Shown here in pieces: positions 1 through 64,000 of a DNA stretch of 64,000 bases. The position numbers and the translations under genes are program-made. The stretch covers positions 1 through 64,000 of the forward strand of contig CANRMD010000003.1 in assembly GCA_947631645.1 (NCBI GenBank), written 5' to 3'. Every line of letters begins with the position of its first letter. The first letter of the stretch is position 1. This DNA comes from Candidatus Gastranaerophilales bacterium. GTDB lineage: Bacteria > Cyanobacteriota > Vampirovibrionia > Gastranaerophilales > Gastranaerophilaceae. The notes beneath the pieces are model-generated. The model ran no database searches. It worked only from the letters and a program-made list of their open reading frames with translations, and was not told the DNA's origin.

Positions 1-204
1 CTTTATAAAATAAGCACCTTTTTATTTAAAACATATTATTAATTACAAAAAAGCGAAATTAATAGACACTAAAAATATGCCTGACACTGTCTTGAAATTT
101 CCTTCCTTCGGGCAAGTGCTTCACTTCGCTATTGCTTGTCGTTCAGCTTGCCCTTATATATTCGAACTCGCTCACTTCGTTCGGCTCCGTTCTACGGAAA
201 TTTC
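1..204. other. Gene-free left edge with hairpin-rich DNA
   Basis: No coding region can be supported here. The first 75 bases are AT-rich. From about 98 the sequence becomes clearly more GC-rich than its surroundings and is full of inverted repeats, for example GGGCAAG at 110-116 against CTTGCCC at 147-153. It looks like a non-coding repeat island downstream of the tRNA-Arg gene that is transcribed toward it. Confidence 0.5.
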
Positions 205-293
205 GCTCGAACGTTAGAAGGCTCCGCCTTGCGTTCTCATCGCACCAATTACAAATTATAAAATAATAAACAAAAAATACGCCTGGCGCGATT
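205..293. repeat. Direct repeat copy A, includes a 16-nt copy of the tRNA-Arg 3' end
   Basis: This 89-bp stretch is almost identical to 371-461: the same GC-rich start (GCTCGAAC, AAGGCTCCGCC), the same AT-rich middle, and the same end. Bases 278-293 repeat the last 16 bases of the tRNA-Arg(TCT) gene at 446-461, after which the sequences diverge. It differs from copy B by a few substitutions and a 2-base deletion. Confidence 0.85.
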
Positions 294-308
294 GTCTTGT
301 TCGTTCGC

Positions 309-360
309 ATTTAACGGCATTACGTGTCGAATGCTCAACGCATCCGCCACTACAGCCTCA
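309..360. repeat. Diverged single copy of the 79-bp repeat core
   Basis: Bases 309-360 match the core of the tandem repeat found at 3331-3623 (TTAACGGCA..., GTGTCGAA, TCCGCCAC, AGCCT). The short hairpin CGAATGC (328-334) / GCATCCG (340-346) is kept through paired changes relative to CGAAAGC / GCTTCCG in the tandem copies. This identifies a dispersed intergenic repeat family. Confidence 0.7.
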
Positions 361-370
361 GCTCACTCAC

Positions 371-445
371 GCTCGAACTTAAGAAGGCTCCGCCTTGCGT
401 TCTCATCGCACCAATTACAGATTATAAAATAATAAACACAAAAAA

Positions 446-461
<16 letters not shown>
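371..461. repeat. Direct repeat copy B, overlapping the tRNA-Arg 3' end
   Basis: Partner of the repeat at 205-293. Its right end, 446-461, is the 3' end of the tRNA-Arg(TCT) gene itself. The remaining 75 bases are the 3' flank of that tRNA. Confidence 0.85.
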
Positions 462-519
<58 letters not shown>

Positions 520-649
520 TTATATTTTTATTAAATCATATAAATTTTTTATTTCAAGAAAATTTTATTTGTAACAATTGTAAATTTATTTATTATATAC
601 GCAATTTTTACGAAAAAAAATACTTTATATAAATATAATAGGAGATATT

Positions 650-976
650 ATGATTTCATTTGGACAATTAAATGCAAACAGACTGGCTGGCGGAGCAAAT
701 GCATACTCTCCTTTTGGCGGTGTTAATACACAAGCACAAGGAGTAAATGCTCATAAACCTGATGAGAATTCAGTTCAAAATAAAAACTTTTCAGATAAAT
801 TTGTTACAAGCATCTTCGGTCACGGTTCAGACAGTAAAGTTAATGAAAAAAGACCCGGTGTTACAAACCCTATAGATGCAGGTATCAAACCGGATTCTGA
901 TACACTTAATCGTATCGGAAAAATCAATCACGAACTTACTCCAAAAGTTGATGCCGAACACGAATGGTTTGCATAA
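650..976 (+). CDS. Small hypothetical protein, 108 aa
   Basis: The function is not recognised. The start is well supported by an AGGAGA ribosome-binding site seven bases upstream of the ATG. The protein is Gly/Asn-rich at the N-terminus (residues about 13-36, AGGANAYSPFGG), has no membrane segment or signal peptide, and contains a single Trp near its acidic C-terminus. It stands between the tRNA-Arg gene and a small domain protein on the same strand. It resembles other short lineage-restricted proteins in the window only in composition. Confidence 0.75.
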   Translation: MISFGQLNANRLAGGANAYSPFGGVNTQAQGVNAHKPDENSVQNKNFSDKFVTSIFGHGSDSKVNEKRPGVTNPIDAGIKPDSDTLNRIGKINHELTPKVDAEHEWFA

Positions 977-1014
977 TAATTGATTTTAATTGATTTTTTT
1001 CATATAATTATTGT

Positions 1015-1254
1015 ATGAAAAATCTTTATAATCTTAATGATTGGGAAGAATGTTCTTACTTGCGTCTTGGAGAAATTCTTATGGAAGCAGGCAAGATTAA
1101 TCTTGTTCATATTTCTATGGTTTTGGATATTCAAAGATTTCAAAAATTGCCTATTGGCGAAATTCTTCTTTCAATGAAAATTATAACTAAACAAGATTTG
1201 GAACAAGCATTATTAATACAAGATAAAATACAGAAAAGAAGCCCTCATGAATAA
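1015..1254 (+). CDS. MshEN/GspE N-terminal-like domain protein, 79 aa
   Basis: Residues about 17-70 contain two tandem copies of an LGEIL-MEAGKI / IGEILLSMKIITKQDLEQAL pattern, the hallmark of the MshEN domain found at the N-terminus of type II secretion and type IV pilus ATPases and in some c-di-GMP-binding proteins. Here it is the whole protein, with no ATPase attached. The final eight bases overlap the next gene, suggesting coupled translation with the secreted metallophosphoesterase. Nucleotide binding has not been shown and is inferred from the family. No good Shine-Dalgarno sequence precedes the ATG. Confidence 0.7.
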   Translation: MKNLYNLNDWEECSYLRLGEILMEAGKINLVHISMVLDIQRFQKLPIGEILLSMKIITKQDLEQALLIQDKIQKRSPHE

Positions 1255-2074
1255 ATTATTAAAAAATATCTTTTTTGTTTTTCTTGCATTAATATTGATG
1301 CAAAATTTTGTTTCCGCAAAAGAACTTCAATTCGCTCAAGTTAGTGATATTCATTATATTTACGATAAAGAAAATGTTATGGATAAATATTTATATTTTC
1401 TTTCTTTATCTTTAAATAAGAAACACCCTGCTTTTACTGTGTTTTTAGGTGATAACGTTGACCGTTCAAAAGAAGAAAATGTTATCGGATTGATGAAATC
1501 ATTATACACAATTCGCTCTCCATACTATCTTGTATTCGGAGATAACGATGCACACTCATTCAGCGGAATAGGCAAAGAAATCTATCTTGATATAGTTACA
1601 ACTTTTAATAATAGTCAGAAAGAAAACAAAAAATATTATTACTTTAAACCTAACAGTGATTTTATATGCGTTGTACTTGATGATACATCAGATTTCGCAT
1701 ATTCTTCGCATGGTGAAATTCCTGAAGAACAAATTGAATGGCTTGATAAGTTATTGACTAAATACCCTAAAAAATTATTTATAATTTTTCAGCATTGTCC
1801 GTTAATTCCGCCAAGAAATGAATATAAACTTACTTTATTGAACAGCGATAAATATAAAGAAATTATTTCCAAACATAAGAATATAATTTTAATTTCATCA
1901 GGGCACTATCATCAGGAACAAATTACTCAAGACGAAAACGGAGTAAGGCATATATCCGCACCTGCGTTTAAAGATATACCTCACTCCTATCAATTAATAA
2001 AAATTATTTATGATGAAAATACATACGCTTCACCAAAAGATATTGATGTCAGCGTAGAACTCATTAAAGTTTAA
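1247..2074 (+). CDS. Secreted calcineurin-like metallophosphoesterase
   Basis: This is a 275-aa protein with a signal peptide (residues 1-24, hydrophobic run then VSAKE). The metal-binding blocks of calcineurin-like phosphoesterases occur in order: a DIHY motif near residue 34, GDNVDR near 69, GDNDAH near 98, QHCP near 178 and GHYHQ near 216. It is therefore expected to be a bimetallic hydrolase acting outside the cytoplasm, but the substrate cannot be deduced. The start overlaps the upstream MshEN-like gene. It ends just before the convergent XRE regulator. Confidence 0.85.
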   Translation: MNKLLKNIFFVFLALILMQNFVSAKELQFAQVSDIHYIYDKENVMDKYLYFLSLSLNKKHPAFTVFLGDNVDRSKEENVIGLMKSLYTIRSPYYLVFGDNDAHSFSGIGKEIYLDIVTTFNNSQKENKKYYYFKPNSDFICVVLDDTSDFAYSSHGEIPEEQIEWLDKLLTKYPKKLFIIFQHCPLIPPRNEYKLTLLNSDKYKEIISKHKNIILISSGHYHQEQITQDENGVRHISAPAFKDIPHSYQLIKIIYDENTYASPKDIDVSVELIKV

Positions 2075-2649
2075 ATTTTACCGTTTTTATATACATAATC
2101 TCTTGCACAACCAAACATTGCTGCTGCTAAACCTTGATTGTTTTCAAAATTAAATCCCGATGTTTGTAAAAGTTGTCTTAACCTTGATTCCCAAAAATCA
2201 TACATTTCTTCTTTAGTAACATCGAGAACTTGAGCGATTACACTAACTTCTTCCCAATCTAACGGCAAAGGTCTTGCCCCTCTTAAAATATCAACAATTT
2301 CTAACCTCTGTTTTCTTGGGAATGATTTTAAAAATTGAACTGTTGTTAATTTTTTTTCTTTTTGTTTTTCCCTGATGAATTCTGTCGTTTCATCTATTAA
2401 TATAGGATCTTGCGGTATTTTATATTCTGCAAATTCTTCAGGGGCAATATCCATAACTGTTGCTATTCTCTCTAAAGTAGTACTTCGTGTAGAAAAAGGA
2501 ATTGTTTCATCAATTAAATTGTAAACATATGATAACGTAACACCAATCATCTGGGCAAAATCTTTCTTATGCAGATTTGTGTTTTCTAAAAAATTATAAA
2601 GCATTTCAGAGCTTTTCATTTTAACAATAGAATCTTTTTTAGTTGCCAT
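2071..2649 (-). CDS. XRE-family helix-turn-helix regulator, 192 aa
   Basis: The N-terminal third contains a Cro/CI-type helix-turn-helix (residues about 14-62: FLENTNLHKKDFAQMIGVTLSYVYNL), followed by a second, weaker HTH-like segment (about 92-140) and a conserved-looking C-terminal helical part. The ATG at 2649 is preceded by AGGAG at a good distance and is preferred over an upstream in-frame start that would run into the divergent pth gene. The 3' end overlaps the convergent phosphoesterase gene by four bases. The targets are unknown. Confidence 0.75.
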   Translation of the reverse strand: MATKKDSIVKMKSSEMLYNFLENTNLHKKDFAQMIGVTLSYVYNLIDETIPFSTRSTTLERIATVMDIAPEEFAEYKIPQDPILIDETTEFIREKQKEKKLTTVQFLKSFPRKQRLEIVDILRGARPLPLDWEEVSVIAQVLDVTKEEMYDFWESRLRQLLQTSGFNFENNQGLAAAMFGCARDYVYKNGKI

Positions 2650-2751
2650 AATTTTTCTCCTGTTTTTTAATATAATCAGACACACTCTAAACTTTTTAAT
2701 TGGTAAGTTGAATAAAAAAGTGGGATAATTTTGGCAAAGGTATAAAAATAT

Positions 2752-3312
2752 ATGAAGATTGTAATATGTTTGGGAAACCCCGGAAATAAATATTCGAATA
2801 CAAGACATAATACGGGCTTTATGTTTGCCGATAATCTTGCAGATAACCTTGGCATGATTTTTTCTAATGAACCTAAATTTAAATCAGAAATTGCAAAAGG
2901 TACGTATAATAATGAGTCAATTTGGATTATAAAACCTCAAACATATATGAATTTATCAGGTGAAGCACTAAGAGCACTGATTAATTTTTACAAAATAAGC
3001 ATGAAAGATGTATTTCTTGTATACGATGATATATCGTTGGATCTGGGTAAAATAAGACTTAGAAATAAAGGCTCCGACGGCGGTCATAACGGGATAAAAT
3101 CAATTATATTAAACGGCGGAACTCAAGAATTTGACAGACTAAAAATAGGTATCGGCCCGCAGCCTTGTTTTATGAAATCAGAAGATTATGTATTACAAAA
3201 TTTCAGCAGCGAAGAATTAAAATTATTAAATGAAACATTAAAAAAAGCAATTGAAGCATTTAAATATTATTGTTCAAACGGCATTACGAATACACAAAAT
3301 AAATTTAATTAA
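2752..3312 (+). CDS. pth: Peptidyl-tRNA hydrolase
   Basis: Pth releases peptides from peptidyl-tRNA that falls off the ribosome. At 186 aa it has the usual family length. The diagnostic blocks are present: LGNPG with Asn10, NTRHNTGF with the catalytic His19, a KPQTYMNLSG block near residue 63, and VYDDISLDLGKIR with the Asp near 93, followed by GSDGGHNG. It is transcribed divergently from the XRE regulator and is followed by the 79-bp tandem repeats. Confidence 0.96.
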   Translation: MKIVICLGNPGNKYSNTRHNTGFMFADNLADNLGMIFSNEPKFKSEIAKGTYNNESIWIIKPQTYMNLSGEALRALINFYKISMKDVFLVYDDISLDLGKIRLRNKGSDGGHNGIKSIILNGGTQEFDRLKIGIGPQPCFMKSEDYVLQNFSSEELKLLNETLKKAIEAFKYYCSNGITNTQNKFN

Positions 3313-3330
3313 TTTAAACAAAATTTAAAA

Positions 3331-3623
3331 GCAATCCATGTCGAAAGCTTAATGCTTCAGCCACTCAGCCTAACCAAAAATTCGCTTCTTGAATTTTTGG
3401 CATTAAACGGCAATTCGTGTCGAAAGCTCATCACTTCCGTCACTCAGTCTAACCAAAAATTCGCTTCTTGAATTTTTGGCATTAAACGGCAATTCGTGTC
3501 GAAAGCTCATCGCTTCCGCCACTCAGTCTAACCAAAAATTCGCTTCTTGAATTTTTGGCATTAAACGGCAATTCGTGTCGAAAGCTCATCGCTTCCGCCA
3601 CTCAGCCTCTGCCAAAAATTCGC
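3331..3623. repeat. 79-bp tandem repeat, three full copies and one partial
   Basis: Copies begin at 3331, 3410, 3489 and 3568, an exact 79-bp period. Each full copy contains a perfect 10-bp inverted repeat CCAAAAATTC / GAATTTTTGG with a 7-base loop (3374-3400, 3453-3479, 3532-3558) and a second small hairpin CGAAAGC / GCTTCCG (for example 3500-3518). The fourth copy is cut after its first hairpin arm, where the small-RNA terminator begins. Copy 1 is the most diverged. There is no open reading frame that the repeats would maintain. Confidence 0.95.
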
Positions 3624-3777
3624 AAAAAAAGAGGGCTGTTTAGCCCTACTGTCTGGAATTAAGAATAGTTGGAAGTATGAAAAAGATACTTATATATAAC
3701 GAAATAAATGATTGGTATTCAATTCTCCACTCGGGTAAAAAAATTTAATCCTATTGGCTAATATATTTTTAAAAAAT
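3623..3777 (-). ncRNA. Candidate small RNA, possibly 6S-like
   Basis: On the minus strand a good sigma-70 promoter (3785-3812) is followed about 150 bases later by an intrinsic terminator (3624-3647), with no start codon giving a meaningful protein between them. The predicted RNA can close on itself: TTAGCC (3761-3756) with GGCTAA (3645-3640), GGATTAA (3751-3745) with TTAATTCC (3662-3655), and a local hairpin AAGTAT/ATACTT (3691-3673) lies inside. A long closed rod with an open centre is the plan of 6S RNA, but identity is not proven; an orphan regulatory RNA is equally possible. Confidence 0.5.
3624..3647 (-). terminator. Intrinsic terminator of the small-RNA candidate
   Basis: On the minus strand a 6-bp stem AGGGCT/AGCCCT (3647-3632) with a four-base loop is followed, after one C, by seven T residues (3630-3624). 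Confidence 0.75.
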
Positions 3778-3784
3778 TAAGTGC

Positions 3785-3812
3785 TATATATACACTTAAT
3801 TATTTTTGTCAA
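3785..3812 (-). promoter_or_regulatory. Sigma-70 promoter reading toward 3777
   Basis: On the minus strand TTGACA (3812-3807) and TATATA (3790-3785) are separated by 16 bases, with a TG just before the -10 box. No coding sequence follows, only the small-RNA candidate. Confidence 0.65.
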
Positions 3813-3858
3813 TAAAAACAAGTATTTCGGGAATTTAAAAAATTTTTATTTTTACCTA

Positions 3859-3887
3859 TTGACAAAATATTATTTCTAATTCATAAT
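3859..3887 (+). promoter_or_regulatory. Sigma-70 promoter for the 3939 gene
   Basis: TTGACA (3859-3864) and CATAAT (3882-3887) are separated by 17 bases. The start codon of the following gene is about 50 bases downstream, after a GAGAGGA ribosome-binding site. Confidence 0.7.
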
Positions 3888-3938
3888 AAATGTATAAAAT
3901 AAAGTGTAATTAAAACACTTTAAAGAGAGGATAAAAAG

Positions 3939-4199
3939 ATGAAAGTTAATTCAATTAATTCTATAAACTATTTTACTAAGGCTCCGGCTTTTAAACATAC
4001 TGCCGTTCCTTACCCTGAATTTGAAAACTACGTTAATAAACAACAAAATTCAAATCTATTAGATAAATTATCTGAACTTTTCCACCCAACGGTTACTAAG
4101 AATGCTTTAGATATTAAGTCAAAAATCGATGGAGTTTATTCTCATTCACAAAAAGCTTCTATGAGCCCTAAAGCACATTTATTGTCTGTTTTGGCATAA
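3939..4199 (+). CDS. Small hypothetical protein, 86 aa
   Basis: The function is not recognised. It has its own consensus promoter and a strong GAGAGGA ribosome-binding site, so it is probably well expressed. The N-terminus (MKVNSINSINYF, then PAFKHT at residues 17-22) resembles the N-terminal leader of two other proteins here that carry an SFKG motif near residue 20-28. The rest is polar, without membrane segments. It ends six bases before the convergent sugar permease gene. Confidence 0.75.
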   Translation: MKVNSINSINYFTKAPAFKHTAVPYPEFENYVNKQQNSNLLDKLSELFHPTVTKNALDIKSKIDGVYSHSQKASMSPKAHLLSVLA

Positions 4200-4204
4200 A
4201 CGGC

Positions 4205-5089
4205 TTATTCGTTTTGAACCCACTTTGTTCTTAATTTCCATTGTATTATCGTTAATATTAGTATCAAAGTAAAGAGTACATAAGCTATCGCAGAAGCTTT
4301 CCCTATATTAAAAAACTCAAATGCATTCTTATAAAGCCAATAAACAAGTATGTTTGTGGAATTTTCAGGACCTCCTTGCGTCATTAAGTATATTAAATCA
4401 AATACTTGAAATGAGCTTATTGTAGTTATTAATATTACAAAAAATATTGTAGGCGACATTAAAGGCAATGTTATATAAAAAAACGTCTTTATTGGATTTG
4501 CTCCGTCAATTTTTGATGCTTCATAAACCTGATTATTTATTGATGAAAAACCCGATATAAATATAATCATGTTATACCCTACCAGCTTCCATACGGAAAC
4601 AAATATCAATACAGGCATTGCAAGCTTAGGATTATATAACCATGTTAAATTCAATTTAAATAAAATATTTACAAGTCCGATATTAGGGTCAAATATCCAC
4701 TGCCATATTAATGCAATAACAATCATCGGTGTAATAAAAGGAAGAAAATATGCCGTTTTATAAAATTCTTTTGCAAATATTCTGTTATGCAATACAGATG
4801 CAAGAACTAAAGGTAAAATAGTCGCAAATATTGTTGTAACAAGTGCATAATAAACCGTATTTTTTAATATAAACCAAAATTCAACATTCATAAATAAATC
4901 AATATAATTTTCAAACCCGACAAATTTCATTGTTGATATTAAATTCCATTTAAAAAAACTTAAAATAAAAGAAAATAAAGACGGGAGATAAATAAAAAGT
5001 ATACAGCCCAACAATGACGGCAAAATAAATAATATAAACAGCCTATAGTTCTTTGTTATTTTAGATTTATTACAATTATTTGTTTGCAT
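4205..5089 (-). CDS. Sugar ABC transporter permease, MalF/UgpA type
   Basis: This is a 294-aa inner-membrane permease with six predicted hydrophobic segments. The cytoplasmic EAA loop that docks the ATPase is clear (EASKIDGANPIKTFFYITLP, about residues 191-210). It would import a sugar or glycerol-phosphate type solute together with a partner permease, an ATPase and a binding protein. None of these is adjacent; the nearest candidate binding protein is at 14645. The start has only a weak ribosome-binding site. It is an orphan component, common when transporters share an ATPase. Confidence 0.88.
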   Translation of the reverse strand: MQTNNCNKSKITKNYRLFILFILPSLLGCILFIYLPSLFSFILSFFKWNLISTMKFVGFENYIDLFMNVEFWFILKNTVYYALVTTIFATILPLVLASVLHNRIFAKEFYKTAYFLPFITPMIVIALIWQWIFDPNIGLVNILFKLNLTWLYNPKLAMPVLIFVSVWKLVGYNMIIFISGFSSINNQVYEASKIDGANPIKTFFYITLPLMSPTIFFVILITTISSFQVFDLIYLMTQGGPENSTNILVYWLYKNAFEFFNIGKASAIAYVLFTLILILTIIQWKLRTKWVQNE

Positions 5090-5167
5090 TTTTGATTTTA
5101 ATAAAAAACTTATTTATAATGAAAAGTATAATTGTTTTTTTATTTTGTAACAAGGATATAAATAAAT

Positions 5168-6658
5168 ATGACAAAAACCATAGACTTTAGTGCCTTTGGT
5201 AAAAATGACATCAGAGGGATATACGGAGAAGATATAACAGAAGAGCTTTTTTATTACACGGGTAAAGGTTTTGTAAAATATCTTGAAGATAAAACAGGAC
5301 TTAAAGCAAATAATATATGGATTAGCGTAACAAGAGACGCAAGAATTCATTCTGAATCTTTATCGAAAGTATTGATAAAAGGTATAACACATCAAGGAGC
5401 TAACGTAATTAATTTGGATATTGCTCCGACTCCGATAGGTTATTACTCGGAATTTGCAAGTTTCCCCGAATCAATATCAAAAGGAGTTAAAATTTCGGGA
5501 GCCCTTATTGTTACGGCAAGCCATAATCCGCCTGAATATAACGGATTAAAAATGACCTATAACAAATCATCGCTCAATGAAAATGAAATTAAAAAAGTAA
5601 AAGAATACACTATTGAACAAATGAGTAATGATATTACAGCAGTTAAACACGGAGAATCAAGACTTTTTAATATTATTCCTCAATATGTTGACTTTCTTAC
5701 ATCAAGATTTGGAAGAATCGGAGAGGGAATAAAAGTTGTAGCAGATAGTGCAAACGGAACAGCCGGTGTCGTTGCACCTAAATTATATAAAGATTTAGGA
5801 TGCAGCGTTATTGAATTATACTCTGAACCTGACGGAAATTTTCCTAATCACCACCCTAACCCGAGCGATTTTTCAACATTAAAAGATATTAAAGCAAAAG
5901 TAAAAAAAGTTAAAGCAGATATAGGAATTGCTTTTGACGGCGATTCTGACAGACTTGGAGTTATTGACTCCGACGGGAAACCCCTCACGGGAGACAAACT
6001 TCTGTATATATTCGCTCAAGATGTAATTAAAGACTTATCAATCAGAGGTGAAAAACCTGTTATTGTTTCTGAAGTTAAATGTTCTCAAGTTCTTTTTGAT
6101 GAAATTAACGCCCAAGGCGGTGTTGCCGTTATGGCTAAAACAGGTCACGGGTACATTAAATCAAAAATGAAAGAAACTAATGCTATTTTGGCGGGTGAAA
6201 TGTCCGGTCATATGTTCTTTAAAGACAGATACTACGGTTTTGATGATGCTGTTTATGCAGGATGCAGAATTATCGAAATTATCGCTAAAAATAAAAAAAT
6301 TAATCCAAACTTCAAGTTAACCGACTTGCTTGAACCATTCAAAAAGGTTTGTACACTTGATGAAGTAAGACATAAATGTAAAAACGAATTAAAAAAAGAT
6401 GTTTTAAAAATTATTACCGAAAAAATTGAAAAAGATAATACAATTTTTGGAACAAAAATAACTGATATAGTTACCTTAGATGGGTTGAGAATTATATTTC
6501 CTGATGGATTTGCTTTAATCAGACAAAGTAATACGGAACCTGTTTTTACTTTAAGATTTGAAGCTTCGACAGAAGAAAACGCTACCCATTATAAAAATGT
6601 TATGATTTCTTTATTAGATGAGGTTATAAAAAAATTAACCGACAGAGAGGGAAAATGA
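5168..6658 (+). CDS. Phosphomannomutase/phosphoglucomutase
   Basis: This 496-aa protein belongs to the alpha-D-phosphohexomutase superfamily and interconverts hexose 1- and 6-phosphates for glycan and nucleotide-sugar supply. All signature loops are present: TASHNPPEYNG with the phospho-serine near residue 118, the metal loop DGDSDR near 258-263, GEMSGHMFF (sugar-binding) near 346, and the phosphate-binding RQSNTEP near the C-terminus. Which sugar is preferred cannot be told from sequence alone. The stop codon overlaps the sppA start (ATGA), so the two are probably translated together. Confidence 0.92.
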   Translation: MTKTIDFSAFGKNDIRGIYGEDITEELFYYTGKGFVKYLEDKTGLKANNIWISVTRDARIHSESLSKVLIKGITHQGANVINLDIAPTPIGYYSEFASFPESISKGVKISGALIVTASHNPPEYNGLKMTYNKSSLNENEIKKVKEYTIEQMSNDITAVKHGESRLFNIIPQYVDFLTSRFGRIGEGIKVVADSANGTAGVVAPKLYKDLGCSVIELYSEPDGNFPNHHPNPSDFSTLKDIKAKVKKVKADIGIAFDGDSDRLGVIDSDGKPLTGDKLLYIFAQDVIKDLSIRGEKPVIVSEVKCSQVLFDEINAQGGVAVMAKTGHGYIKSKMKETNAILAGEMSGHMFFKDRYYGFDDAVYAGCRIIEIIAKNKKINPNFKLTDLLEPFKKVCTLDEVRHKCKNELKKDVLKIITEKIEKDNTIFGTKITDIVTLDGLRIIFPDGFALIRQSNTEPVFTLRFEASTEENATHYKNVMISLLDEVIKKLTDREGK

Positions 6659-7656
6659 AAGCATCATTAATATCAAAAATAATTTTATGTCTGTGCATTA
6701 TATGTTTAATTTCAGGTTTTTTTACAATAGACAGACATAAAAACTATGAAGAAGAAAACACCAAAACATCAAAAAACATTCTTTCACATACAAATAAAAT
6801 CGCAGTCATTGAGCTTGATGGAGCTATAGCAACAACGGCAGACAGCAATTTCTTTTCAAAAGAAACAAATGCATCAAACATGCTTAAATCGTTAAAAGCA
6901 GCGAAAGATGACAATGAAATAAAAGGAATAATTGTTAAAATAAATTCGCCCGGCGGTACCGTTGCCATGAGCCAAAATATTTATAATCAAATTATAAAAA
7001 TACGTAAAACAAAACCCGTTATCGCGGTACTGGATGATGTTGCAGCAAGCGGAGGTTATTATATCGCTTGTGCGGCAGATAGAATTATCGCACAAGAAGG
7101 TACTTTAACAGGAAGCATTGGGGTTATATTCTCATTCATGGATTATCATGATTTACTTATAAAAAAACTTGCAGTTAATCAGGTAGTTATTAAAAGCGGT
7201 AAATATAAAGACATTGGTTCGGGCTCAAGAGAAATGCTTCCCGAAGAACGAAAACTTATGCAAGACATTATTGATGACTCTTACAATCAATTTCTTGACG
7301 CTATAAGAATGGGAAGAATAAACAGAAATGATTCTTATACAACTGAAAAATCACTTTTAAAAGAAGAAACCCTTGTAAAATATGCTGACGGCAGAGTTTT
7401 TACAGGCAAACAAGCCAAACAACTGGGTTTTGTCGACCAAACCGGTGATATGGATAGTGCTAAAGCCATTGTTGAAAAAATGGTTCAGGAAAAATATAAT
7501 TCTAAATTACCTGTTAAATTAATTCAATATAATAAAAAATATACATTTAACGATTATTTTTCAGGAATGACCGAATATAACAGCGGATTAAAACTCACTG
7601 ACATTTTGCCGTCAAGTTTAATTTTAAGTAGAAAGCCTTTATATTTATGGGAATAA
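6655..7656 (+). CDS. sppA: Signal peptide peptidase SppA (36 kDa type)
   Basis: SppA is a membrane-bound serine protease that degrades cleaved signal peptides. The 333-aa length and one N-terminal membrane segment (residues about 5-24) fit the short, single-domain class. The catalytic Ser lies in AASGGYYIACAAD (about residue 130), and the general-base Lys in KSGKYKDIGS (about 183). The preceding GGTVAMSQNIY segment matches the family. The gene overlaps the mutase upstream and the Yip1-type gene downstream by 10 bases. Confidence 0.93.
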   Translation: MKASLISKIILCLCIICLISGFFTIDRHKNYEEENTKTSKNILSHTNKIAVIELDGAIATTADSNFFSKETNASNMLKSLKAAKDDNEIKGIIVKINSPGGTVAMSQNIYNQIIKIRKTKPVIAVLDDVAASGGYYIACAADRIIAQEGTLTGSIGVIFSFMDYHDLLIKKLAVNQVVIKSGKYKDIGSGSREMLPEERKLMQDIIDDSYNQFLDAIRMGRINRNDSYTTEKSLLKEETLVKYADGRVFTGKQAKQLGFVDQTGDMDSAKAIVEKMVQEKYNSKLPVKLIQYNKKYTFNDYFSGMTEYNSGLKLTDILPSSLILSRKPLYLWE

Positions 7657-8225
7657 CAGTAAACGATTTTTTCGAAAATATATACAGTGTAATTTTTTCG
7701 CCAAAAGCATTTTTTGAACGCGACGATTTAAAAATATCGGTAAGGCTTGCCCTTGGTACAGTTGTTTTTATTGCCATACTGACAAAATTATCTTATGGTA
7801 TTTTAGATAATTCAATTTTAAAAATTACTTTTATATTTTCTCTGATTTGGCATGTTTTAATGACTGTTTTAGTGTGGTTTTTAACGGCATTATTTTTTGA
7901 ATATACAGCAAAAATATTCGGAAAAGACGGGAATTTGAATAAACTTTTATTTTTAACAGCTTTTGCCCCAATTCCTTATATTTTCTTTTCCCCGCTTAAT
8001 TTACTAAAAAATTTAGGAGGAACGGGCTATATTATCTCATCTTTTATTGAATTTTTCTTATACTTATGGATAATAATACTATATGCCTATTCTCTTAGAG
8101 CTACGTACAATTTAACATTATCACGCTCCTTTATGCTGATATTTCTTCCGTTCATCGCTTCATTTTTTGCAATGCACTGGACAGTTTGTTTTATTTCTAA
8201 GTTATGGTATATATTCTCAATATAG
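7647..8225 (+). CDS. Yip1-domain-like membrane protein, 192 aa
   Basis: After a short cytoplasmic lead-in with the pattern FSPKAFFERD (residues about 16-25), which is typical of the start of bacterial Yip1-domain proteins, there are four to five hydrophobic segments covering the rest of the protein. The role of these proteins in bacteria is unknown. The start overlaps the sppA 3' end, and a secreted repeat protein follows 12 bases later, suggesting one envelope-related operon from 5168 to 9167. Confidence 0.75.
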   Translation: MGITVNDFFENIYSVIFSPKAFFERDDLKISVRLALGTVVFIAILTKLSYGILDNSILKITFIFSLIWHVLMTVLVWFLTALFFEYTAKIFGKDGNLNKLLFLTAFAPIPYIFFSPLNLLKNLGGTGYIISSFIEFFLYLWIIILYAYSLRATYNLTLSRSFMLIFLPFIASFFAMHWTVCFISKLWYIFSI

Positions 8226-8237
8226 AAACAAAAAATT

Positions 8238-9167
8238 ATGAAAAAATTATTAATAATAACATTTATAATACTACTATTTAACGGCACAATATCATTTGCC
8301 TCTGTTACAGATGATATAAGAGCTATAGAATCAAATATATTCGGTTATGAATATTCAAATGAATCTGATTCAAAGAGAATAGAACGTATTGAAAAACACT
8401 TATACGGAGAAAAAAGAAGCGGCAGCGTAAAGCAGCGTTTGGAAAACATACAAAATGATGCAGGCTATGTCGTTGTTGAAAAAAAACAACCGGATAAAGT
8501 AGAAATTACTGCAACGCCAACAAATAAACAACAGCAACAACCGCAGCAAATGCAACAGCAAATGCAGCAGCAAACCGCTGAGCAAAATAAACAACGAAGA
8601 GAAATGACTGCATTAAAAGAAGATGCATCCGTTGAATATCCGATGGTAGATAAATTAGAACAAGCAATTTTTTCAACAACATATAAAAAAGATGATATTT
8701 ATACAAGATTAGACAGACTGGAGCAAAAAGTATTCAATAAAGTCAGTAATCAAGACTTAAATACCAGAGTAGACAGGCTTGCAAGTATTGTCAATCCCAC
8801 AAAAACAAAAACAAGAGACAACTATAATTATACAAGTCAAGATATGGATAAATACTATGCAAATAGCGGACTTGAACCCGTTAATAATCAATCATTACCG
8901 TTCCAACTTTCTGCTTTAGAACAGGACATATTAAGAAGCAATTATATGAATGATAATATTTCAAGCAGACTGACACGGCTTGAACAAAAACTTTTCAAAA
9001 GAACATTCCCTACAGATAGTGATATAACAAGGTTGCAAAGAATTATGGTTGCTTATGATGCTAAACAAAACAGTTCAAGATATGATAACAACAGAGCAAT
9101 GCAAAATATGGCAACTGCCTCGCAGCTTGGAGGTTTACTTTTGATGATTTTAGCTATTTTATTATAG
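8238..9167 (+). CDS. Secreted protein with three RLxRLEQKLF-type repeats
   Basis: This 309-aa protein has a signal peptide (about residues 1-21) and a hydrophobic C-terminal tail (GGLLLMILAILL). Between them are three copies of a repeat built around LEQxIF...Y..D.I..RL.RLEQK.F (about residues 27-75, 140-185 and 226-270), the first being the most diverged, separated by a Gln-rich linker (about 93-115). Such repeats are common in exported proteins of cyanobacteria and relatives, without a known function. Protein interaction at the envelope is a guess. Confidence 0.78.
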   Translation: MKKLLIITFIILLFNGTISFASVTDDIRAIESNIFGYEYSNESDSKRIERIEKHLYGEKRSGSVKQRLENIQNDAGYVVVEKKQPDKVEITATPTNKQQQQPQQMQQQMQQQTAEQNKQRREMTALKEDASVEYPMVDKLEQAIFSTTYKKDDIYTRLDRLEQKVFNKVSNQDLNTRVDRLASIVNPTKTKTRDNYNYTSQDMDKYYANSGLEPVNNQSLPFQLSALEQDILRSNYMNDNISSRLTRLEQKLFKRTFPTDSDITRLQRIMVAYDAKQNSSRYDNNRAMQNMATASQLGGLLLMILAILL

Positions 9168-9851
9168 TTTCATATCTTCAAATACTTTACTCTGCCCGAG
9201 TTCAGATAATTTCTTTTCCAATAATGCAACATCTTTTTTATTTTTTGAACTGCGGTGTTTATCAACAATCTTTTCGGCAATTTTACTGCCTGTATTATAC
9301 CCGCCCATAGAAACTGTAGCAAACAATATACCCTGTAATATATATTTAGCTATCTTTCCGTATTTATTTGTATTTAAGAAATTTAATCCTTTTGAAGCAA
9401 TCTTTGCAATATTCTTAGGAACTTTTGAACCGTATTTTTCTACAAGTTTAGGGATTGCCTTTTTTTGAACATAAGCTAAAGTGTTTTCAAATGCACACAT
9501 TGTAGCGATTCCGGCAGCTTGAGAAACACCTGTTCTTACCTTATCATCAGATTTAACAGTATTATAAACACCAGAAGCAATTATTAACGGATAAAGAATT
9601 TTTCTTGCTATAGCAGCACCTTTTGATAAAAACTTAGCAATCGGAGAAACATTAGCAGCAGCCGCAGCAGATGCATTTACAGCATTTGCCGCATTAGCCG
9701 CATCTTCAACAATCCTTGAAGCATTACAAGCTGCATCCGCAGTTCTTATTGTTTGTGCGGCAGCAATACCTTCTTTAAATAAGTTATTTTCTTTTGTCCC
9801 GTAAATAAAATTACGTGCGGCAAAATATGCACAGGATATTCCGTTCGGCAT
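9162..9851 (-). CDS. Ala-rich hypothetical protein, 229 aa
   Basis: The function is not recognised. The first third is strikingly rich in Ala and Asn (about residues 45-80, runs such as AANAANAVNASAAAAA), followed by a few moderately hydrophobic helices (around 90-110, 120-140 and 180-200) and a basic C-terminus. An AGAAGGT ribosome-binding site precedes the ATG. The 3' end overlaps the convergent repeat protein by six bases. It could be membrane-associated, but there is no clear signal peptide. Confidence 0.7.
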   Translation of the reverse strand: MPNGISCAYFAARNFIYGTKENNLFKEGIAAAQTIRTADAACNASRIVEDAANAANAVNASAAAAANVSPIAKFLSKGAAIARKILYPLIIASGVYNTVKSDDKVRTGVSQAAGIATMCAFENTLAYVQKKAIPKLVEKYGSKVPKNIAKIASKGLNFLNTNKYGKIAKYILQGILFATVSMGGYNTGSKIAEKIVDKHRSSKNKKDVALLEKKLSELGQSKVFEDMKL

Positions 9852-10015
9852 ATTTTTTTTACCTTCTTATTTTATATACTTACCTATAAATATAAAAACA
9901 ATTACTCGAGATAAATTAACAAAAAATTCACTTTATATTAAAAAAATTAACAAATAGTTAAATAAAATAAGGGTTTATGAGAAAATAAAAATAACAGAAT
10001 AATGGGGAATAAGAG

Positions 10016-11167
10016 ATGAAAGATAAAACATTTTTGATGATACCGGGACCGACTCCCGTACCTGAAAGAGTACTGTTAGAAATTGCAAAACACCCTATGG
10101 GGCATAGAAGTACGGAATTTTCTAATATTTTGAAATCTGTATATACTGATTTAAAATATGTTTTTCAAACAAAAAATGATGTAATTTTATATACAGCAAG
10201 CGGAACAGGAGTAATGGATTCAGCTTTATCAAACATGATAAATGAAGGAGATAAAGTTTTATCACTTGTAATCGGTAATTTCAGCAGAAGATTAGCAAAA
10301 ATTGCTCAAGGTTTAGGAGCTGATGTTGAGATTATTGAAGTTGAAGCGGGGAAAGCTATTAATCCTCAAGTTCTTAAAGAAAGATTAGACAAAGACGTTA
10401 ATAAAGAAATTAAATTTGTTACTTTAATACACAATGAAACCTCAACAGGAGTAACAAACGATGTTAAAACATTAGTATCCATAATAAAAGAACATGGTGC
10501 AATTTCTATAGTTGATGGTGTTACCAGTGTCGGAGCAATTGAATGTAAAATGGATGAATGGGGTATTGATGTATTGTTCTCAGGTTCTCAAAAAGGCTTT
10601 ATGCTTCCCCCGGGATTATCATTTTTAGCGGCAAGCGAAAAAGCATGGGAAGCACATAAAAAATGTAAAAGACCTGACTTTTATTTTAACTGGACAACAA
10701 ACAGAAAATCTGTTTTAGAAAATTCTACAGCTTTTACACCTGCCGTAAGTTTGATTTCAGGCTTAAAAGTTGCACTTGAAATGATAAAGGAAGAGGGTAT
10801 TGAAAATATAGTTGCACGCCATACAAAAATCGCAAAAGCACTAAGAAATGCAATAAGAGCAATCGGATTAAAACTTTTTGTAGAAGATGATACTATTGCA
10901 TCAACATCAATAACAGCAATTCTTCCGCCTGAGGGCATTAGTGTTCCCGATATAAGAAAAGTTCTTAAAAACGACTATGATATAGTTGTTGCAAACGGAC
11001 AAAACGAATTAAAAGACAAAATTTTCAGAATGGGAACTTTAGGTTTTGTATCCGAACGCGACGCAATAACTGCAATAGGTTCACTTGAAGCAGCTTTATA
11101 CAAACTGGGGTATAAATTTGAATTAGGCTCAGGTGTTGCAGCACTTATAAAAGAATTAAATAAATAG
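10016..11167 (+). CDS. Class V aminotransferase (serine-pyruvate/alanine-glyoxylate type)
   Basis: This 383-aa PLP enzyme starts with the family signature MIPGPTPVPERV and HPMGHRSTEFS. The PLP-binding Lys is in SGSQKGFMLPPG (about residue 193). It is followed eight bases later by serA. This pairing is known in several bacteria and archaea in which the class V enzyme provides the transamination step of serine synthesis, so it probably converts the SerA product or supplies/consumes serine. That assignment is inferred from the neighbour; the sequence alone says only serine-pyruvate type. Confidence 0.9.
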   Translation: MKDKTFLMIPGPTPVPERVLLEIAKHPMGHRSTEFSNILKSVYTDLKYVFQTKNDVILYTASGTGVMDSALSNMINEGDKVLSLVIGNFSRRLAKIAQGLGADVEIIEVEAGKAINPQVLKERLDKDVNKEIKFVTLIHNETSTGVTNDVKTLVSIIKEHGAISIVDGVTSVGAIECKMDEWGIDVLFSGSQKGFMLPPGLSFLAASEKAWEAHKKCKRPDFYFNWTTNRKSVLENSTAFTPAVSLISGLKVALEMIKEEGIENIVARHTKIAKALRNAIRAIGLKLFVEDDTIASTSITAILPPEGISVPDIRKVLKNDYDIVVANGQNELKDKIFRMGTLGFVSERDAITAIGSLEAALYKLGYKFELGSGVAALIKELNK

Positions 11168-11175
11168 AGGTAACA

Positions 11176-12765
11176 ATGAAAGTATTAATAACTGATAAAA
11201 TAAATGAAGCAGCCGGTAAGATTTTAGACGGTATTGCAGAAGTTGATTTTCTTCCCACTATGAGTGAAGAAGAACTTGCTCAAAAAATAGTTGACTATGA
11301 TGCTTTAATGATTAGAAGTCAAACAAAAGTTACAAAAAAAATACTTGAAGCGGGGAAAAACTTAAAAATAGTTGGCAGAGCAGGTGTCGGAGTAGATAAT
11401 ATTGACATAGATTCAGCTACACAAAACGGGATTATAGTGGTGAATTCTCCTGACGGAAACACAAATGCCGCAGCCGAACATACTTTAGCCCTTATGCTTG
11501 CAATGTCAAGGAATATACCTGCTGCCGCACTTTCCACAAAAGAAGGCAAATGGGAACGTTCTAAATTTACGGGAGTTGAAGTTTTTGGTAAAACTTTAGG
11601 GATTATAGGCTTTGGGAAAATAGGTCATCACGTAGCAAATGTTGCATTGGCTCTCGGTATGAATGTTTTGGTTTCCGACCCGTATACAACAAAAGAAGTT
11701 GTCGAAAAAGCAGGTTGTAAGTATGTATCAAGCCTTGATGAATTTTGGCCGCAATGCGATTACATTACAATACATACTCCTAAAACAAAAGAAACAACTG
11801 CCCTTATTAATAAAAATACTTTAAACAGAATGAAAAAAGGGGTAAGAATAATTAACTGTGCAAGAGGCGGTATTATTGATGAATCTGCATTAAAAGAAGC
11901 ATTACTTTCAGGACAGGTACAAGCTGCCGCAATTGATGTTTTTGAAACGGAACCCGATATTACGGCATCACCTTTATACAACTGTGATTGTAATATTACA
12001 ATGACCCCTCATTTAGGTGCAAGTACGACAGAAGCTCAATTTAATGTTGCGATTGATGTAGCGGAACAAATAAAAGAAGTTTTAACAGGCGGTAGTGCAA
12101 AAGCAGCAATCAATATACCGGCACTTAAAGCGGATATATTGGAACCCGTAAAAGAATATATGGGATTAGCGGAAAATCTGGGTTCTATCGTTCAACAAGT
12201 TTCTAAAGGCAATATAAAAAATGTAAATATTAGCGTTAACGGTAATCTTGCGGAATTAAACGTAGCACCATTAGAAGTCGCTGTTCAAAAAGGTTTGTTT
12301 TCTTCCACCGTTGAGGGAGTAAATTTTGTTAATGCTCCTTTAATTGCAAAGAAAAGAGGAATTGATGTTGTTACATCAAAATCTCAAAAAGATTGTACAT
12401 TTATAGGCTCGATATCTGTAACTTTAACAACAGACCTTGGTGAAAATACTGTTACAGGTGCATTAATTGCTAAAAATATGCCAAGAATTGTAAGAATAAA
12501 TGATTACAATATGAGTATTGAAGCAGAAGAACACATGCTGTTTGTTCCTCACGAAAATAAACCCGCGATGGTTGCAAAAGTTGCAGCCGTTATTGGTGAA
12601 AACAACATAAATATTAACAGGATGCAAGTAGCTCAAAAATCAAATCAAAAAGATAATGTTTCCATTATGATTATTACTATTGATAAAGATGTTGATGATA
12701 AAACAATGGAAACAATTAATAAAATAGACGGCGTACAAAACGCACAATATATAAAATTAAACTAA
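11176..12765 (+). CDS. serA: D-3-phosphoglycerate dehydrogenase
   Basis: SerA oxidises 3-phosphoglycerate to start serine synthesis. The 529-aa length is that of the long form: substrate domain, Rossmann NAD domain (GIIGFGKIG, about residue 140), catalytic Arg in CARGGIIDE, the His in PHLGAST, an intervening ASB-type domain (about 320-450) and a C-terminal ACT domain (about 455-529), which normally senses serine. It is co-transcribed with the aminotransferase and ends at a clear terminator. Confidence 0.96.
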   Translation: MKVLITDKINEAAGKILDGIAEVDFLPTMSEEELAQKIVDYDALMIRSQTKVTKKILEAGKNLKIVGRAGVGVDNIDIDSATQNGIIVVNSPDGNTNAAAEHTLALMLAMSRNIPAAALSTKEGKWERSKFTGVEVFGKTLGIIGFGKIGHHVANVALALGMNVLVSDPYTTKEVVEKAGCKYVSSLDEFWPQCDYITIHTPKTKETTALINKNTLNRMKKGVRIINCARGGIIDESALKEALLSGQVQAAAIDVFETEPDITASPLYNCDCNITMTPHLGASTTEAQFNVAIDVAEQIKEVLTGGSAKAAINIPALKADILEPVKEYMGLAENLGSIVQQVSKGNIKNVNISVNGNLAELNVAPLEVAVQKGLFSSTVEGVNFVNAPLIAKKRGIDVVTSKSQKDCTFIGSISVTLTTDLGENTVTGALIAKNMPRIVRINDYNMSIEAEEHMLFVPHENKPAMVAKVAAVIGENNININRMQVAQKSNQKDNVSIMIITIDKDVDDKTMETINKIDGVQNAQYIKLN

Positions 12766-12770
12766 AAAAA

Positions 12771-12797
12771 GGCCTCTCAATTTGAGAGGTCTTTTTT
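12771..12797. terminator. Intrinsic terminator shared by convergent genes
   Basis: The hairpin GGCCTCTCAA/TTTGAGAGGTC sits between A-rich and T-rich flanks (AAAAAAA before, TTTTTT after), so it can stop serA on the plus strand and the 12811 gene on the minus strand. Confidence 0.85.
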
Positions 12798-12810
12798 ATA
12801 TTTATTAGAC

Positions 12811-13398
12811 TTATTTAACTTCGTGTTGGCCTTCAATGTAACCTGCTTTTTGAGCTGAAACCAAAGCAACAATCGGAGCTGCCAATGCAAGAGTTGCTGC
12901 GGCAACAGCCAAACCGGCTTTTGCAGGAGTAGGAAGTGCATTTAATTTAGTATAGATTTTTGAATTTTTAATAATATCTTTTAGATTTTGAGTATATTTT
13001 ACTTGTTCTGCATTATCAAAAATAATTGTATCAAACTTTACATTTGCAGGAATTTTTGAAATTGAAACTTGAGATAATTTATCTCCTACCATGTGTTTTA
13101 AATTGTGCAGTGCGGCAGTTAGTTTTTTTGAACAACCTGTTGCTAATGAAGCTGCAGCACCTGCACCAACTGCGATACCGCCCAATGTTAATGTATCTTT
13201 AATACCTTCTTTTTCAGTTTCTGCTATAACTTTAGCTTTGCTGTCAAGTTTATCATTTGTTAAAACATGTGCTACAGAAGCCGGAGCACCAATTGTTTTA
13301 TTTGCATGTCTTGCTGCACCTATCATAACTCCTGCGGGAACTCCACCCAAAACTGTTGCTGTAACTACCGGTCCGATTGATTTTGCGTTCATTGTCAT
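12811..13398 (-). CDS. Hypothetical protein with hydrophobic segments, 195 aa
   Basis: The function is not recognised. Two Gly/Ala-rich hydrophobic stretches near the N-terminus (about residues 9-27 and 72-90) and one near the C-terminus (about 160-185) suggest a small membrane protein. It starts after a GAAAGGA ribosome-binding site and lies alone between two terminator or AT-rich gaps. It has the Ala-rich style of the 9162 protein, but I cannot align them. Confidence 0.7.
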   Translation of the reverse strand: MTMNAKSIGPVVTATVLGGVPAGVMIGAARHANKTIGAPASVAHVLTNDKLDSKAKVIAETEKEGIKDTLTLGGIAVGAGAAASLATGCSKKLTAALHNLKHMVGDKLSQVSISKIPANVKFDTIIFDNAEQVKYTQNLKDIIKNSKIYTKLNALPTPAKAGLAVAAATLALAAPIVALVSAQKAGYIEGQHEVK

Positions 13399-13509
13399 AA
13401 TTTAAATTCCTTTCATATAATTTCTAAACTTACCTTGTGCTTCTATAAAACAACTCAAATTTTCAAATTTACTAATTTGAATCAAATGTTAAGAAATATT
13501 AAGAAAGAA

Positions 13510-14010
13510 TTACTCATTAATAAATGTAGGAGCAAGTTTCGGCGTTTTTCCTTTTATAACATTATGATAATAAGAATAAGTCATCGGGATATTTTCATTT
13601 AAAATATCACCGTTTAGAACCTCTGCAAAAAATATTGTGTGGGTTGGAGTATCCATTTTATTTATAACATTACAAATTAAATACGCACAAGCATCTTTAA
13701 TTACAGGGAGACCATCAATAACTTCGTAAGGGATAATATCAAATTTATTAATATCTTTACCGCTTCTAAAGCCGAATGTGCCAATTGATAAAGGGTTAGA
13801 TTTTTCCGATAAAATAGAAACAGCAATTTTTTTAACTTCTTCTAAACAGGAATGTGTAAAATTAAGCTTATTGACACTCAAAGCAATAGTAGCGGGAGAT
13901 GATGTAATCTGCATAATGCTGTTTACCGTGCATCCCGTATATCTTCCGTTAATCTCACAAGATACTATATATACTCCGTACGATAAATTATTAAATACAC
14001 TATTATTCAT
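13510..14010 (-). CDS. Flavin reductase-like FMN-binding protein
   Basis: At 166 aa this matches the flavin reductase-like domain found in flavoredoxins and NADH:FMN oxidoreductases. The N-terminal LSYGVYIVSCEINGRYTGCTVNS segment and the following ITSSPATIALSVNK are the FMN-contacting blocks, and FGFRSGKDI lies in the middle. It probably shuttles electrons via bound FMN. It is followed upstream by ferritin in the same orientation, with 18 bases between them, consistent with a role in reductive iron release or oxygen defence. The latter is inferred from the neighbour. Confidence 0.85.
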   Translation of the reverse strand: MNNSVFNNLSYGVYIVSCEINGRYTGCTVNSIMQITSSPATIALSVNKLNFTHSCLEEVKKIAVSILSEKSNPLSIGTFGFRSGKDINKFDIIPYEVIDGLPVIKDACAYLICNVINKMDTPTHTIFFAEVLNGDILNENIPMTYSYYHNVIKGKTPKLAPTFINE

Positions 14011-14028
14011 ACATCATCTCCCGAAATA

Positions 14029-14538
14029 TTAACCGATTTGAGGTGCGGTAAATGTTCTTGAAGCAAGTTCTTTATCAAGCATAAATAAGCATTGTCTGTC
14101 ATCGCAAACAAGATTTAATGTTTTTAATACATTGCCGACATTTGCTTCTTCTTCTACCTGTTCTTTTAAATACCAATCTAAGAAAGATACTGCAGCTCTG
14201 TCATGAACTTCTTCCGCCACATCTAATAATGCATTAATTTTAGAAGTAACTAATTGTTCATGTTTTAAAACATCTTCAAAAACTTCTCTTGGAGTTGACC
14301 AATCTGTTTTTGGTTTTTCAATAGCTTCAAGTACAACTTTTCCGCCGCGTTCTTGTAAATATTCAAATAAACCCATAGCATGAGCATGTTCTTCTTGCAT
14401 TTGAACATTCATCCAATTTTTAAACCCTTGTAAATTCATTCTTTCAAAATATGCATACATTGAAAGATAAAAGTACTCAGAATAAAATTCTGCATTAATT
14501 TGGTCGTTAATAGCTTTTTCTAATTTTTCATTAATCAT
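14029..14538 (-). CDS. ftnA: Ferritin, FtnA type
   Basis: This 169-aa bacterial non-haem ferritin stores iron. The four-helix ferroxidase ligands are visible: Glu in NAEFYSEYFYLSMYAYFE (helix A), EEHAHAMGLFEYL (helix B) and Glu/Gln in LKEQVEEEANV (helix D). An AAAGGAGAG ribosome-binding site precedes the ATG. It lies upstream of a flavin reductase-like gene and is likely expressed with it. Confidence 0.95.
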   Translation of the reverse strand: MINEKLEKAINDQINAEFYSEYFYLSMYAYFERMNLQGFKNWMNVQMQEEHAHAMGLFEYLQERGGKVVLEAIEKPKTDWSTPREVFEDVLKHEQLVTSKINALLDVAEEVHDRAAVSFLDWYLKEQVEEEANVGNVLKTLNLVCDDRQCLFMLDKELASRTFTAPQIG

Positions 14539-14644
14539 GACATCTCTCCTTTAACCTAATTTTAATTATATTTTACTACGTAATTAAATAAATACATTAT
14601 CCGATAAATTATAATATAATAAATAATAATACAGGGATATTTTT

Positions 14645-15850
14645 ATGTTAAAAAAGATAATCACAACAATAATTATAATTATATGCGTATTAATTTTTTC
14701 ATTTTTAGTATTTAAATCTTTAAAAAAAGAAATGGTTAATACAGTTACAATAGAGTTTTGGACTCTTCAATTAAACAGTTATGATAAATATATAAATAAT
14801 ATAATAAGTGAATATGAAAAAACTCATTCTCCCGTTAAAATAAAATGGATAGATGTACCATACAGTGAGGGTGAAAAAAGGACACTTGCTTCAATATTAA
14901 CGGATAACCCGCCTGATTTAGTAAATTTAACGCCCGATTTCTCGCTTCTTTTAGCTCAAAAAAACGCATTATACACATTTGAAAAAGAAAAATTAAATCA
15001 ATTTTTACCGTCTTTAATTGAAACTTTAAAATATGATGAAAAATATTTCGGAATCCCGTTTTATGCAACATCCGCAGTAACATTGTATAATTCCAAACTG
15101 ACCGATAAAACACCCAAAACTTATGAAGAATTATTTAAGTTGCCCGCTTCAAACGGAACATACATAACAATGATAAATTTTGCCGAAAATGATACTCTCT
15201 TAAAAATATTAAATAAATATAATATAAATTCACCTCAAACAATAAATAATAAAAGAAGCATTCAACTTTTTACCGAATTTAAAAAGATATATGACAACAA
15301 CCTTATACCGAAAGAAAGCATAACTCAAACCCATAGAGATGCCCTTGAAAAATATATGTCGGGGCAATTGGAGTATCTTGTAACAGGTGCAAACTTTGTT
15401 AATATGATTAAAGAAAATGCACCTGAAGTCTATAAAAACACAAAAATCATTCCGCAATTAATCGGTGATACAGGACAATACGATTATTCTTTAATGAACT
15501 TTATAATTCCGAAGAAATCAAAACATCCCGATATTGCACTTGATTTCGCTCTATTTTTCACAAATAAAACAAATCAATTAAATTTCGCAAAAATGACCCC
15601 AATACTTCCCGCAAATAAAGAAGCTCTTGAAGATGAATATTTTAAGATAGCCGAGAATAATGATTTATCCGCCCTCTCAAGATTAATCAGTGCAAAACAA
15701 TTAAATAATTTACAATCACCTTTATCGGGCATTAAAAATAAAAAAGAACTTAATACTATATCAGCTAACTACATTCAACAAATACTAATAAATAATAAAT
15801 CCGTAAATAATGCTCTTAATGAATTTAAAGCAGATTGGGAAAAACTGTAA
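14645..15850 (+). CDS. Sugar ABC transporter substrate-binding protein
   Basis: This is a 401-aa family-1 extracellular solute-binding protein. An N-terminal hydrophobic segment (about residues 5-24) anchors or exports it; no lipobox Cys is visible, so it may stay membrane-anchored. The lobe motifs TIEFWTLQLN (about 35-44), PDLVNLTPDFS and YGIPFYA-like YFGIPFYATSAVTLYN are typical of maltose/glycerol-phosphate binding proteins. It may partner the orphan permease at 4205, but no transporter gene is adjacent. Confidence 0.87.
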   Translation: MLKKIITTIIIIICVLIFSFLVFKSLKKEMVNTVTIEFWTLQLNSYDKYINNIISEYEKTHSPVKIKWIDVPYSEGEKRTLASILTDNPPDLVNLTPDFSLLLAQKNALYTFEKEKLNQFLPSLIETLKYDEKYFGIPFYATSAVTLYNSKLTDKTPKTYEELFKLPASNGTYITMINFAENDTLLKILNKYNINSPQTINNKRSIQLFTEFKKIYDNNLIPKESITQTHRDALEKYMSGQLEYLVTGANFVNMIKENAPEVYKNTKIIPQLIGDTGQYDYSLMNFIIPKKSKHPDIALDFALFFTNKTNQLNFAKMTPILPANKEALEDEYFKIAENNDLSALSRLISAKQLNNLQSPLSGIKNKKELNTISANYIQQILINNKSVNNALNEFKADWEKL

Positions 15851-15886
15851 TTGGAAAAAGAAAGTTTTTGATTTAAAATTAATACT

Positions 15887-17002
15887 ATGAAATTTCTTAA
15901 AAACTTAACTATATTAGATAAATATTTATTAAAACAAATTATTGAAGTATTTGTTTTGGGGATAATTGTATTTACTTCAATAATATTTGCATCTGATACA
16001 TTTATTTCATTAATAAAACAGATTTCCGAATTCGGAATGCCTATAAATATCGCCTTTATGATAATCTTATTAAATCTTCCGGCCGTTATTGTTATGACAA
16101 TCCCCATGAGCGTACTTTTTGCAACAGTTATGACAGTTAATAAAATGTGCCTTCAATCGGAGATTACAATACTAAAAGCTTGCGGTATAAGTATAAAAAG
16201 AATATCAAAGCCTATATTTACTTTTGCGATAGCAATGGCATTATTGACGTTTTTTATTAATGAAACTATTGTTCCTATTACTACATCTCAATCAAAAACA
16301 TTAGCATTATATGCAATTGTTCAAAGAAATATTCCTGAAGGAAAACGCAACTTCACTATGAAAGAATTAAAAGACGGTAACTACTTAAAACGCCTTTTTT
16401 ATGTTGAAAAATGTGAAGATAAACAATTTTCTAATGTATCTATACTCGACCTATCAAACGATAAAAAAATACAAATTCTTCAATCAAAAACAGGAACTTC
16501 CGTTCTTGAAGGCTGGCAATTTGACAACGCATCCGTTTATACCATCTCAAAAGAAGGAAAAACTCTTAATACTTCTTGGATAGAAAAAACTATTATTGAT
16601 TTTGGCAGTGACATACAAAAACAATTAGAAAAGAAAAATGACGGGTCTGATTTAAACTTTTTCCAGTTGTTTAATTATATTACTAATAAAAATAATCAAC
16701 CGGACAAAACAACAATGGCAAAATACAAAGTATGTTTTTGGGAAAAGTTAGCACTTCCTGTAACAACAGTTATATTTGTGCTGCTTGGCATACCCTTAGC
16801 AATAACACCTCCAAGAGTAAGACATAACAGAGGTTTTCTTTTCAGCATAGGTATTATATTCTTTTACTATATTATAAGAGCATTTTCTTTATCATTAGGC
16901 TACAATTACACGCTTCCGCCTGTCATTGCTGCAAATTTACCTAATATAATATTAGGTGTTTGCGGCTATTGTTTATACAAAAATAAGTCAGAAAAGATAT
17001 AA
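15887..17002 (+). CDS. LptF/LptG family LPS export permease
   Basis: This 371-aa inner-membrane protein has the LptF/G arrangement: three N-terminal membrane helices, a periplasmic beta-jellyroll-like domain (about residues 120-270) and three C-terminal helices. The ILDKYLLKQIIEVFVLG start and the TIPMSVLFATVM and ITILKACGIS blocks are typical. With LptB it would extract lipopolysaccharide for transport to the outer membrane, which supports a diderm envelope. Only one such gene lies here, and LptF versus LptG cannot be decided. Confidence 0.88.
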   Translation: MKFLKNLTILDKYLLKQIIEVFVLGIIVFTSIIFASDTFISLIKQISEFGMPINIAFMIILLNLPAVIVMTIPMSVLFATVMTVNKMCLQSEITILKACGISIKRISKPIFTFAIAMALLTFFINETIVPITTSQSKTLALYAIVQRNIPEGKRNFTMKELKDGNYLKRLFYVEKCEDKQFSNVSILDLSNDKKIQILQSKTGTSVLEGWQFDNASVYTISKEGKTLNTSWIEKTIIDFGSDIQKQLEKKNDGSDLNFFQLFNYITNKNNQPDKTTMAKYKVCFWEKLALPVTTVIFVLLGIPLAITPPRVRHNRGFLFSIGIIFFYYIIRAFSLSLGYNYTLPPVIAANLPNIILGVCGYCLYKNKSEKI

Positions 17003-17262
17003 TATTAAGTTTTGTAAACACAAAAAAAATAAATTATTATATATTATTTATATATTATATACATAAATACAAAATATAAAATATACAAATATTACATAAC
17101 ATTCTGCACGTAAACACAAGCAAAAACCAATACATACAAGACTTTTAGGCAAATTTTAAATAAATTCTTAAGTTATAAGAGCGATTAGGCAATTTTGTAA
17201 ATCAAAAATTTTTTATATAAATGTGGGTTAGTTAAAAAGATTTTAGAAAAGGTAGGTTAGTT

Positions 17263-17781
17263 ATGGGTTATGCATTATTCGCAAATCGTAAGATTTATTA
17301 CACACATTTAATTTTTACTCTTCAATCAAAATTAGACAACATTATGATGCAGAAGCAAAGTATGTTAAATTTTTCAGCCAACATAGCTGACGGAAAAATA
17401 ACAGTTGAAGAAATTGCTTCTGATCCGACAAACTTTAACAACTACTCGGAATACTTAGCCGGTGCAGATGCTTATATTAATAAAGCTGATGATGAGGGCG
17501 GAGCTGCAACGAGTATCGGTGAAATCGGTGCATTAGCACAAGAACAAAATAACTCTGAAGAATATTTGGCAGCAATTGCTGAGATGTTAAATCAATCAGT
17601 AAATGAAGAATATGCTAAACAATATAATAAGAAATTAGAAGCATTAGAAAATCAACTTGAAATGCAGCAAAAGAAAATTGAAACACAATTAACTGCAGCA
17701 CAACAAGAACTTCAAGCAGTTGAACAAGCTGAAGCAAAAGCTATAGAAAACGCAACACCTAAATATAGCGGTGTAGGCTAA
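17263..17781 (+). CDS. MGYALFA-family coiled-coil protein, 172 aa
   Basis: The function is not recognised. It begins MGYALFANRK and ends EQAEAKAIENATPKYSGVG; the 28608 protein has the same two ends with a different middle. The C-terminal half (about residues 115-160) is a strong heptad-type coiled coil rich in Gln and Glu. There is no signal peptide. It has its own terminator and stands alone after a 260-bp very AT-rich gap. The conserved ends around a variable rod suggest a structural or secreted-substrate family; this is inference. Confidence 0.82.
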   Translation: MGYALFANRKIYYTHLIFTLQSKLDNIMMQKQSMLNFSANIADGKITVEEIASDPTNFNNYSEYLAGADAYINKADDEGGAATSIGEIGALAQEQNNSEEYLAAIAEMLNQSVNEEYAKQYNKKLEALENQLEMQQKKIETQLTAAQQELQAVEQAEAKAIENATPKYSGVG

Positions 17782-17822
17782 ACAAAATTTTACTAACTAA
17801 CCAAAAAACTAACCGATTTATA

Positions 17823-17847
17823 AACGACCGAAAGGTCGTTTTTTTTT
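17823..17847 (+). terminator. Intrinsic terminator after the 17263 gene
   Basis: A 7-bp stem AACGACC/GGTCGTT with a GAAA tetraloop is followed by seven T residues. It overlaps the stop codon of the convergent SPOR-domain gene. Confidence 0.9.
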
Positions 17848-18544
17848 AGTTTTCATATATTGTTTTCGGAGAATATCCTTTTGATTTTAAATTTTCAATT
17901 AAATTATCTGCCTTTGCGGAATCAGAAAATGAACCCAGTTGTACAATATATGTATTATTCACTGCTTTTACAAAAGGCATTAAAGACGGATCTTCGGCAC
18001 TAACTTTGCTTTGTATTTTCATTGCTTCTTCAATACTGCTATAATTACCCAAATATACCTTAGTAATTGAGTGAGTCGGTTTTGGAATAACCTGTTTTAC
18101 ACTCGTTGAAGTATTTCTGAAATCTTTATTATTCACTACTTCTTCCATTGAAGGTTTAGGAGGATTTTTGATAACATTTTTTTCAATATTATTTTCTTGT
18201 TTTGGAGTTACAACATCTACATTTATATCATCAAAATCATTAACAACATCTTTATTTAACTCTGATTCTTTTACGGAAACCGTAGGCATATCATCTTCCA
18301 TTTGTATCCATTTTAACCGCTCATCAACTGATTTAACTTCAACATCCATATCTGAGTCACTTAAAGTAATATCTTGATTTGCTCCGATTGAAACATCAAT
18401 ATCCGGAGAATAAGACTTTATAACATTTGTTAATACATATAATGCAATTAAAAACACAATTGCAAATAAGTATAAAGAGGCAAAACTTCTTCTCTTCTTT
18501 CTTCTCTTTTTTCTTATTGGTAATTCTGTTTCCTTGTCGGGCAT
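17846..18544 (-). CDS. SPOR-domain inner-membrane protein, 232 aa
   Basis: A basic cytoplasmic N-terminus (RKKRRKKRR, residues 11-19) is followed by one membrane segment (about 25-43), a low-complexity acidic linker, and a C-terminal SPOR domain (about 158-232, KVYLGNYSSIEEAMKIQSKV and YIVQLGSFSDSAKADNLIE). SPOR domains bind denuded peptidoglycan at division sites, so a role in septation or cell-wall remodelling is likely. It is the last gene of the minus-strand pheS operon, one base after DUF366. Confidence 0.88.
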   Translation of the reverse strand: MPDKETELPIRKKRRKKRRSFASLYLFAIVFLIALYVLTNVIKSYSPDIDVSIGANQDITLSDSDMDVEVKSVDERLKWIQMEDDMPTVSVKESELNKDVVNDFDDINVDVVTPKQENNIEKNVIKNPPKPSMEEVVNNKDFRNTSTSVKQVIPKPTHSITKVYLGNYSSIEEAMKIQSKVSAEDPSLMPFVKAVNNTYIVQLGSFSDSAKADNLIENLKSKGYSPKTIYEN

Positions 18545-18545
18545 A

Positions 18546-19109
18546 TTATATTACTCCCCTTACTTTTGAAACTGCATAATTAATATCTTTTACTTCTTCT
18601 TTATAAGATAAAAGAAGTTCTAATGCAAATTGTTTAATATCTTTAACTCCGACATCAGAAACTAAATCTGCAGCTTTAACAGGAGCACCTTTTGCATCAA
18701 TATTAAGCCCGAAATGAATTAATGTTGAAGTTATCGATTTTGTCGCAATTGACACAGACAGTTTCTTATCTCCTATAAACAAATCATCACCGCTTCTTGA
18801 AATATTAACATTCGGATATTTTTTTTCAATTAGTTCTTTTGTAATTGTAACCAAAAGTCTTTGTTTATAGACGGTTTCAACAAGCGAAGATGAAAAATTT
18901 TCTTCTATTATATTGAGCATTTCTTTACTGTATATAGGCTCATTGTTAATCACATCTTCAATATCAACCATATGGTTAAGATTCACATCACATTCACCGA
19001 CAAAAGCTACAATTGCATTTCCCATTATATTAAAATTCTTATATATCCAATGTGGAGATAATTGTTCACCCGAATATTTAATTTTTTTATCGATAAAAAG
19101 TGTTTCCAT
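18546..19109 (-). CDS. DUF366-family protein, 187 aa
   Basis: The sequence fits the DUF366 family (METLFIDKKIKYSGEQLSPHWIYKN start, and the SGDDLFIGDKKLSVSIAT and HFGLNIDAKGAPVKAADL blocks). The family has no proven biochemical role. It sits directly downstream of queC, with two bases between the genes, so a part in queuosine/preQ0 metabolism is a reasonable guess. There are no membrane segments. Confidence 0.78.
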   Translation of the reverse strand: METLFIDKKIKYSGEQLSPHWIYKNFNIMGNAIVAFVGECDVNLNHMVDIEDVINNEPIYSKEMLNIIEENFSSSLVETVYKQRLLVTITKELIEKKYPNVNISRSGDDLFIGDKKLSVSIATKSITSTLIHFGLNIDAKGAPVKAADLVSDVGVKDIKQFALELLLSYKEEVKDINYAVSKVRGVI

Positions 19110-19111
19110 AT

Positions 19112-19798
19112 TTACCTGTCAAATAATGTATTTATTATATCATATCTGTTATTTTGTTCTAAAGCACGTTTTAATCTTAAACAAGATTCGCATTTGCCGC
19201 AATGTTTAGTACCTTTTACATAACAACTGTATATATACTTAAAAGGAACGTTATTTTCTATACCCGCTTTAACAATTTCATCTTTTGTCATATCGATTAA
19301 AGGTGCAGCAAGTCTGATTTCTTTATTAACAGAATAATTAAATAAATTATTAACTGCTGAAATAAATTCATTTGTATTATCTTTAAATGTTTGACCCTCT
19401 TCTTTATTAGCACCTATTATAATCGTTTCATAGCCTAAAGCCTCAGCAAAAGAAGCTGCAATATTAACAAATAATGCATTTCTATTCGGAACCCAAACTT
19501 TATCTGCCGTTTTTTGAGCAATTTCTATATTATCTAAATCTGAAATTTTAATATCCGGAACAGTTTCGTTACTATTCAAACTTGAATTTGAAATATCTTT
19601 TAACCAATATAAATCAATAATTTTATGTTCTATGTTATAAAAATTTGCAATATTTTTTGATGCCAAAGCTTCACAATCAAAAGACTTTTGCCCGTAATTA
19701 AAAGTTAAAGCAAGAATTTTTTCATAATTATTTTTAACAAGTGCAAAACTGACTACGGAATCCAATCCTCCCGAAAGAAGAATAACAGCACTACTCAT
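19112..19798 (-). CDS. queC: 7-cyano-7-deazaguanine synthase
   Basis: QueC makes preQ0, the precursor of queuosine in tRNA, using ATP and ammonia. The PP-loop SGGLDSVVSF is at residues 9-18, FNYGQKS near 35, and the zinc site CYVKGTKHCGKCESC near the C-terminus. The ATG at 19798, with GGAAGA upstream, is preferred to a start seven codons earlier because family members begin right before the PP-loop strand. The start lies inside the 3' end of the HEAT-repeat gene, suggesting coupling. Confidence 0.95.
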   Translation of the reverse strand: MSSAVILLSGGLDSVVSFALVKNNYEKILALTFNYGQKSFDCEALASKNIANFYNIEHKIIDLYWLKDISNSSLNSNETVPDIKISDLDNIEIAQKTADKVWVPNRNALFVNIAASFAEALGYETIIIGANKEEGQTFKDNTNEFISAVNNLFNYSVNKEIRLAAPLIDMTKDEIVKAGIENNVPFKYIYSCYVKGTKHCGKCESCLRLKRALEQNNRYDIINTLFDR

Positions 19799-20765
19799 CT
19801 TTATCTTCCGCCTCGTCAATTTGTTCTTCCCTTAAATCTTCTTGCAGTTTTAGTGCCTCACTTCTTGCAGCAGCGGAAGAATTTTCACTATTAATAATTT
19901 CATTTAAAACATCATCACCAAGGATATTATATAAAGCAATAACTGCATTTTGAACAACTTCTCTGTTTTCATCACAAAGCATATTTTTAATTAACTCTAC
20001 TGCTCTTTCGTCCTCGGAATTCATTAAAACTTCTATTGCATTTATCCTAACCTGCGGAGAATCATCTCTAAGTGATTTAACTATAGCATTAAAAGCTCTG
20101 TCACCTTTAAAATTTAATTTATTTAATGCTTCAAGTGCACGTTCTTTTAAAAAAGTAAATTTATCAACCAAACCTTTTTTTGATTCTAATATTGAAACTA
20201 AAGAGTCAACCGCCTTCTCGTCGCCAATCATACCCAAAGCCGATACGGCTGATTCTTTAACATATAAAGAAGATTCCGATTCATCTTCAACAATATTCAT
20301 CAAAGGAAGTACAGCGTATCTGTCACCAATTTTACCTAAAGCATCCGCACAAGATAATTTTACTTTATAATTTTCATCTTTTGAATTTAAACAATACAAT
20401 AAAGGATATACGGCTTGAGAATCTTTTGTATTTGCTAAAGCCTTTGTAATATTAACTCTTATTCTTGTTATACAGTCTGTATCTGAGATCCTCTGGGAAA
20501 GTTTATCTTTCATTATCAAAGAATCAATTAATATTGCTCTGCTTGATTTATCTTTATATTTATCTATTTTTTGAAGTAAAAACATCAATATTTCATAATT
20601 ATTAGAATATTCAAAGAAATAATTATAAATTAAAATCAAATATTCACTCGGGTAATCTTTTGAAAGAGCAATGATTTTTTCTATTGACTCTTTAGGATTA
20701 GTTGAATCAACTATATTACATTCCAGTGCTAATTGTTCTAAAGGTAAATTTTTACTTTCTTCCAT
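19791..20765 (-). CDS. HEAT-repeat protein
   Basis: The middle of this protein of about 324 aa contains at least five HEAT/PBS-lyase-like repeats (about residues 85-290), with repeating patterns such as CADALGKIGDRYAVLPL and AVSALGMIGDEKAVDSL. Such solenoids bind other proteins; no catalytic motif is visible. The C-terminus is acidic (EEQIDEAEDKDE). An alternative GTG start lies three codons upstream; neither has a good ribosome-binding site. It sits between a hypothetical gene and queC in one operon. Confidence 0.82.
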   Translation of the reverse strand: MEESKNLPLEQLALECNIVDSTNPKESIEKIIALSKDYPSEYLILIYNYFFEYSNNYEILMFLLQKIDKYKDKSSRAILIDSLIMKDKLSQRISDTDCITRIRVNITKALANTKDSQAVYPLLYCLNSKDENYKVKLSCADALGKIGDRYAVLPLMNIVEDESESSLYVKESAVSALGMIGDEKAVDSLVSILESKKGLVDKFTFLKERALEALNKLNFKGDRAFNAIVKSLRDDSPQVRINAIEVLMNSEDERAVELIKNMLCDENREVVQNAVIALYNILGDDVLNEIINSENSSAAARSEALKLQEDLREEQIDEAEDKDE

Positions 20766-20822
20766 AAGATACACAAAATTATTACATGTATAGAATATAT
20801 AAAAAACGAAACTATATCAAGT

Positions 20823-21398
20823 TTATACAGTAAATTTTTCAATTTTCGGAATAAAGTTTAAATCTTTTTCTGTTATTGCTTTATGTATTACTTCATCTAT
20901 ACTAAAACTAAAAACCGCATTTTTAAGTTCATCAGGTAAAACCAAATCAGAAGTATATTTAAGGTTAATAAAACCTTTATTTAATAATAAAAATTCGGAA
21001 TAAACATTTAAAATATATTCCCACCTTTTAGGAACATCAAATTTTCTCCCGCAATAATAAAGATAATCTTTTTGAAAAGACTCAAAAACAGACTTTAAAA
21101 AATTTACTTGCTCTAAATAATCATACTCAGATGAATTAAAAAATACATTTCCCTCAATTTCTTTCGATTCTTCATTATAATTAGTTGAAATTAAATAAGC
21201 CCAGAGTAAACACCCCGTCAAAAAAGAAATATTATTATTAATATATTTTTCAATTTTTTGTGAAAAAAGTTTAAAAAATGTACGTTTTTGTTGAATTGAG
21301 CGAAGATTAGAAAGTTTAAAATTAACTTCATTATACAAAGAAGAAATATCACTAACTAAAGCCCCTATTCCGGGGTCAAAAGGAACTTTATCATTCAT
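20823..21398 (-). CDS. Hypothetical protein, 191 aa
   Basis: The function is not recognised. It appears soluble and mostly helical, with aromatic-rich segments (YLEQVNFLKSVFESFQKDYLYY at about residues 94-115 is typical). Its start codon overlaps the hisF stop codon (TAATG), so it is translationally coupled to hisF. A gap of about 60 bases separates it from the HEAT gene. Confidence 0.75.
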   Translation of the reverse strand: MNDKVPFDPGIGALVSDISSLYNEVNFKLSNLRSIQQKRTFFKLFSQKIEKYINNNISFLTGCLLWAYLISTNYNEESKEIEGNVFFNSSEYDYLEQVNFLKSVFESFQKDYLYYCGRKFDVPKRWEYILNVYSEFLLLNKGFINLKYTSDLVLPDELKNAVFSFSIDEVIHKAITEKDLNFIPKIEKFTV

Positions 21399-22156
21399 TA
21401 TATTCTAACCTCAATTCCCTTTGCAATAAGCGATTGTTTAAGTTTTGGAACACTCAAAGTATTAAAATGGAAAATAGAAGCAGCAAGAGCAGCATCTGCA
21501 TCCGCAATATTAAAGACATCATAAAAATGATTTACATCTGCTCCGGCACCACCTGATGCTATAACAGGTATATTAGAATTTAACGCAGCAAGCTTTGTCA
21601 TTTCAATATCAAATCCGTTTTGAGTTCCATCCGCATCCATAGAGGTTAAAAGAATTTCACCGGCACCTCTTTTTTGAACTTCTTTAACCCAATCAAAAAG
21701 TTTAATTCCTGTATTTTTTTTACCTGCATTAATATGAACATAAAATTCGTTGTCAATTTTTTTTGCATCAATTGCGACTACAATACATTGTGACCCAAAA
21801 TATCCCGAAGCTTCATTTATAATATCAGGATTAATAACAGCAGCAGAATTAACCGCAACTTTATCGGCACCTGCATTTAATAAATCTTTAATATCTTGCA
21901 GTGTCTTTATCCCACCACCCACAGTAAACGGAATAAAAACATTGGATGCAACTTTTTGAACCATATCAAGAGTAGTTTTTCTGCCCTCATTAGTTGCGGT
22001 AATATCAAGAAAAACCAACTCATCCGCACCTTCATCGGAATATTTTTTTGCAAGTTCAACAGGATTACCGGCAAACCGAAGGTTTTCGAAATTTATACCT
22101 TTTACTGTTTGTCCATCCTTAACATCTAAGCATGGTATTATTCTTTTTGCGAGCAT
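21398..22156 (-). CDS. hisF: Imidazole glycerol phosphate synthase subunit HisF
   Basis: HisF is the cyclase half of the HisFH complex in histidine synthesis. The 252-aa TIM barrel is complete: ACLDV-type [15 protein letters not shown] with the catalytic Asp near residue 11, [26 protein letters not shown], and [15 protein letters not shown] with the second Asp near 130. No other his gene is in the window, so the pathway is dispersed. It follows pheS by one base. Confidence 0.97.
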
Positions 22157-22157
22157 A

Positions 22158-23192
22158 TTAAAATTGTTTCAAAAATCTTGTATCGTTATTAAAGAATAAA
22201 CGAATATCATTAATAGCATATTTAAGCATGGTAAGTCTTTCAACCCCCATACCGAATGCAAAACCCGAATACACTTCAGGGTCAATGCCTACATTTCTGA
22301 GTACATTGGCATGAACCATACCCGCACCCAAAACTTCGAGCCAACCCGTACCTGAACATGTTCTGCAGCCTCTTCCTTGGCACATAATACATTGAACATC
22401 AACTTCAGCACTCGGCTCAGTAAAAGGGAAATAACTTGCTCTAAATCTTGTAGGACGAGCAGAACCAAAATATATTCTTACAAATTCGTTCAATATTCCT
22501 TTCAAATCTGCAAAAGTTATATCCTTATCAACCAAAAGCCCTTCTATTTGATGGAAAAGATTGTTTTTTCTGGCACTGACAGATTCGCATCTGTACACTC
22601 TTCCGGGAGATATAACTCGAACAGGAGGCTTATGGTTTAACATTTGTCTTATTTGAGCACCGGAAGTTTGACTTCTCAATATAACATTTGGAGCTGTTTT
22701 TGTATAAAAAGTATCTTGCATATCTTTAGCCGGATGATTTGGCGGAAAATTAAGCATATCAAAATTAATATACTCAGTCTCAACTTCAGGGCTATATTCT
22801 GACGGCATTACAGAAAAACCCAGCCCCTGAAATATTTCAACAATCTCATTTACAGTCTGAGTTAAAGGATGAACTTTACCTTGCGGTCTGAAATCAGACG
22901 GGAGTGTAATATCGATTTTTTCATTCTCAAGTTTTTTATTTAATTCAATTTTGTAAAATTCATCATTTTTTGAGTTTATTAATTCATCTAACTCATTATA
23001 AACATTATTAGCTAATGAGCCGACAATTCTTTTATCCTCATCCGATAAATCTTTAAGATTCTTTTTTATTGAATTGAGTTCACCTTTTCTGCTTAAATAT
23101 TTTAATCTGATATCATCTAAATCTTGTAAAGAATTTGCATTTGCAAGTTCATCTTTTGCATTTTTTAAAATTTGTTCTAATTTTTCTTTCAT
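22158..23192 (-). CDS. pheS: Phenylalanyl-tRNA synthetase alpha subunit
   Basis: At 344 aa this has normal PheS length: a coiled-coil tRNA-binding N-terminus (about residues 1-85) followed by a class II catalytic domain. Motif 2 ([14 protein letters not shown]) and motif 3 ([18 protein letters not shown]) are clear, and a CxxC...CxxC knuckle ([12 protein letters not shown]) is inserted near residue 275. The ATG at 23192 has GAGGCG upstream and matches family starts. pheT is not adjacent. This is the first gene of the minus-strand operon running to 17846. Confidence 0.97.
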
Positions 23193-23272
23193 ATTCGCCT
23201 CATAATATATATATAAATTATAAGACAAATAAAAATACATGTCATGGTATACTCTAAAACAAGGGGATAAAT

Positions 23273-24799
23273 ATGAAATTAAAGAATATATTAATTTTTG
23301 CACTGGCATTTACTTTATCTTCAAATATAGTTTTTGCTCAAGAAAAAAGTTTAAGGGAAATGTTTCAAAACAACGAAGCCATAATTTATTCCGTAAACTT
23401 AAGAACCTTTAACGCAAATGACATTAACGGAAACGAAATTATAGACTTTTCACTCGGAGAAACATCGGGTTCTTTTATAAACGCAATAGACAGATTAGAT
23501 GAAATAAAGTCACTGGGGATAAATACACTTCATCTTTTACCTATAACACCCGTCGGGAAAATAAAAGCACTTGGAACAGCCGGTTCTTTGTATGCATTAG
23601 CAGATTTTACAAATTTAAATCAACAGTTATCCGATACTCAAAGTGAAATGCATATAAAAGAACAGGCTAAGCTGTTCATAAACGAGTGCCATAAAAGAGG
23701 AATAAAAGTTATAGTCGATCTACCCAGCTGCGGTGCTTACGATTTATTTATAAATCGCCCTGATTTATTTGTAACAAATGATGACGGAACACCATATATA
23801 CCATCAGATTGGGCAGATGTAAGACTTTTTAAAGTGCCCGATAATAATTCTTTATTAACCTCAGATATATTTATTCTCCATAAATTTTTTATAAGTTTAG
23901 TTCAAAATCTTGGTGTTGACGGTATCAGAGCTGATGTCGCAACAATAAAACCTTATATATTTTGGAAAGAACTTATAAAATATGCAAGAGAAAAAAATCC
24001 AAACTTTTTATTTTTAGCTGAAGCCTCGGAAAGCTGGATAAAACCAGCTTCTGATAAAGCTTATTTTACCGATTATAAAAAGCTTCTTGATGCCGGTTTT
24101 GACGGTTATTACGGCGACTACTTTGAACTTAAAAACTGGCATAGCATGACCGATTTAAAAAATTCTATTCAACAAAGAGAAAAAACTTTAAAAAAATACT
24201 CGGAAAAAAAATCAACCATAGGAAGTTTTGAAACCCATGACGAAAAAAGCCCGCTTTTAGTCGGAGGCGAAAATTATGCCCAAATAATAATATGGCTTAA
24301 TGCAACACTTCCGCTTAACCCATATTATGTTGACGGTTTCCTGCAAGGTGATGATTATATTTATCCTTATTCAAACAAAAAGGCGTCTCAAACTTTCACT
24401 GATGACGAATACTACTATGTACATCAAGGACAAATTGATATTTTTAATTTTTCAAGAAAACCCGGCTCAGACAGTAATACTCTTATAAATGAACATACTC
24501 AAGCTATGAAACTTCGTAATAATTACAAAGAAGTTATAACAAAAGGTAAATTTATTCCTCTTTCAAGCGACAATGACAACATTTTTGCATACCAAAGAAA
24601 ACTTAATAAAAAGTCAATTGTAATAATTATTAACAGGAATTTAGCAAATTCTGAAAATGTTAAAGTAAATATAAAAAGTATTAACAAAAAATCACAAATA
24701 GAATTTATAAAAAATAAAAATAACAGAAGCTTGATAAAATCAACGTTTAAAGGAGATATGAAACCCGGAGAAATTATAATAATTTCAATTAATAATTAA
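23273..24799 (+). CDS. Secreted GH13 alpha-amylase-family glycosidase
   Basis: This 508-aa enzyme has a signal peptide ending near residue 22 (VFAQE). The GH13 regions are present: GIKVIVDLPSC (region I), GVDGIRADVA with the nucleophile Asp, FLFLAEASE with the acid/base Glu, and an ETHDE motif in place of the usual NHD region IV. It should cut alpha-1,4-linked glucans outside the cytoplasm and feed sugar uptake. A C-terminal beta domain covers about residues 420-508. The exact substrate cannot be told. Confidence 0.9.
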   Translation: MKLKNILIFALAFTLSSNIVFAQEKSLREMFQNNEAIIYSVNLRTFNANDINGNEIIDFSLGETSGSFINAIDRLDEIKSLGINTLHLLPITPVGKIKALGTAGSLYALADFTNLNQQLSDTQSEMHIKEQAKLFINECHKRGIKVIVDLPSCGAYDLFINRPDLFVTNDDGTPYIPSDWADVRLFKVPDNNSLLTSDIFILHKFFISLVQNLGVDGIRADVATIKPYIFWKELIKYAREKNPNFLFLAEASESWIKPASDKAYFTDYKKLLDAGFDGYYGDYFELKNWHSMTDLKNSIQQREKTLKKYSEKKSTIGSFETHDEKSPLLVGGENYAQIIIWLNATLPLNPYYVDGFLQGDDYIYPYSNKKASQTFTDDEYYYVHQGQIDIFNFSRKPGSDSNTLINEHTQAMKLRNNYKEVITKGKFIPLSSDNDNIFAYQRKLNKKSIVIIINRNLANSENVKVNIKSINKKSQIEFIKNKNNRSLIKSTFKGDMKPGEIIIISINN

Positions 24800-24848
24800 A
24801 AAAAATAGACCGTTTCTAGTATTTTCATATAAATTTTTGTTAAAACTA

Positions 24849-24876
24849 TTGCCAAAACTTGAAATATAAGTATAAT
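24849..24876 (+). promoter_or_regulatory. Sigma-70 promoter of the HU gene
   Basis: TTGCCA (24849-24854) and a perfect TATAAT (24871-24876) are separated by 16 bases. The HU start codon follows about 28 bases downstream, after an AGGAGG ribosome-binding site. Confidence 0.75.
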
Positions 24877-24904
24877 AAATTTTGTAATACAAGAGGAGGT
24901 TCAT

Positions 24905-25177
24905 ATGAACAAAGAAGAATTAGTAAAAGAAGTTGCAAAAAAAGCAAAAGTTTCACAAAAAGCTGCTGCTGATGTATTAAGTGCAACTATCGACACAGTA
25001 CAAAAGACTGTTGCTAAAGGTAAGAAAGTTACTTTAGTTGGTTTTGGTACTTTCGAAGCTCGTAAAAGAAAAGCTAGAACAGGTCGTAACCCTCAAACAG
25101 GTGCTGCAATTAAAATTGCTGCAAAAACAGTTCCTGCATTCTCAGCTGGTAAAAAATTCAAAGACGCTGTAAAATAG
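24905..25177 (+). CDS. hup: HU-family DNA-binding protein
   Basis: This 90-aa nucleoid protein is complete: helical dimerisation part (KEELVKEVAKKAKVSQKAA), then VTLVGFGTFEARKRKARTGRNPQTG with the Pro-containing beta arm that inserts in the minor groove, and the terminal KKFKDAVK. It has a perfect AGGAGG ribosome-binding site, a consensus promoter and a strong terminator, all consistent with high single-gene expression. The codon choice is also notably uniform (many GCT and AAA codons). Confidence 0.97.
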   Translation: MNKEELVKEVAKKAKVSQKAAADVLSATIDTVQKTVAKGKKVTLVGFGTFEARKRKARTGRNPQTGAAIKIAAKTVPAFSAGKKFKDAVK

Positions 25178-25195
25178 TTTGTCTTTAATAAAAAA

Positions 25196-25226
25196 AGAGG
25201 GATTGATTCGTCAATCCCTCTTTTTT
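25196..25226. terminator. Strong intrinsic terminator with UUCG-type loop
   Basis: An 11-bp stem AGAGGGATTGA/TCAATCCCTCT with a TTCG tetraloop is flanked by an A-run before and a T-run after, so it can serve HU on the plus strand and the zinc-ribbon gene on the minus strand. Confidence 0.92.
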
Positions 25227-25231
25227 ATATG

Positions 25232-25513
25232 TTAGTTTAATGCTCTATTACAATTCGGACATGTCTTTGCCGTAACTTTTACACTTGAATTACAGTATGG
25301 ACATATTTTATAAACTTCTCCCATTTGAGGATTACATAAATCTTGTTCTTTTTTCTTAATTTGTATTGTTCTATATATATAAAAAACCACATATATTGCA
25401 ATTAATAAAACTGAAAATGCTAAAGCTAAATAAAATAATTGCTTTGCAAAAACTACAACAAATAAAATTATTAAAATTAATGTTGAACATCCTGTTAATT
25501 CATATTTATACAT
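25232..25513 (-). CDS. Small membrane protein with C-terminal zinc ribbon, 93 aa
   Basis: Two adjacent hydrophobic segments (about residues 9-25 and 27-48) are followed by a charged stretch and a C-terminal CPYCNSSVKVTAKTCPNC zinc ribbon (about 71-88). The ribbon should face the cytoplasm. The function is unknown. It is the last gene of the bamA-tsaE-tsaB operon and overlaps tsaB by eight bases. Confidence 0.78.
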   Translation of the reverse strand: MYKYELTGCSTLILIILFVVVFAKQLFYLALAFSVLLIAIYVVFYIYRTIQIKKKEQDLCNPQMGEVYKICPYCNSSVKVTAKTCPNCNRALN

Positions 25514-26174
25514 TTTTATTTACTTTCGGTTTTGTAATTGACGGAGGCTGAATATATAAAGGTTTTACACTCGCCCAGTTAAAATCATTATTACTGTTTT
25601 TTATCTCTTTTGAAACGATTTCTGCTAAATATAAGCCTAGATTTTCATCATTTATTTCATAATTAATTGAGGAAATCTTTTTTTCTGATAAAAAATTATA
25701 TATTGAGTTATCAGTAATAACTGTATTATTTGAAATTTTATCAACTAATTCATCTTTATCAATTAAACAAGGAGAAATTATTTCATTATCTTTTGAATAT
25801 TTAGCAAAATAAACCTTGTTTTTTCTTGCATCAAGAGCAACTACACATTTATTATCATCAACAAGTTTTGATAATATTTTAAGTGAAGAAACCCCGACTA
25901 ACTTAGTATTAAATTGCTGGCAAAGAACTCTTGCAATAGTTATTCCCGCTCTTATTCCGGTAAAACTTCCCGGTCCGATATTAACTCCAAAAGCATCAAT
26001 ATCACTGATTTTAAGATTATTATCATTTAAAATTGTTTTTATCTGAGGAATTAAATATACACTGTGATAATTACTTTCATCACTAACAATAACTTTATTT
26101 GCAGCAATTTTATCATAACATTTCAAAACCACATAAGTTTTATTAAAACAAGTATCAAAAACCAATATATTCAT
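25506..26174 (-). CDS. tsaB: tRNA threonylcarbamoyladenosine protein TsaB
   Basis: TsaB is the scaffold partner of TsaD in making t6A37 in tRNAs that read ANN codons. The 222-aa sequence has the ASKHA fold starts (ILVFDTCFNKTYVVL) and the highly conserved GVNIGPGSFTGIRAGITIARVL block near residues 61-82. The C-terminal part is typical in length. It overlaps both neighbours, tsaE by four bases (ATGA). Confidence 0.94.
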   Translation of the reverse strand: MNILVFDTCFNKTYVVLKCYDKIAANKVIVSDESNYHSVYLIPQIKTILNDNNLKISDIDAFGVNIGPGSFTGIRAGITIARVLCQQFNTKLVGVSSLKILSKLVDDNKCVVALDARKNKVYFAKYSKDNEIISPCLIDKDELVDKISNNTVITDNSIYNFLSEKKISSINYEINDENLGLYLAEIVSKEIKNSNNDFNWASVKPLYIQPPSITKPKVNKNV

Positions 26175-26638
26175 ATACTTAGCCTTTTTAAAATTTCATT
26201 ACTTTTTGCCCCAAATGAATTAAAAATAAATTCACGTTTATTTTCATCAATATAATTAATATTTAATTCAATTCTGTCAAAAGGTAAAGTATTCTGAGAA
26301 AACTGAGCCCATTCCACAAAAGTAAGGATATTACCTTCTGAATACTCTTCAAGCTCATTAATAATAGTTGAAATACCTTCATTTTCGAGCCTGTATAAAT
26401 CAAAATGATAAACAGGAATAATTCCCGATTTATATTCATTTAAAATTACAAAACTAGGGCTGGTGACTCTTTCTTTAACATTTAAATATTTACAAACAAA
26501 CTTGGAAAAAGCTGTTTTACCTGCACCCACATCACCAAACATAGAAACAAAAGCCCCTGAAGAAGAAACCGCTTCTGCAAAATTTTTAGCCAATTTTTCA
26601 GTATCAGAAATATCATTACAAATACATGACAATGACAT
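26171..26638 (-). CDS. tsaE: tRNA threonylcarbamoyladenosine ATPase TsaE
   Basis: TsaE is the ATPase of the t6A system. The 155-aa protein has Walker A (GDVGAGKTAFSK, about residues 36-47), the family-specific SPSF...Y (VTSPSFVILNEY) and the HFDLYRL block. It begins at the last base of the bamA stop codon (TAATG overlap) and overlaps tsaB, showing tight translational coupling in an unusual operon with bamA. Confidence 0.95.
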   Translation of the reverse strand: MSLSCICNDISDTEKLAKNFAEAVSSSGAFVSMFGDVGAGKTAFSKFVCKYLNVKERVTSPSFVILNEYKSGIIPVYHFDLYRLENEGISTIINELEEYSEGNILTFVEWAQFSQNTLPFDRIELNINYIDENKREFIFNSFGAKSNEILKRLSI

Positions 26639-28503
26639 TAGAATACATCTCCGACACCGAACGAGAATGCACCACGTTTGTTGCCGTTACCGACATTAGT
26701 AAACGGAATACCATAATCAATAGATAATGGACCAACACCCGGTATAAATAATTTAACCCCGACACCGCCGGCAATACCGTATTCGGGTCTGTTATATATT
26801 TTATTTGTAATAGAACCGCTAAATAAATGACCTGCATCAACAAACATATTAAATTTAATATTATCAAGGAACTGTGCATTTTTAATTCTGTCTAAGAAAA
26901 AGAACGGAGTAGTTAACTCTGCACTTGCCATCATAAATCCTTCACCGGTACCGATTGTACTCATTCTATAACCTCTAACAGTATACGGCCCGCCTAAACT
27001 GTATGCCATAACCTCGGGCATATCGCCATGAACTTTCCCCGCAGCACGTGCTAACAAAGAAAACGAAGATTTTTTCATAACAGGGAAGTATTTTTTAATA
27101 CCCGCAGATAAAGTTCCATGCGTATAATCTAAATCAGTTGCATTAACATTTTCACTAAACCTTAAAGTTGCTAAAACACCATTTCTCGGATTTAAAACAT
27201 TATCTCTGGTATCATAAACAAGGCTTGGTCCCAAAGTAAAATAAGTACCGCCTTGTAATTGCTTAGAACGTTCCGAAATAGGAATGTTATGAGCCCTATA
27301 TAATGCAGCGATTTTATTTGCATCGCCTTCTTTAACTTTAATATATTCACCACCAAATTTGATAGACCCCATTAAGTTTTTATATGTTTTAAAGGGTCTG
27401 GAAAGAACGATATCAGCACCGTATCTTTGCTCAATTGCCAAGGGCACCTGATAACTCCCAAAATCTCTGCCAAAAGCTTTAATCAATAATGAATTATCAG
27501 ATCCTCTTAATCTTGGTTCAAAGAAACTGACTTCAGCTTGCAAATTAGCGTGGTCAATGGTAGAACTGTCAGACATAATAACACCGGTACCTGCCATAAA
27601 ATTAATACCGACTCTTTGACCGTTACCCATAAAGTTATTTTCAACAAAACCCGCCTGTCCAAACAAACCGGTTGCCGTATCTAAGCCGCCGCCTAATGAT
27701 ATAGTTCCTGTTCTTTGCTCTTCCAAAACTATTGTTACATCATATAAGTTTGGTCCGTCATTACTTTTTTCTATTTTCCTGTTTACATCTTTAAATGCCT
27801 GAGTAGAATATAATCTCATTAAATCAGCTTTTAAAGTATCTTCGTTATACACACTTCCCGGAGTAGATAAAATATTTCTCTCAATAACAAAATCTTTTGT
27901 TTTCTTATTACCTTCAAAAGCAATAGAATTAATAATTCCTTCTTCAATTTCAATATTAACGCAGCCATCAGGATCATCTTGAACATTAGCAACTCTGGCT
28001 AAAACATAACCCTTTGAGGCATATAAATCTTCAATTTCGGCAACAGCCTTAGATAATGTTGTTAAATTTTGAGGCTGACCTTCTAAAGTATTTAATATAC
28101 TCAAAATATCACCGGTTGAAACAACGGTATTTCCGCTTACTGCAAAACCTGTTATAGGTATATTTTCTTCAACATATATTCTCAAAGTAAGTGAATCTTC
28201 GTCTACAGGAATAGGAATAGCTTTCATTTTTTCAGAAAAATAACCTGTTTTATATATTGCTTTTAAATTTTGTTGAACCAAATCTTTACTATAGGTATCA
28301 CCTATTTGCATATTCATTACTTTAACAATATCAGAATCATTAATTAAGTGATTACCTTCAAACTCAATTTTTGTGATTTTTGAAGTATCCGATATTTCGG
28401 AAAGTATATCATTCTCAGCAGAAAATACAGGTGCATTTGAAATAAAAAACACAACATAAATCAATATAAAACTCGTGTATAACTGTTTGAAAATATTTCT
28501 CAT
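26638..28503 (-). CDS. bamA: Outer-membrane protein assembly factor, BamA/Omp85
   Basis: This 621-aa Omp85 protein inserts beta-barrels in the outer membrane. A signal peptide (1-28) precedes three POTRA domains (about residues 40-110, 113-188 and 190-264; FEGNHLINDSDI, VSGNTVVSTGDI, FEGNKKTKDFVI) and a 16-strand barrel ending in the typical FSFGVGDVF. The lid-loop motif VRGYR is present near residue 508. It has three POTRA domains, like cyanobacterial Omp85, rather than five. It is solid evidence for a diderm. Confidence 0.95.
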   Translation of the reverse strand: MRNIFKQLYTSFILIYVVFFISNAPVFSAENDILSEISDTSKITKIEFEGNHLINDSDIVKVMNMQIGDTYSKDLVQQNLKAIYKTGYFSEKMKAIPIPVDEDSLTLRIYVEENIPITGFAVSGNTVVSTGDILSILNTLEGQPQNLTTLSKAVAEIEDLYASKGYVLARVANVQDDPDGCVNIEIEEGIINSIAFEGNKKTKDFVIERNILSTPGSVYNEDTLKADLMRLYSTQAFKDVNRKIEKSNDGPNLYDVTIVLEEQRTGTISLGGGLDTATGLFGQAGFVENNFMGNGQRVGINFMAGTGVIMSDSSTIDHANLQAEVSFFEPRLRGSDNSLLIKAFGRDFGSYQVPLAIEQRYGADIVLSRPFKTYKNLMGSIKFGGEYIKVKEGDANKIAALYRAHNIPISERSKQLQGGTYFTLGPSLVYDTRDNVLNPRNGVLATLRFSENVNATDLDYTHGTLSAGIKKYFPVMKKSSFSLLARAAGKVHGDMPEVMAYSLGGPYTVRGYRMSTIGTGEGFMMASAELTTPFFFLDRIKNAQFLDNIKFNMFVDAGHLFSGSITNKIYNRPEYGIAGGVGVKLFIPGVGPLSIDYGIPFTNVGNGNKRGAFSFGVGDVF

Positions 28504-28565
28504 TAACTATTCCAAGATTATCACAATCAAAATTATACCATATACAAAAAAAACATACAAAAAAA

Positions 28566-28590
28566 GAGGATACATTTTGTATCCTCTTTT
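28566..28590. terminator. Bidirectional intrinsic terminator
   Basis: A 9-bp stem GAGGATACA/TGTATCCTC with a TTT loop is flanked by A-rich and T-rich runs. It can end the minus-strand 28608 gene; it lies upstream of bamA, so it also insulates that operon. Confidence 0.88.
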
Positions 28591-28607
28591 TATATCTGTT
28601 ACTTGTA

Positions 28608-29051
28608 TTAACCTTGTAATCCGCCAAAGTGAGGTGTAGCCCTGTCGATTGCTTTGCCTTCTGCCTGTTCGCATGCTTCCAGCTGCTTTTCTAATGTTGT
28701 TACAACCGTATCCAGTCGTTTTATTTCCAATTCTATTGCATTTTCTTTCATGCTTATTTCATATATTTCGTTATTTATTCTGGCGATATCTTGTTTTTGC
28801 TGTAATTTCATTTCTTCAATTTTCGTTTCAATATCATCTCTTGCCGAAGAATCTGCAGACACTAAATTATCATACATATCAGCTAAATCACCGGCTTGTG
28901 CAGCTTCATAACTTGCTAATTCCTGACTTAAATTGTTATGTTCAGTCGCCAAAGCAAATTGCTCATTCGACCTTTGTGTCTGCATCAGCTGGGCTGTATT
29001 CAGCTGCATATCCAAGACTAATTTACGTTGTGCAAATAATGCGTAACCCAT
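28608..29051 (-). CDS. MGYALFA-family coiled-coil protein, 147 aa
   Basis: This is the second member of the family seen at 17263. It begins MGYALFAQRK and ends EQAEGKAIDRATPHFGGLQG, with an unrelated, mostly coiled-coil middle (about residues 75-130). There is no signal peptide. A GAGGATAAAAAG ribosome-binding site precedes the ATG, and a strong terminator follows, so it is a stand-alone transcript. The function is not recognised; conserved ends with a free middle argue for recognition of the ends by a partner. Confidence 0.82.
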   Translation of the reverse strand: MGYALFAQRKLVLDMQLNTAQLMQTQRSNEQFALATEHNNLSQELASYEAAQAGDLADMYDNLVSADSSARDDIETKIEEMKLQQKQDIARINNEIYEISMKENAIELEIKRLDTVVTTLEKQLEACEQAEGKAIDRATPHFGGLQG

Positions 29052-29207
29052 CTTTTTATCCTCGATTTTTGTTCTCTTAAATATATAAAAAAATTTTGTT
29101 TCCGCAAATTGACTTTTTTAAACGTAATTGTTAAGAATTTGTTACAATTAGTATATAAATTTTATATTTAAAAATATAAAAAATTCGCAAAAATAAAGTA
29201 AAAACGA

Positions 29208-30065
29208 CTATTTCAGCTCTAGTGAAAATAATTTGTTATTATACTTAATACATTGTGAACAAAAAGGGGTTTCGAGGTAACTTTGAGTTGAATAATCATT
29301 AAAATCAGAACCGCATTTACCCCTGTTATCTGATGATAACAAAGGACAAGTAAATACACCGTTAATTGTCAGTGTTCTGCTTTTTGAACATTCAACATTT
29401 AATTTATTAAAATTCTGTTCGGGGTCAATTTCAATCATATTATCTTTATTTAATAAAGGTATAATTTTAAAATTAATATCCGTTGTTTCAAAATTAATGG
29501 AATTACACAGTTCTTTAAATGAATTTGTTAATTGTTTTTCGGGAAGATTCATATAATTAACTATAGATAATATAGGATTAAAATCATATTTAATAAGGCT
29601 TTGAATGGCGTGAACAGCCTTTCTGTATGAACCTCTGCCCCTAAGTAAATCATTTTCTTTTTCATCCCAATTATCTATACTTATCATAAATATTATCTCA
29701 TTTCCGAGATTATTCTCTTCTTCTACTTTTCTTAAAAAACGTGCCTTTTTATCATTAATATTAAGAGCATTTGTATGAATGACAACAGAAGAATATTTTA
29801 AGCATAATCTTAAAATATGATTAAAATCAGGATGAAGCATAGGTTCCGCACCGGTTAAATGTATATATTGCAAATCTTTTTTATCTATTGCTAACAAAGA
29901 TTGTTTAACTTTTTCTATGGGTATAAAATCTTTAACCTTTTTATCTTTAAATTCAATATAACAATGTTTACATTTTAAATTGCAATTTTGGTTAGTCATC
30001 TCAATAAATAAAGATTCTAATTTTGACATATTAATACATGGTGCTTTAATAATTGTTTTACTCAT
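29208..30065 (-). CDS. Radical SAM protein with short C-terminal Cys cluster
   Basis: A 285-aa enzyme with the radical SAM motif CNLKCKHC at residues 28-35 and HLTGAEPMLHPDF as the GGEP-like SAM contact. Five Cys near the C-terminus (pattern C...C...C, then CSQC) form a shortened SPASM or twitch-type site. The ATG at 30065, with GAGGA eight bases upstream, is preferred to a start 14 codons earlier. The substrate is unknown. It is divergent from a 56-residue protein (30229), a possible partner. Confidence 0.85.
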   Translation of the reverse strand: MSKTIIKAPCINMSKLESLFIEMTNQNCNLKCKHCYIEFKDKKVKDFIPIEKVKQSLLAIDKKDLQYIHLTGAEPMLHPDFNHILRLCLKYSSVVIHTNALNINDKKARFLRKVEEENNLGNEIIFMISIDNWDEKENDLLRGRGSYRKAVHAIQSLIKYDFNPILSIVNYMNLPEKQLTNSFKELCNSINFETTDINFKIIPLLNKDNMIEIDPEQNFNKLNVECSKSRTLTINGVFTCPLLSSDNRGKCGSDFNDYSTQSYLETPFCSQCIKYNNKLFSLELK

Positions 30066-30228
30066 AAATAAATCCTCATATAAATTCTTATGATTATGAT
30101 TTATCATTTATGTTTTAAGTAATAAATTAGACAGTTGTATAAAATAAGAACACAAATTACTAATATACAAGGAGTATATTTATAAAGATTTTTAAATTTC
30201 TTCCGAAAGAAAAATAAGGAGGGAAATT

Positions 30229-30399
30229 ATGGCAAAAATTATAGAAAACTTTTCAGGAAGAAGAAATATTAGGTTAAACACGGACGATATAATAAATATT
30301 GTAAGAGAATACCAAAATATTACAATAAATATAAATAATTATAATGATATAAGATACAAACTTGATAATATAGAATTATACTTACCTGAAGATATATAA
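30229..30399 (+). CDS. Small protein, 56 aa
   Basis: A short open frame with a very strong AAGGAGGG ribosome-binding site seven bases before the ATG. The product is MAKIIENFSGRRNIRL... then ...NIVREYQNI and a C-terminal YLPEDI; it has no Cys and no membrane segment. It is divergent from the radical SAM gene at 30065. The function is not recognised. The start site quality and separate upstream region make it a real gene rather than a chance frame. Confidence 0.75.
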   Translation: MAKIIENFSGRRNIRLNTDDIINIVREYQNITININNYNDIRYKLDNIELYLPEDI

Positions 30400-30467
30400 C
30401 AAATATACCCGAATAGAGAATTTAGTTTATAATTAACCGGTGTAATGTTTATTCAGGAGGATAAAAC

Positions 30468-30860
30468 ATGAAAAACATTATTACTATATTATTAATACTT
30501 ATTCTGCCGGTAAGTATATATTTGTTTATGAGTAAAAATTCAGAAAACTATAGTGCAGTTGCAAAAGCAAAAGACAGCCCCACATTAATTTCTTTTACAT
30601 CAACAATGTGTACTGATTGCAAAAGACTAAAAGCCGTACTTAGTGAAGTTCAGCCAAATTACAGTGATAAAGTCAATTTTATTGCATATAATGCACTTGA
30701 TAAAAACAGAACAATCCAGAATGCAATAAAAAAATATAAAGTTACGCTGGTTCCGACAATTATATTTTTAGATAAAGACGGTAAAGAAATAAATAAAATA
30801 GAAGGTTTTATTCCAAAAGAAGAACTTATAAATGAGTTAGAGGAAGCAATAAATGAATAA
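30468..30860 (+). CDS. Membrane-anchored thioredoxin-like protein
   Basis: This 130-aa protein has an N-terminal anchor or signal (residues about 4-22) and a thioredoxin fold with the redox pair CTDC (about residues 48-51), the cis-Pro in TLVPTIIFLD and a C-terminal helix. It should carry reducing or oxidising equivalents outside the cytoplasm. It overlaps the ccdA gene by eight bases, so the pair forms a transmembrane thiol relay. An AGGAGG ribosome-binding site precedes the ATG. Confidence 0.9.
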   Translation: MKNIITILLILILPVSIYLFMSKNSENYSAVAKAKDSPTLISFTSTMCTDCKRLKAVLSEVQPNYSDKVNFIAYNALDKNRTIQNAIKKYKVTLVPTIIFLDKDGKEINKIEGFIPKEELINELEEAINE

Positions 30861-31563
30861 TTTGACGGAAGTTTTTTCGCTGTATTCTTCAGGAAGTTCT
30901 TTATTTTATCCGATATTATTGGGCGTTTCATTTTTTGCGGGGATACTTGCATCATTATCCCCGTGCAGTTTAGGAATTTTACCTCTAATAATAGGGTATG
31001 TTGGCGGATATTCAAAAGAAAGCAATAAAAAATTATTTATACAAATGATTTCCTTTTCCTTCGGATTATCATTAATATTAAGTATAATCGGAGTCGCCTG
31101 TGCAATTACGGGCAGAGCCTTTACAAGTATTGCGTCACCTGTTGTTATACTTATATTTGCATCAATAATTGTAATTCTGGGGCTTAATCTGCTTGGTGTT
31201 ATAGAAATACATTTCCCTGCAATAGTAAAGAAAATGCCCCAAAACAAGGGTGGAGGATTATTTTTATTCCCGTTTTTAGTTGGAACATTTTTTGCCCTTG
31301 CATCCAGCCCTTGTTCTTCACCAATCTTAGCAAGTATTATGGCTGTTGCTACCGTTTCAACAAATATTTTATTCTCAATTGCACTTTTATTTTCGTTTGC
31401 AATCGGACAATGCGTAATTGTAATATTTTTCGCAATGTTTACTTCAACACTTAAACATATGAATGCTTTAGCAAAATATACATCAATATTAATGAAAATA
31501 AGCGGAGTAATACTTATTTTAACGGGATGTTATATATATTATTCAATATTTTCAGGCATTTAA
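30853..31563 (+). CDS. ccdA: CcdA/DsbD-type transmembrane thiol transporter
   Basis: This 236-aa protein has six membrane helices. CcdA-family redox Cys are in SPCSLGILPLIIGY (TM1) and SSPCSSPILASI (TM4). The family passes electrons from cytoplasmic thioredoxin to extracytoplasmic partners such as the thioredoxin-like protein encoded just upstream. No cytochrome c maturation genes are nearby, so general thiol reduction is more likely than haem-protein assembly. Confidence 0.93.
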   Translation: MNNLTEVFSLYSSGSSLFYPILLGVSFFAGILASLSPCSLGILPLIIGYVGGYSKESNKKLFIQMISFSFGLSLILSIIGVACAITGRAFTSIASPVVILIFASIIVILGLNLLGVIEIHFPAIVKKMPQNKGGGLFLFPFLVGTFFALASSPCSSPILASIMAVATVSTNILFSIALLFSFAIGQCVIVIFFAMFTSTLKHMNALAKYTSILMKISGVILILTGCYIYYSIFSGI

Positions 31564-31965
31564 ATTTAAATTTCCTGATAAAACCCTTTGAGTTTTACTT
31601 CTCCCCAAAATACGGAAATGATTTTTGCCTCTTTCATCTTTTGTTCTGACTGCAAAAAGTTTATCTGACCACAAAGAATGAATTTCCGTTTCTTTTATAC
31701 CGTCTTTAACAGTAGCACCGATAAATTTAGTTCCTTTTTTCTTTTTTTCCGTAATAGAATTCAATGACAATAAAACATCGGCCTGTGCAGCTTCAGGAGA
31801 AACAACTTGAGTTTTTGTTTCTTTAATAAAAGGAGATGTAATATAGTTTCTGTTAAAATTTCCGTCTTTATTCATTTTATGGATAATACAAGTATAATTA
31901 TTACCGTAAAATCCATTACTTTTTACTCTATCCTGAAATAAAAAGCCGACTGCAGAAACATTCAT
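31552..31965 (-). CDS. Hypothetical protein, 137 aa
   Basis: The function is not recognised. The protein is soluble, basic in the C-terminal third (VRTKDERGKNHFRILGRSKTQRVL), and has no signal peptide or membrane segment. A good promoter (31997-32025) reads into it. The 3' end overlaps ccdA by 12 bases in convergent orientation. Confidence 0.7.
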   Translation of the reverse strand: MNVSAVGFLFQDRVKSNGFYGNNYTCIIHKMNKDGNFNRNYITSPFIKETKTQVVSPEAAQADVLLSLNSITEKKKKGTKFIGATVKDGIKETEIHSLWSDKLFAVRTKDERGKNHFRILGRSKTQRVLSGNLNLNA

Positions 31966-31996
31966 AAGACCCTCGCCTTTCCTCGCTACATTTTAT

Positions 31997-32025
31997 ATTA
32001 TACTACTTTTTTGTATTTTTGTCCA
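31997..32025 (-). promoter_or_regulatory. Sigma-70 promoter of the 31552 gene
   Basis: On the minus strand TGGACA (32025-32020) and a perfect TATAAT (32002-31997) are separated by 17 bases. The ATG is 32 bases downstream. The rest of the gap up to 32237 is extremely AT-rich with no other feature seen. Confidence 0.72.
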
Positions 32026-32237
32026 TATAATTTTAACGATTTTTTGAATTTTTGAAGATTATTTTTTTAAAATTTAATTTTTTAGTATCAGATTTTTAAT
32101 TTTTTAAGTTAAATTTTATCAATTTTGAAAAAATTTTGTTCATTTTTCGAAATTTTTCAAAATTTTAGTTCAAATTTACTCAAAAAATTGCAAAAATGTA
32201 TATTAAAATACAAATTTATAGAAATTTATAAAAATAA

Positions 32238-33362
32238 TTATCTCGTATAAACTCTTGAAAGACGAGCTTTTAATCGGCAGATTAATTCATAATTAATTGT
32301 ATTAAGTATTTTAGCCCATTCATTTATGGAAATATCATTTCCGATTAATGAAATAATATCTCCTTCTTCCGCATCAACATCTGTTATGTCAAACATCATT
32401 TGATCCATAGTAATATTTCCGATTTGAGGGACTTTTTTACCGTTTAAAATACCGAAAATTTTGTTTGAAAGTTTTCTGTCAACGCCATCTGCATATCCGA
32501 CAGGAATTGTAGCTATTTTAGTTTCTTTTTTTGTGACAAATGTATGAGAATAGCTTACACCCGAGTCCTTTGGTGCGGTATGAATATTGATAATACGTCC
32601 TTTTAAACTCATTGCGGGAACTATATTCGGAATTTTTTTTGCAAAAGCCGGCAAATCAGGAATTAATCCGTATATTGCAAGCCCTAATCTTACCATATTA
32701 TATTTATCTTCATTATATTGTGAAATTGTTGCGGCAGTGTTAAAACAATGCAAGATTAAACCATCTGTATTTACTTTTGATAATATATCATTCCATAATT
32801 TCAGCTGTTCGTTTGTTTTAACTTCGTCTTCCGCACAGGCGAAATGTGTAAATATACCTTGAAGGTCTATTGCTTTATTATTTTGTATTTTTTTAATAAA
32901 TTCCACTGCATTTTTTGCTTGAACACCAATTCTGTTCATACCGGTATCAAGTTTAATATGAGCTTTAGTTTTTAGCCCCGTTTTTTTATATGTTAATTCT
33001 GCTGCTTCAATATGATTATCCAAAAAAACCGACAGAGAAATATTATTTTGTGCCGCATAATCAAAAGCCCAAACCGGTGCTGCTCCTAATACCAATATAG
33101 GACAGGTAAATTTATTATTTCTAAGTTCCATTCCTTCATCAATGGAAGCAACACCCAAATAATCAACACCTGAAGCTAAAAGAGTAGGAGTTATCATAGA
33201 ACTTCCATGTCCGTATGCATCAGCTTTAACAACCGCTAAAATTTTACAATCAGGCTTTACATATTTTTTAAGTTCCAAAATATTTTTTTCTATTGCATCA
33301 AGGTTAATTTCAACCCACGCATCTCTTTTTGTATTTATATTTGATAATCTCTGAAATTTCAT
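32238..33362 (-). CDS. alr: Alanine racemase
   Basis: Alr makes D-alanine for peptidoglycan. At 374 aa it is full length. The PLP Lys is in AVVKADAYGHG (about residue 45), the catalytic Tyr from the other subunit in GVSYSHTF (about 270), and the phosphate/Arg-binding TGMNRIGV (about 138) and PVGYADGVDR blocks are in place. It is a single-gene transcript, divergent from the small zinc-finger gene at 33432. Confidence 0.96.
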   Translation of the reverse strand: MKFQRLSNINTKRDAWVEINLDAIEKNILELKKYVKPDCKILAVVKADAYGHGSSMITPTLLASGVDYLGVASIDEGMELRNNKFTCPILVLGAAPVWAFDYAAQNNISLSVFLDNHIEAAELTYKKTGLKTKAHIKLDTGMNRIGVQAKNAVEFIKKIQNNKAIDLQGIFTHFACAEDEVKTNEQLKLWNDILSKVNTDGLILHCFNTAATISQYNEDKYNMVRLGLAIYGLIPDLPAFAKKIPNIVPAMSLKGRIINIHTAPKDSGVSYSHTFVTKKETKIATIPVGYADGVDRKLSNKIFGILNGKKVPQIGNITMDQMMFDITDVDAEEGDIISLIGNDISINEWAKILNTINYELICRLKARLSRVYTR

Positions 33363-33431
33363 ATTTATATTTTAGTGCAAAAAGACACATCATGATATAC
33401 TTTTAATAAATATTAAATTAAGGCATATTAA

Positions 33432-33752
33432 ATGGATAAAAATGAACAGTTAAAAATAATAGAAGATATGCAAGCTGTCGTTGAACAAATGAGGCTTGAT
33501 GATTTAGAGGAAGACCCTTCTTTAGCTGATGAAGAATTTGAATGTTCATGCTGCGGAAAAACCAAATCACCTGCCGGGTCGATACAATACGGGAAATACA
33601 GATTGTGCAATGACTGTGTTTTATTGGCCGAAACAGGTTTTGCAATAGGTAAATTTAAAAACGCAGATGAATTAATAAAAGCAATGGAAGATACAAGACT
33701 TGAAGAAATGTGTGAATACATAAAGCAACAAGAAAAAAGAGAAAAAAATTAA
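33432..33752 (+). CDS. Small four-cysteine zinc-finger protein, 106 aa
   Basis: After an acidic N-terminus there is a C-x2-C-x17-C-x2-C site (CSCCGK ... CNDC, about residues 37-59), spaced almost exactly like the zinc-binding domain of ClpX, followed by a helical tail (about 75-106). There are no other domains. It ends one base before the matrixin gene and is likely co-transcribed with it. A role as a substrate or protease adaptor is inferred only from the ClpX-like spacing. Confidence 0.72.
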   Translation: MDKNEQLKIIEDMQAVVEQMRLDDLEEDPSLADEEFECSCCGKTKSPAGSIQYGKYRLCNDCVLLAETGFAIGKFKNADELIKAMEDTRLEEMCEYIKQQEKREKN

Positions 33753-33753
33753 A

Positions 33754-34533
33754 ATGCACAGACTCACATATCTGAATGAAAACCTAAAAAAAGGCAGTTT
33801 AATAAGGTGGCCCGAACAGTGTTTCCCCATGCCTGTATACATAGCACCATGCACTTGGTACTCAATGTCTGAAGCAGACCGATATACATACATAAATATG
33901 GTTATAGAAGCTTTAAACACTTGGGAAAGCGTAAGCGGCGGGAAAGTAGTTTTTTATTTGGTTAACACTTTGAATGAGTCACAGATAAATGTTGAATGGC
34001 GTAGAGTAGACAGAAAATCACTCGGAAATTGTTCTTTTAATTATGATGAAAATTCAAGATTATATTCTGCTGAAGTTTCAATAGGCATATCAGACGGAAT
34101 AATCCATAGACAATATATGGATGAGAATGAAGTATTTCACACAATATTACACGAGGTAGGGCACGCTCTTGGGCTTGGGCATTCAAAAAATCCCGAAGAC
34201 ATAATGTACACTCCTCACCAATACGGAGTCGTCAGGTTATCAAAACGTGATATAAATTCTCTAAGATGGCTATATTCACTTCCATACGGTTCAAGTGCTC
34301 AAAGTCTTAATGAAACTTACTCAACAAACTATTCAAATATTGATGACATAATAATGTACATTGAATCAGGTAAAGCCGAATCAAAATTTGAAAAAACAAT
34401 GAAAGAAATAAAACACCCGACCAGAAATTTAGAAGATGAACAAAAAAAATTAGCAGAAATAAAAAAATTTCAAATGTCACTGCAAAATGTAAAACTTCCA
34501 AAAGAAATTTCAGATAAATTTAAAGATATGTAA
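33754..34533 (+). CDS. Matrixin-type zinc metalloprotease without signal peptide
   Basis: This 259-aa protein has the metzincin motif HEVGHALGLGH (residues 133-143) and a Met-turn (DIMYTPHQYG, about 149). The N-terminal part gives the edge strands typical of M10 (VEWRRVDRKSLGNCSF). Unusually, the N-terminus is MHRLTYLNENLKK with no export signal, so it may act in the cytoplasm or be exported otherwise. The C-terminal 60 residues are helical and charged. Confidence 0.85.
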   Translation: MHRLTYLNENLKKGSLIRWPEQCFPMPVYIAPCTWYSMSEADRYTYINMVIEALNTWESVSGGKVVFYLVNTLNESQINVEWRRVDRKSLGNCSFNYDENSRLYSAEVSIGISDGIIHRQYMDENEVFHTILHEVGHALGLGHSKNPEDIMYTPHQYGVVRLSKRDINSLRWLYSLPYGSSAQSLNETYSTNYSNIDDIIMYIESGKAESKFEKTMKEIKHPTRNLEDEQKKLAEIKKFQMSLQNVKLPKEISDKFKDM

Positions 34534-34551
34534 TTTTGTGCAATAATAAAA

Positions 34552-34884
34552 AAGAGCAGACGAACAATCGCGTATAAGAAATTATATGAGGAAAGTCCGG
34601 ACACCCAAGGGCAGAACGACGGATAACATCCGCCGAAGGTAACTTTAGGACAAGTGCCACAGAAAAGTAAACAACCGCAAACAGCGGTTCAGGTGCAACG
34701 GTAGTGTAAAAGACTACCAGAAGTATTGAGAAATACTTGCTCGGTAAACTCCGTTCGGGTGCAAGATTGAATAAAAGGTTAAGGTGACCCGCCGTCTTTT
34801 AAAAATCGCAAAGAGTAGTAAGGTAACTTACTTCCAAGACAGATGATTGTTTAGAAACAGAATCCGGCTTATGATCTGCTCTTT
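34552..34884 (+). ncRNA. rnpB: RNase P RNA
   Basis: The conserved core is unmistakable: GAGGAAAGTCCGGAC near 34589 (P4 5' side) and ACAGAATCCGGCTTAT near 34859 (P4 3' side). The ends pair through AGAGCAGA (34553-34560) and TCTGCTCT (34875-34882). The terminal T-run after this helix probably stops transcription. It is the catalytic RNA that trims the 5' ends of tRNA precursors. It lies directly after the matrixin gene, and convergent to the 34885 gene, with no gap. Confidence 0.96.
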
Positions 34885-35754
34885 TTATCCTAAAACCAAA
34901 CCGTTTTGAGCCATAAATTCAGATAATTCTTCTATTCTTGCTCTATTTTCTTCCGTATTAGGATAATTTTTAAGTGCAAGGTCACAAATATCAATCTTAT
35001 TCTTTTTCATGGCTTCCAAATCAAGTTCGGGACGTTTTGCAATACTAGTTGTTAAATCAAATCTTCTTTCTGCTTTTAATGCGGAATAAACCTTAGGCAA
35101 GTTAGATGCATATAATTGGCTGGCTGAAGCTCTGTCAGTCAATGCTGCAAAAGAAGCTTCAAGCAGATATCTGGTTACTGCAAGTTCAACATCCTCTATA
35201 GCTTTATGAGCTTTCTGAACAAGAGTTTCTTCACCTAATATTACGATATCTGATTTACCTACAGCTTCCTCAATTTGAAGTTTTTTCTCAATAAGTTTTT
35301 TATGCAGTTCAAAACCAACTTGAACAGTATAAGGTAAAGACGGATTTAATGAAATAAAAGAAGTCATACCAATAAATCTGTTTAATCTGGAATCGCCGTA
35401 TAAAAGTAACGGTTCTGCCGGATAGTCATAATCATTAGGGTCGATTGAAGTTTTATATTGTTTTGCAATTGTTTCCGTAAATATTTGAACTTGAGGCGGT
35501 CTTTCTCTGTATTCTAATCTTGGTAAACCCGCATAACCTTTTCTTATAAAACAATCCTGATTAGGATATTCCTGAGCAATTCTATTTAATAGAAGTGCAT
35601 CTTGATTCAAAAATTTAGGAGGGAAGTTCCCCTCAGATACATCACCCAAGTCAACAATATCTTCAACATAAATACCTTTAAAAGATACTTTATTTTGATT
35701 AGTCTTTTTTACTTGGAAAGAATTAATTGCTTTTGAGATTGGTGAAATTCTCAT
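34885..35754 (-). CDS. SFKG-motif hypothetical protein, 289 aa
   Basis: The function is not recognised. The N-terminus is polar and basic (MRISPISKAINSFQ) with the short motif VSFKGIYV at residues 23-30; the same SFKG appears near residue 22 in the neighbouring divergent 35910 protein. The remainder is soluble, with a helical C-terminal half (about 150-289, EEAVGKSDIVILGEETLVQK). No signal peptide or membrane segment is visible. Its stop codon abuts the RNase P RNA 3' end. Confidence 0.75.
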   Translation of the reverse strand: MRISPISKAINSFQVKKTNQNKVSFKGIYVEDIVDLGDVSEGNFPPKFLNQDALLLNRIAQEYPNQDCFIRKGYAGLPRLEYRERPPQVQIFTETIAKQYKTSIDPNDYDYPAEPLLLYGDSRLNRFIGMTSFISLNPSLPYTVQVGFELHKKLIEKKLQIEEAVGKSDIVILGEETLVQKAHKAIEDVELAVTRYLLEASFAALTDRASASQLYASNLPKVYSALKAERRFDLTTSIAKRPELDLEAMKKNKIDICDLALKNYPNTEENRARIEELSEFMAQNGLVLG

Positions 35755-35909
35755 GGAATACTCCTGTTAATACTTCAATCAAAAAACGAGAATAAAAAAT
35801 TTGCTGATAATTTAAAAGATGTAAAAAAAAATTAACAATTAGCAACAATATATCAACAAAAAAAATGTCTGATTTTTAGAACGGACAAAGTAAGGCTATC
35901 AACTGTTCT

Positions 35910-36623
35910 ATGAAAGTAAGTTCATCTTATGAAAGAAAAGATGGGATCTCTTCCTATCTATCATTTAAAGGTATCCCTGCCAATCCTAAATATTTACCAA
36001 ACGCCGTCGGAAAAATAGGAAAACTCGTAGGAGAATACGTAAGCACGCCGGAACAAAAATTGTTTCTGGCTACAACTGCTTTAATGTTTCAACCATTGAT
36101 AGACCTTAAATTTGCAGATGAAGAAAAAAGAACAGATTCTGCAATAAAATCTGCAGCAAAATCAATGGCCGGAGGTTTTACCGGTGTTGCAATAAGAGCT
36201 TTCTTTTTAAAATTAACAGAACATTTCATAGGCTTTGATAAACATAACAAACTTAACCTTCACTTTTTCCCTGATGAAGCAATTAAATTAAAAGAAGCAA
36301 GTAATGCAATGGCTAATGTTAGAATGAAACAGTATTGCCAAACACTTGGAACATTATTTGCCGTACTCTTTATGATTTTATTTTCAAATTCAAAAGTTGA
36401 TGTGCCTTTAACAAGTGACTTACAAGATATTATTTCGGGTGTTGTAAAAGATAAAAAATCATGGACTAAATCAATTGTCGATACGTGCAAAAATCGTGGC
36501 AAAAAAATCTCAAATTGGTTCAACAAAAAGAAAGATTTTATTTTAAAAGTTAAAGATAAAGCAAAGAAAGTTATAGTAGCCTTACAAGAAGATTCCCCAA
36601 AACCGGAGGAGAATAAGAAATGA
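35910..36623 (+). CDS. SFKG-motif protein with hydrophobic helices, 237 aa
   Basis: The function is not recognised. It has a polar N-terminus with LSFKGIPANP at residues 18-27, then Ala-rich and hydrophobic helices (about 45-90 and 130-160, TLGTLFAVLFMILFSNS) and a strongly basic tail (about 180-225). The start has a weak ribosome-binding site. It overlaps the next gene (ATGA), so the two proteins probably work together, perhaps as a membrane pair. Confidence 0.75.
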   Translation: MKVSSSYERKDGISSYLSFKGIPANPKYLPNAVGKIGKLVGEYVSTPEQKLFLATTALMFQPLIDLKFADEEKRTDSAIKSAAKSMAGGFTGVAIRAFFLKLTEHFIGFDKHNKLNLHFFPDEAIKLKEASNAMANVRMKQYCQTLGTLFAVLFMILFSNSKVDVPLTSDLQDIISGVVKDKKSWTKSIVDTCKNRGKKISNWFNKKKDFILKVKDKAKKVIVALQEDSPKPEENKK

Positions 36624-37687
36624 AGAATCCGGTTAAATATCTTCAAGATTTAGTTATAGTCCCTGTATACAAATTTTATAAAAACTTTTTAAGCAAAAAT
36701 GCCAGACATTCTTACTGTAAAAATATTGCAAATTTCATTTTTAATTACAGTAAAGAAACCGCATTAATTATGCTCTTCTTTAATGCAGTATCAATTCTTT
36801 CAAGCCACATAGCACAAATAGGCGGTCTTAAAAAAAGCAAAAGAGAAAACAAGGAATATTTAATATCACAAGAAAAAAAGGAACTCGGATTAGATTTAAT
36901 TCTTACAATTATTCCTCCGTTTCTATTAAATAACTTTTTAAAGAAAAAATTAGATGCAGGATTACTTACAACCCCCGAAGCAAGAGAAAAATTAATAAAT
37001 ATAGCAGCACCCGTAGTAGGTGTTGCACGAGATGAATTATATAGTACAGACCATATCAGACCAATAAAAGAAACCGTATCCTCTGTCTTATCAAGAGGAA
37101 CTACCGCGATTATGCAAAACAAAAAAACTCCAAAGTTTTTATTTAATTCAGTTAAAAATCTTGATAAAAAGCTTAAATCAACTCTTCCAAATTATGCACT
37201 AAAGCTTCCCGCTCCTAATCTTGAAGATATATGTACAGATTTTAATAACCTTGCAAAAGATAAACGCATAAGTCCAAAAGTTCTGAAACAGTTCAGAAAC
37301 GGAAGTGCGTATGACGAACTTTGCGGACAAAATAACGGTATTCTTATTATGGCAACAATTGCATATACAATTCTTGCAAGCAACATAATTATGCCGATAC
37401 TTAAAAATAAACTGGCAAACAAAGAATACGAAAAACAACTTGCAAAGATGGGAGAAACAAAAGAAAGCATAAAACGAAAAAAAAGATTTGAATATAACAA
37501 TTTCCCTGTTATAAAAGTTGAAGAAAATAGTACATTTAATATATTTTCAAATTCAGACAATACAACAAGTACAAATAATCCCAATAAAATAAGTCCGCAT
37601 ATTTCACCGCCCGTGAAAGAAAATATTTTCTCAGAATTTAATCCTTATATGAATATTTCATCTCAACCAATCGGCTTGAGAATTTAG
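36620..37687 (+). CDS. Membrane-associated hypothetical protein, 355 aa
   Basis: The function is not recognised. Hydrophobic segments occur at about residues 45-65, 90-106 and 248-268, with basic stretches between them, so it is probably an inner-membrane protein. The C-terminal 60 residues are Asn/Ser/Pro-rich and disordered-looking. It is translationally coupled to the SFKG-motif protein before it. tRNA-Arg(CCG) follows 28 bases later. Confidence 0.75.
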   Translation: MKNPVKYLQDLVIVPVYKFYKNFLSKNARHSYCKNIANFIFNYSKETALIMLFFNAVSILSSHIAQIGGLKKSKRENKEYLISQEKKELGLDLILTIIPPFLLNNFLKKKLDAGLLTTPEAREKLINIAAPVVGVARDELYSTDHIRPIKETVSSVLSRGTTAIMQNKKTPKFLFNSVKNLDKKLKSTLPNYALKLPAPNLEDICTDFNNLAKDKRISPKVLKQFRNGSAYDELCGQNNGILIMATIAYTILASNIIMPILKNKLANKEYEKQLAKMGETKESIKRKKRFEYNNFPVIKVEENSTFNIFSNSDNTTSTNNPNKISPHISPPVKENIFSEFNPYMNISSQPIGLRI

Positions 37688-37715
37688 TTTTTTATAAATA
37701 TAATAAATATAATCG

Positions 37716-37789
37716 GTGTCCGTAGCTTAACAGGATAGAGCAAAGATCTCCGAAGTCTTTAGATGTGGGTTCAACTCCCATCGGGCACA
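37716..37789 (+). tRNA. tRNA-Arg(CCG)
   Basis: A 74-nt cloverleaf: acceptor GTGTCCG (37716-37722) pairs with CGGGCAC (37782-37788), and 37789 is the discriminator A; CCA is not encoded. The anticodon loop CTCCGAA gives anticodon CCG at 37750-37752, on a stem AAGAT/GTCTT. The T-loop is GTTCAACTC. It reads the CGG arginine codon. Confidence 0.94.
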
Positions 37790-37853
37790 ATTTACTGGTA
37801 ATTATTCAATTTTTATAATATAATTATTATATAAGTTTTTTAGAAGGTGAAAA

Positions 37854-38201
37854 ATGGCTAAAGATATAGATACTGTTCCGATAGAGGTTATTATTTTAAC
37901 AGCTGACCATGAAATTAAAGGTACTGTTCATGTTTCAAAGTATACAAAAACAAACAGAGAGCTTACCGATTTATTGAATGATAAAGAAAAAAGATTTTTA
38001 GCTGTTACAAATGCCGAAATTATGGTTAGAAATTCAAATCTGCCGCCAAGAAAATATAATTTCTTAGAAATTCATATTGACTGCATTATGATGGTTCACC
38101 CCTCCAGTCAGGTTGTGTTTAGAGAAACAGGCAAGGCTCAGGAAGATATTGCTCGTTTCAGAGAATTAAGAAATAAATTAAATCAAACAAAGCCGTTTTA
38201 A
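37854..38201 (+). CDS. Conserved-looking hypothetical protein, 115 aa
   Basis: The function is not recognised. The first 80 residues look like a small beta-rich fold (VPIEVIILTADHEIKGTVHV, then FLAVTNAEIMV and FLEIHIDCIMMVHPSS), and the last 25 are helical and basic. It is soluble and without Cys clusters. It ends two bases before the glycosyltransferase gene and is likely co-transcribed with it. Confidence 0.75.
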   Translation: MAKDIDTVPIEVIILTADHEIKGTVHVSKYTKTNRELTDLLNDKEKRFLAVTNAEIMVRNSNLPPRKYNFLEIHIDCIMMVHPSSQVVFRETGKAQEDIARFRELRNKLNQTKPF

Positions 38202-38202
38202 G

Positions 38203-39189
38203 ATGATTTACAAAAACATTTTACTTATAAACTTTGGAGGAATAGGCGATGAAATACTTTTTCTGCCCGTTATACAAAGTTTAAGAAAAACATTTCCCAA
38301 TGCAAAAATTACATTATGTTTAGAGGGAAGAAGTAAAAGTTTTATTAATCTTACTAATTTAATAAATGAACATTTCTGCATTGATATTAAAACAAAAAAT
38401 AAATACATAGAGATGTTAAAATTATATTTTAAGGCTTTAACGGGAAGATATGACTTGGTTATTTCATCGGGAGCCAATCCTTTAATATCATTATTACTGT
38501 ATTTTACGGGCATTAAAACAAAAATCGGATATAAAACATCAAAATTAAGTTTAAAACTTTTAACTCATGCTGTTGAATTAAATCAAAACCAATATGCAGC
38601 AAAAATGTATTTTGATTTAGTAAAACCAATAACACACACAGAATTTGAACTGCCAAAAATAGATACGGAAGAATATAACAGAGAAGATAACACCGTTATA
38701 CTTCACCCCGGTGTTAGTAAAATAAGTGTTTCAAAAGGCATTATTAAAATTTTTAACGCCAAAGTTTGGGCAGAACTAATCAAAAAACTTTTATTAAAAG
38801 ATAAAAAAGTTATTCTTTGCGGGGGACCTGATGATGAAGATGTCATTAATGAAATCAGAGCCGAACTAAAGAACACAGATTTAAGTAATTTTATGGATAT
38901 GTACGGCAAAACAAAAAATATGCTTGATTTTGCAAAACTTGTAAAAAAATCGGAAGTTCTTATATGTTCTGACTCAGCACCAATGCATATAGGTATAGCA
39001 ACAGACACCAAAACAATTGCTATATTCGGCCCAACTGATGAAAAAAAGCTTTTACCCGAGTCTGAAAAATTTATAGCAATAACAAACGCTGCAGATTGCA
39101 GACCTTGTCTGTGGGACAAACGTCAAACAACCTGCAAAGAACTTTATTGTTTAAACATTAATACAGAACAAATTATTTCTCTGTTTTAA
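38203..39189 (+). CDS. Glycosyltransferase family 9 (LPS heptosyltransferase type)
   Basis: This 328-aa GT-B enzyme begins ILLINFGGIGDEILFLPVIQSL, the family-9 donor-loop signature, and has CSDSAPMHIGIATDTKTIAIFGPTD in the C-terminal domain. Members add heptose or related sugars to the LPS inner core, consistent with the LptF/G and BamA genes here. The sugar itself cannot be inferred. Its 3' end overlaps the convergent KMVYGIC peptide gene by 17 bases. Confidence 0.9.
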   Translation: MIYKNILLINFGGIGDEILFLPVIQSLRKTFPNAKITLCLEGRSKSFINLTNLINEHFCIDIKTKNKYIEMLKLYFKALTGRYDLVISSGANPLISLLLYFTGIKTKIGYKTSKLSLKLLTHAVELNQNQYAAKMYFDLVKPITHTEFELPKIDTEEYNREDNTVILHPGVSKISVSKGIIKIFNAKVWAELIKKLLLKDKKVILCGGPDDEDVINEIRAELKNTDLSNFMDMYGKTKNMLDFAKLVKKSEVLICSDSAPMHIGIATDTKTIAIFGPTDEKKLLPESEKFIAITNAADCRPCLWDKRQTTCKELYCLNINTEQIISLF

Positions 39190-39412
39190 ATAGGTTATGA
39201 ATGAAATTACCGATTTTTTGGAAGAAAGAAAATTTTTCCGGTATATTGCTGCTTATATCGACAGAATCATCGTCAGGAGTACATATACCATAAACCATCT
39301 TTGGTTCTATAAAATTTATACTTGGTTCTTCGGAAGGTCTGCAAATGCCGTATACCATCTTAGCACCCGGATTAAATTGATTAAAACCGTTGTTTCCGCT
39401 AATATTACTCAT
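39173..39412 (-). CDS. KMVYGIC-repeat peptide, candidate radical SAM substrate
   Basis: This 79-aa protein carries two copies of a 20-residue repeat centred on KMVYGIC(R/T)P (residues 18-26 and 38-46), one Cys per copy, and a C-terminal amphipathic segment (FSFFQKIGNFIHNLF, about 61-75). It starts after an AAAGGA ribosome-binding site and is divergent, 121 bases away, from a full SPASM radical SAM gene. Repeats with an invariant Tyr-Gly and Cys are typical of peptides modified by such enzymes. That pairing is an inference. Confidence 0.75.
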   Translation of the reverse strand: MSNISGNNGFNQFNPGAKMVYGICRPSEEPSINFIEPKMVYGICTPDDDSVDISSNIPEKFSFFQKIGNFIHNLFKTEK

Positions 39413-39533
39413 TAGATATCCTTTCTGTTTTATACCATTATAAAAATATATTTCGAAATAATTTTTTTAATTCTTTAATATTTTTGCATAAATTTTAATA
39501 AAATTTTACAATAAAATAAAAGGAGATATTAAT

Positions 39534-40652
39534 ATGATATATAAACCAAAAACAGCAGTATGGGAAATAACATTCAAGTGTAATGTAAATTGTATTCATT
39601 GCGGTTCGGATTGTACAAGTGTTGAAAAAGAACACCAATTAACTACCGCCGAATGTTTTAAAGTAATAAGTGATTTAGCCGAATTGGGTTGCGAAACCGT
39701 TATTTTGTCCGGAGGTGAACCTCTGATGAGGCAAGATATCGGTGCTATTGCAGGAATGATTAGGACTTGCGGAATGAAAGTCGGCTTTATTTCTAACGGT
39801 TATATGCTTAATGAAAATACAATTAAAATAATAGATGCCGTAAGACCAATTGCATTTGGCATTAGTATTGATGCTGCCGACAGTTATTTACACGATTATA
39901 TTCGAGGTAAAGATGGTGTTTTTGCACATGTTGAAAATGCAATAAAATTGCTTCATCAACATAACATAGTTCCAAGTATTGTAACAACAATACATAAATT
40001 AAATTACACCCAGCTACCAAAAATTAGAGATTTTTTAATTAAGAATAAAATAAGATACTGGCAAATTCAATATGGTGACCATATAGGGCGTATGTCAAAA
40101 GATACTATGATTACAGAAGCTCAATTTTTTGAAATTGCCAAATTTATATTGGAAACACGTAAAAAATATGCGGATAAATTTGATGAAGTATCAGGAGCTG
40201 ATGTTTTTGGATATTTAGGGAATATCGGAACCCAAGTTCAGGGGCCTTGGCTCGGATGTCATGCCGGAATTAATGCAATAGGTTTAGGAAGCGACGGAAC
40301 TGTCAGAGGCTGTTTATCACTACAACTCGACCAATACAAAGAAGCAAATGTCAGAGAACGTTCATTAAAAGAGATTTGGAATGATGAAAATTTATTTTCT
40401 TATAATCGCAAATTTGATTGCTCAATGCTTACAGGTTATTGTAAAACTTGCTTATATGCATCTGTATGCAAAGGCGGATGTTTAAGAGCTGCAACGGTTG
40501 AAGGCGGAAGATGTAACCCTTATTGTTTATATAAATTTGAAAAAGAAGGCTTTAGCAGTGAAGAACAATCAAAAACAAACTTTAAAAAAGAAGAAATATT
40601 TAAAATATATAATCCTATAAGACCTTTACCTAAAGAATTTATGGGAAAATAA
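39534..40652 (+). CDS. Radical SAM/SPASM protein, candidate peptide maturase
   Basis: This 372-aa enzyme has CNVNCIHC at residues 16-23 (the [4Fe-4S] SAM site), the GGEP motif at 60-63 and a complete C-terminal SPASM domain: GCHAG (242), RGC (260), then CKTC, C-x3-C and two further Cys (303, 306, 312, 316, 327, 331), enough for two auxiliary clusters. This class includes PqqE-type peptide-modifying enzymes. An AAGGAGATA ribosome-binding site is present. The divergent KMVYGIC peptide is its likely substrate. Confidence 0.9.
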   Translation: MIYKPKTAVWEITFKCNVNCIHCGSDCTSVEKEHQLTTAECFKVISDLAELGCETVILSGGEPLMRQDIGAIAGMIRTCGMKVGFISNGYMLNENTIKIIDAVRPIAFGISIDAADSYLHDYIRGKDGVFAHVENAIKLLHQHNIVPSIVTTIHKLNYTQLPKIRDFLIKNKIRYWQIQYGDHIGRMSKDTMITEAQFFEIAKFILETRKKYADKFDEVSGADVFGYLGNIGTQVQGPWLGCHAGINAIGLGSDGTVRGCLSLQLDQYKEANVRERSLKEIWNDENLFSYNRKFDCSMLTGYCKTCLYASVCKGGCLRAATVEGGRCNPYCLYKFEKEGFSSEEQSKTNFKKEEIFKIYNPIRPLPKEFMGK

Positions 40653-40713
40653 TTACCGCATACAAATTTGTTTGATTTATAATCATTATATATAAGTCAT
40701 TAGGAGAGAAATT

Positions 40714-43200
40714 GTGCTGAAAGACAGATATTTTCCGCAAGAAATTGAAAAAAAGTGGCAAAAACACTGGGATGAAACAAAATTAAATAAAGTATATAAC
40801 GATAAAGATAAAGAAAAGTATTATATTTTATCAATGCTTCCGTATCCGTCAGGCAAACTTCACATGGGGCATGTAAGAAACTATACGATATCAGATGTAA
40901 TTGCACGATATAAGAGGATGAACGGATATAACGTACTTCACCCGATGGGGTGGGATAGTTTTGGACTTCCTGCCGAAAATGCCGCTATACAGCACGGTGC
41001 TAATCCTAAAAAATGGACTTTAGATAATATTGCTTATATGAAAAAGCAGTTAAAAGAATTAGGGTTAATGATAGATTGGGACAGAGAAGTTACTACATGT
41101 CTTCCCGAATACTACAAATGGACTCAATACTTCTTTATACAAATGTTTAAAAAAGGTTTGGCATACAAAAAAGAAGCCGCCGTTAACTGGTGTAATAACT
41201 GTGCAACAGTTCTAGCAAACGAACAAGTAATAGACGGCAAATGCTGGAGATGTGACGGACAAGTTGAAAAGAAATATTTATCTCAATGGTTCTTGAAAAT
41301 AACAGATTACGCACAAGAGCTTTTAGACGATATTGAAAAGTTAAAAGGCTGGCCTGACAGTGTAAAAACCATGCAAAAAAATTGGATAGACCGCTCAACA
41401 GGTGCTATTTTAAGATTTAAAGTTAAAGAAATTGAAGGGTTAGAGGTTCCCGTATACACAACAAGACCTGATACGGCATACGGTATTACTTACCTTGTTG
41501 TTGCTCCTGAATATAAAGATATTGAAAAATTAACAACTCCTGAAAACAAAGAAGCAGTTGAAGCATACAGACAAAACGCTCGAAGAATGACGGAAATTGA
41601 ACGTTTATCAACTGAAAGAATAAAAACAGGCGTACCTCTAGGTACTCACTTAATTAACCCGTTAAACGGTGAAGAATTCCCTATATGGACTGCAGATTAT
41701 GCTTTGGCGGAATACGGAACGGGTGCTGTTATGGCAGTTCCTGCTCATGATGAACGTGACTTTGCCTTTGCTAAAAAATATAATCTGCCTGTAAAAATAG
41801 TTATTCAAAATCCTGATAATCCTATGACTGAATTAAATGAAGCATATACGGATAAAGGTATACTTGTAAATTCACTTGATTGCAACGGACTTGATAATGA
41901 AAAAGCCAAACAGGTAATTATAGATAAAGCGGTAAAAGGCGGTTTCGGTGAAGCGAAAGTTCAATTCAGGCTCCGCGACTGGCTTATCTCAAGACAAAGA
42001 TATTGGGGAACTCCTATACCTATTGTATATTGTCCTAAATGCGGTACTGTACCCGTTGATGAAAAAGACTTGCCGGTACTTTTACCCGAAGATGTCGATT
42101 TTAGCGTAAAAGGTATGTCGCCCGTTAAAACCTCAGAAAGTTTTAAATACACAACTTGTCCTATTTGCGGAGGCAAAGCAGAGCGTGAAACCGATACAAT
42201 GGACACATTTATGTGTTCTAACTGGTATTTTTATCGATACACTGATGCAAGAAACCAAGATGCTCCGTTTGATAAAGATATACTTCACTACTGGGCACCT
42301 ATTGACCAGTATGTAGGCGGTATTGAACATGCCATTTTACACTTATTATATTCAAGATTTTTCACTAAAGCTTTAAGAGATTTAGGAATAATCAATATAG
42401 ATGAACCGTTCAAAAACCTGTTAACTCAAGGTATGGTATTAAAAGACGGATCAAAAATGTCAAAATCAAAAGGTAATACGGTAGACCCTGATGAAATATT
42501 CGCTAATTACGGAGCTGATACGGCCAGATTATTTATTTTATCAGATTCTCCGCCGAACAGAGATTTTGATTGGTCTGATGCAGGTGTTGAAGGCTGCTAT
42601 AAATTCCTAAACAGATTATGGAGATTATATGCTGATAATCAAAATAATATTGATTTAAACTATAATCTGCCTGACGTGAAATCATTATCTAAAGCAAATG
42701 ACGATTTAGTTCGTGAAGTTCATATGACAATTAAAAAAGTATCACAAGATATTGCAAATGAATTTCAATTTAACACGGTAATATCTAAATACAGAGAATT
42801 TACAAATGTATTATATGATTACCTTGCGGCTAAACAAGAATTAAATAATGAAGATAAGCAAGTTTTAAGCTATGCACTTATAACTTTCTTAAAGATGTTT
42901 GCTCCTGTTCTTCCTCATATGTCGGAAGAAATATATGAAGGCTTGGGAGGAAAGGACTCTGTCCATAAACTTGATTGGCCAAAATATGATGAAAATCTTG
43001 CTAAAACTTCTACAATAACACTTGTAGCTCAAATTAACGGCAAAGTTAAAGACAGGATTGAAGTTGATGCGGAACTTTCTAAAGAAGAACTTGAAAAAGC
43101 CGCCCTCAACAGCCAAAGAATAAAAGAGCTTACCCAAGGAAAACAAATAGTAAAAGTTATTGTGGTTCCGGGAAAACTGGTAAATATTGTTGTAAAATAA
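40714..43200 (+). CDS. leuS: Leucyl-tRNA synthetase
   Basis: This 828-aa class I synthetase has the HIGH-equivalent PYPSGKLHMGHVRNY near residue 43, the editing (CP1) domain, a zinc-finger-like CPKCG...CPICGG insertion (about 435-487), and KMSKSKGNTV near 578. The start is GTG (GTGCTGAAAGAC) after TAGGAG; no ATG fits better. The length is normal for bacteria. A radical SAM gene follows ten bases later and is probably co-transcribed. Confidence 0.97.
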   Translation: MLKDRYFPQEIEKKWQKHWDETKLNKVYNDKDKEKYYILSMLPYPSGKLHMGHVRNYTISDVIARYKRMNGYNVLHPMGWDSFGLPAENAAIQHGANPKKWTLDNIAYMKKQLKELGLMIDWDREVTTCLPEYYKWTQYFFIQMFKKGLAYKKEAAVNWCNNCATVLANEQVIDGKCWRCDGQVEKKYLSQWFLKITDYAQELLDDIEKLKGWPDSVKTMQKNWIDRSTGAILRFKVKEIEGLEVPVYTTRPDTAYGITYLVVAPEYKDIEKLTTPENKEAVEAYRQNARRMTEIERLSTERIKTGVPLGTHLINPLNGEEFPIWTADYALAEYGTGAVMAVPAHDERDFAFAKKYNLPVKIVIQNPDNPMTELNEAYTDKGILVNSLDCNGLDNEKAKQVIIDKAVKGGFGEAKVQFRLRDWLISRQRYWGTPIPIVYCPKCGTVPVDEKDLPVLLPEDVDFSVKGMSPVKTSESFKYTTCPICGGKAERETDTMDTFMCSNWYFYRYTDARNQDAPFDKDILHYWAPIDQYVGGIEHAILHLLYSRFFTKALRDLGIINIDEPFKNLLTQGMVLKDGSKMSKSKGNTVDPDEIFANYGADTARLFILSDSPPNRDFDWSDAGVEGCYKFLNRLWRLYADNQNNIDLNYNLPDVKSLSKANDDLVREVHMTIKKVSQDIANEFQFNTVISKYREFTNVLYDYLAAKQELNNEDKQVLSYALITFLKMFAPVLPHMSEEIYEGLGGKDSVHKLDWPKYDENLAKTSTITLVAQINGKVKDRIEVDAELSKEELEKAALNSQRIKELTQGKQIVKVIVVPGKLVNIVVK

Positions 43201-43210
43201 GGAAAATACA

Positions 43211-44236
43211 GTGAAATATTTATTCTGCCAGCAAATAGACAGGCACCTATGTTTTAATAAAAATAATCTATACAGTTGTACGGTAGGTAATAATACCAAA
43301 GGGCAATCACTGCCTATAATAAAAGAAAATTATACGGGTGAACTAATTGATTGGATTGAATTTTTTAAAGAACGTGAACAAATAAAACAAAACTTTAAAA
43401 ACGGTAACCCTACCGAAAACTGCAAAGGGTGCTATTTCTTACACGAAGCTGAGTGGGATAAAATTAATGAAACATGGGAATTCAAATCAATTCAGTTTTC
43501 ACACTGGTTAATGTGTAATTCTAAATGTATTTATTGTTCTAATCATACGGCTTATGATAAATCTATAAAAACAGACACATATGACAGCGTTCCGGTTTTA
43601 GCTGATTTAATTAAAAGAAATTATGTAAATGAACATACAAAAGTTGAATTTGCCGGAGGAGAACCAACTTTATATTATCATTTCAGTGAATTAATGGATT
43701 TAATTTTAAATTCAAAAGTAAAAGAAACCATTGTATATTCAAACGCAATTAAATATAACAAAAAAATAGAAGAAGGCATAAAAAAAGGAACTGTAAGCCT
43801 TTGTGTATCGATAGATGCGGGTTCAAAAAAAATTCACGAAAAAATCAAAGGTGTTAAATCTTTTGACAGAGTATGGAAAAATATAGAAAAATACTCTAAA
43901 GTTAAAAGTCCGATAACAAAAAACTACATAGCTTTAAAATATATTATCGTACCAAACGTTAATGACAGCGAAGAAGAAATTGAAAAATGGATTCAAAAAA
44001 GCATTAAAGCCGGCGTAAATATGCTTATTTTAAATGCAGATAATAACGTATTTATTAATGAATGTTCAAAAGAAGATAAAGTTTATAAATTAAGAACAAT
44101 AATTTTGTTGAGCGAATATTTTTTAAGGAGAATGAAAGCTTTAAATATAAGAGCAAAATTTGAATTTAATGTAGAAGCTGCATACAAAGAATTAAATTAT
44201 CCTATACCGTCATTTGAAAATTTCTTTTATATGTAA
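43211..44236 (+). CDS. Radical SAM protein with N-terminal four-Cys motif, copy 1
   Basis: This 341-aa protein has the SAM-site CNSKCIYC at residues 102-109 and AGGEPT near 148. Ahead of it lies a four-Cys set, C6, C23, C71 and C74 (CKGCYFL), in the arrangement of a SPASM/twitch cluster but at the N-terminus. The paralogue at 45425 keeps the same spacing. The GTG start (GTGAAATATTTA) follows leuS by ten bases. The C-terminal third is a TIM-barrel remnant without Cys. The substrate is unknown. Confidence 0.87.
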   Translation: MKYLFCQQIDRHLCFNKNNLYSCTVGNNTKGQSLPIIKENYTGELIDWIEFFKEREQIKQNFKNGNPTENCKGCYFLHEAEWDKINETWEFKSIQFSHWLMCNSKCIYCSNHTAYDKSIKTDTYDSVPVLADLIKRNYVNEHTKVEFAGGEPTLYYHFSELMDLILNSKVKETIVYSNAIKYNKKIEEGIKKGTVSLCVSIDAGSKKIHEKIKGVKSFDRVWKNIEKYSKVKSPITKNYIALKYIIVPNVNDSEEEIEKWIQKSIKAGVNMLILNADNNVFINECSKEDKVYKLRTIILLSEYFLRRMKALNIRAKFEFNVEAAYKELNYPIPSFENFFYM

Positions 44237-44241
44237 AAATA

Positions 44242-44272
44242 AGAGGCGGAAGCAATATGCTTCCGCCTCTTA
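44242..44272. terminator. Long hairpin between convergent genes
   Basis: A 12-bp GC-rich stem AGAGGCGGAAGC/GCTTCCGCCTCT with a five-base loop separates the plus-strand radical SAM gene from the minus-strand aquaporin. The T-tract is weak, so termination is likely but not certain. Confidence 0.75.
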
Positions 44273-44292
44273 ATAATTTATTTAATAAATTA

Positions 44293-44940
44293 TTATTCAG
44301 CTTCCGTATAAGTTAATTTAAAAGCAATAGCAGCACAAAGACCGCCTAATAAGTTAGCAGCAATAGTCCATACAACTAAAGCTGTCGGAATAATTCCGAG
44401 CATACCTACAGAAACTGCAACAGCCGGATTAAATGCACCGGCACAAAGACTTCCGCCTACAGCAAATGCACCAGTTAAAACCGTAAAACCAATTGCTAAA
44501 CCATAGTAGGAATTTCCAGCCGTATTTTTTGTTGTAGCTGTTTGAAGTACAACATAGCAAAGAGCGAATGTAAACAAAAATTCAGCAATTAATAATCCTT
44601 TAAGACTAAAGTTAGCAGGTTCTATAACAATAATTGAACCTTTTGCCATAACTGCAAATAATAAAACAGCGATAACACCGCCTAAAACTTGAGCAATAAC
44701 ATAAGGAACAAACTGTTTCCAAGATAATGCTCCTCTTATTGCAGCGGCAAAAGAAACAGCGGGGTTATAATGACCGCCAGAAATATGCCCGCCTGCATAT
44801 ACCATAATCATTAATGCAGAAGCAATCGCTAAAGGTGCAATGACTCCTTCACTACCCAGCAATGCAGTACTTGCAACCGTCAGTACAAGGAAAAATGCAC
44901 CGATAAGTTCAACCAAGTATTTTTTCAAATTTTCTTTCAT
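44293..44940 (-). CDS. Aquaporin / MIP-family channel
   Basis: This 215-aa channel has both half-helix signatures, GGHYNPAVSF (about residue 54) and GAFNPAVAVS (about 168), and six membrane helices. The first NPA is preceded by GGHISGGHYNPAV as in water-selective AqpZ; glycerol passage cannot be excluded from sequence. It is followed downstream by nothing on the same strand before the terminator and preceded by a holin-like gene. Confidence 0.93.
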   Translation of the reverse strand: MKENLKKYLVELIGAFFLVLTVASTALLGSEGVIAPLAIASALMIMVYAGGHISGGHYNPAVSFAAAIRGALSWKQFVPYVIAQVLGGVIAVLLFAVMAKGSIIVIEPANFSLKGLLIAEFLFTFALCYVVLQTATTKNTAGNSYYGLAIGFTVLTGAFAVGGSLCAGAFNPAVAVSVGMLGIIPTALVVWTIAANLLGGLCAAIAFKLTYTEAE

Positions 44941-45004
44941 ATTTTTACCTCCATTTGAAAGACCATGATTAATTTATCATTTTTCCTTGTACAATAAACC
45001 CATC

Positions 45005-45355
45005 TTATGATTGAGATTTTTTTACGTTAATTTTATCTATTAAAGGTGTCGCAACTGATAATATTAAAGCTCCGAAAAAACCGCTCCAAAAACCGTCTAT
45101 CTGAAATCCCGGAGATAATTTTGCAACAAGCAAAAATAACAGTGCATTCACAATCAAACTAAATAAACCCAATGTAAATACATTTAATGGCAGCGATATT
45201 AACTGAACTAACGGTCTTACAAAAAGATTAACAATACTGATTATTACAACAACAAACATTGCACTTAAAAACCCCGTTACGGTAATTCCCGGGATTACCC
45301 AAGCTATAAGCATAATCAATAATGCAAAAACAATCCATTTTAATACAAAATTCAT
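45005..45355 (-). CDS. YvlD/phage-holin-family membrane protein, 116 aa
   Basis: Four membrane helices fill the protein. The VRPLVQLISLPLNVFTLGLFSLIVNALLF core (positions about 47-75) is the signature of the small four-helix family related to YvlD. Despite the family name it is not evidence of a prophage. It may support envelope stress responses as suggested for YvlD; that is from family knowledge. Confidence 0.85.
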   Translation of the reverse strand: MNFVLKWIVFALLIMLIAWVIPGITVTGFLSAMFVVVIISIVNLFVRPLVQLISLPLNVFTLGLFSLIVNALLFLLVAKLSPGFQIDGFWSGFFGALILSVATPLIDKINVKKSQS

Positions 45356-45424
45356 AATAATTCTCCTTCAAAAAGAAGATAACACACTTTAATAAAACAA
45401 AAATTATCCTGACGATTATAACCT

Positions 45425-46399
45425 CTATTTATTTAAACTTTGAGCGAGAATATAACCTCTGTCAATAAGTTCAACTTGAAGATTTTTTTCTTTAATTTTA
45501 TCTAAAGTATACGAAATTAATTCAAAAACATAAGGCGGAATATTGTCTTTATTTTCGTTATACCACATCATTTCAACATCAAAAGCAACATATTTAACTC
45601 CCGCCTCAACCGATTTATCAAGCCAAGAATCAATTTCTTCTTTTGATGAATTAACATCAGGAATTAATATAAACTTTGTTTTTACTCTGTCTGCTTGAGG
45701 CTGAACAGACGCATATTTTTTAATATTTTCCCAAACTTGATTATAAAAATCATATCTTTTAACTTTAATAAATGTATCTTGTGTGCCGGAATCAACCGAA
45801 ACAACAATATTCACTTTTCCTAAACGTATCCCATCTTCAACAATTTTGCTGAATTTTGTAGCATTTGTTAAAACTCTGATTGAAGATAAATCATAATCAA
45901 TAAACAACTTAATTAAGTCATCAAATTCTGGAGCAACAGAGGGCTCACCGCCGGCTATTGTAATATGCCCGCCTTTTCTTAAATATCCCTTTTCTGCCAT
46001 ATCTTTTATCGCCGGATAAACATTATATTGCGTTTGATGAGGTTTATCTTTGTCATTTAACCAGCAATATACACAGTGTTCGTTGCATATTGTCCAATTA
46101 TTGAAATTTATAAAAGATATATAATCTTCATCATCCCACTCTTTTTCCTCAAGATAATGGCATCCTCTGCATTCGGGGATAATATCTCCTTTTTTCATCT
46201 GATTTCTGTATCCCCTTTTTATTTTGAAAAAATTTTTCCAATCAATAAGTTCACCGTAATAATTTTCTATAATTTTTTTATAACCTTTATCAGTAGGCGG
46301 AATACGACAGCAAAAATTTATGCTGTCCGTAAAAAAATCTAAACCGTGCTCAATTAAATCACAACTGACATATTTCTTTTTTTTATTGAAAAATTTCAT
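45425..46399 (-). CDS. Radical SAM protein with N-terminal four-Cys motif, copy 2
   Basis: This 324-aa paralogue of the 43211 protein has CNEHCVYC at residues 105-112 and AGGEPS near 150. The N-terminal set is C13, C30 (C31), C77 and C80 (CRGCHYL), with the same 16-residue first spacing as copy 1, and both share ENY.GELIDW..FFK. The ATG at 46399 is preferred to one six codons upstream. It overlaps the recJ 3' end by 17 bases, as the last gene of the fixC operon. Confidence 0.87.
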   Translation of the reverse strand: MKFFNKKKKYVSCDLIEHGLDFFTDSINFCCRIPPTDKGYKKIIENYYGELIDWKNFFKIKRGYRNQMKKGDIIPECRGCHYLEEKEWDDEDYISFINFNNWTICNEHCVYCWLNDKDKPHQTQYNVYPAIKDMAEKGYLRKGGHITIAGGEPSVAPEFDDLIKLFIDYDLSSIRVLTNATKFSKIVEDGIRLGKVNIVVSVDSGTQDTFIKVKRYDFYNQVWENIKKYASVQPQADRVKTKFILIPDVNSSKEEIDSWLDKSVEAGVKYVAFDVEMMWYNENKDNIPPYVFELISYTLDKIKEKNLQVELIDRGYILAQSLNK

Positions 46400-48791
46400 A
46401 ATTTTTATCCATATCATTTTTAATACTTTCTGTTGAAGAATTTAAATAATACTTTTTAAAATTATTAATTGTATTAATTCTTTCAGTAAAAGTTAAATAC
46501 ATATCATCTTGTTTAACTTTAGAAAACTCAACAGGGGTAAAATTTAATATTTTAAAGTTCAATTCATTAATTCTGTCACATTCAATCATATTAACATTTT
46601 CAAAGATTGATAAAGCACAATCAATACTTTCACTGTCTACACCAATTGCATGCGAAACTCTGGTTATATCAAACTCACCGTTCAAATGTGATATTGAATA
46701 TTTTATCATCCCTGACAATTTAGATATAATATCATCGGCATTTAATTCATTTATTTCAAAATTCATAAGATGAACTATTTTTGCATCTGTATTTTTAATT
46801 ATTTTATAAAATTCTTCAATATTACACGGGCAATCAAAAAACATTAACTGTTCTTTATCTACAGGTATATTATCAGTTGAAAATACCAAATTATTTATAT
46901 TTAAAGGAAGATTTAATTTATTTTTTAAACCCGAATTTTCTAAAAAGATTGCTGTTGTTTTTTTTGTAGTATTAATAAAATCTAAAACTTGCATTAATAT
47001 ATTTTTTTTGCGTCTGTGATCCAAAATTTTTAATTCCGACTGCACTTTAAAATTATCAGAATGTATATCATTAAGCATTAATTGCAAATTAATTTTATCA
47101 TTAAACTTATTAATATTAAGAGAAAAAAGAATATCAAGTTTTGAATTAACAGGCAGATTAAAGTCAGGAGTATTCCATTTTACACATTCAAAAGAGCAAG
47201 AATTTTTTGAAACAAACATTTTCAAATGGTTGTTATTCTGTCCCATCATTCTGAAATTATCAAGTAATAAATCATTTGCAACAAATAAAGGAGGAGGATT
47301 TCCTGCTCCAAATGGTTCTAACTTTTCAACAATGTTAAAAGTATCAATATTAATTTCATCAGCCTCCAAAATCATATCAGCCTGAACTGAAACAGACGAA
47401 AAATCAATATCTTGAGCATATTGTTTTATAGAGTCAGAAATTAAATTTTTTAATTTATCAAATGAAATTTTATCAGAATCAAACGCAAAGCCCGCCGCCA
47501 TTTTATGACCGCCAAAGCCTTCAAATAAATCTTTGTGTTCACTTAACAAATTATGAATATTTAACCCCTGAACACTTCTTGCAGAACATCTGATAATATT
47601 TGGATTATTAATATCTGCCGTCATCAAAAATACAGGTTTATTATAAGTTTCTGCTAATTTTGATGCAACAATACCGATAATTCCCAAATGCCAATCTTTA
47701 TTGAAAAGAATTATAGCGTTTTTATTCTGTGATTTTGAAGCTTCATACATACTTCTTGCAGATTTAAAAATTTCATCACATAAATTTTGTCTGAGTGAAT
47801 TTAAATCATTTAAAAGTTTAACCGAATTTTCAATTAATTCATCATCATCGGATATAAGAAGATTTATTGCCACACAAGGGGAGTCAAGCCGTCCTGAGGC
47901 ATTTATTCTTGGTACTACGGTAAAGGCAATTGTATCCGAGTTAATTGTATTAAAATCATTAATTCCCGACGAAATAAGTAATTTTTGAATTCCTTTATGC
48001 CGTCCGCTTTTAATAAGTTCTAAACCCATTGCAACAATACTGCGGTTTTCTCCGATTAATTCAACCACATCACCTATTGTGCCAATCGCTGCGAGCACTA
48101 ACAAATCATGTACATAATCTTCACAATTATACATTTGAAGTAATTTACAAGCCAATTTAAATGCGACCCCGACGCCCGAAAGATAACTTAAACTTTCAAT
48201 TTCTTCAATTGTAAGATTAGAATCAATATTCCCTTGAGCTTTAGGATTTAATACGGCAAATGCATCAGGCAAAATTTCGGGAGCTTCATGGTGATCAGTA
48301 ATAATTACATCTGTTTTAAAGCCTTTTGCAAACGCGACTTCCTGAACATTTGATATTCCGCAATCAACAGTAATAATCAATTTTGATTTTTGTTTTGATA
48401 TAATTTTAACCAATGCTTTTGTATTCAGTCCGTGGCTTTCTACCGCTCTATCCGGCAAATAGAAATCAACATCTGCTCCTATTTTTTTTAAAGTCAAATA
48501 TAATAAAGCAGTCGATGTAACACCATCCGCATCAAAATCACCATATACCGTAATATGTTCTTTATTTTCAATTGCCCTTTTAATTCTGTCTGCCGTTTTT
48601 TGCATATAAATAAAAACATCGGGACTAATAAATTTAGCTTTTAAAGGATTCAAAAAATCATTTATTTTTTTATCCGAATCAATTCCTCTGTTTTTTAACA
48701 ATACGGCAAGCACCCTGTTTCCATCACAAGCTTTAAGTAATTTTTCATCAAGCGTATTTTCTTTTATTTTCCAATTTTTTTTTACAGACAT
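46383..48791 (-). CDS. recJ: Single-stranded-DNA exonuclease RecJ
   Basis: This 802-aa protein has the DHH-family blocks: FDADGVTS (about residue 82), VDCGIS, the DHH motif in ITDHHEAPE and the DHHA1 domain with GGHKMAAGFAF (about 444). The C-terminal 230 residues (about 570-802) are longer than in E. coli RecJ but comparable to the long form seen in other phyla. It works in recombination and repair by 5'-3' degradation. It is operon-linked with the preceding 132-aa gene and the following radical SAM gene. Confidence 0.95.
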   Translation of the reverse strand: MSVKKNWKIKENTLDEKLLKACDGNRVLAVLLKNRGIDSDKKINDFLNPLKAKFISPDVFIYMQKTADRIKRAIENKEHITVYGDFDADGVTSTALLYLTLKKIGADVDFYLPDRAVESHGLNTKALVKIISKQKSKLIITVDCGISNVQEVAFAKGFKTDVIITDHHEAPEILPDAFAVLNPKAQGNIDSNLTIEEIESLSYLSGVGVAFKLACKLLQMYNCEDYVHDLLVLAAIGTIGDVVELIGENRSIVAMGLELIKSGRHKGIQKLLISSGINDFNTINSDTIAFTVVPRINASGRLDSPCVAINLLISDDDELIENSVKLLNDLNSLRQNLCDEIFKSARSMYEASKSQNKNAIILFNKDWHLGIIGIVASKLAETYNKPVFLMTADINNPNIIRCSARSVQGLNIHNLLSEHKDLFEGFGGHKMAAGFAFDSDKISFDKLKNLISDSIKQYAQDIDFSSVSVQADMILEADEINIDTFNIVEKLEPFGAGNPPPLFVANDLLLDNFRMMGQNNNHLKMFVSKNSCSFECVKWNTPDFNLPVNSKLDILFSLNINKFNDKINLQLMLNDIHSDNFKVQSELKILDHRRKKNILMQVLDFINTTKKTTAIFLENSGLKNKLNLPLNINNLVFSTDNIPVDKEQLMFFDCPCNIEEFYKIIKNTDAKIVHLMNFEINELNADDIISKLSGMIKYSISHLNGEFDITRVSHAIGVDSESIDCALSIFENVNMIECDRINELNFKILNFTPVEFSKVKQDDMYLTFTERINTINNFKKYYLNSSTESIKNDMDKNYEIFQ

Positions 48792-48805
48792 AATTTTTAC
48801 TTAAA

Positions 48806-49204
48806 TTATTTTTCTTCTTCTTCAAGTTCCTTTTTTAATGCATCAATATCTTTATCTTCTTTAATTTTATCAATAACCATTTTTGCCATTTCCTTGGCAA
48901 TAATTTTTTGAGTATCTTTAGGAGTATTTTGAAGCATATTTATAGCGGCTCTGACAGTTCTGTCAATATCATACCATCTTGAATTTGCTCTTTCATCCAT
49001 ACCTTCTTCAACCGCTTCAATTATTTCATTTACATCCGAATATTCACTAAAAGCGAGGTTATGTTCAACTATAATTTTAATAAGGTTTAAAGCAACTTTA
49101 ATTTGAGTTTCGTCATCGGAAGCTTCAAGCGTCTTCATAGAACGTGATAAAATAGGATCTTTATCATACCATCTTCTTTGCTTATTATTGTATTCTTCAC
49201 GCAT
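48806..49204 (-). CDS. Hypothetical protein with duplicated RWYD motif, 132 aa
   Basis: The function is not recognised. The protein is acidic and helical, and contains an internal repeat: RRWYDKDPILSRSMKTLEA (about residues 10-28) and SRWYDIDRTVRAAINMLQN (about 75-93) share RWYDxDxxxxxxxxxL. The C-terminus ends in a run of Glu. It lies between fixX (18 bases) and recJ (15 bases) in a compact operon. Confidence 0.75.
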   Translation of the reverse strand: MREEYNNKQRRWYDKDPILSRSMKTLEASDDETQIKVALNLIKIIVEHNLAFSEYSDVNEIIEAVEEGMDERANSRWYDIDRTVRAAINMLQNTPKDTQKIIAKEMAKMVIDKIKEDKDIDALKKELEEEEK

Positions 49205-49221
49205 AATAACCTCTCTTCTTT

Positions 49222-49497
49222 CTAACCGTTTTTAAACTTAACTCCGAACTGTGCATCAGGATATTTCCAAGTGATATTTTTTTTAGGACATGCAATTTTA
49301 CATGCTCCGCACTCCAAACAATTTTCGTATCTTATATGCATTATACATTTATTTTCATCCCAATTATATACTTGTGCCGGACATATATATATGCAAGGTT
49401 TATCAGAACATCTCATACATATATCATTATCAACACAAAGATGACTTTCATTTGATTTATTATATTTTAAAGTTGCTAATTTATCATTAATACTCAT
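49222..49497 (-). CDS. fixX: FixX-type ferredoxin
   Basis: This 91-aa ferredoxin-like protein passes electrons from FixC/ETF-type flavoproteins. Cys groups CMRCSDKPCIYICP and CLECGACKIACP match the FixX family; the first cluster site is degenerate as is usual in FixX. The ATG at 49497 overlaps the fixC stop (ATGA), so both are translated together. An upstream in-frame ATG four codons earlier is less likely. fixA and fixB are absent from the window. Confidence 0.92.
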   Translation of the reverse strand: MSINDKLATLKYNKSNESHLCVDNDICMRCSDKPCIYICPAQVYNWDENKCIMHIRYENCLECGACKIACPKKNITWKYPDAQFGVKFKNG

Positions 49498-50789
49498 TTT
49501 TTTATACATTTCTCCATCGCCAGAAAAGCTAAAGGCAGCATTCTGAATACAACGTTAGATTTTATAACATCTGATAAAAATTTGCAGTATTTAGCTCTTT
49601 TTGGAATTTCATCGGTGCTTGAAAACATTTCAAAGAAATCACATGCAAGTTTTGGGCACAAATTGGTAATAGTTTTTATATTTTTCTTTAAAACTTGAAC
49701 GGTATTATTATGAGTTCTTAAATCTTTAATAATAATACTGTTTTTAAGTTTTTCATAATACAAAGACAAAGTAGATGCGGACAAGTCACCTTTTTCAAGT
49801 GCATAAACAGCAGTTTCTGCCGCCAATTTACCGCTTAACATGGCAAGGTTAGTACCCTCCAAATGTACATTATTAACAAACCCCGCAGCATCACCAACGA
49901 CCATAACTCTGTTATCAAAAACTTTCGGTATATGATTAAAACTTCCCTCCGGTATCATATGAGCACTATATTCAATAGTTTCACCGCCTCTTATATATGA
50001 AGCTATTGTCGGATGCTCTTTTAAATCATCCAACAACTCATAAGGAGATACTTTTTTCTTTTTCAATTCATCAAGACTTACTCCAAAACCCAAAGATAAA
50101 GTATCTTTATTTGTATACATAAAGCCCATGGCAAACATATCTTTTAAAGGTCCGCCAAATATCCTGACGGCACAACCCTCATTTTCATCAAGCTGAAATC
50201 TGTCTTGAAGCTTTTCTTTCGGAAGTTTAATAACTTCTTTAACATTTAAAGTCATATCGGCATCATTAAAATCTTTTCTTAATCCGATTTGTTTTGCCAA
50301 AAGAGAATTTACGCCGTCTGCAATAATTACAATATCAGAATAAAAGTTTTCAAATTGAGTTTTTATTCCGACAACTTTTCCGTTTTCAATTAGAAGCTCT
50401 TTAACCAACGTTTTTGGAGCATAATAAACACCCAAATTTTGAGCCTGTTCAACGCACCATTTATCCCATTTTGCTCTGTTAACAGTAAAAGCTTTATATG
50501 CTCCCTTAGAAGAATACCTGTATGAATACTGAGTTGAATCATAATCTGTTAACATAAATATCTTTTGTTCTGTAATAGAGCGTTCAACGGGTGCAGTTTC
50601 CCAAAATTTAGGAAATATATCCGCAGTTTGTTTAGCATAAATACTTCCTCCGAACATATTTTTTTCACCGGCATTATCAGCTCTGTCAACAAGCAGAACT
50701 TTTTTACCCGCTCTTGCCAATACGACTGCCGCACTAACTCCTGAGGGGCCCGCACCTACTATTATTACCTCTGTTTTATTATTTTCCAT
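49494..50789 (-). CDS. fixC: FixC-family FAD oxidoreductase (ETF-quinone oxidoreductase type)
   Basis: This 431-aa flavoprotein begins EVIIVGAGPSGVSAAVVLARAGKKVLLVDR, a complete FAD-binding Rossmann motif, and has MVVGDAAGFVNNVHLEGTNLAM near residue 295. Together with FixX it moves electrons between ETF (FixAB) and a quinone or ferredoxin. It is the first gene of the operon continuing through fixX, the 132-aa gene, recJ and the radical SAM gene. FixAB must be encoded elsewhere if the system is complete. Confidence 0.93.
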   Translation of the reverse strand: MENNKTEVIIVGAGPSGVSAAVVLARAGKKVLLVDRADNAGEKNMFGGSIYAKQTADIFPKFWETAPVERSITEQKIFMLTDYDSTQYSYRYSSKGAYKAFTVNRAKWDKWCVEQAQNLGVYYAPKTLVKELLIENGKVVGIKTQFENFYSDIVIIADGVNSLLAKQIGLRKDFNDADMTLNVKEVIKLPKEKLQDRFQLDENEGCAVRIFGGPLKDMFAMGFMYTNKDTLSLGFGVSLDELKKKKVSPYELLDDLKEHPTIASYIRGGETIEYSAHMIPEGSFNHIPKVFDNRVMVVGDAAGFVNNVHLEGTNLAMLSGKLAAETAVYALEKGDLSASTLSLYYEKLKNSIIIKDLRTHNNTVQVLKKNIKTITNLCPKLACDFFEMFSSTDEIPKRAKYCKFLSDVIKSNVVFRMLPLAFLAMEKCIKK

Positions 50790-50884
50790 AATAATTATTA
50801 TACATTCTTTACACAGCTTGTAGCAAACTGATTAAAATTGTAAAGTAATTTGATAATAAAATGAATATACACTAAACTATAACC

Positions 50885-52297
50885 ATGCTAAGAAACATTA
50901 TTTTTTTATTTTTTATATTAATTCAATTTTTAATAATAGCAAATGCAAATATTGATGTAGTATATCCTTCTCAAAAAAATACCACTATAAATTCTGATTC
51001 AACTTTTATTTTTGGTAATACAGATGCAAATTCAAAGTTTTATATAAACTCTGAACCTGTTAAATTATGGAATAATAATTTTTTTGTTCATACAATACCG
51101 TTAAAATACGGGAAAAATGAGGTTAAATTTACATCACAAAATAAAGGAAAAGAAGAAACAGTTATTTACACAATAACAAGACCTATCCCAAAGAAATCAG
51201 TACAAGGAAAACCTATAATATTTAAACCGAAAGACGAAAATACATTTTTATATGCAAAAACAGTAAAAGAAAATGCTACGGTCAGATCAAAACCAACAAA
51301 AGCTTCGTCAAGAATAATTGATTTACCTCAAAACGTAATACTATATTTATCAGGTTCAAAAGGTAACTATTATAAAATAGAAGAGTCGGACAATAATGAA
51401 TTTTGGATTGAAAAATCGAATATATCAGTTCCGATTGTAATGCAAAACAGAACAAAAGCAATACTCAAAAAAACAAAACATTACTCTGATGAAAACTACG
51501 ATTACAGCAAATTTTATTTATCACATCCCGTTTTATACACATTAAAACAAAACGGTAATAAAATAAAATTGACATTATACGGAATAGAAACAGTAAAAGA
51601 AGATAAAACAATTTCCCCAAATCTTGAATATACTTTTGAATACGATACCCCAATAATAGGATTTGACGGGTATTATGAAGACGGGAATTTTATATTCCGT
51701 CATGCTAAAAATCCCGAAAACGAGCTGATTAACCCGTTAAAAGATATTAGAATATATGTTGATGCCGGTCATGGCGGGATTGACAAAGGTGCTGTTGGTC
51801 CTACAAGAATAAATGAAAAAGATGTTAACTTAAAAATTGCAAACTATCTGATAGAATACCTTAAAGAAGATGAAGCACAAGTGTCTTATACAAGATTAGA
51901 TGACAGAAAAGTCAGCCTTAATGACAGAGTAAAAAACGCAAAAAGAAATAATGCAACAATATCTATAAGTATACACAATAACTCGCTTCCAAACGGCAAA
52001 AACCCATACATTTCTCACGGAACGGAAGTACATTACTATAACGAAAATGCAAAGCTGTTAGCTGATATAATACAAAAGAATTTAGTCAAAGACCTGAATT
52101 TAAAAGATAACGGCATACACAAATCAAGCTTTGCACTAAATCGAGCTACAAACCCTGTTTCTGTTTTAGTAGAGGTTGCATACATGATTAATCCTGAAGA
52201 ATATATTCTGCTTCAAAATGATAATTTTCAAAAAAATGTTGCAAAATCTATAAAAAACAGTATAGAAAAATATATTTTAAGTGTAAAAAAGTATTAA
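50885..52297 (+). CDS. Secreted N-acetylmuramoyl-L-alanine amidase
   Basis: This 470-aa protein has a signal peptide (about residues 1-20), a beta-rich N-terminal domain, an SH3b-like segment (about 115-170, ATVRSKPTKASSRIIDLP) and a C-terminal amidase_3 domain (about 290-470). Zinc and catalytic residues are visible in YVDAGHGGIDKGA, NEKD, SISIHNNSLP and VLVEVAYMINPEE. It cleaves the amide between MurNAc and the stem peptide, in cell separation or wall turnover. Confidence 0.93.
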   Translation: MLRNIIFLFFILIQFLIIANANIDVVYPSQKNTTINSDSTFIFGNTDANSKFYINSEPVKLWNNNFFVHTIPLKYGKNEVKFTSQNKGKEETVIYTITRPIPKKSVQGKPIIFKPKDENTFLYAKTVKENATVRSKPTKASSRIIDLPQNVILYLSGSKGNYYKIEESDNNEFWIEKSNISVPIVMQNRTKAILKKTKHYSDENYDYSKFYLSHPVLYTLKQNGNKIKLTLYGIETVKEDKTISPNLEYTFEYDTPIIGFDGYYEDGNFIFRHAKNPENELINPLKDIRIYVDAGHGGIDKGAVGPTRINEKDVNLKIANYLIEYLKEDEAQVSYTRLDDRKVSLNDRVKNAKRNNATISISIHNNSLPNGKNPYISHGTEVHYYNENAKLLADIIQKNLVKDLNLKDNGIHKSSFALNRATNPVSVLVEVAYMINPEEYILLQNDNFQKNVAKSIKNSIEKYILSVKKY

Positions 52298-52332
52298 CAT
52301 GCTATAATAAAAAATTAAGAACGGAGAATTAA

Positions 52333-53709
<1,377 letters not shown>

Positions 53710-53724
53710 TTAAACTTTTTTACG

Positions 53725-53760
53725 GAAGCTGTTTTGAATAATTTGAACAGCTTCTGTTTT
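53725..53760 (+). terminator. Likely terminator after gdhA
   Basis: A 9-bp stem GAAGCTGTT/AACAGCTTC with a 12-base loop is followed by TGTTTT. It may also serve the convergent DUF1292 gene whose end lies at 53759. Confidence 0.6.
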
Positions 53761-54025
53761 ATTCATTTATTTCATCTTCAAGTTCTTCAATATATTCTGC
53801 TACTTTATTAAACTCTTCATCGTCTTCAATTGTTTCAAATGTAAATTCTTCACCTTGTTTTTTTAATCTCATAACAAGAATTTCATCTTCATCATTATCT
53901 TGAACTCCAACGGGAAGCAAAAGAGCATATTCTATATCATCAACACTAACAATATCTACAAGTTCAAAAGAAACTTTATTTCCTTGTTCATCAACTGTTT
54001 CAATTAATTGATCCTTATTATCCAT
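53759..54025 (-). CDS. DUF1292 protein, 88 aa
   Basis: The small acidic protein fits DUF1292 (FELVDIVSVDDIEYALLLPV at about residues 20-39 and an EEILVMR-type strand), a family usually encoded next to ruvX in Firmicutes; here it is too, supporting the assignment. Its role is unknown. It is the last gene in the operon 56341-53759. Confidence 0.88.
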   Translation of the reverse strand: MDNKDQLIETVDEQGNKVSFELVDIVSVDDIEYALLLPVGVQDNDEDEILVMRLKKQGEEFTFETIEDDEEFNKVAEYIEELEDEINE

Positions 54026-54034
54026 TATATTTTC

Positions 54035-54439
54035 TCACTTTCTATCTAAGTACTGTTGAAGTATTAAACAGGCACTTTTTAAATCTATAAGCTTTTTATC
54101 TTTTGTATATTTATGTCCGGTTTGAGCAAGAATATATTCTGCCTGTTTACTTGTTAATCTCTCATCTTCAAAAATAATCTCATATTCATCTTTAAAATTT
54201 TGAGTAAAATCAATACAATCTTGAGCTTGAGAGCCTATAGTATTATTCATGTTTTTAGGAAGCCCCGCAACTATTATTTTAATATTATTATCTTTACAAA
54301 GTTTTTTTATTTTTTCAATTGCCAAACTCTCGGGTTCTCTTGTTATAGTTTCAACGGGATGTGCAATGAGCCCCATTATATCACTCATTGCAATTCCTAT
54401 TCTTTTTGTTCCTATATCCAATCCTAATATTTTATTCAT
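54035..54439 (-). CDS. ruvX: Putative pre-16S rRNA nuclease / Holliday junction resolvase YqgF
   Basis: This 134-aa RNase H-fold protein starts ILGLDIGTKRIGIAMSD with the first catalytic Asp at residue 7, contains the IVAGLPKN strand and the second acidic site EDERLTSKQAE (about 92-102), and ends with the C-terminal Asp near LIDLKSACL. It acts in 16S rRNA 5'-end maturation and perhaps in junction resolution. It overlaps the preceding gene by eight bases. Confidence 0.95.
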   Translation of the reverse strand: MNKILGLDIGTKRIGIAMSDIMGLIAHPVETITREPESLAIEKIKKLCKDNNIKIIVAGLPKNMNNTIGSQAQDCIDFTQNFKDEYEIIFEDERLTSKQAEYILAQTGHKYTKDKKLIDLKSACLILQQYLDRK

Positions 54440-56084
54440 TTATCCAATTCTTTTTCAGTAAATTCAATATTTTTTCAAGTTTTTTTATGTCATAATTTAA
54501 ATTTTCAGAATTTTTCTTTTTAAAAATATTTGTTGTTAATAAATTATCCTTGGAATTATCTGTTAAATACGTAAAATGACTGTATATACTTCTTTGCAAA
54601 GTAACTAATTTAAAAACATTAAATAATTCATCGCTTTCGACAATAGTATAAAACTTATCCGCATCATTTGATTTATTATTTGATTTTAAAATATAAATAA
54701 GTTCGTAAAATTTATTCTTCCAAGCCATTACTGTTTTTTCGTCAAAAACACTATCAGTTTCAGATATTAGCTTTTTATCAAAATAATTAATATCTAATTC
54801 ATTCTGATTATAATAATCTTGAACTATATCTTTAAGTGCATCATTTTCCGAAGGAGTAATAAACCATCTTAAAGTAAATTCTTTTGTCAAAAACCAAGTT
54901 ACCTCTTTATTTGAAATTTCTTGAATTTTACAATTATTTTTTGCAAAATCTTTTAAATCAATATTAAGTAAATCAATATCACTCAACATAGGATTCCAAC
55001 AAATAAACTCATATGGGAATGAATGTTTTAACTCAATCGTTTTATTAACTGCAGAGTTAATTCTTGATTTAATATACTCGGGCGGAACTCTGTATTTACC
55101 TTCCGATTTTAAAAACTTATCAATAATTTTAAGCAGTTCAACCTGAGAAATATTATAAAAGCCGAAACAATCAACAATTCCGAAGAAATCATTAATAACA
55201 ACAGCTGACAATAAACATTTAGCCATGGCATTAACTCTTGAAATTAAAAATGCCTGATTTCCGTTTCCGTCAGGAATTGTTGTAAAAAATTGAGCAGGAG
55301 TTGAATTTTCAACAATCTTTTTGAAATACTCATCCGCTTTCGCCTCACTAGCTCCAGAAAACTTTATTTTTTTTAAACCTATTTGACAAGCATCTTTTAT
55401 TTTTTTATTATCCGAAACTTCAATTAAATATTTAAAAGGTGCTATTGCCAAAGATGATTTTGACTCCGATAATATTTCAATCACTTCAAGCAAAAAATCA
55501 TCTTCAAAATCAGAATATAAAATAGGATAAATAATATTTGCAAGAACATCACCCTTATAGTCCAAGCTTAAAGAGCGTAATAATATATTTCTGTCGTTCT
55601 TACCGACAGCAGATATAAAATCCAGAAAATCAAGCATAGATTCGGGATTAAATACAGCTGTTTCAAGAAGTTTTTTTGTTTCTAAGTCTAAAACTTCTTC
55701 AGGATTGTCAAAATATTCGGGCAAATCATTATAGTTGGCCTTTTCTCCGTCAACAACTCTTAGTAGCTGAACAAGCTTATATTTTGAATCATCAGACAAT
55801 TTTGAAGTTTTTAACATTTCAAAAATCTTATCACTGACATAATCTGACGGAATCAATTCTTTTATAATACAAGAACAAATCATATATTCAGCTTCATCTA
55901 ATTTTATAAATTCTTTTATAAATATATCAAATAAGGCTTTTTTATCTTCAATATCCGATAAATCAGCAATATATTTATTAAGAATTGTTTCAGAAAAAAT
56001 AGGAACTGACTTGATTTGAGAAATAACAGCAAGCACCTTAGCTCTGATTTGAAGTTTTGACAACATTATCTGATTTTGCTCCAA
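54432..56084 (-). CDS. Large hypothetical protein, 550 aa
   Basis: The function is not recognised. It is soluble, predominantly helical and acidic, with a HEAT-like feel in residues about 20-260 (repeating helical pairs) and a C-terminal part of unknown fold. There are no Cys clusters, no signal peptide and no membrane segments. It overlaps both the zinc-finger gene upstream and ruvX downstream, so it is part of that operon. The closest analogue in this window is the HEAT protein at 19791. Confidence 0.75.
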   Translation of the reverse strand: MEQNQIMLSKLQIRAKVLAVISQIKSVPIFSETILNKYIADLSDIEDKKALFDIFIKEFIKLDEAEYMICSCIIKELIPSDYVSDKIFEMLKTSKLSDDSKYKLVQLLRVVDGEKANYNDLPEYFDNPEEVLDLETKKLLETAVFNPESMLDFLDFISAVGKNDRNILLRSLSLDYKGDVLANIIYPILYSDFEDDFLLEVIEILSESKSSLAIAPFKYLIEVSDNKKIKDACQIGLKKIKFSGASEAKADEYFKKIVENSTPAQFFTTIPDGNGNQAFLISRVNAMAKCLLSAVVINDFFGIVDCFGFYNISQVELLKIIDKFLKSEGKYRVPPEYIKSRINSAVNKTIELKHSFPYEFICWNPMLSDIDLLNIDLKDFAKNNCKIQEISNKEVTWFLTKEFTLRWFITPSENDALKDIVQDYYNQNELDINYFDKKLISETDSVFDEKTVMAWKNKFYELIYILKSNNKSNDADKFYTIVESDELFNVFKLVTLQRSIYSHFTYLTDNSKDNLLTTNIFKKKNSENLNYDIKKLEKILNLLKKNWINE

Positions 56085-56341
56085 AATATATCAAGAATTT
56101 TTTGAGCCTCTCCGGATGGAAGTTTATCTTCCAAAATAAGATATTGAACTGCAATCATTGTACATTCAGAGCAAATATTAACCCCCGGACCTTGTACCAT
56201 TTTTGCCACTTGTGTATTTGGTCTTCCGCAGAAGCTGCAATATACAAGTTCAGAATTTTTTTGTTCTTCTTCCTTTTTTACATCCTTTGGTTTTGAATGT
56301 CTTGCATTTTTTAATGAAACTATTTTATCAGAATCGCTCAT
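56066..56341 (-). CDS. Stand-alone ClpX-type zinc-finger protein, about 91 aa
   Basis: The central part (about residues 33-58) is CSFCGRPNTQVAKMVQGP then VNICSEC, matching the N-terminal zinc-binding domain of ClpX in spacing and sequence (C-x2-C-x18-C-x2-C). No AAA+ domain follows; a short helix ends the protein. The ATG at 56341 has AGAGAG upstream and is preferred to an earlier start 30 codons up. It overlaps the 550-aa gene. It might modulate Clp proteolysis or act as an adaptor; inference only. Confidence 0.8.
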   Translation of the reverse strand: MSDSDKIVSLKNARHSKPKDVKKEEEQKNSELVYCSFCGRPNTQVAKMVQGPGVNICSECTMIAVQYLILEDKLPSGEAQKILDIFWSKIR

Positions 56342-56448
56342 AACACTCTCTTTAATTCTAATCCTCCATTTATTGTATACTATTTTCAAAATATTGCAAA
56401 ATTTTAAAATATCCGTTATAGTGTTAAACATCAGACAGGGGATTTTTT

Positions 56449-57006
56449 ATGAAAAAAATACTATTGTTATTCACAATATTGTCATTTTCTGTGTTAACAA
56501 CAGCATGTATAAATAATTTTGCAATACAAGAACTTAATAATAAAGCTGAATCGTATATGGATAAAGGTGATGCACAAAGTGCAATTTGCCGATTAAAATC
56601 AAGTCTTGATTTGGATAATGAGGTTTTTCAAACACATTACAATTTAGCCGTAGCCTATAACAGTATCGGAGAATATGAAAATTCTATTGAAGAACTAAAA
56701 AAAGCAATTGAATTAAAACCTGATTTTGCTGACGCATATTATACTTTAGCAAATGCAAAAGAAGCCCTTGCCTACGAACTAATTGAGAATAACATGGATG
56801 AAAATGGTAATCCCATTGAACTTTCACAAGATAAAATGTCTGAATTTAATAATAAAGCCGAAGAAACTATAGACGCTTACAATTCATATCTTGCTAAAAA
56901 ACCCAATGCAAAAGATACACAGCAAATTAACGACAAAATTAATGAATTAAATCAAAAAATAAAAGATTTTAATGACATTATTGACAATAATGAAACAACA
57001 AATTAA
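56449..57006 (+). CDS. TPR lipoprotein, 185 aa
   Basis: A lipobox (LTTAC, Cys at about residue 20) follows a hydrophobic signal, so it is a lipoprotein, and lgt is the next gene. Residues about 30-105 contain two TPR repeats (YMDKGDAQSAICRLKSSLDL, and NLAVAYNSIGEYENSIEELKKAIELKPDFADAYYTLA). TPR domains hold protein partners at the membrane. It starts the plus-strand operon 56449-61200. Confidence 0.9.
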   Translation: MKKILLLFTILSFSVLTTACINNFAIQELNNKAESYMDKGDAQSAICRLKSSLDLDNEVFQTHYNLAVAYNSIGEYENSIEELKKAIELKPDFADAYYTLANAKEALAYELIENNMDENGNPIELSQDKMSEFNNKAEETIDAYNSYLAKKPNAKDTQQINDKINELNQKIKDFNDIIDNNETTN

Positions 57007-57014
57007 AGGAAAAA

Positions 57015-57812
57015 ATGTTTAAATCACCCGGAGCCATTGCCTTTAGTATAGGAAGTATAGATGTTCATTACTATGGGATTATAATGGCAATATCAATGCT
57101 TATCGGTATATTAACTATATTGATAATTCAAAAACGTTTTTTTAAAGATATAATAACCGATAGCATTTTTGATATTTCTTTGATAGTAATAATATGGGGA
57201 TTAATCGGGGCCAGAGCATACTATGTACTTGCTGATTATAAATATTTTATACAAAATCCGATAGAGATAGGTGCCGTTTGGCACGGCGGTATATCAATTC
57301 AAGGTGCAATAATAGGAGCAGTATTAGCCGGATTATATTATACAAAAAAACACAATTTGAATTTTTTAAGATATGCAGATTTGTTTGTTTTTGGACTTGT
57401 AAGCGGTCAAATATTAGGCAGATGGGGTAATTTCTTTAATTCTGAAGCATTCGGAATTCCTTGTAATCTGCCTTGGAAATTATTTATTCCGCTGGCCTCA
57501 AGACCAAAAGATTATATTTTTTACGACTACTTTCACCCTGCTTTTTTGTATGAATCAATTTTAAGTATTTTAACTTTTTTAATTTTACTTATTTTAATAA
57601 GCAAATTAAAAAACCGTAAGGACGGACTTATATTCTTTATTTACGTAATTTTGTATTCAATTTCAAGATGTCTTGTTGAAACGATTAGAATTGACAGTGT
57701 TTTAAATGTAGGCATACTGCATATTGCTCATATAACCTCATTTATTTTTATTATCATTGCAATTATAGGGGTATTTATTATTTACAAAAATCAAAATAAA
57801 GACACTTTGTAA
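57015..57812 (+). CDS. lgt: Prolipoprotein diacylglyceryl transferase
   Basis: Lgt adds diacylglycerol to the lipobox Cys of lipoproteins. This 265-aa membrane protein has seven hydrophobic segments, the LIGARAYYVL block, HGGISIQGAIIG (about residues 95-106) and the essential GRWGNFFNSEAFG (about 135-147). It follows a lipoprotein gene by nine bases. Confidence 0.97.
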   Translation: MFKSPGAIAFSIGSIDVHYYGIIMAISMLIGILTILIIQKRFFKDIITDSIFDISLIVIIWGLIGARAYYVLADYKYFIQNPIEIGAVWHGGISIQGAIIGAVLAGLYYTKKHNLNFLRYADLFVFGLVSGQILGRWGNFFNSEAFGIPCNLPWKLFIPLASRPKDYIFYDYFHPAFLYESILSILTFLILLILISKLKNRKDGLIFFIYVILYSISRCLVETIRIDSVLNVGILHIAHITSFIFIIIAIIGVFIIYKNQNKDTL

Positions 57813-57835
57813 ATAATTTAGAATATAATAAAAGA

Positions 57836-58498
57836 ATGAAGAAAAGATATATTTGGCTGATAGAAATAATAGTTTGGCTTTTAATTATAAGCTCGGGGAT
57901 TGCGTTATTTATATATAATTCCGCAATAAAAGCCAATGCCCAAAATACATATTATTTGTTTTTTGATGATGTTGACGGATTAGTAAGAGGTTCTTCCGTA
58001 AGACTTATGGGAATTGATATCGGATATATCAGACAAATTAAAATCATTGACAATAAAGTATTTGTATCATTCTTAGTAACAAAAAAAGACGTAGCAATGC
58101 CAAAATGTGCAACAGCTACAATACAATTTTACGGATTAGGAGGTTCAACTTCTTTAGAGTTAACCCCCGCTGCTATTCCCGAAATAACGGAAGCCGAAGA
58201 AATTATACCTTCAAAAGCATATAGGGTACAAGACTTTTGGGACGGTCAAGCTTTAGTTGCTAATGTTATGATTAATATCTATGGGTCAATAGGCAGAACA
58301 ATAAAAGCCACAGGGCTTATTGATAAAAAGCAATACCTGAAACAGAGTGCTCTATTGGATAAATTTACGAAACAATCAGAAAAAATTAACAATACACAAA
58401 CAGTATACATTTATAAAATGAGTGAGGCGACATTAAATTATTTGCCAAAACTTCCCGACGATACTACTGAGCAAAAAGAGGACACCGAAAATGAATAA
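57836..58498 (+). CDS. MlaD/MCE-domain protein, 220 aa
   Basis: One N-terminal membrane segment (about residues 7-29) is followed by an MCE domain (about 40-120: YYLFFDDVDGLVRGSSVRLMGIDIGYI, FYGLGGSTSLELTP). MCE proteins bind lipids between the two membranes in phospholipid transport. The ATPase and permease (MlaE/F) are not adjacent, so it may be an orphan or share components encoded elsewhere. It overlaps upp by eight bases. Confidence 0.88.
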   Translation: MKKRYIWLIEIIVWLLIISSGIALFIYNSAIKANAQNTYYLFFDDVDGLVRGSSVRLMGIDIGYIRQIKIIDNKVFVSFLVTKKDVAMPKCATATIQFYGLGGSTSLELTPAAIPEITEAEEIIPSKAYRVQDFWDGQALVANVMINIYGSIGRTIKATGLIDKKQYLKQSALLDKFTKQSEKINNTQTVYIYKMSEATLNYLPKLPDDTTEQKEDTENE

Positions 58499-59153
58499 TT
58501 ATAAAAATGTATATGTAATTAATCATCCTTTATGTGAACACAATTTAAGCATAATAAGAAACGAAAAAACAACGGCTGAAGTATTCAGAAGTGCGGTTAA
58601 AAGAATTACGTATCTTTTATTTTATAAGGCATCAGAAGATTTAGAAACAGAAGAAATAACGGTTAAAACTCCTCTTGAAGAATGTACATGCAAACAATTA
58701 AATTCAAATAAAGAAATAATTATTGCTCCGATACTCAGAGCGGGTTTAATATTTTCCGATATAGCAAATGAAATTATGCCGTTTGCAACAGTAAGACATA
58801 TAGGCATGTACAGAGATGAAGAAACTTTGACTCCGATATGGTATTACAATAAAATTCCGATTGAATTTGACAGGCCTGAAAACAAGATAATATTTATACT
58901 TGACCCTATGCTTGCAACGGGAAATTCTGCTATTGATGCAATAAAATTGTTTGCATCTAAAAAAGTACCGCAAGAAAATATAAGATTTGTAAGTTTGATA
59001 AGTGCTCCCGAGGGCTTAAACAAAGTTCAGGAAATGTATCCTAATGTCAGAATTATTACGGCAAGCATTGATAACTGCTTAAATAATTGCGGATATATTC
59101 GCCCCGGTCTTGGCGATGCAGGTGACAGAATTTTTAATACGGTAGAAAATTAA
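58491..59153 (+). CDS. upp: Uracil phosphoribosyltransferase
   Basis: Upp salvages uracil with PRPP to UMP. The 220-aa protein has HPLCEHNLSIIRNEKT at the start, IIAPILRAGLIFSD, and the PRPP loop FILDPMLATGNSAIDAI (about 139-155), all matching the family. The C-terminal YIRPGLGDAGDR loop that binds uracil is complete. It overlaps mlaD and pgeF (TAATG), so it is deep inside an operon. Confidence 0.96.
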   Translation: MNNYKNVYVINHPLCEHNLSIIRNEKTTAEVFRSAVKRITYLLFYKASEDLETEEITVKTPLEECTCKQLNSNKEIIIAPILRAGLIFSDIANEIMPFATVRHIGMYRDEETLTPIWYYNKIPIEFDRPENKIIFILDPMLATGNSAIDAIKLFASKKVPQENIRFVSLISAPEGLNKVQEMYPNVRIITASIDNCLNNCGYIRPGLGDAGDRIFNTVEN

Positions 59154-59890
59154 TGTTTTATTTTGATGACTTTTACGGAAAAAAAATTCTTAAATCTTCA
59201 CTGTTAAGCGATTTTGACTGCTTTTTTACAACAAGAGATTTTGTTTTAACCTATAAAGACAGAGATGATTTAATTAGTGAAGCCGAAAAAAACAGGATTT
59301 TTCTTAAAAACAAATTAAATACAAACAAAATAATTACAGCTAATCAAATTCACAGCGATAATATTGCCTTAATAAATAAAGAAAATGATTTTTACGACAA
59401 TACCGATGCTCTTATATCAAATATAGAAAACAGCTTATTTATTATGAACTTTGCAGACTGTGTACCGATTATTTTATATGATAAAACAACAAATACAGGT
59501 GCTATTGTTCATGCCGGCTGGCGAGGAACAGCTCAAAACATCGCACAAAAAACGGTTTTTAAAATGCAAAATAAATTAAACATCAATCCAAAAAATATAA
59601 CTGCATTAATAGGTCCTGCCATAGGCAAATGCTGTTTTGAAACAAATGAAGATGTTTTTAATAAATTAATTGATGACAAAAACAATTTAACTCTATACGA
59701 AAAAAAAGGCGATAAATATTATATCGACTTAAAATTATTAAATTATAATCAATTGAAAAATACGGGTGTAGAAAATATAGACATTTGTAGCTATTGCACA
59801 TGCTGCATGTCTGATATATTTTTTTCATATAGGAAAGAAAAAGGTAAAACGGCAAGACACTCTGCCGTTGTCAAAATAAAAAGGGGATAG
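59153..59890 (+). CDS. pgeF: YfiH/PgeF-type laccase-domain protein
   Basis: This 245-aa protein has the family residues ADCVPIILYD (about 101-110), VHAGWRGTAQN and GPAIGKCCFE, and the terminal ICSYCTCCMSDIFFSYRKEK. Proteins of this family act as purine nucleosidases/phosphorylases and, in E. coli, as PgeF in peptidoglycan editing. Both roles are from family knowledge. The start overlaps upp by one base. Confidence 0.93.
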   Translation: MFYFDDFYGKKILKSSLLSDFDCFFTTRDFVLTYKDRDDLISEAEKNRIFLKNKLNTNKIITANQIHSDNIALINKENDFYDNTDALISNIENSLFIMNFADCVPIILYDKTTNTGAIVHAGWRGTAQNIAQKTVFKMQNKLNINPKNITALIGPAIGKCCFETNEDVFNKLIDDKNNLTLYEKKGDKYYIDLKLLNYNQLKNTGVENIDICSYCTCCMSDIFFSYRKEKGKTARHSAVVKIKRG

Positions 59891-59892
59891 AT

Positions 59893-61200
59893 ATGTCAGT
59901 TATAGAAAAATTAGCGGTAATTTCGGATACGGTAACAAAATTAATGAATTTTGTTGTTTCTGATGAGTCGGTAAAACCCGATTTCGATGAATATATTACT
60001 GCTTTATCCGCAAAAAATGCAGACCGCAGCAGAATGCAAGCACTAATTATTCCCTATATTTTTGAAAGAAGATTAACTAAAGATAAAAAAACCATATTAA
60101 ACCTATATGAAGAAAAAAATTCCGATCTTTCAAAAGAAGAAAAAGAAATTTTAGAAGCACTTTCAAAATCTTTTTCTTCAGTTTTTGAAGTAAGAAGAGT
60201 TATGAGCAGCGGTTTTGAGCTATACAATCTGATAAATGAAAAAATGTATAAAATTTTATCTTTAGTAAAGATGAATAATTTTCGAGGCATTACTCCGGGG
60301 CAATTTGCAATGTGCAGAATATTCCCTATGAAAAATGAATACTATCTTCTTGAAGTTTCTAACGTTATATCAAGCATTAATAAAGAAGAAGTTTATAAAT
60401 TTGCAATTGCTAAAATAATAGAAAAGCCCGAAGATGCCTACGAAGAAAACCCCAAAAAATTTGAGCAAATAGAAACAATAGTAAAAAACTTCGGCAACAA
60501 ATTCATTGAATGTTTTAACGCTGACGAAATAATAACAACAAATGTATATGCAGATAACCTTATAAATATGTTTAATACATATTGTGATGAAGGAATCATG
60601 CCTGAAAAAGACGAAATAGAAGCAAATATTAAACAAGTAGAAAACAACAGATATTTTACCGTATCAGATTTTAAAAATTCATATTCCAATTTTATGGAAA
60701 AATCACTTGAAGGGTTTTCATCCCATTCAAGCACATACGATATAGGAATTATATATGACAAAGAATTGGGTCTTTTTGTGCTTCCTTTTTATCAGACTTT
60801 CTGTAAAATATATGAAGCACAAGACTATAAATCCGTTCAAGGCTACAAAGACTGTGTTAAAAGCTTTTTAGAAAATGATAAAGTTAACGCCAACATAATA
60901 AGAAGAGTTGCAAGTAAATATCCGAATTTTACGGACAGAACAAATGAAATTTTGCAAACCTCATATACTTTAGATGAGCTTTTAAATTACTATAAATCAG
61001 ATTCTGTTGAAAAAAAGATATTTTCATCAGCAAGTGTACTGTATGCATCAAAAATATTTGAACAAATGATGACTACAGTAGCCGAAAAAGAAGAAAATAA
61101 ACCAAAAGAAGGTATAGATTATTCTCACGTAGGCAGAAACGATAAATGCCCTTGCGGCAGCGGTAAAAAATACAAAAACTGCTGTATGCCTAAAGAATAA
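59893..61200 (+). CDS. SEC-C motif protein, 435 aa
   Basis: Only the last 22 residues are recognisable: GRNDKCPCGSGKKYKNCC, a SEC-C zinc motif as in SecA, which often binds SecB or ribosomes. The first 400 residues are soluble and helical-rich without a known domain. It ends the operon begun at 56449, and is separated by two bases from pgeF. Confidence 0.82.
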   Translation: MSVIEKLAVISDTVTKLMNFVVSDESVKPDFDEYITALSAKNADRSRMQALIIPYIFERRLTKDKKTILNLYEEKNSDLSKEEKEILEALSKSFSSVFEVRRVMSSGFELYNLINEKMYKILSLVKMNNFRGITPGQFAMCRIFPMKNEYYLLEVSNVISSINKEEVYKFAIAKIIEKPEDAYEENPKKFEQIETIVKNFGNKFIECFNADEIITTNVYADNLINMFNTYCDEGIMPEKDEIEANIKQVENNRYFTVSDFKNSYSNFMEKSLEGFSSHSSTYDIGIIYDKELGLFVLPFYQTFCKIYEAQDYKSVQGYKDCVKSFLENDKVNANIIRRVASKYPNFTDRTNEILQTSYTLDELLNYYKSDSVEKKIFSSASVLYASKIFEQMMTTVAEKEENKPKEGIDYSHVGRNDKCPCGSGKKYKNCCMPKE

Positions 61201-61204
61201 ATTT

Positions 61205-62434
61205 TTATTTTTTCTTAGATTTTATTACTGTTTTTACATCATTATATTGTTTTAAAACATTTTTATCATTCGGTTTAATTTTTTTTGCTCTTTTTACCCA
61301 ATGATAAGATTTTTTTATAAGCTTTCTGTCATGCAATTTATAATAGTTATATTCATCAATATATGATAAATAAAGGGCTGGAATATAATTTGTTTTATTT
61401 ATAGAATATGCTTGTTCAAAATTAGCTTGAGCACTATCAAAGTCTTTTTCACGATATTGAAAATATGCCTTTTCAAGTAACTTAAGATCTTGAGGTTCTG
61501 CCACATAGCTAAAATGTTTAAATTCTTTCTGAGCTTCCAATATAAAGGTTTTTTTATCGGATGATTTTTTTACATTAATAACTTTAGAATTATATAAATT
61601 ATTTTGCCCTTGTGCTTTTAAAGCATTTATATTAAGGATATTAAGTTCATTATTAACTGCCGAAATTCTTTTCGCAGTAGAAGGATGTGTATCATAAATT
61701 GAATTAATTTCGGGGAGTCTGTCAAGAAAATTTAATGCATTAGAAGCTTCTTTCATATCAAAACCCGCACGTGCCATAAGAGTTAAAGCTTCTTTATCCG
61801 CTTGGTATTCCATCAATCTTAATTTTTTACATAATTTACTGATTTGCAAATCAACAGCAATATCCCCAAGTGCATATATAGCTTCTTCTCTTCTTCTCAT
61901 ATCTTCTGCCTGGCTTTCTAAATCCTTAATTTTATACTGGATTTCATAAGACTTTTGCCCATGGTTTAAAATATTATGAGAAATCTCATGCGATACAACA
62001 AAAGCCAAAGCTGTTTCATCATTATAAATACTGTCATATAAGGCACTATGTATTATAATCAGATTTGCAGCAGTTGTATATGCATTTACATCTTCGGTTT
62101 TATTTTTTATTCCGACTCTCCAATTTTGATATTGAAGGTTATTCGCCCTAAGCAGCTTTTCTGTTACTTTATATAAGTTAAATTGATCTTGATTTAAGAC
62201 AGATTTTATTTGTTTATATTTAACTTTATCTTCGTTAAGCTTTTTCTTATACAAATCAGCATCAACGGAATTAATTTTCCTAATTGTAATTAGTTTAGGA
62301 TCTTTTATCTTTATTCGCGATGTTTTAGAAACAGAGGATTTTAAAGAAGACTTTTCCGTTTTTGCAATAGAAGAAGAAAAGGAAAACGGAAATATAAAAC
62401 ATAAAATCAAAGATAAAATAATTATTTTTTTCAT
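61205..62434 (-). CDS. Secreted M48 metalloprotease with TPR region
   Basis: This 409-aa protein has a signal peptide (about residues 1-26), an M48-type catalytic block VVSHEISHNILNHGQ (HEXXH near residue 149) with the third ligand in LMEYQADKEALTLMARAGFD, and a C-terminal TPR-like region (about 320-385, YFQYREKDFDSAQANFEQAYSIN). The layout resembles BepA, the periplasmic quality-control protease for outer-membrane assembly. The ATG at 62434 with GGAAGA upstream is preferred to one six codons earlier. Confidence 0.9.
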   Translation of the reverse strand: MKKIIILSLILCFIFPFSFSSSIAKTEKSSLKSSVSKTSRIKIKDPKLITIRKINSVDADLYKKKLNEDKVKYKQIKSVLNQDQFNLYKVTEKLLRANNLQYQNWRVGIKNKTEDVNAYTTAANLIIIHSALYDSIYNDETALAFVVSHEISHNILNHGQKSYEIQYKIKDLESQAEDMRRREEAIYALGDIAVDLQISKLCKKLRLMEYQADKEALTLMARAGFDMKEASNALNFLDRLPEINSIYDTHPSTAKRISAVNNELNILNINALKAQGQNNLYNSKVINVKKSSDKKTFILEAQKEFKHFSYVAEPQDLKLLEKAYFQYREKDFDSAQANFEQAYSINKTNYIPALYLSYIDEYNYYKLHDRKLIKKSYHWVKRAKKIKPNDKNVLKQYNDVKTVIKSKKK

Positions 62435-62468
62435 AAAAAATCTTCCAGACAAAACAATTATAACACAG

Positions 62469-63107
62469 CTAAAGGGTTTTAAAATATTTACAGTAATTTA
62501 TAAGTTTACATTTTTCACAATCAGGTTTTGTCGGCTTGCAGACATTTTGCCCCAAGGTTACAAAAAGAGTATTAATCTCACTCCAGCATGTTTTAGGAAG
62601 ATTGGATTTCAGTGCAAATTCTGTTTCTTCGGGTTCTTTAGTACAAACAATTCCTAAGCGGTTAGAAATTCTATGCACATGAACATCAACACAAATACTC
62701 GGCAAGCCATAACCTTTTGATTGAACAAGATTTGCGGTTTTTCTTCCCACTCCTTTAAATTTTATAAGCTCTTCAATTTCTTTTGGTACAATGCTTTTAT
62801 AATTATTATAAAGCTCATAAGCTATATCTAAAATTTGTTTTGCCTTATTTTTATAGAACCCGACGGGATATATAGCTTTTTCCAAATCTTCAAGCTTTAC
62901 ATTTAAGAAGTCCTTTGGGGTTTTGCCAAGCTTTAACATCCTCATTGTAGCGGGATATGTTGTTTTATCATTTGTTCTTAATGAAAGTATACAAGCTATT
63001 AAGACAATAAAAGGGTCATGAATATCTTCCATAAACTTAACAAACTCTGTTTGAGGAAGATTCATGTTCTTAATTCCGTTTACAATTTTATCAAAATTTT
63101 TTATCAT
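62469..63107 (-). CDS. nth: Endonuclease III
   Basis: Nth removes oxidised pyrimidines from DNA. This 212-aa protein has the helix-hairpin-helix LIKFKGVGRKTANLVQSKG with the catalytic Lys (about residue 124), the catalytic Asp in VDVHVHRISNRLG and the iron-sulphur loop C-x6-C-x2-C-x5-C at the C-terminus (CKPTKPDCEKCKLINYC). It is divergent from the aminotransferase at the window edge. Confidence 0.96.
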   Translation of the reverse strand: MIKNFDKIVNGIKNMNLPQTEFVKFMEDIHDPFIVLIACILSLRTNDKTTYPATMRMLKLGKTPKDFLNVKLEDLEKAIYPVGFYKNKAKQILDIAYELYNNYKSIVPKEIEELIKFKGVGRKTANLVQSKGYGLPSICVDVHVHRISNRLGIVCTKEPEETEFALKSNLPKTCWSEINTLFVTLGQNVCKPTKPDCEKCKLINYCKYFKTL

Positions 63108-63173
63108 AGTTATATAAAATATTTCTGTTATACTATAAATTATAGAATAAAAATCTGGGTAAAGGGAATAGTT

Positions 63174-64000
63174 ATGTTTGAAAAATATTTTTCTAAAAGG
63201 ATAAAAAATACACCGTCATCGTTTATAAGAGAGATATTAAAAGTAACACAAAATTCGGAAATCATCTCATTCGCGGGAGGACTTCCAAACCCTATTTCTT
63301 TTCCTCAGGAAGAATTAAAGATTTCAATGAACAGAATAGCCGATAAATTCGGTGCTAAAATATACCAATATTCAACAACAATGGGCTTAGACAGTTTAAG
63401 ACAATATATAGTTGACCGTTACAAAAAAATCTGGGGAATGGATATTACAATCGACAATGTTATTATAACAACAGGTTCACAGCAAGCATTAGACTTAATA
63501 GGTAAAGTATTTATTGATGAAGGCGATAATGTAATGGTTGAAAAACCGTCTTATCTGGGACTTTTACAAGCCTTTTGCATGTATAGAGCAAATTTTGTAC
63601 AAACAAAATTGGGTGATGACGGTCTTGATATTGAAGATTTGAAAAATACATTAAAAACCCATAAACCAAAAGCAGCGTATCTTATTCCGAACTTCCAAAA
63701 CCCTACGGGTTTAACCTATACAAAAGAAAACAGAGAAAAAGTTTTTGAAGCAATTAAAGATGAAGATATGATATTAATTCAAGATGACCCATACGGAGAA
63801 CTCAGATTTGAAGAGGGCGAAAGAATACCTTATATAGGTTTAAACCAAAGCGAAAAAAATATATATCTCGGGTCTTTTTCTAAAATTGTTACCCCCGGTA
63901 TGCGTTTAGGTTATATAATTGCAAATAAAGAAATAATTAAAATGATTGAAACAGCAAAACAAGCATCTGATTTGCATACAAACATTTTCGGTCAATATTT
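63174..64000 (+). CDS. Class I/II aminotransferase, 5' part (runs off window)
   Basis: An open frame with AAAGGGA before the ATG continues past the right edge, so the end is not visible. The visible 275 residues begin MFEKYFSKRI and show FAGGLPNP, TTGSQQALDL, IPNFQNPTG, DDPYGELRFE and the PLP Lys in GSFSKIVTPGMRLGY. This pattern matches LysN/2-aminoadipate aminotransferase-like and MocR-domain-less fold-type I enzymes. The amino-acid preference is unknown. Confidence 0.9.
   Translation, partial: MFEKYFSKRIKNTPSSFIREILKVTQNSEIISFAGGLPNPISFPQEELKISMNRIADKFGAKIYQYSTTMGLDSLRQYIVDRYKKIWGMDITIDNVIITTGSQQALDLIGKVFIDEGDNVMVEKPSYLGLLQAFCMYRANFVQTKLGDDGLDIEDLKNTLKTHKPKAAYLIPNFQNPTGLTYTKENREKVFEAIKDEDMILIQDDPYGELRFEEGERIPYIGLNQSEKNIYLGSFSKIVTPGMRLGYIIANKEIIKMIETAKQASDLHTNIFGQY

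Follow-up and report, generated by a model that had tools for sequence, protein, structure and literature searches.

A predicted radical SAM splicease and a divergently encoded Val-Tyr-Gly repeat protein in Gastranaerophilales

The window analyzed here, a stretch of 64,000 nucleotides from a 1.87 Mb, 94% complete genome, encodes a small protein with two Val-Tyr-Gly-Ile sites divergently from a radical SAM/SPASM enzyme (Table 1). This gene pair is conserved across genomes, the repeats of the small protein share an Xaa-Tyr-Gly core with their counterparts in other genomes, and the enzyme belongs to the same superclade as PlpX. Taken together, the analysis makes it likely that the two genes form a two-gene system in which a divergent splicease excises tyramine at both Val-Tyr-Gly sites. 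This reading is preferred because TIGR04103 is the best-matching NCBIfam family of the enzyme, because the tree places the enzyme in the TIGR04103-containing superclade, because several partner proteins in this superclade carry Xaa-Tyr-Gly (XYG) motifs, and because a Gly-Ser pair directly follows the CX3CX2C motif.

Table 1. Features of the gene pair and its immediate neighborhood (window coordinates)
Feature	Position	Strand	Basis
Radical SAM/SPASM enzyme, 372 aa, predicted splicease	39534..40652	+	Pfam PF04055 and PF13186; best NCBIfam TIGR04103; tree
Ribosome-binding site of the radical SAM gene, AGGAG	39521..39525	+	sequence
CX3CX2C (C16, C20, C23), SAM cluster-binding, then G24-S25	39579..39608	+	alignment
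SPASM cysteines, C242 to C331	40257..40526	+	alignment
C-terminal extension, residues 335-372	40536..40649	+	alignment
Precursor ORF (predicted substrate, 79 aa, two Val-Tyr-Gly-Ile sites)	39173..39412	-	ORF, orthologues, aligned YGI cores
Repeat 1, KMVYGIC, residues 18-24; predicted splice site V20-Y21-G22	39341..39361	-	sequence
Repeat 2, KMVYGIC, residues 38-44; predicted splice site V40-Y41-G42	39281..39301	-	sequence
Ribosome-binding site of the precursor gene, AAAGGA, 6 nt before ATG	39419..39424	-	sequence
Intergenic region between the divergent genes, 121 bp	39413..39533	.	sequence
Glycosyltransferase family 9 gene, neighbor	38203-39189		
leuS, neighbor	40714-43200		read from its own sequence

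The precursor ORF translates as MSNISGNNGFNQFNPGAKMVYGICRPSEEPSINFIEPKMVYGICTPDDDSVDISSNIPEKFSFFQKIGNFIHNLFKTEK and has a C-terminal helix-like stretch, KFSFFQKIGNFIHNLFKTEK. An earlier note on this DNA had described two KMVYGIC repeats with an exact period of 20 residues, and these are indeed present, followed by RP after the first and TP after the second; a repeated 7-mer appeared in none of 20,000 residue shuffles of the ORF. Across the genome, VYGIC in an open frame occurs only in this ORF; two further matches at the DNA level were dismissed given that they lie in no open frame of at least 30 residues. The dN/dS of the peptide against its orthologues at L031 and L032 in two other genomes (loci are designated by L numbers), both adjoined by an orthologous enzyme, is approximately 0.33-0.40, so the ORF is coding. 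The enzymes of these two loci are 88-90% identical to the window enzyme and the peptides only about 40% identical, the YGI cores being retained nonetheless; they are invariant in five aligned precursors. The 79-aa protein has no Pfam match and no meaningful NCBIfam match, and a Nif11/nitrile-hydratase leader is absent. Promoter-like matches in the 121-bp intergenic region were no commoner than in shuffles, and terminator-like matches did no better. The flanking genes are unremarkable, and no exporter or peptide-maturing protease was seen nearby. Three other radical SAM-like genes lie in the window: 43211-44236 (+) matches general radical SAM models only, and 29208-30107 (-) and 45425-46417 (-) were read from their Cys motifs alone.

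The coordinates, Pfam matches and aligned cysteines also bear out the description of the neighboring gene as a complete SPASM radical SAM gene. The Cys motifs of the encoded enzyme, CX3CX2C, CX12GX4C and CX2CX5CX3C plus a final Cys, show little or no variation across an alignment of 32 relatives, and Gly-Ser directly after CX3CX2C is found in nearly all XYG-associated enzymes and is missing from the outgroups. The top NCBIfam family is TIGR04103 (PlpX subclass), which we take to correspond to IPR026482, with 185.6 bits, short of the cut-off of 725 bits; TIGR04133 and TIGR03913 score nearly as well (176 and 171 bits, respectively), which counts against the splicease assignment. A search of PDB sequences with the enzyme retrieved only generic radical SAM relatives (SkfB, MoaA, PqqE and others), a scan of viral contigs gave no match, and an AlphaFold model built from 8 sequences has a mean pLDDT of 57.7, with values under 50 in the SPASM half. 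In the alignment, members of the window clade share a conserved C-terminal extension, which the Gastranaerophilales sister clades lack; that it takes over the role of PlpY is a guess. No PlpY homologue adjoins the enzyme, and none was detected in the genome or in 18 relatives with a 71-aa PlpY-like query from Nostoc, a weak test that a short divergent protein could escape.

In a tree of 71 rows, with long branches, the window clade (18 rows, support 100/100) falls into a superclade together with TIGR04103, the GDL/DUF1843 maturases (TIGR03913), TIGR04133 and clostridial enzymes; PqqE, MftC, NirJ, TIGR04053 and TIGR04347 fall outside it (support 90/88). The window enzyme is located beside the canonical TIGR04103 clade, not inside it. 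PlpX, a member of IPR026482, acts with PlpY to excise tyramine from Xaa-Tyr-Gly, leaving an alpha-keto amide (PMC11002830); the natural sites of PlpXY are MYG and LYG, and C8H9NO is removed (PMC10533398). The window system resembles PlpX/PlpY of Pleurocapsa sp. PCC 7319, which makes spliceotides, in combining a SPASM radical SAM enzyme containing CX3CX2C-Gly-Ser with a substrate that has repeated hydrophobic-Tyr-Gly-hydrophobic sites, and at canonical TIGR04103 loci of photosynthetic cyanobacteria the Nif11 precursors carry PLYGV and MYGV. It differs in that the enzyme is only about 30% identical to the canonical TIGR04103 members found here and scores far under the cut-off, in that PlpY and the Nif11/nitrile-hydratase leader are missing, and in the divergent arrangement of the genes. 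Because the enzyme fails the cut-off, lies outside the canonical clade and is accompanied by neither PlpY nor a Nif11 leader, we do not file it as a member of the PlpX family; it probably works like one. The earlier view that the motif matches no named class gives way, the Xaa-Tyr-Gly core and the kinship of the enzyme matching the tyramine-excising spliceases.

The association of the two genes extends well beyond the window. Relatives of the enzyme were gathered from genome contigs and from 28 of 239 genomes of the family, and the close set comprises 20 loci with enzymes at least 55% identical to the window enzyme. A protein with related motifs is encoded next to the enzyme in 17 of these, with XYG sites in 14 (one to seven copies per protein), Xaa-Tyr-Ala (XYA) only in two, both LysM proteins, and TKYMPP repeats in one; the remaining three have no recognizable precursor, and one of them ends near a contig edge. 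The gene order varies from divergent to a precursor upstream on the same strand. An ORF with two or more [VILMKR]YG[IVA] sites was present at 13 of 21 enzyme loci, whereas 29 random loci from the family yielded none (Fisher p = 5.7e-7, an approximate value, since two of the 21 loci either nearly duplicate others or belong to more distant members). The search for related repeats near SPASM genes that the earlier note had proposed reveals co-occurrence, and the outcome that it had named as refuting, a peptide widespread away from any radical SAM gene, did not occur: in 146 genomes of the family, the 79-aa protein found only itself, with no recognizable copy lacking the enzyme. The other matches from this search were rejected as chance (the best, with E of 3e-4, has its frame broken by TGA). 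The neighboring SPASM enzyme almost certainly has the 79-aa peptide as its substrate, as had been supposed, and the host is, as also supposed, a gut diderm, a member of Gastranaerophilales.

By analogy with PlpX, the enzyme would act on Val-Tyr-Gly at V20-Y21-G22 and V40-Y41-G42, where a 5'-deoxyadenosyl radical would start fragmentation of the Tyr backbone; most of each Tyr would be cut from the backbone and the ends would be rejoined. Substrate recognition would proceed without PlpY or a Nif11 leader. The expected change, put earlier at -2 Da per repeat, becomes a loss of about 135 Da per site, or about 270.14 Da for the full reaction, from a precursor with a computed mass of 8891.26 Da (monoisotopic, reduced, with Met1); our computed mass for C8H9NO is 135.068 Da vs 135.0757 printed in PMC10533398. 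The product might plausibly serve as an inhibitor or a reactive protein, such residues being reported to confer protease inhibition. The reaction, a rare one, is already known from other bacteria, and splicing is reported to be widespread: PMC10373908, citing Scott et al. 2022, presents it as occurring broadly among bacteria and yielding protease-inhibiting products. If the prediction is true, ribosomal beta-amino acids, as reactive ketoamides that reportedly inhibit proteases, would be made in uncultured gut bacteria; the compact system of two genes, perhaps independent of both PlpY and a leader, would be useful for site-specific protein labeling.

A comparison of 66 distinct sites defines what the motif conserves: V, K, L or M at position -1, then Tyr, conserved more strongly than any other core residue, then Gly (48 sites) or Ala (18 sites), mostly followed by Ile or Val (also A, Y or S), with Pro common at +3 and +5. 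That some members of the clade have XYA or KYMPP instead of XYG is counted against the splicease reading. Many SPASM enzymes make Tyr-type carbon-carbon or ether links, and the prominence of Tyr would also suit a cross-link of the cyclophane or triceptide type within Tyr-Gly-Ile or nearby, at -2 Da per site. Such a link is nevertheless rather unlikely, considering that the residue at +2, with which Tyr would naturally link in a three-residue cyclophane, varies, that the +1 Gly lacks a side chain, and that the kinship of the enzyme is with TIGR04103. Another, undescribed Tyr-Gly-directed reaction of the superclade, e.g., backbone cleavage or epimerization, appears improbable: the depth of the superclade, the position of the window clade outside the canonical group and the Tyr-less sister clade described below, which shows that chemistry or substrate can change, speak for it, but the XYG core of the PLYGV precursors on one side of the tree recurs in the VYGI precursors on the other.

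The earlier note had suggested thioether or Tyr/Gly cross-links and had pointed to the single Cys in each repeat. This feature holds for the window ORF, where the Cys directly follows YGI and the SPASM enzyme adjoins, and the KYGANxGC repeats of L110-L112 also contain one Cys each; thioethers of the sactipeptide or ranthipeptide type, in which each Cys is joined to a neighboring residue of its repeat at -2 Da per link, would fit these observations. As a part of the motif, however, the Cys does not stand: repeat 2 of L031 and L032, the nearest orthologues, reads YGIR, and most precursors of the clade have no Cys near the core despite closely related enzymes. Since the Cys varies while Xaa-Tyr-Gly is kept, a thioether is highly improbable, and the scores of the sactipeptide maturases StsB, AlbA and SkfB on the window enzyme (106, 68 and 63 bits, respectively), well under that of TIGR04103, argue in the same direction. 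That the genes are chance neighbors and the repeat protein remains unmodified is scarcely credible: they are divergent and form no operon, and three loci of the clade lack a recognizable precursor, but the pairing recurs in differing orientations and contexts, far above its frequency at random loci, and no stray copy of the peptide was recognized in the family.

Several other members of the superclade have partner proteins with XYG or XYA (DUF1843 peptides, two TIGR04133 lipoproteins and an Anaerobacterium ORF); the protein encoded next to the Agathobacter enzyme contains neither motif. To our knowledge, no chemistry has been demonstrated for TIGR04133 or TIGR03913. The GDL motif/DUF1843 maturases (TIGR03913) share the superclade with the window system, and their precursors have an XYG or XYA motif close to the N-terminus (LYAAGI, MYAASI, PYGAGI, PYGPAM), but they have one site per short DUF1843 peptide and group with canonical TIGR04103 in the tree. 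Two such peptides, L118:3159-3872 and L120:2293-2505, adjoin GDL-type maturases and show XYA or XYG in this N-terminal part; the motifs of the DUF1843 peptides suggest that Tyr-Ala could also be a substrate motif in the superclade. TIGR04133 enzymes likewise contain CX3CX2C-Gly-Ser, but they are on a very long branch, show 27-29% identity and have a lipoprotein as the partner. The putative lipoproteins L122:2078-2920 and L129:1041-1430, two examples only, contain CEYGSP or CYGMP near the N-terminus, and by these motifs TIGR04133 may act on Tyr-Gly too. In Anaerobacterium chartisolvens (L036), the enzyme is 35% identical and an upstream ORF contains six YG sites (e.g., VYGP, IYGS and KVYGT), but this system is clostridial, its repeats are short and Ser/Gly-rich, and the enzyme has a C-terminal extension of TPR-like appearance. 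A related radical SAM clade (L103, L104 and L105, 41-43% identical) has a conserved TPR neighbor and no obvious repeat precursor.

Three predicted substrates, L099:6812-8023, L109:4065-4976 and L141:5526-6614, begin with a LysM-like domain that is followed by XYA/XYG repeats, a domain architecture hinting that cell-wall-binding proteins could be modified.

Within the same bacterial family, a sister clade (L054-L064, L106-L108, L149, L151 and L152), with enzymes 33-39% identical to the window enzyme, is associated with adjacent proteins that repeat P-L-(A/G/S)-G-L-I-A-P-P (42 distinct sites in 13 loci). This repeat is the canonical PLYGV(I/V)xPP core with the Tyr replaced by Ala, Gly or Ser, and the 12 enzymes checked have Ile-Ile or Ile-Val at the position of Gly-Ser after CX3CX2C. 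As Tyr is absent from these sites, the reaction there cannot be tyramine excision; it may perhaps consist in excision of a small alkylamine or in another undescribed backbone reaction. We tentatively raise the possibility of a Gastranaerophilales family of backbone-editing radical SAM enzymes that would need neither PlpY nor a Nif11 leader to act on small free-standing proteins, LysM proteins and secreted proteins and would comprise a tyramine branch (XYG/XYA) and a sister branch editing Ala-Gly, Gly-Gly and Ser-Gly. The Tyr-less clade may be more novel than the main finding, and it provides a natural contrast for what sets the substrate choice of spliceases. An example is the precursor L108:5897-6232 with the enzyme L108:4883-5896.
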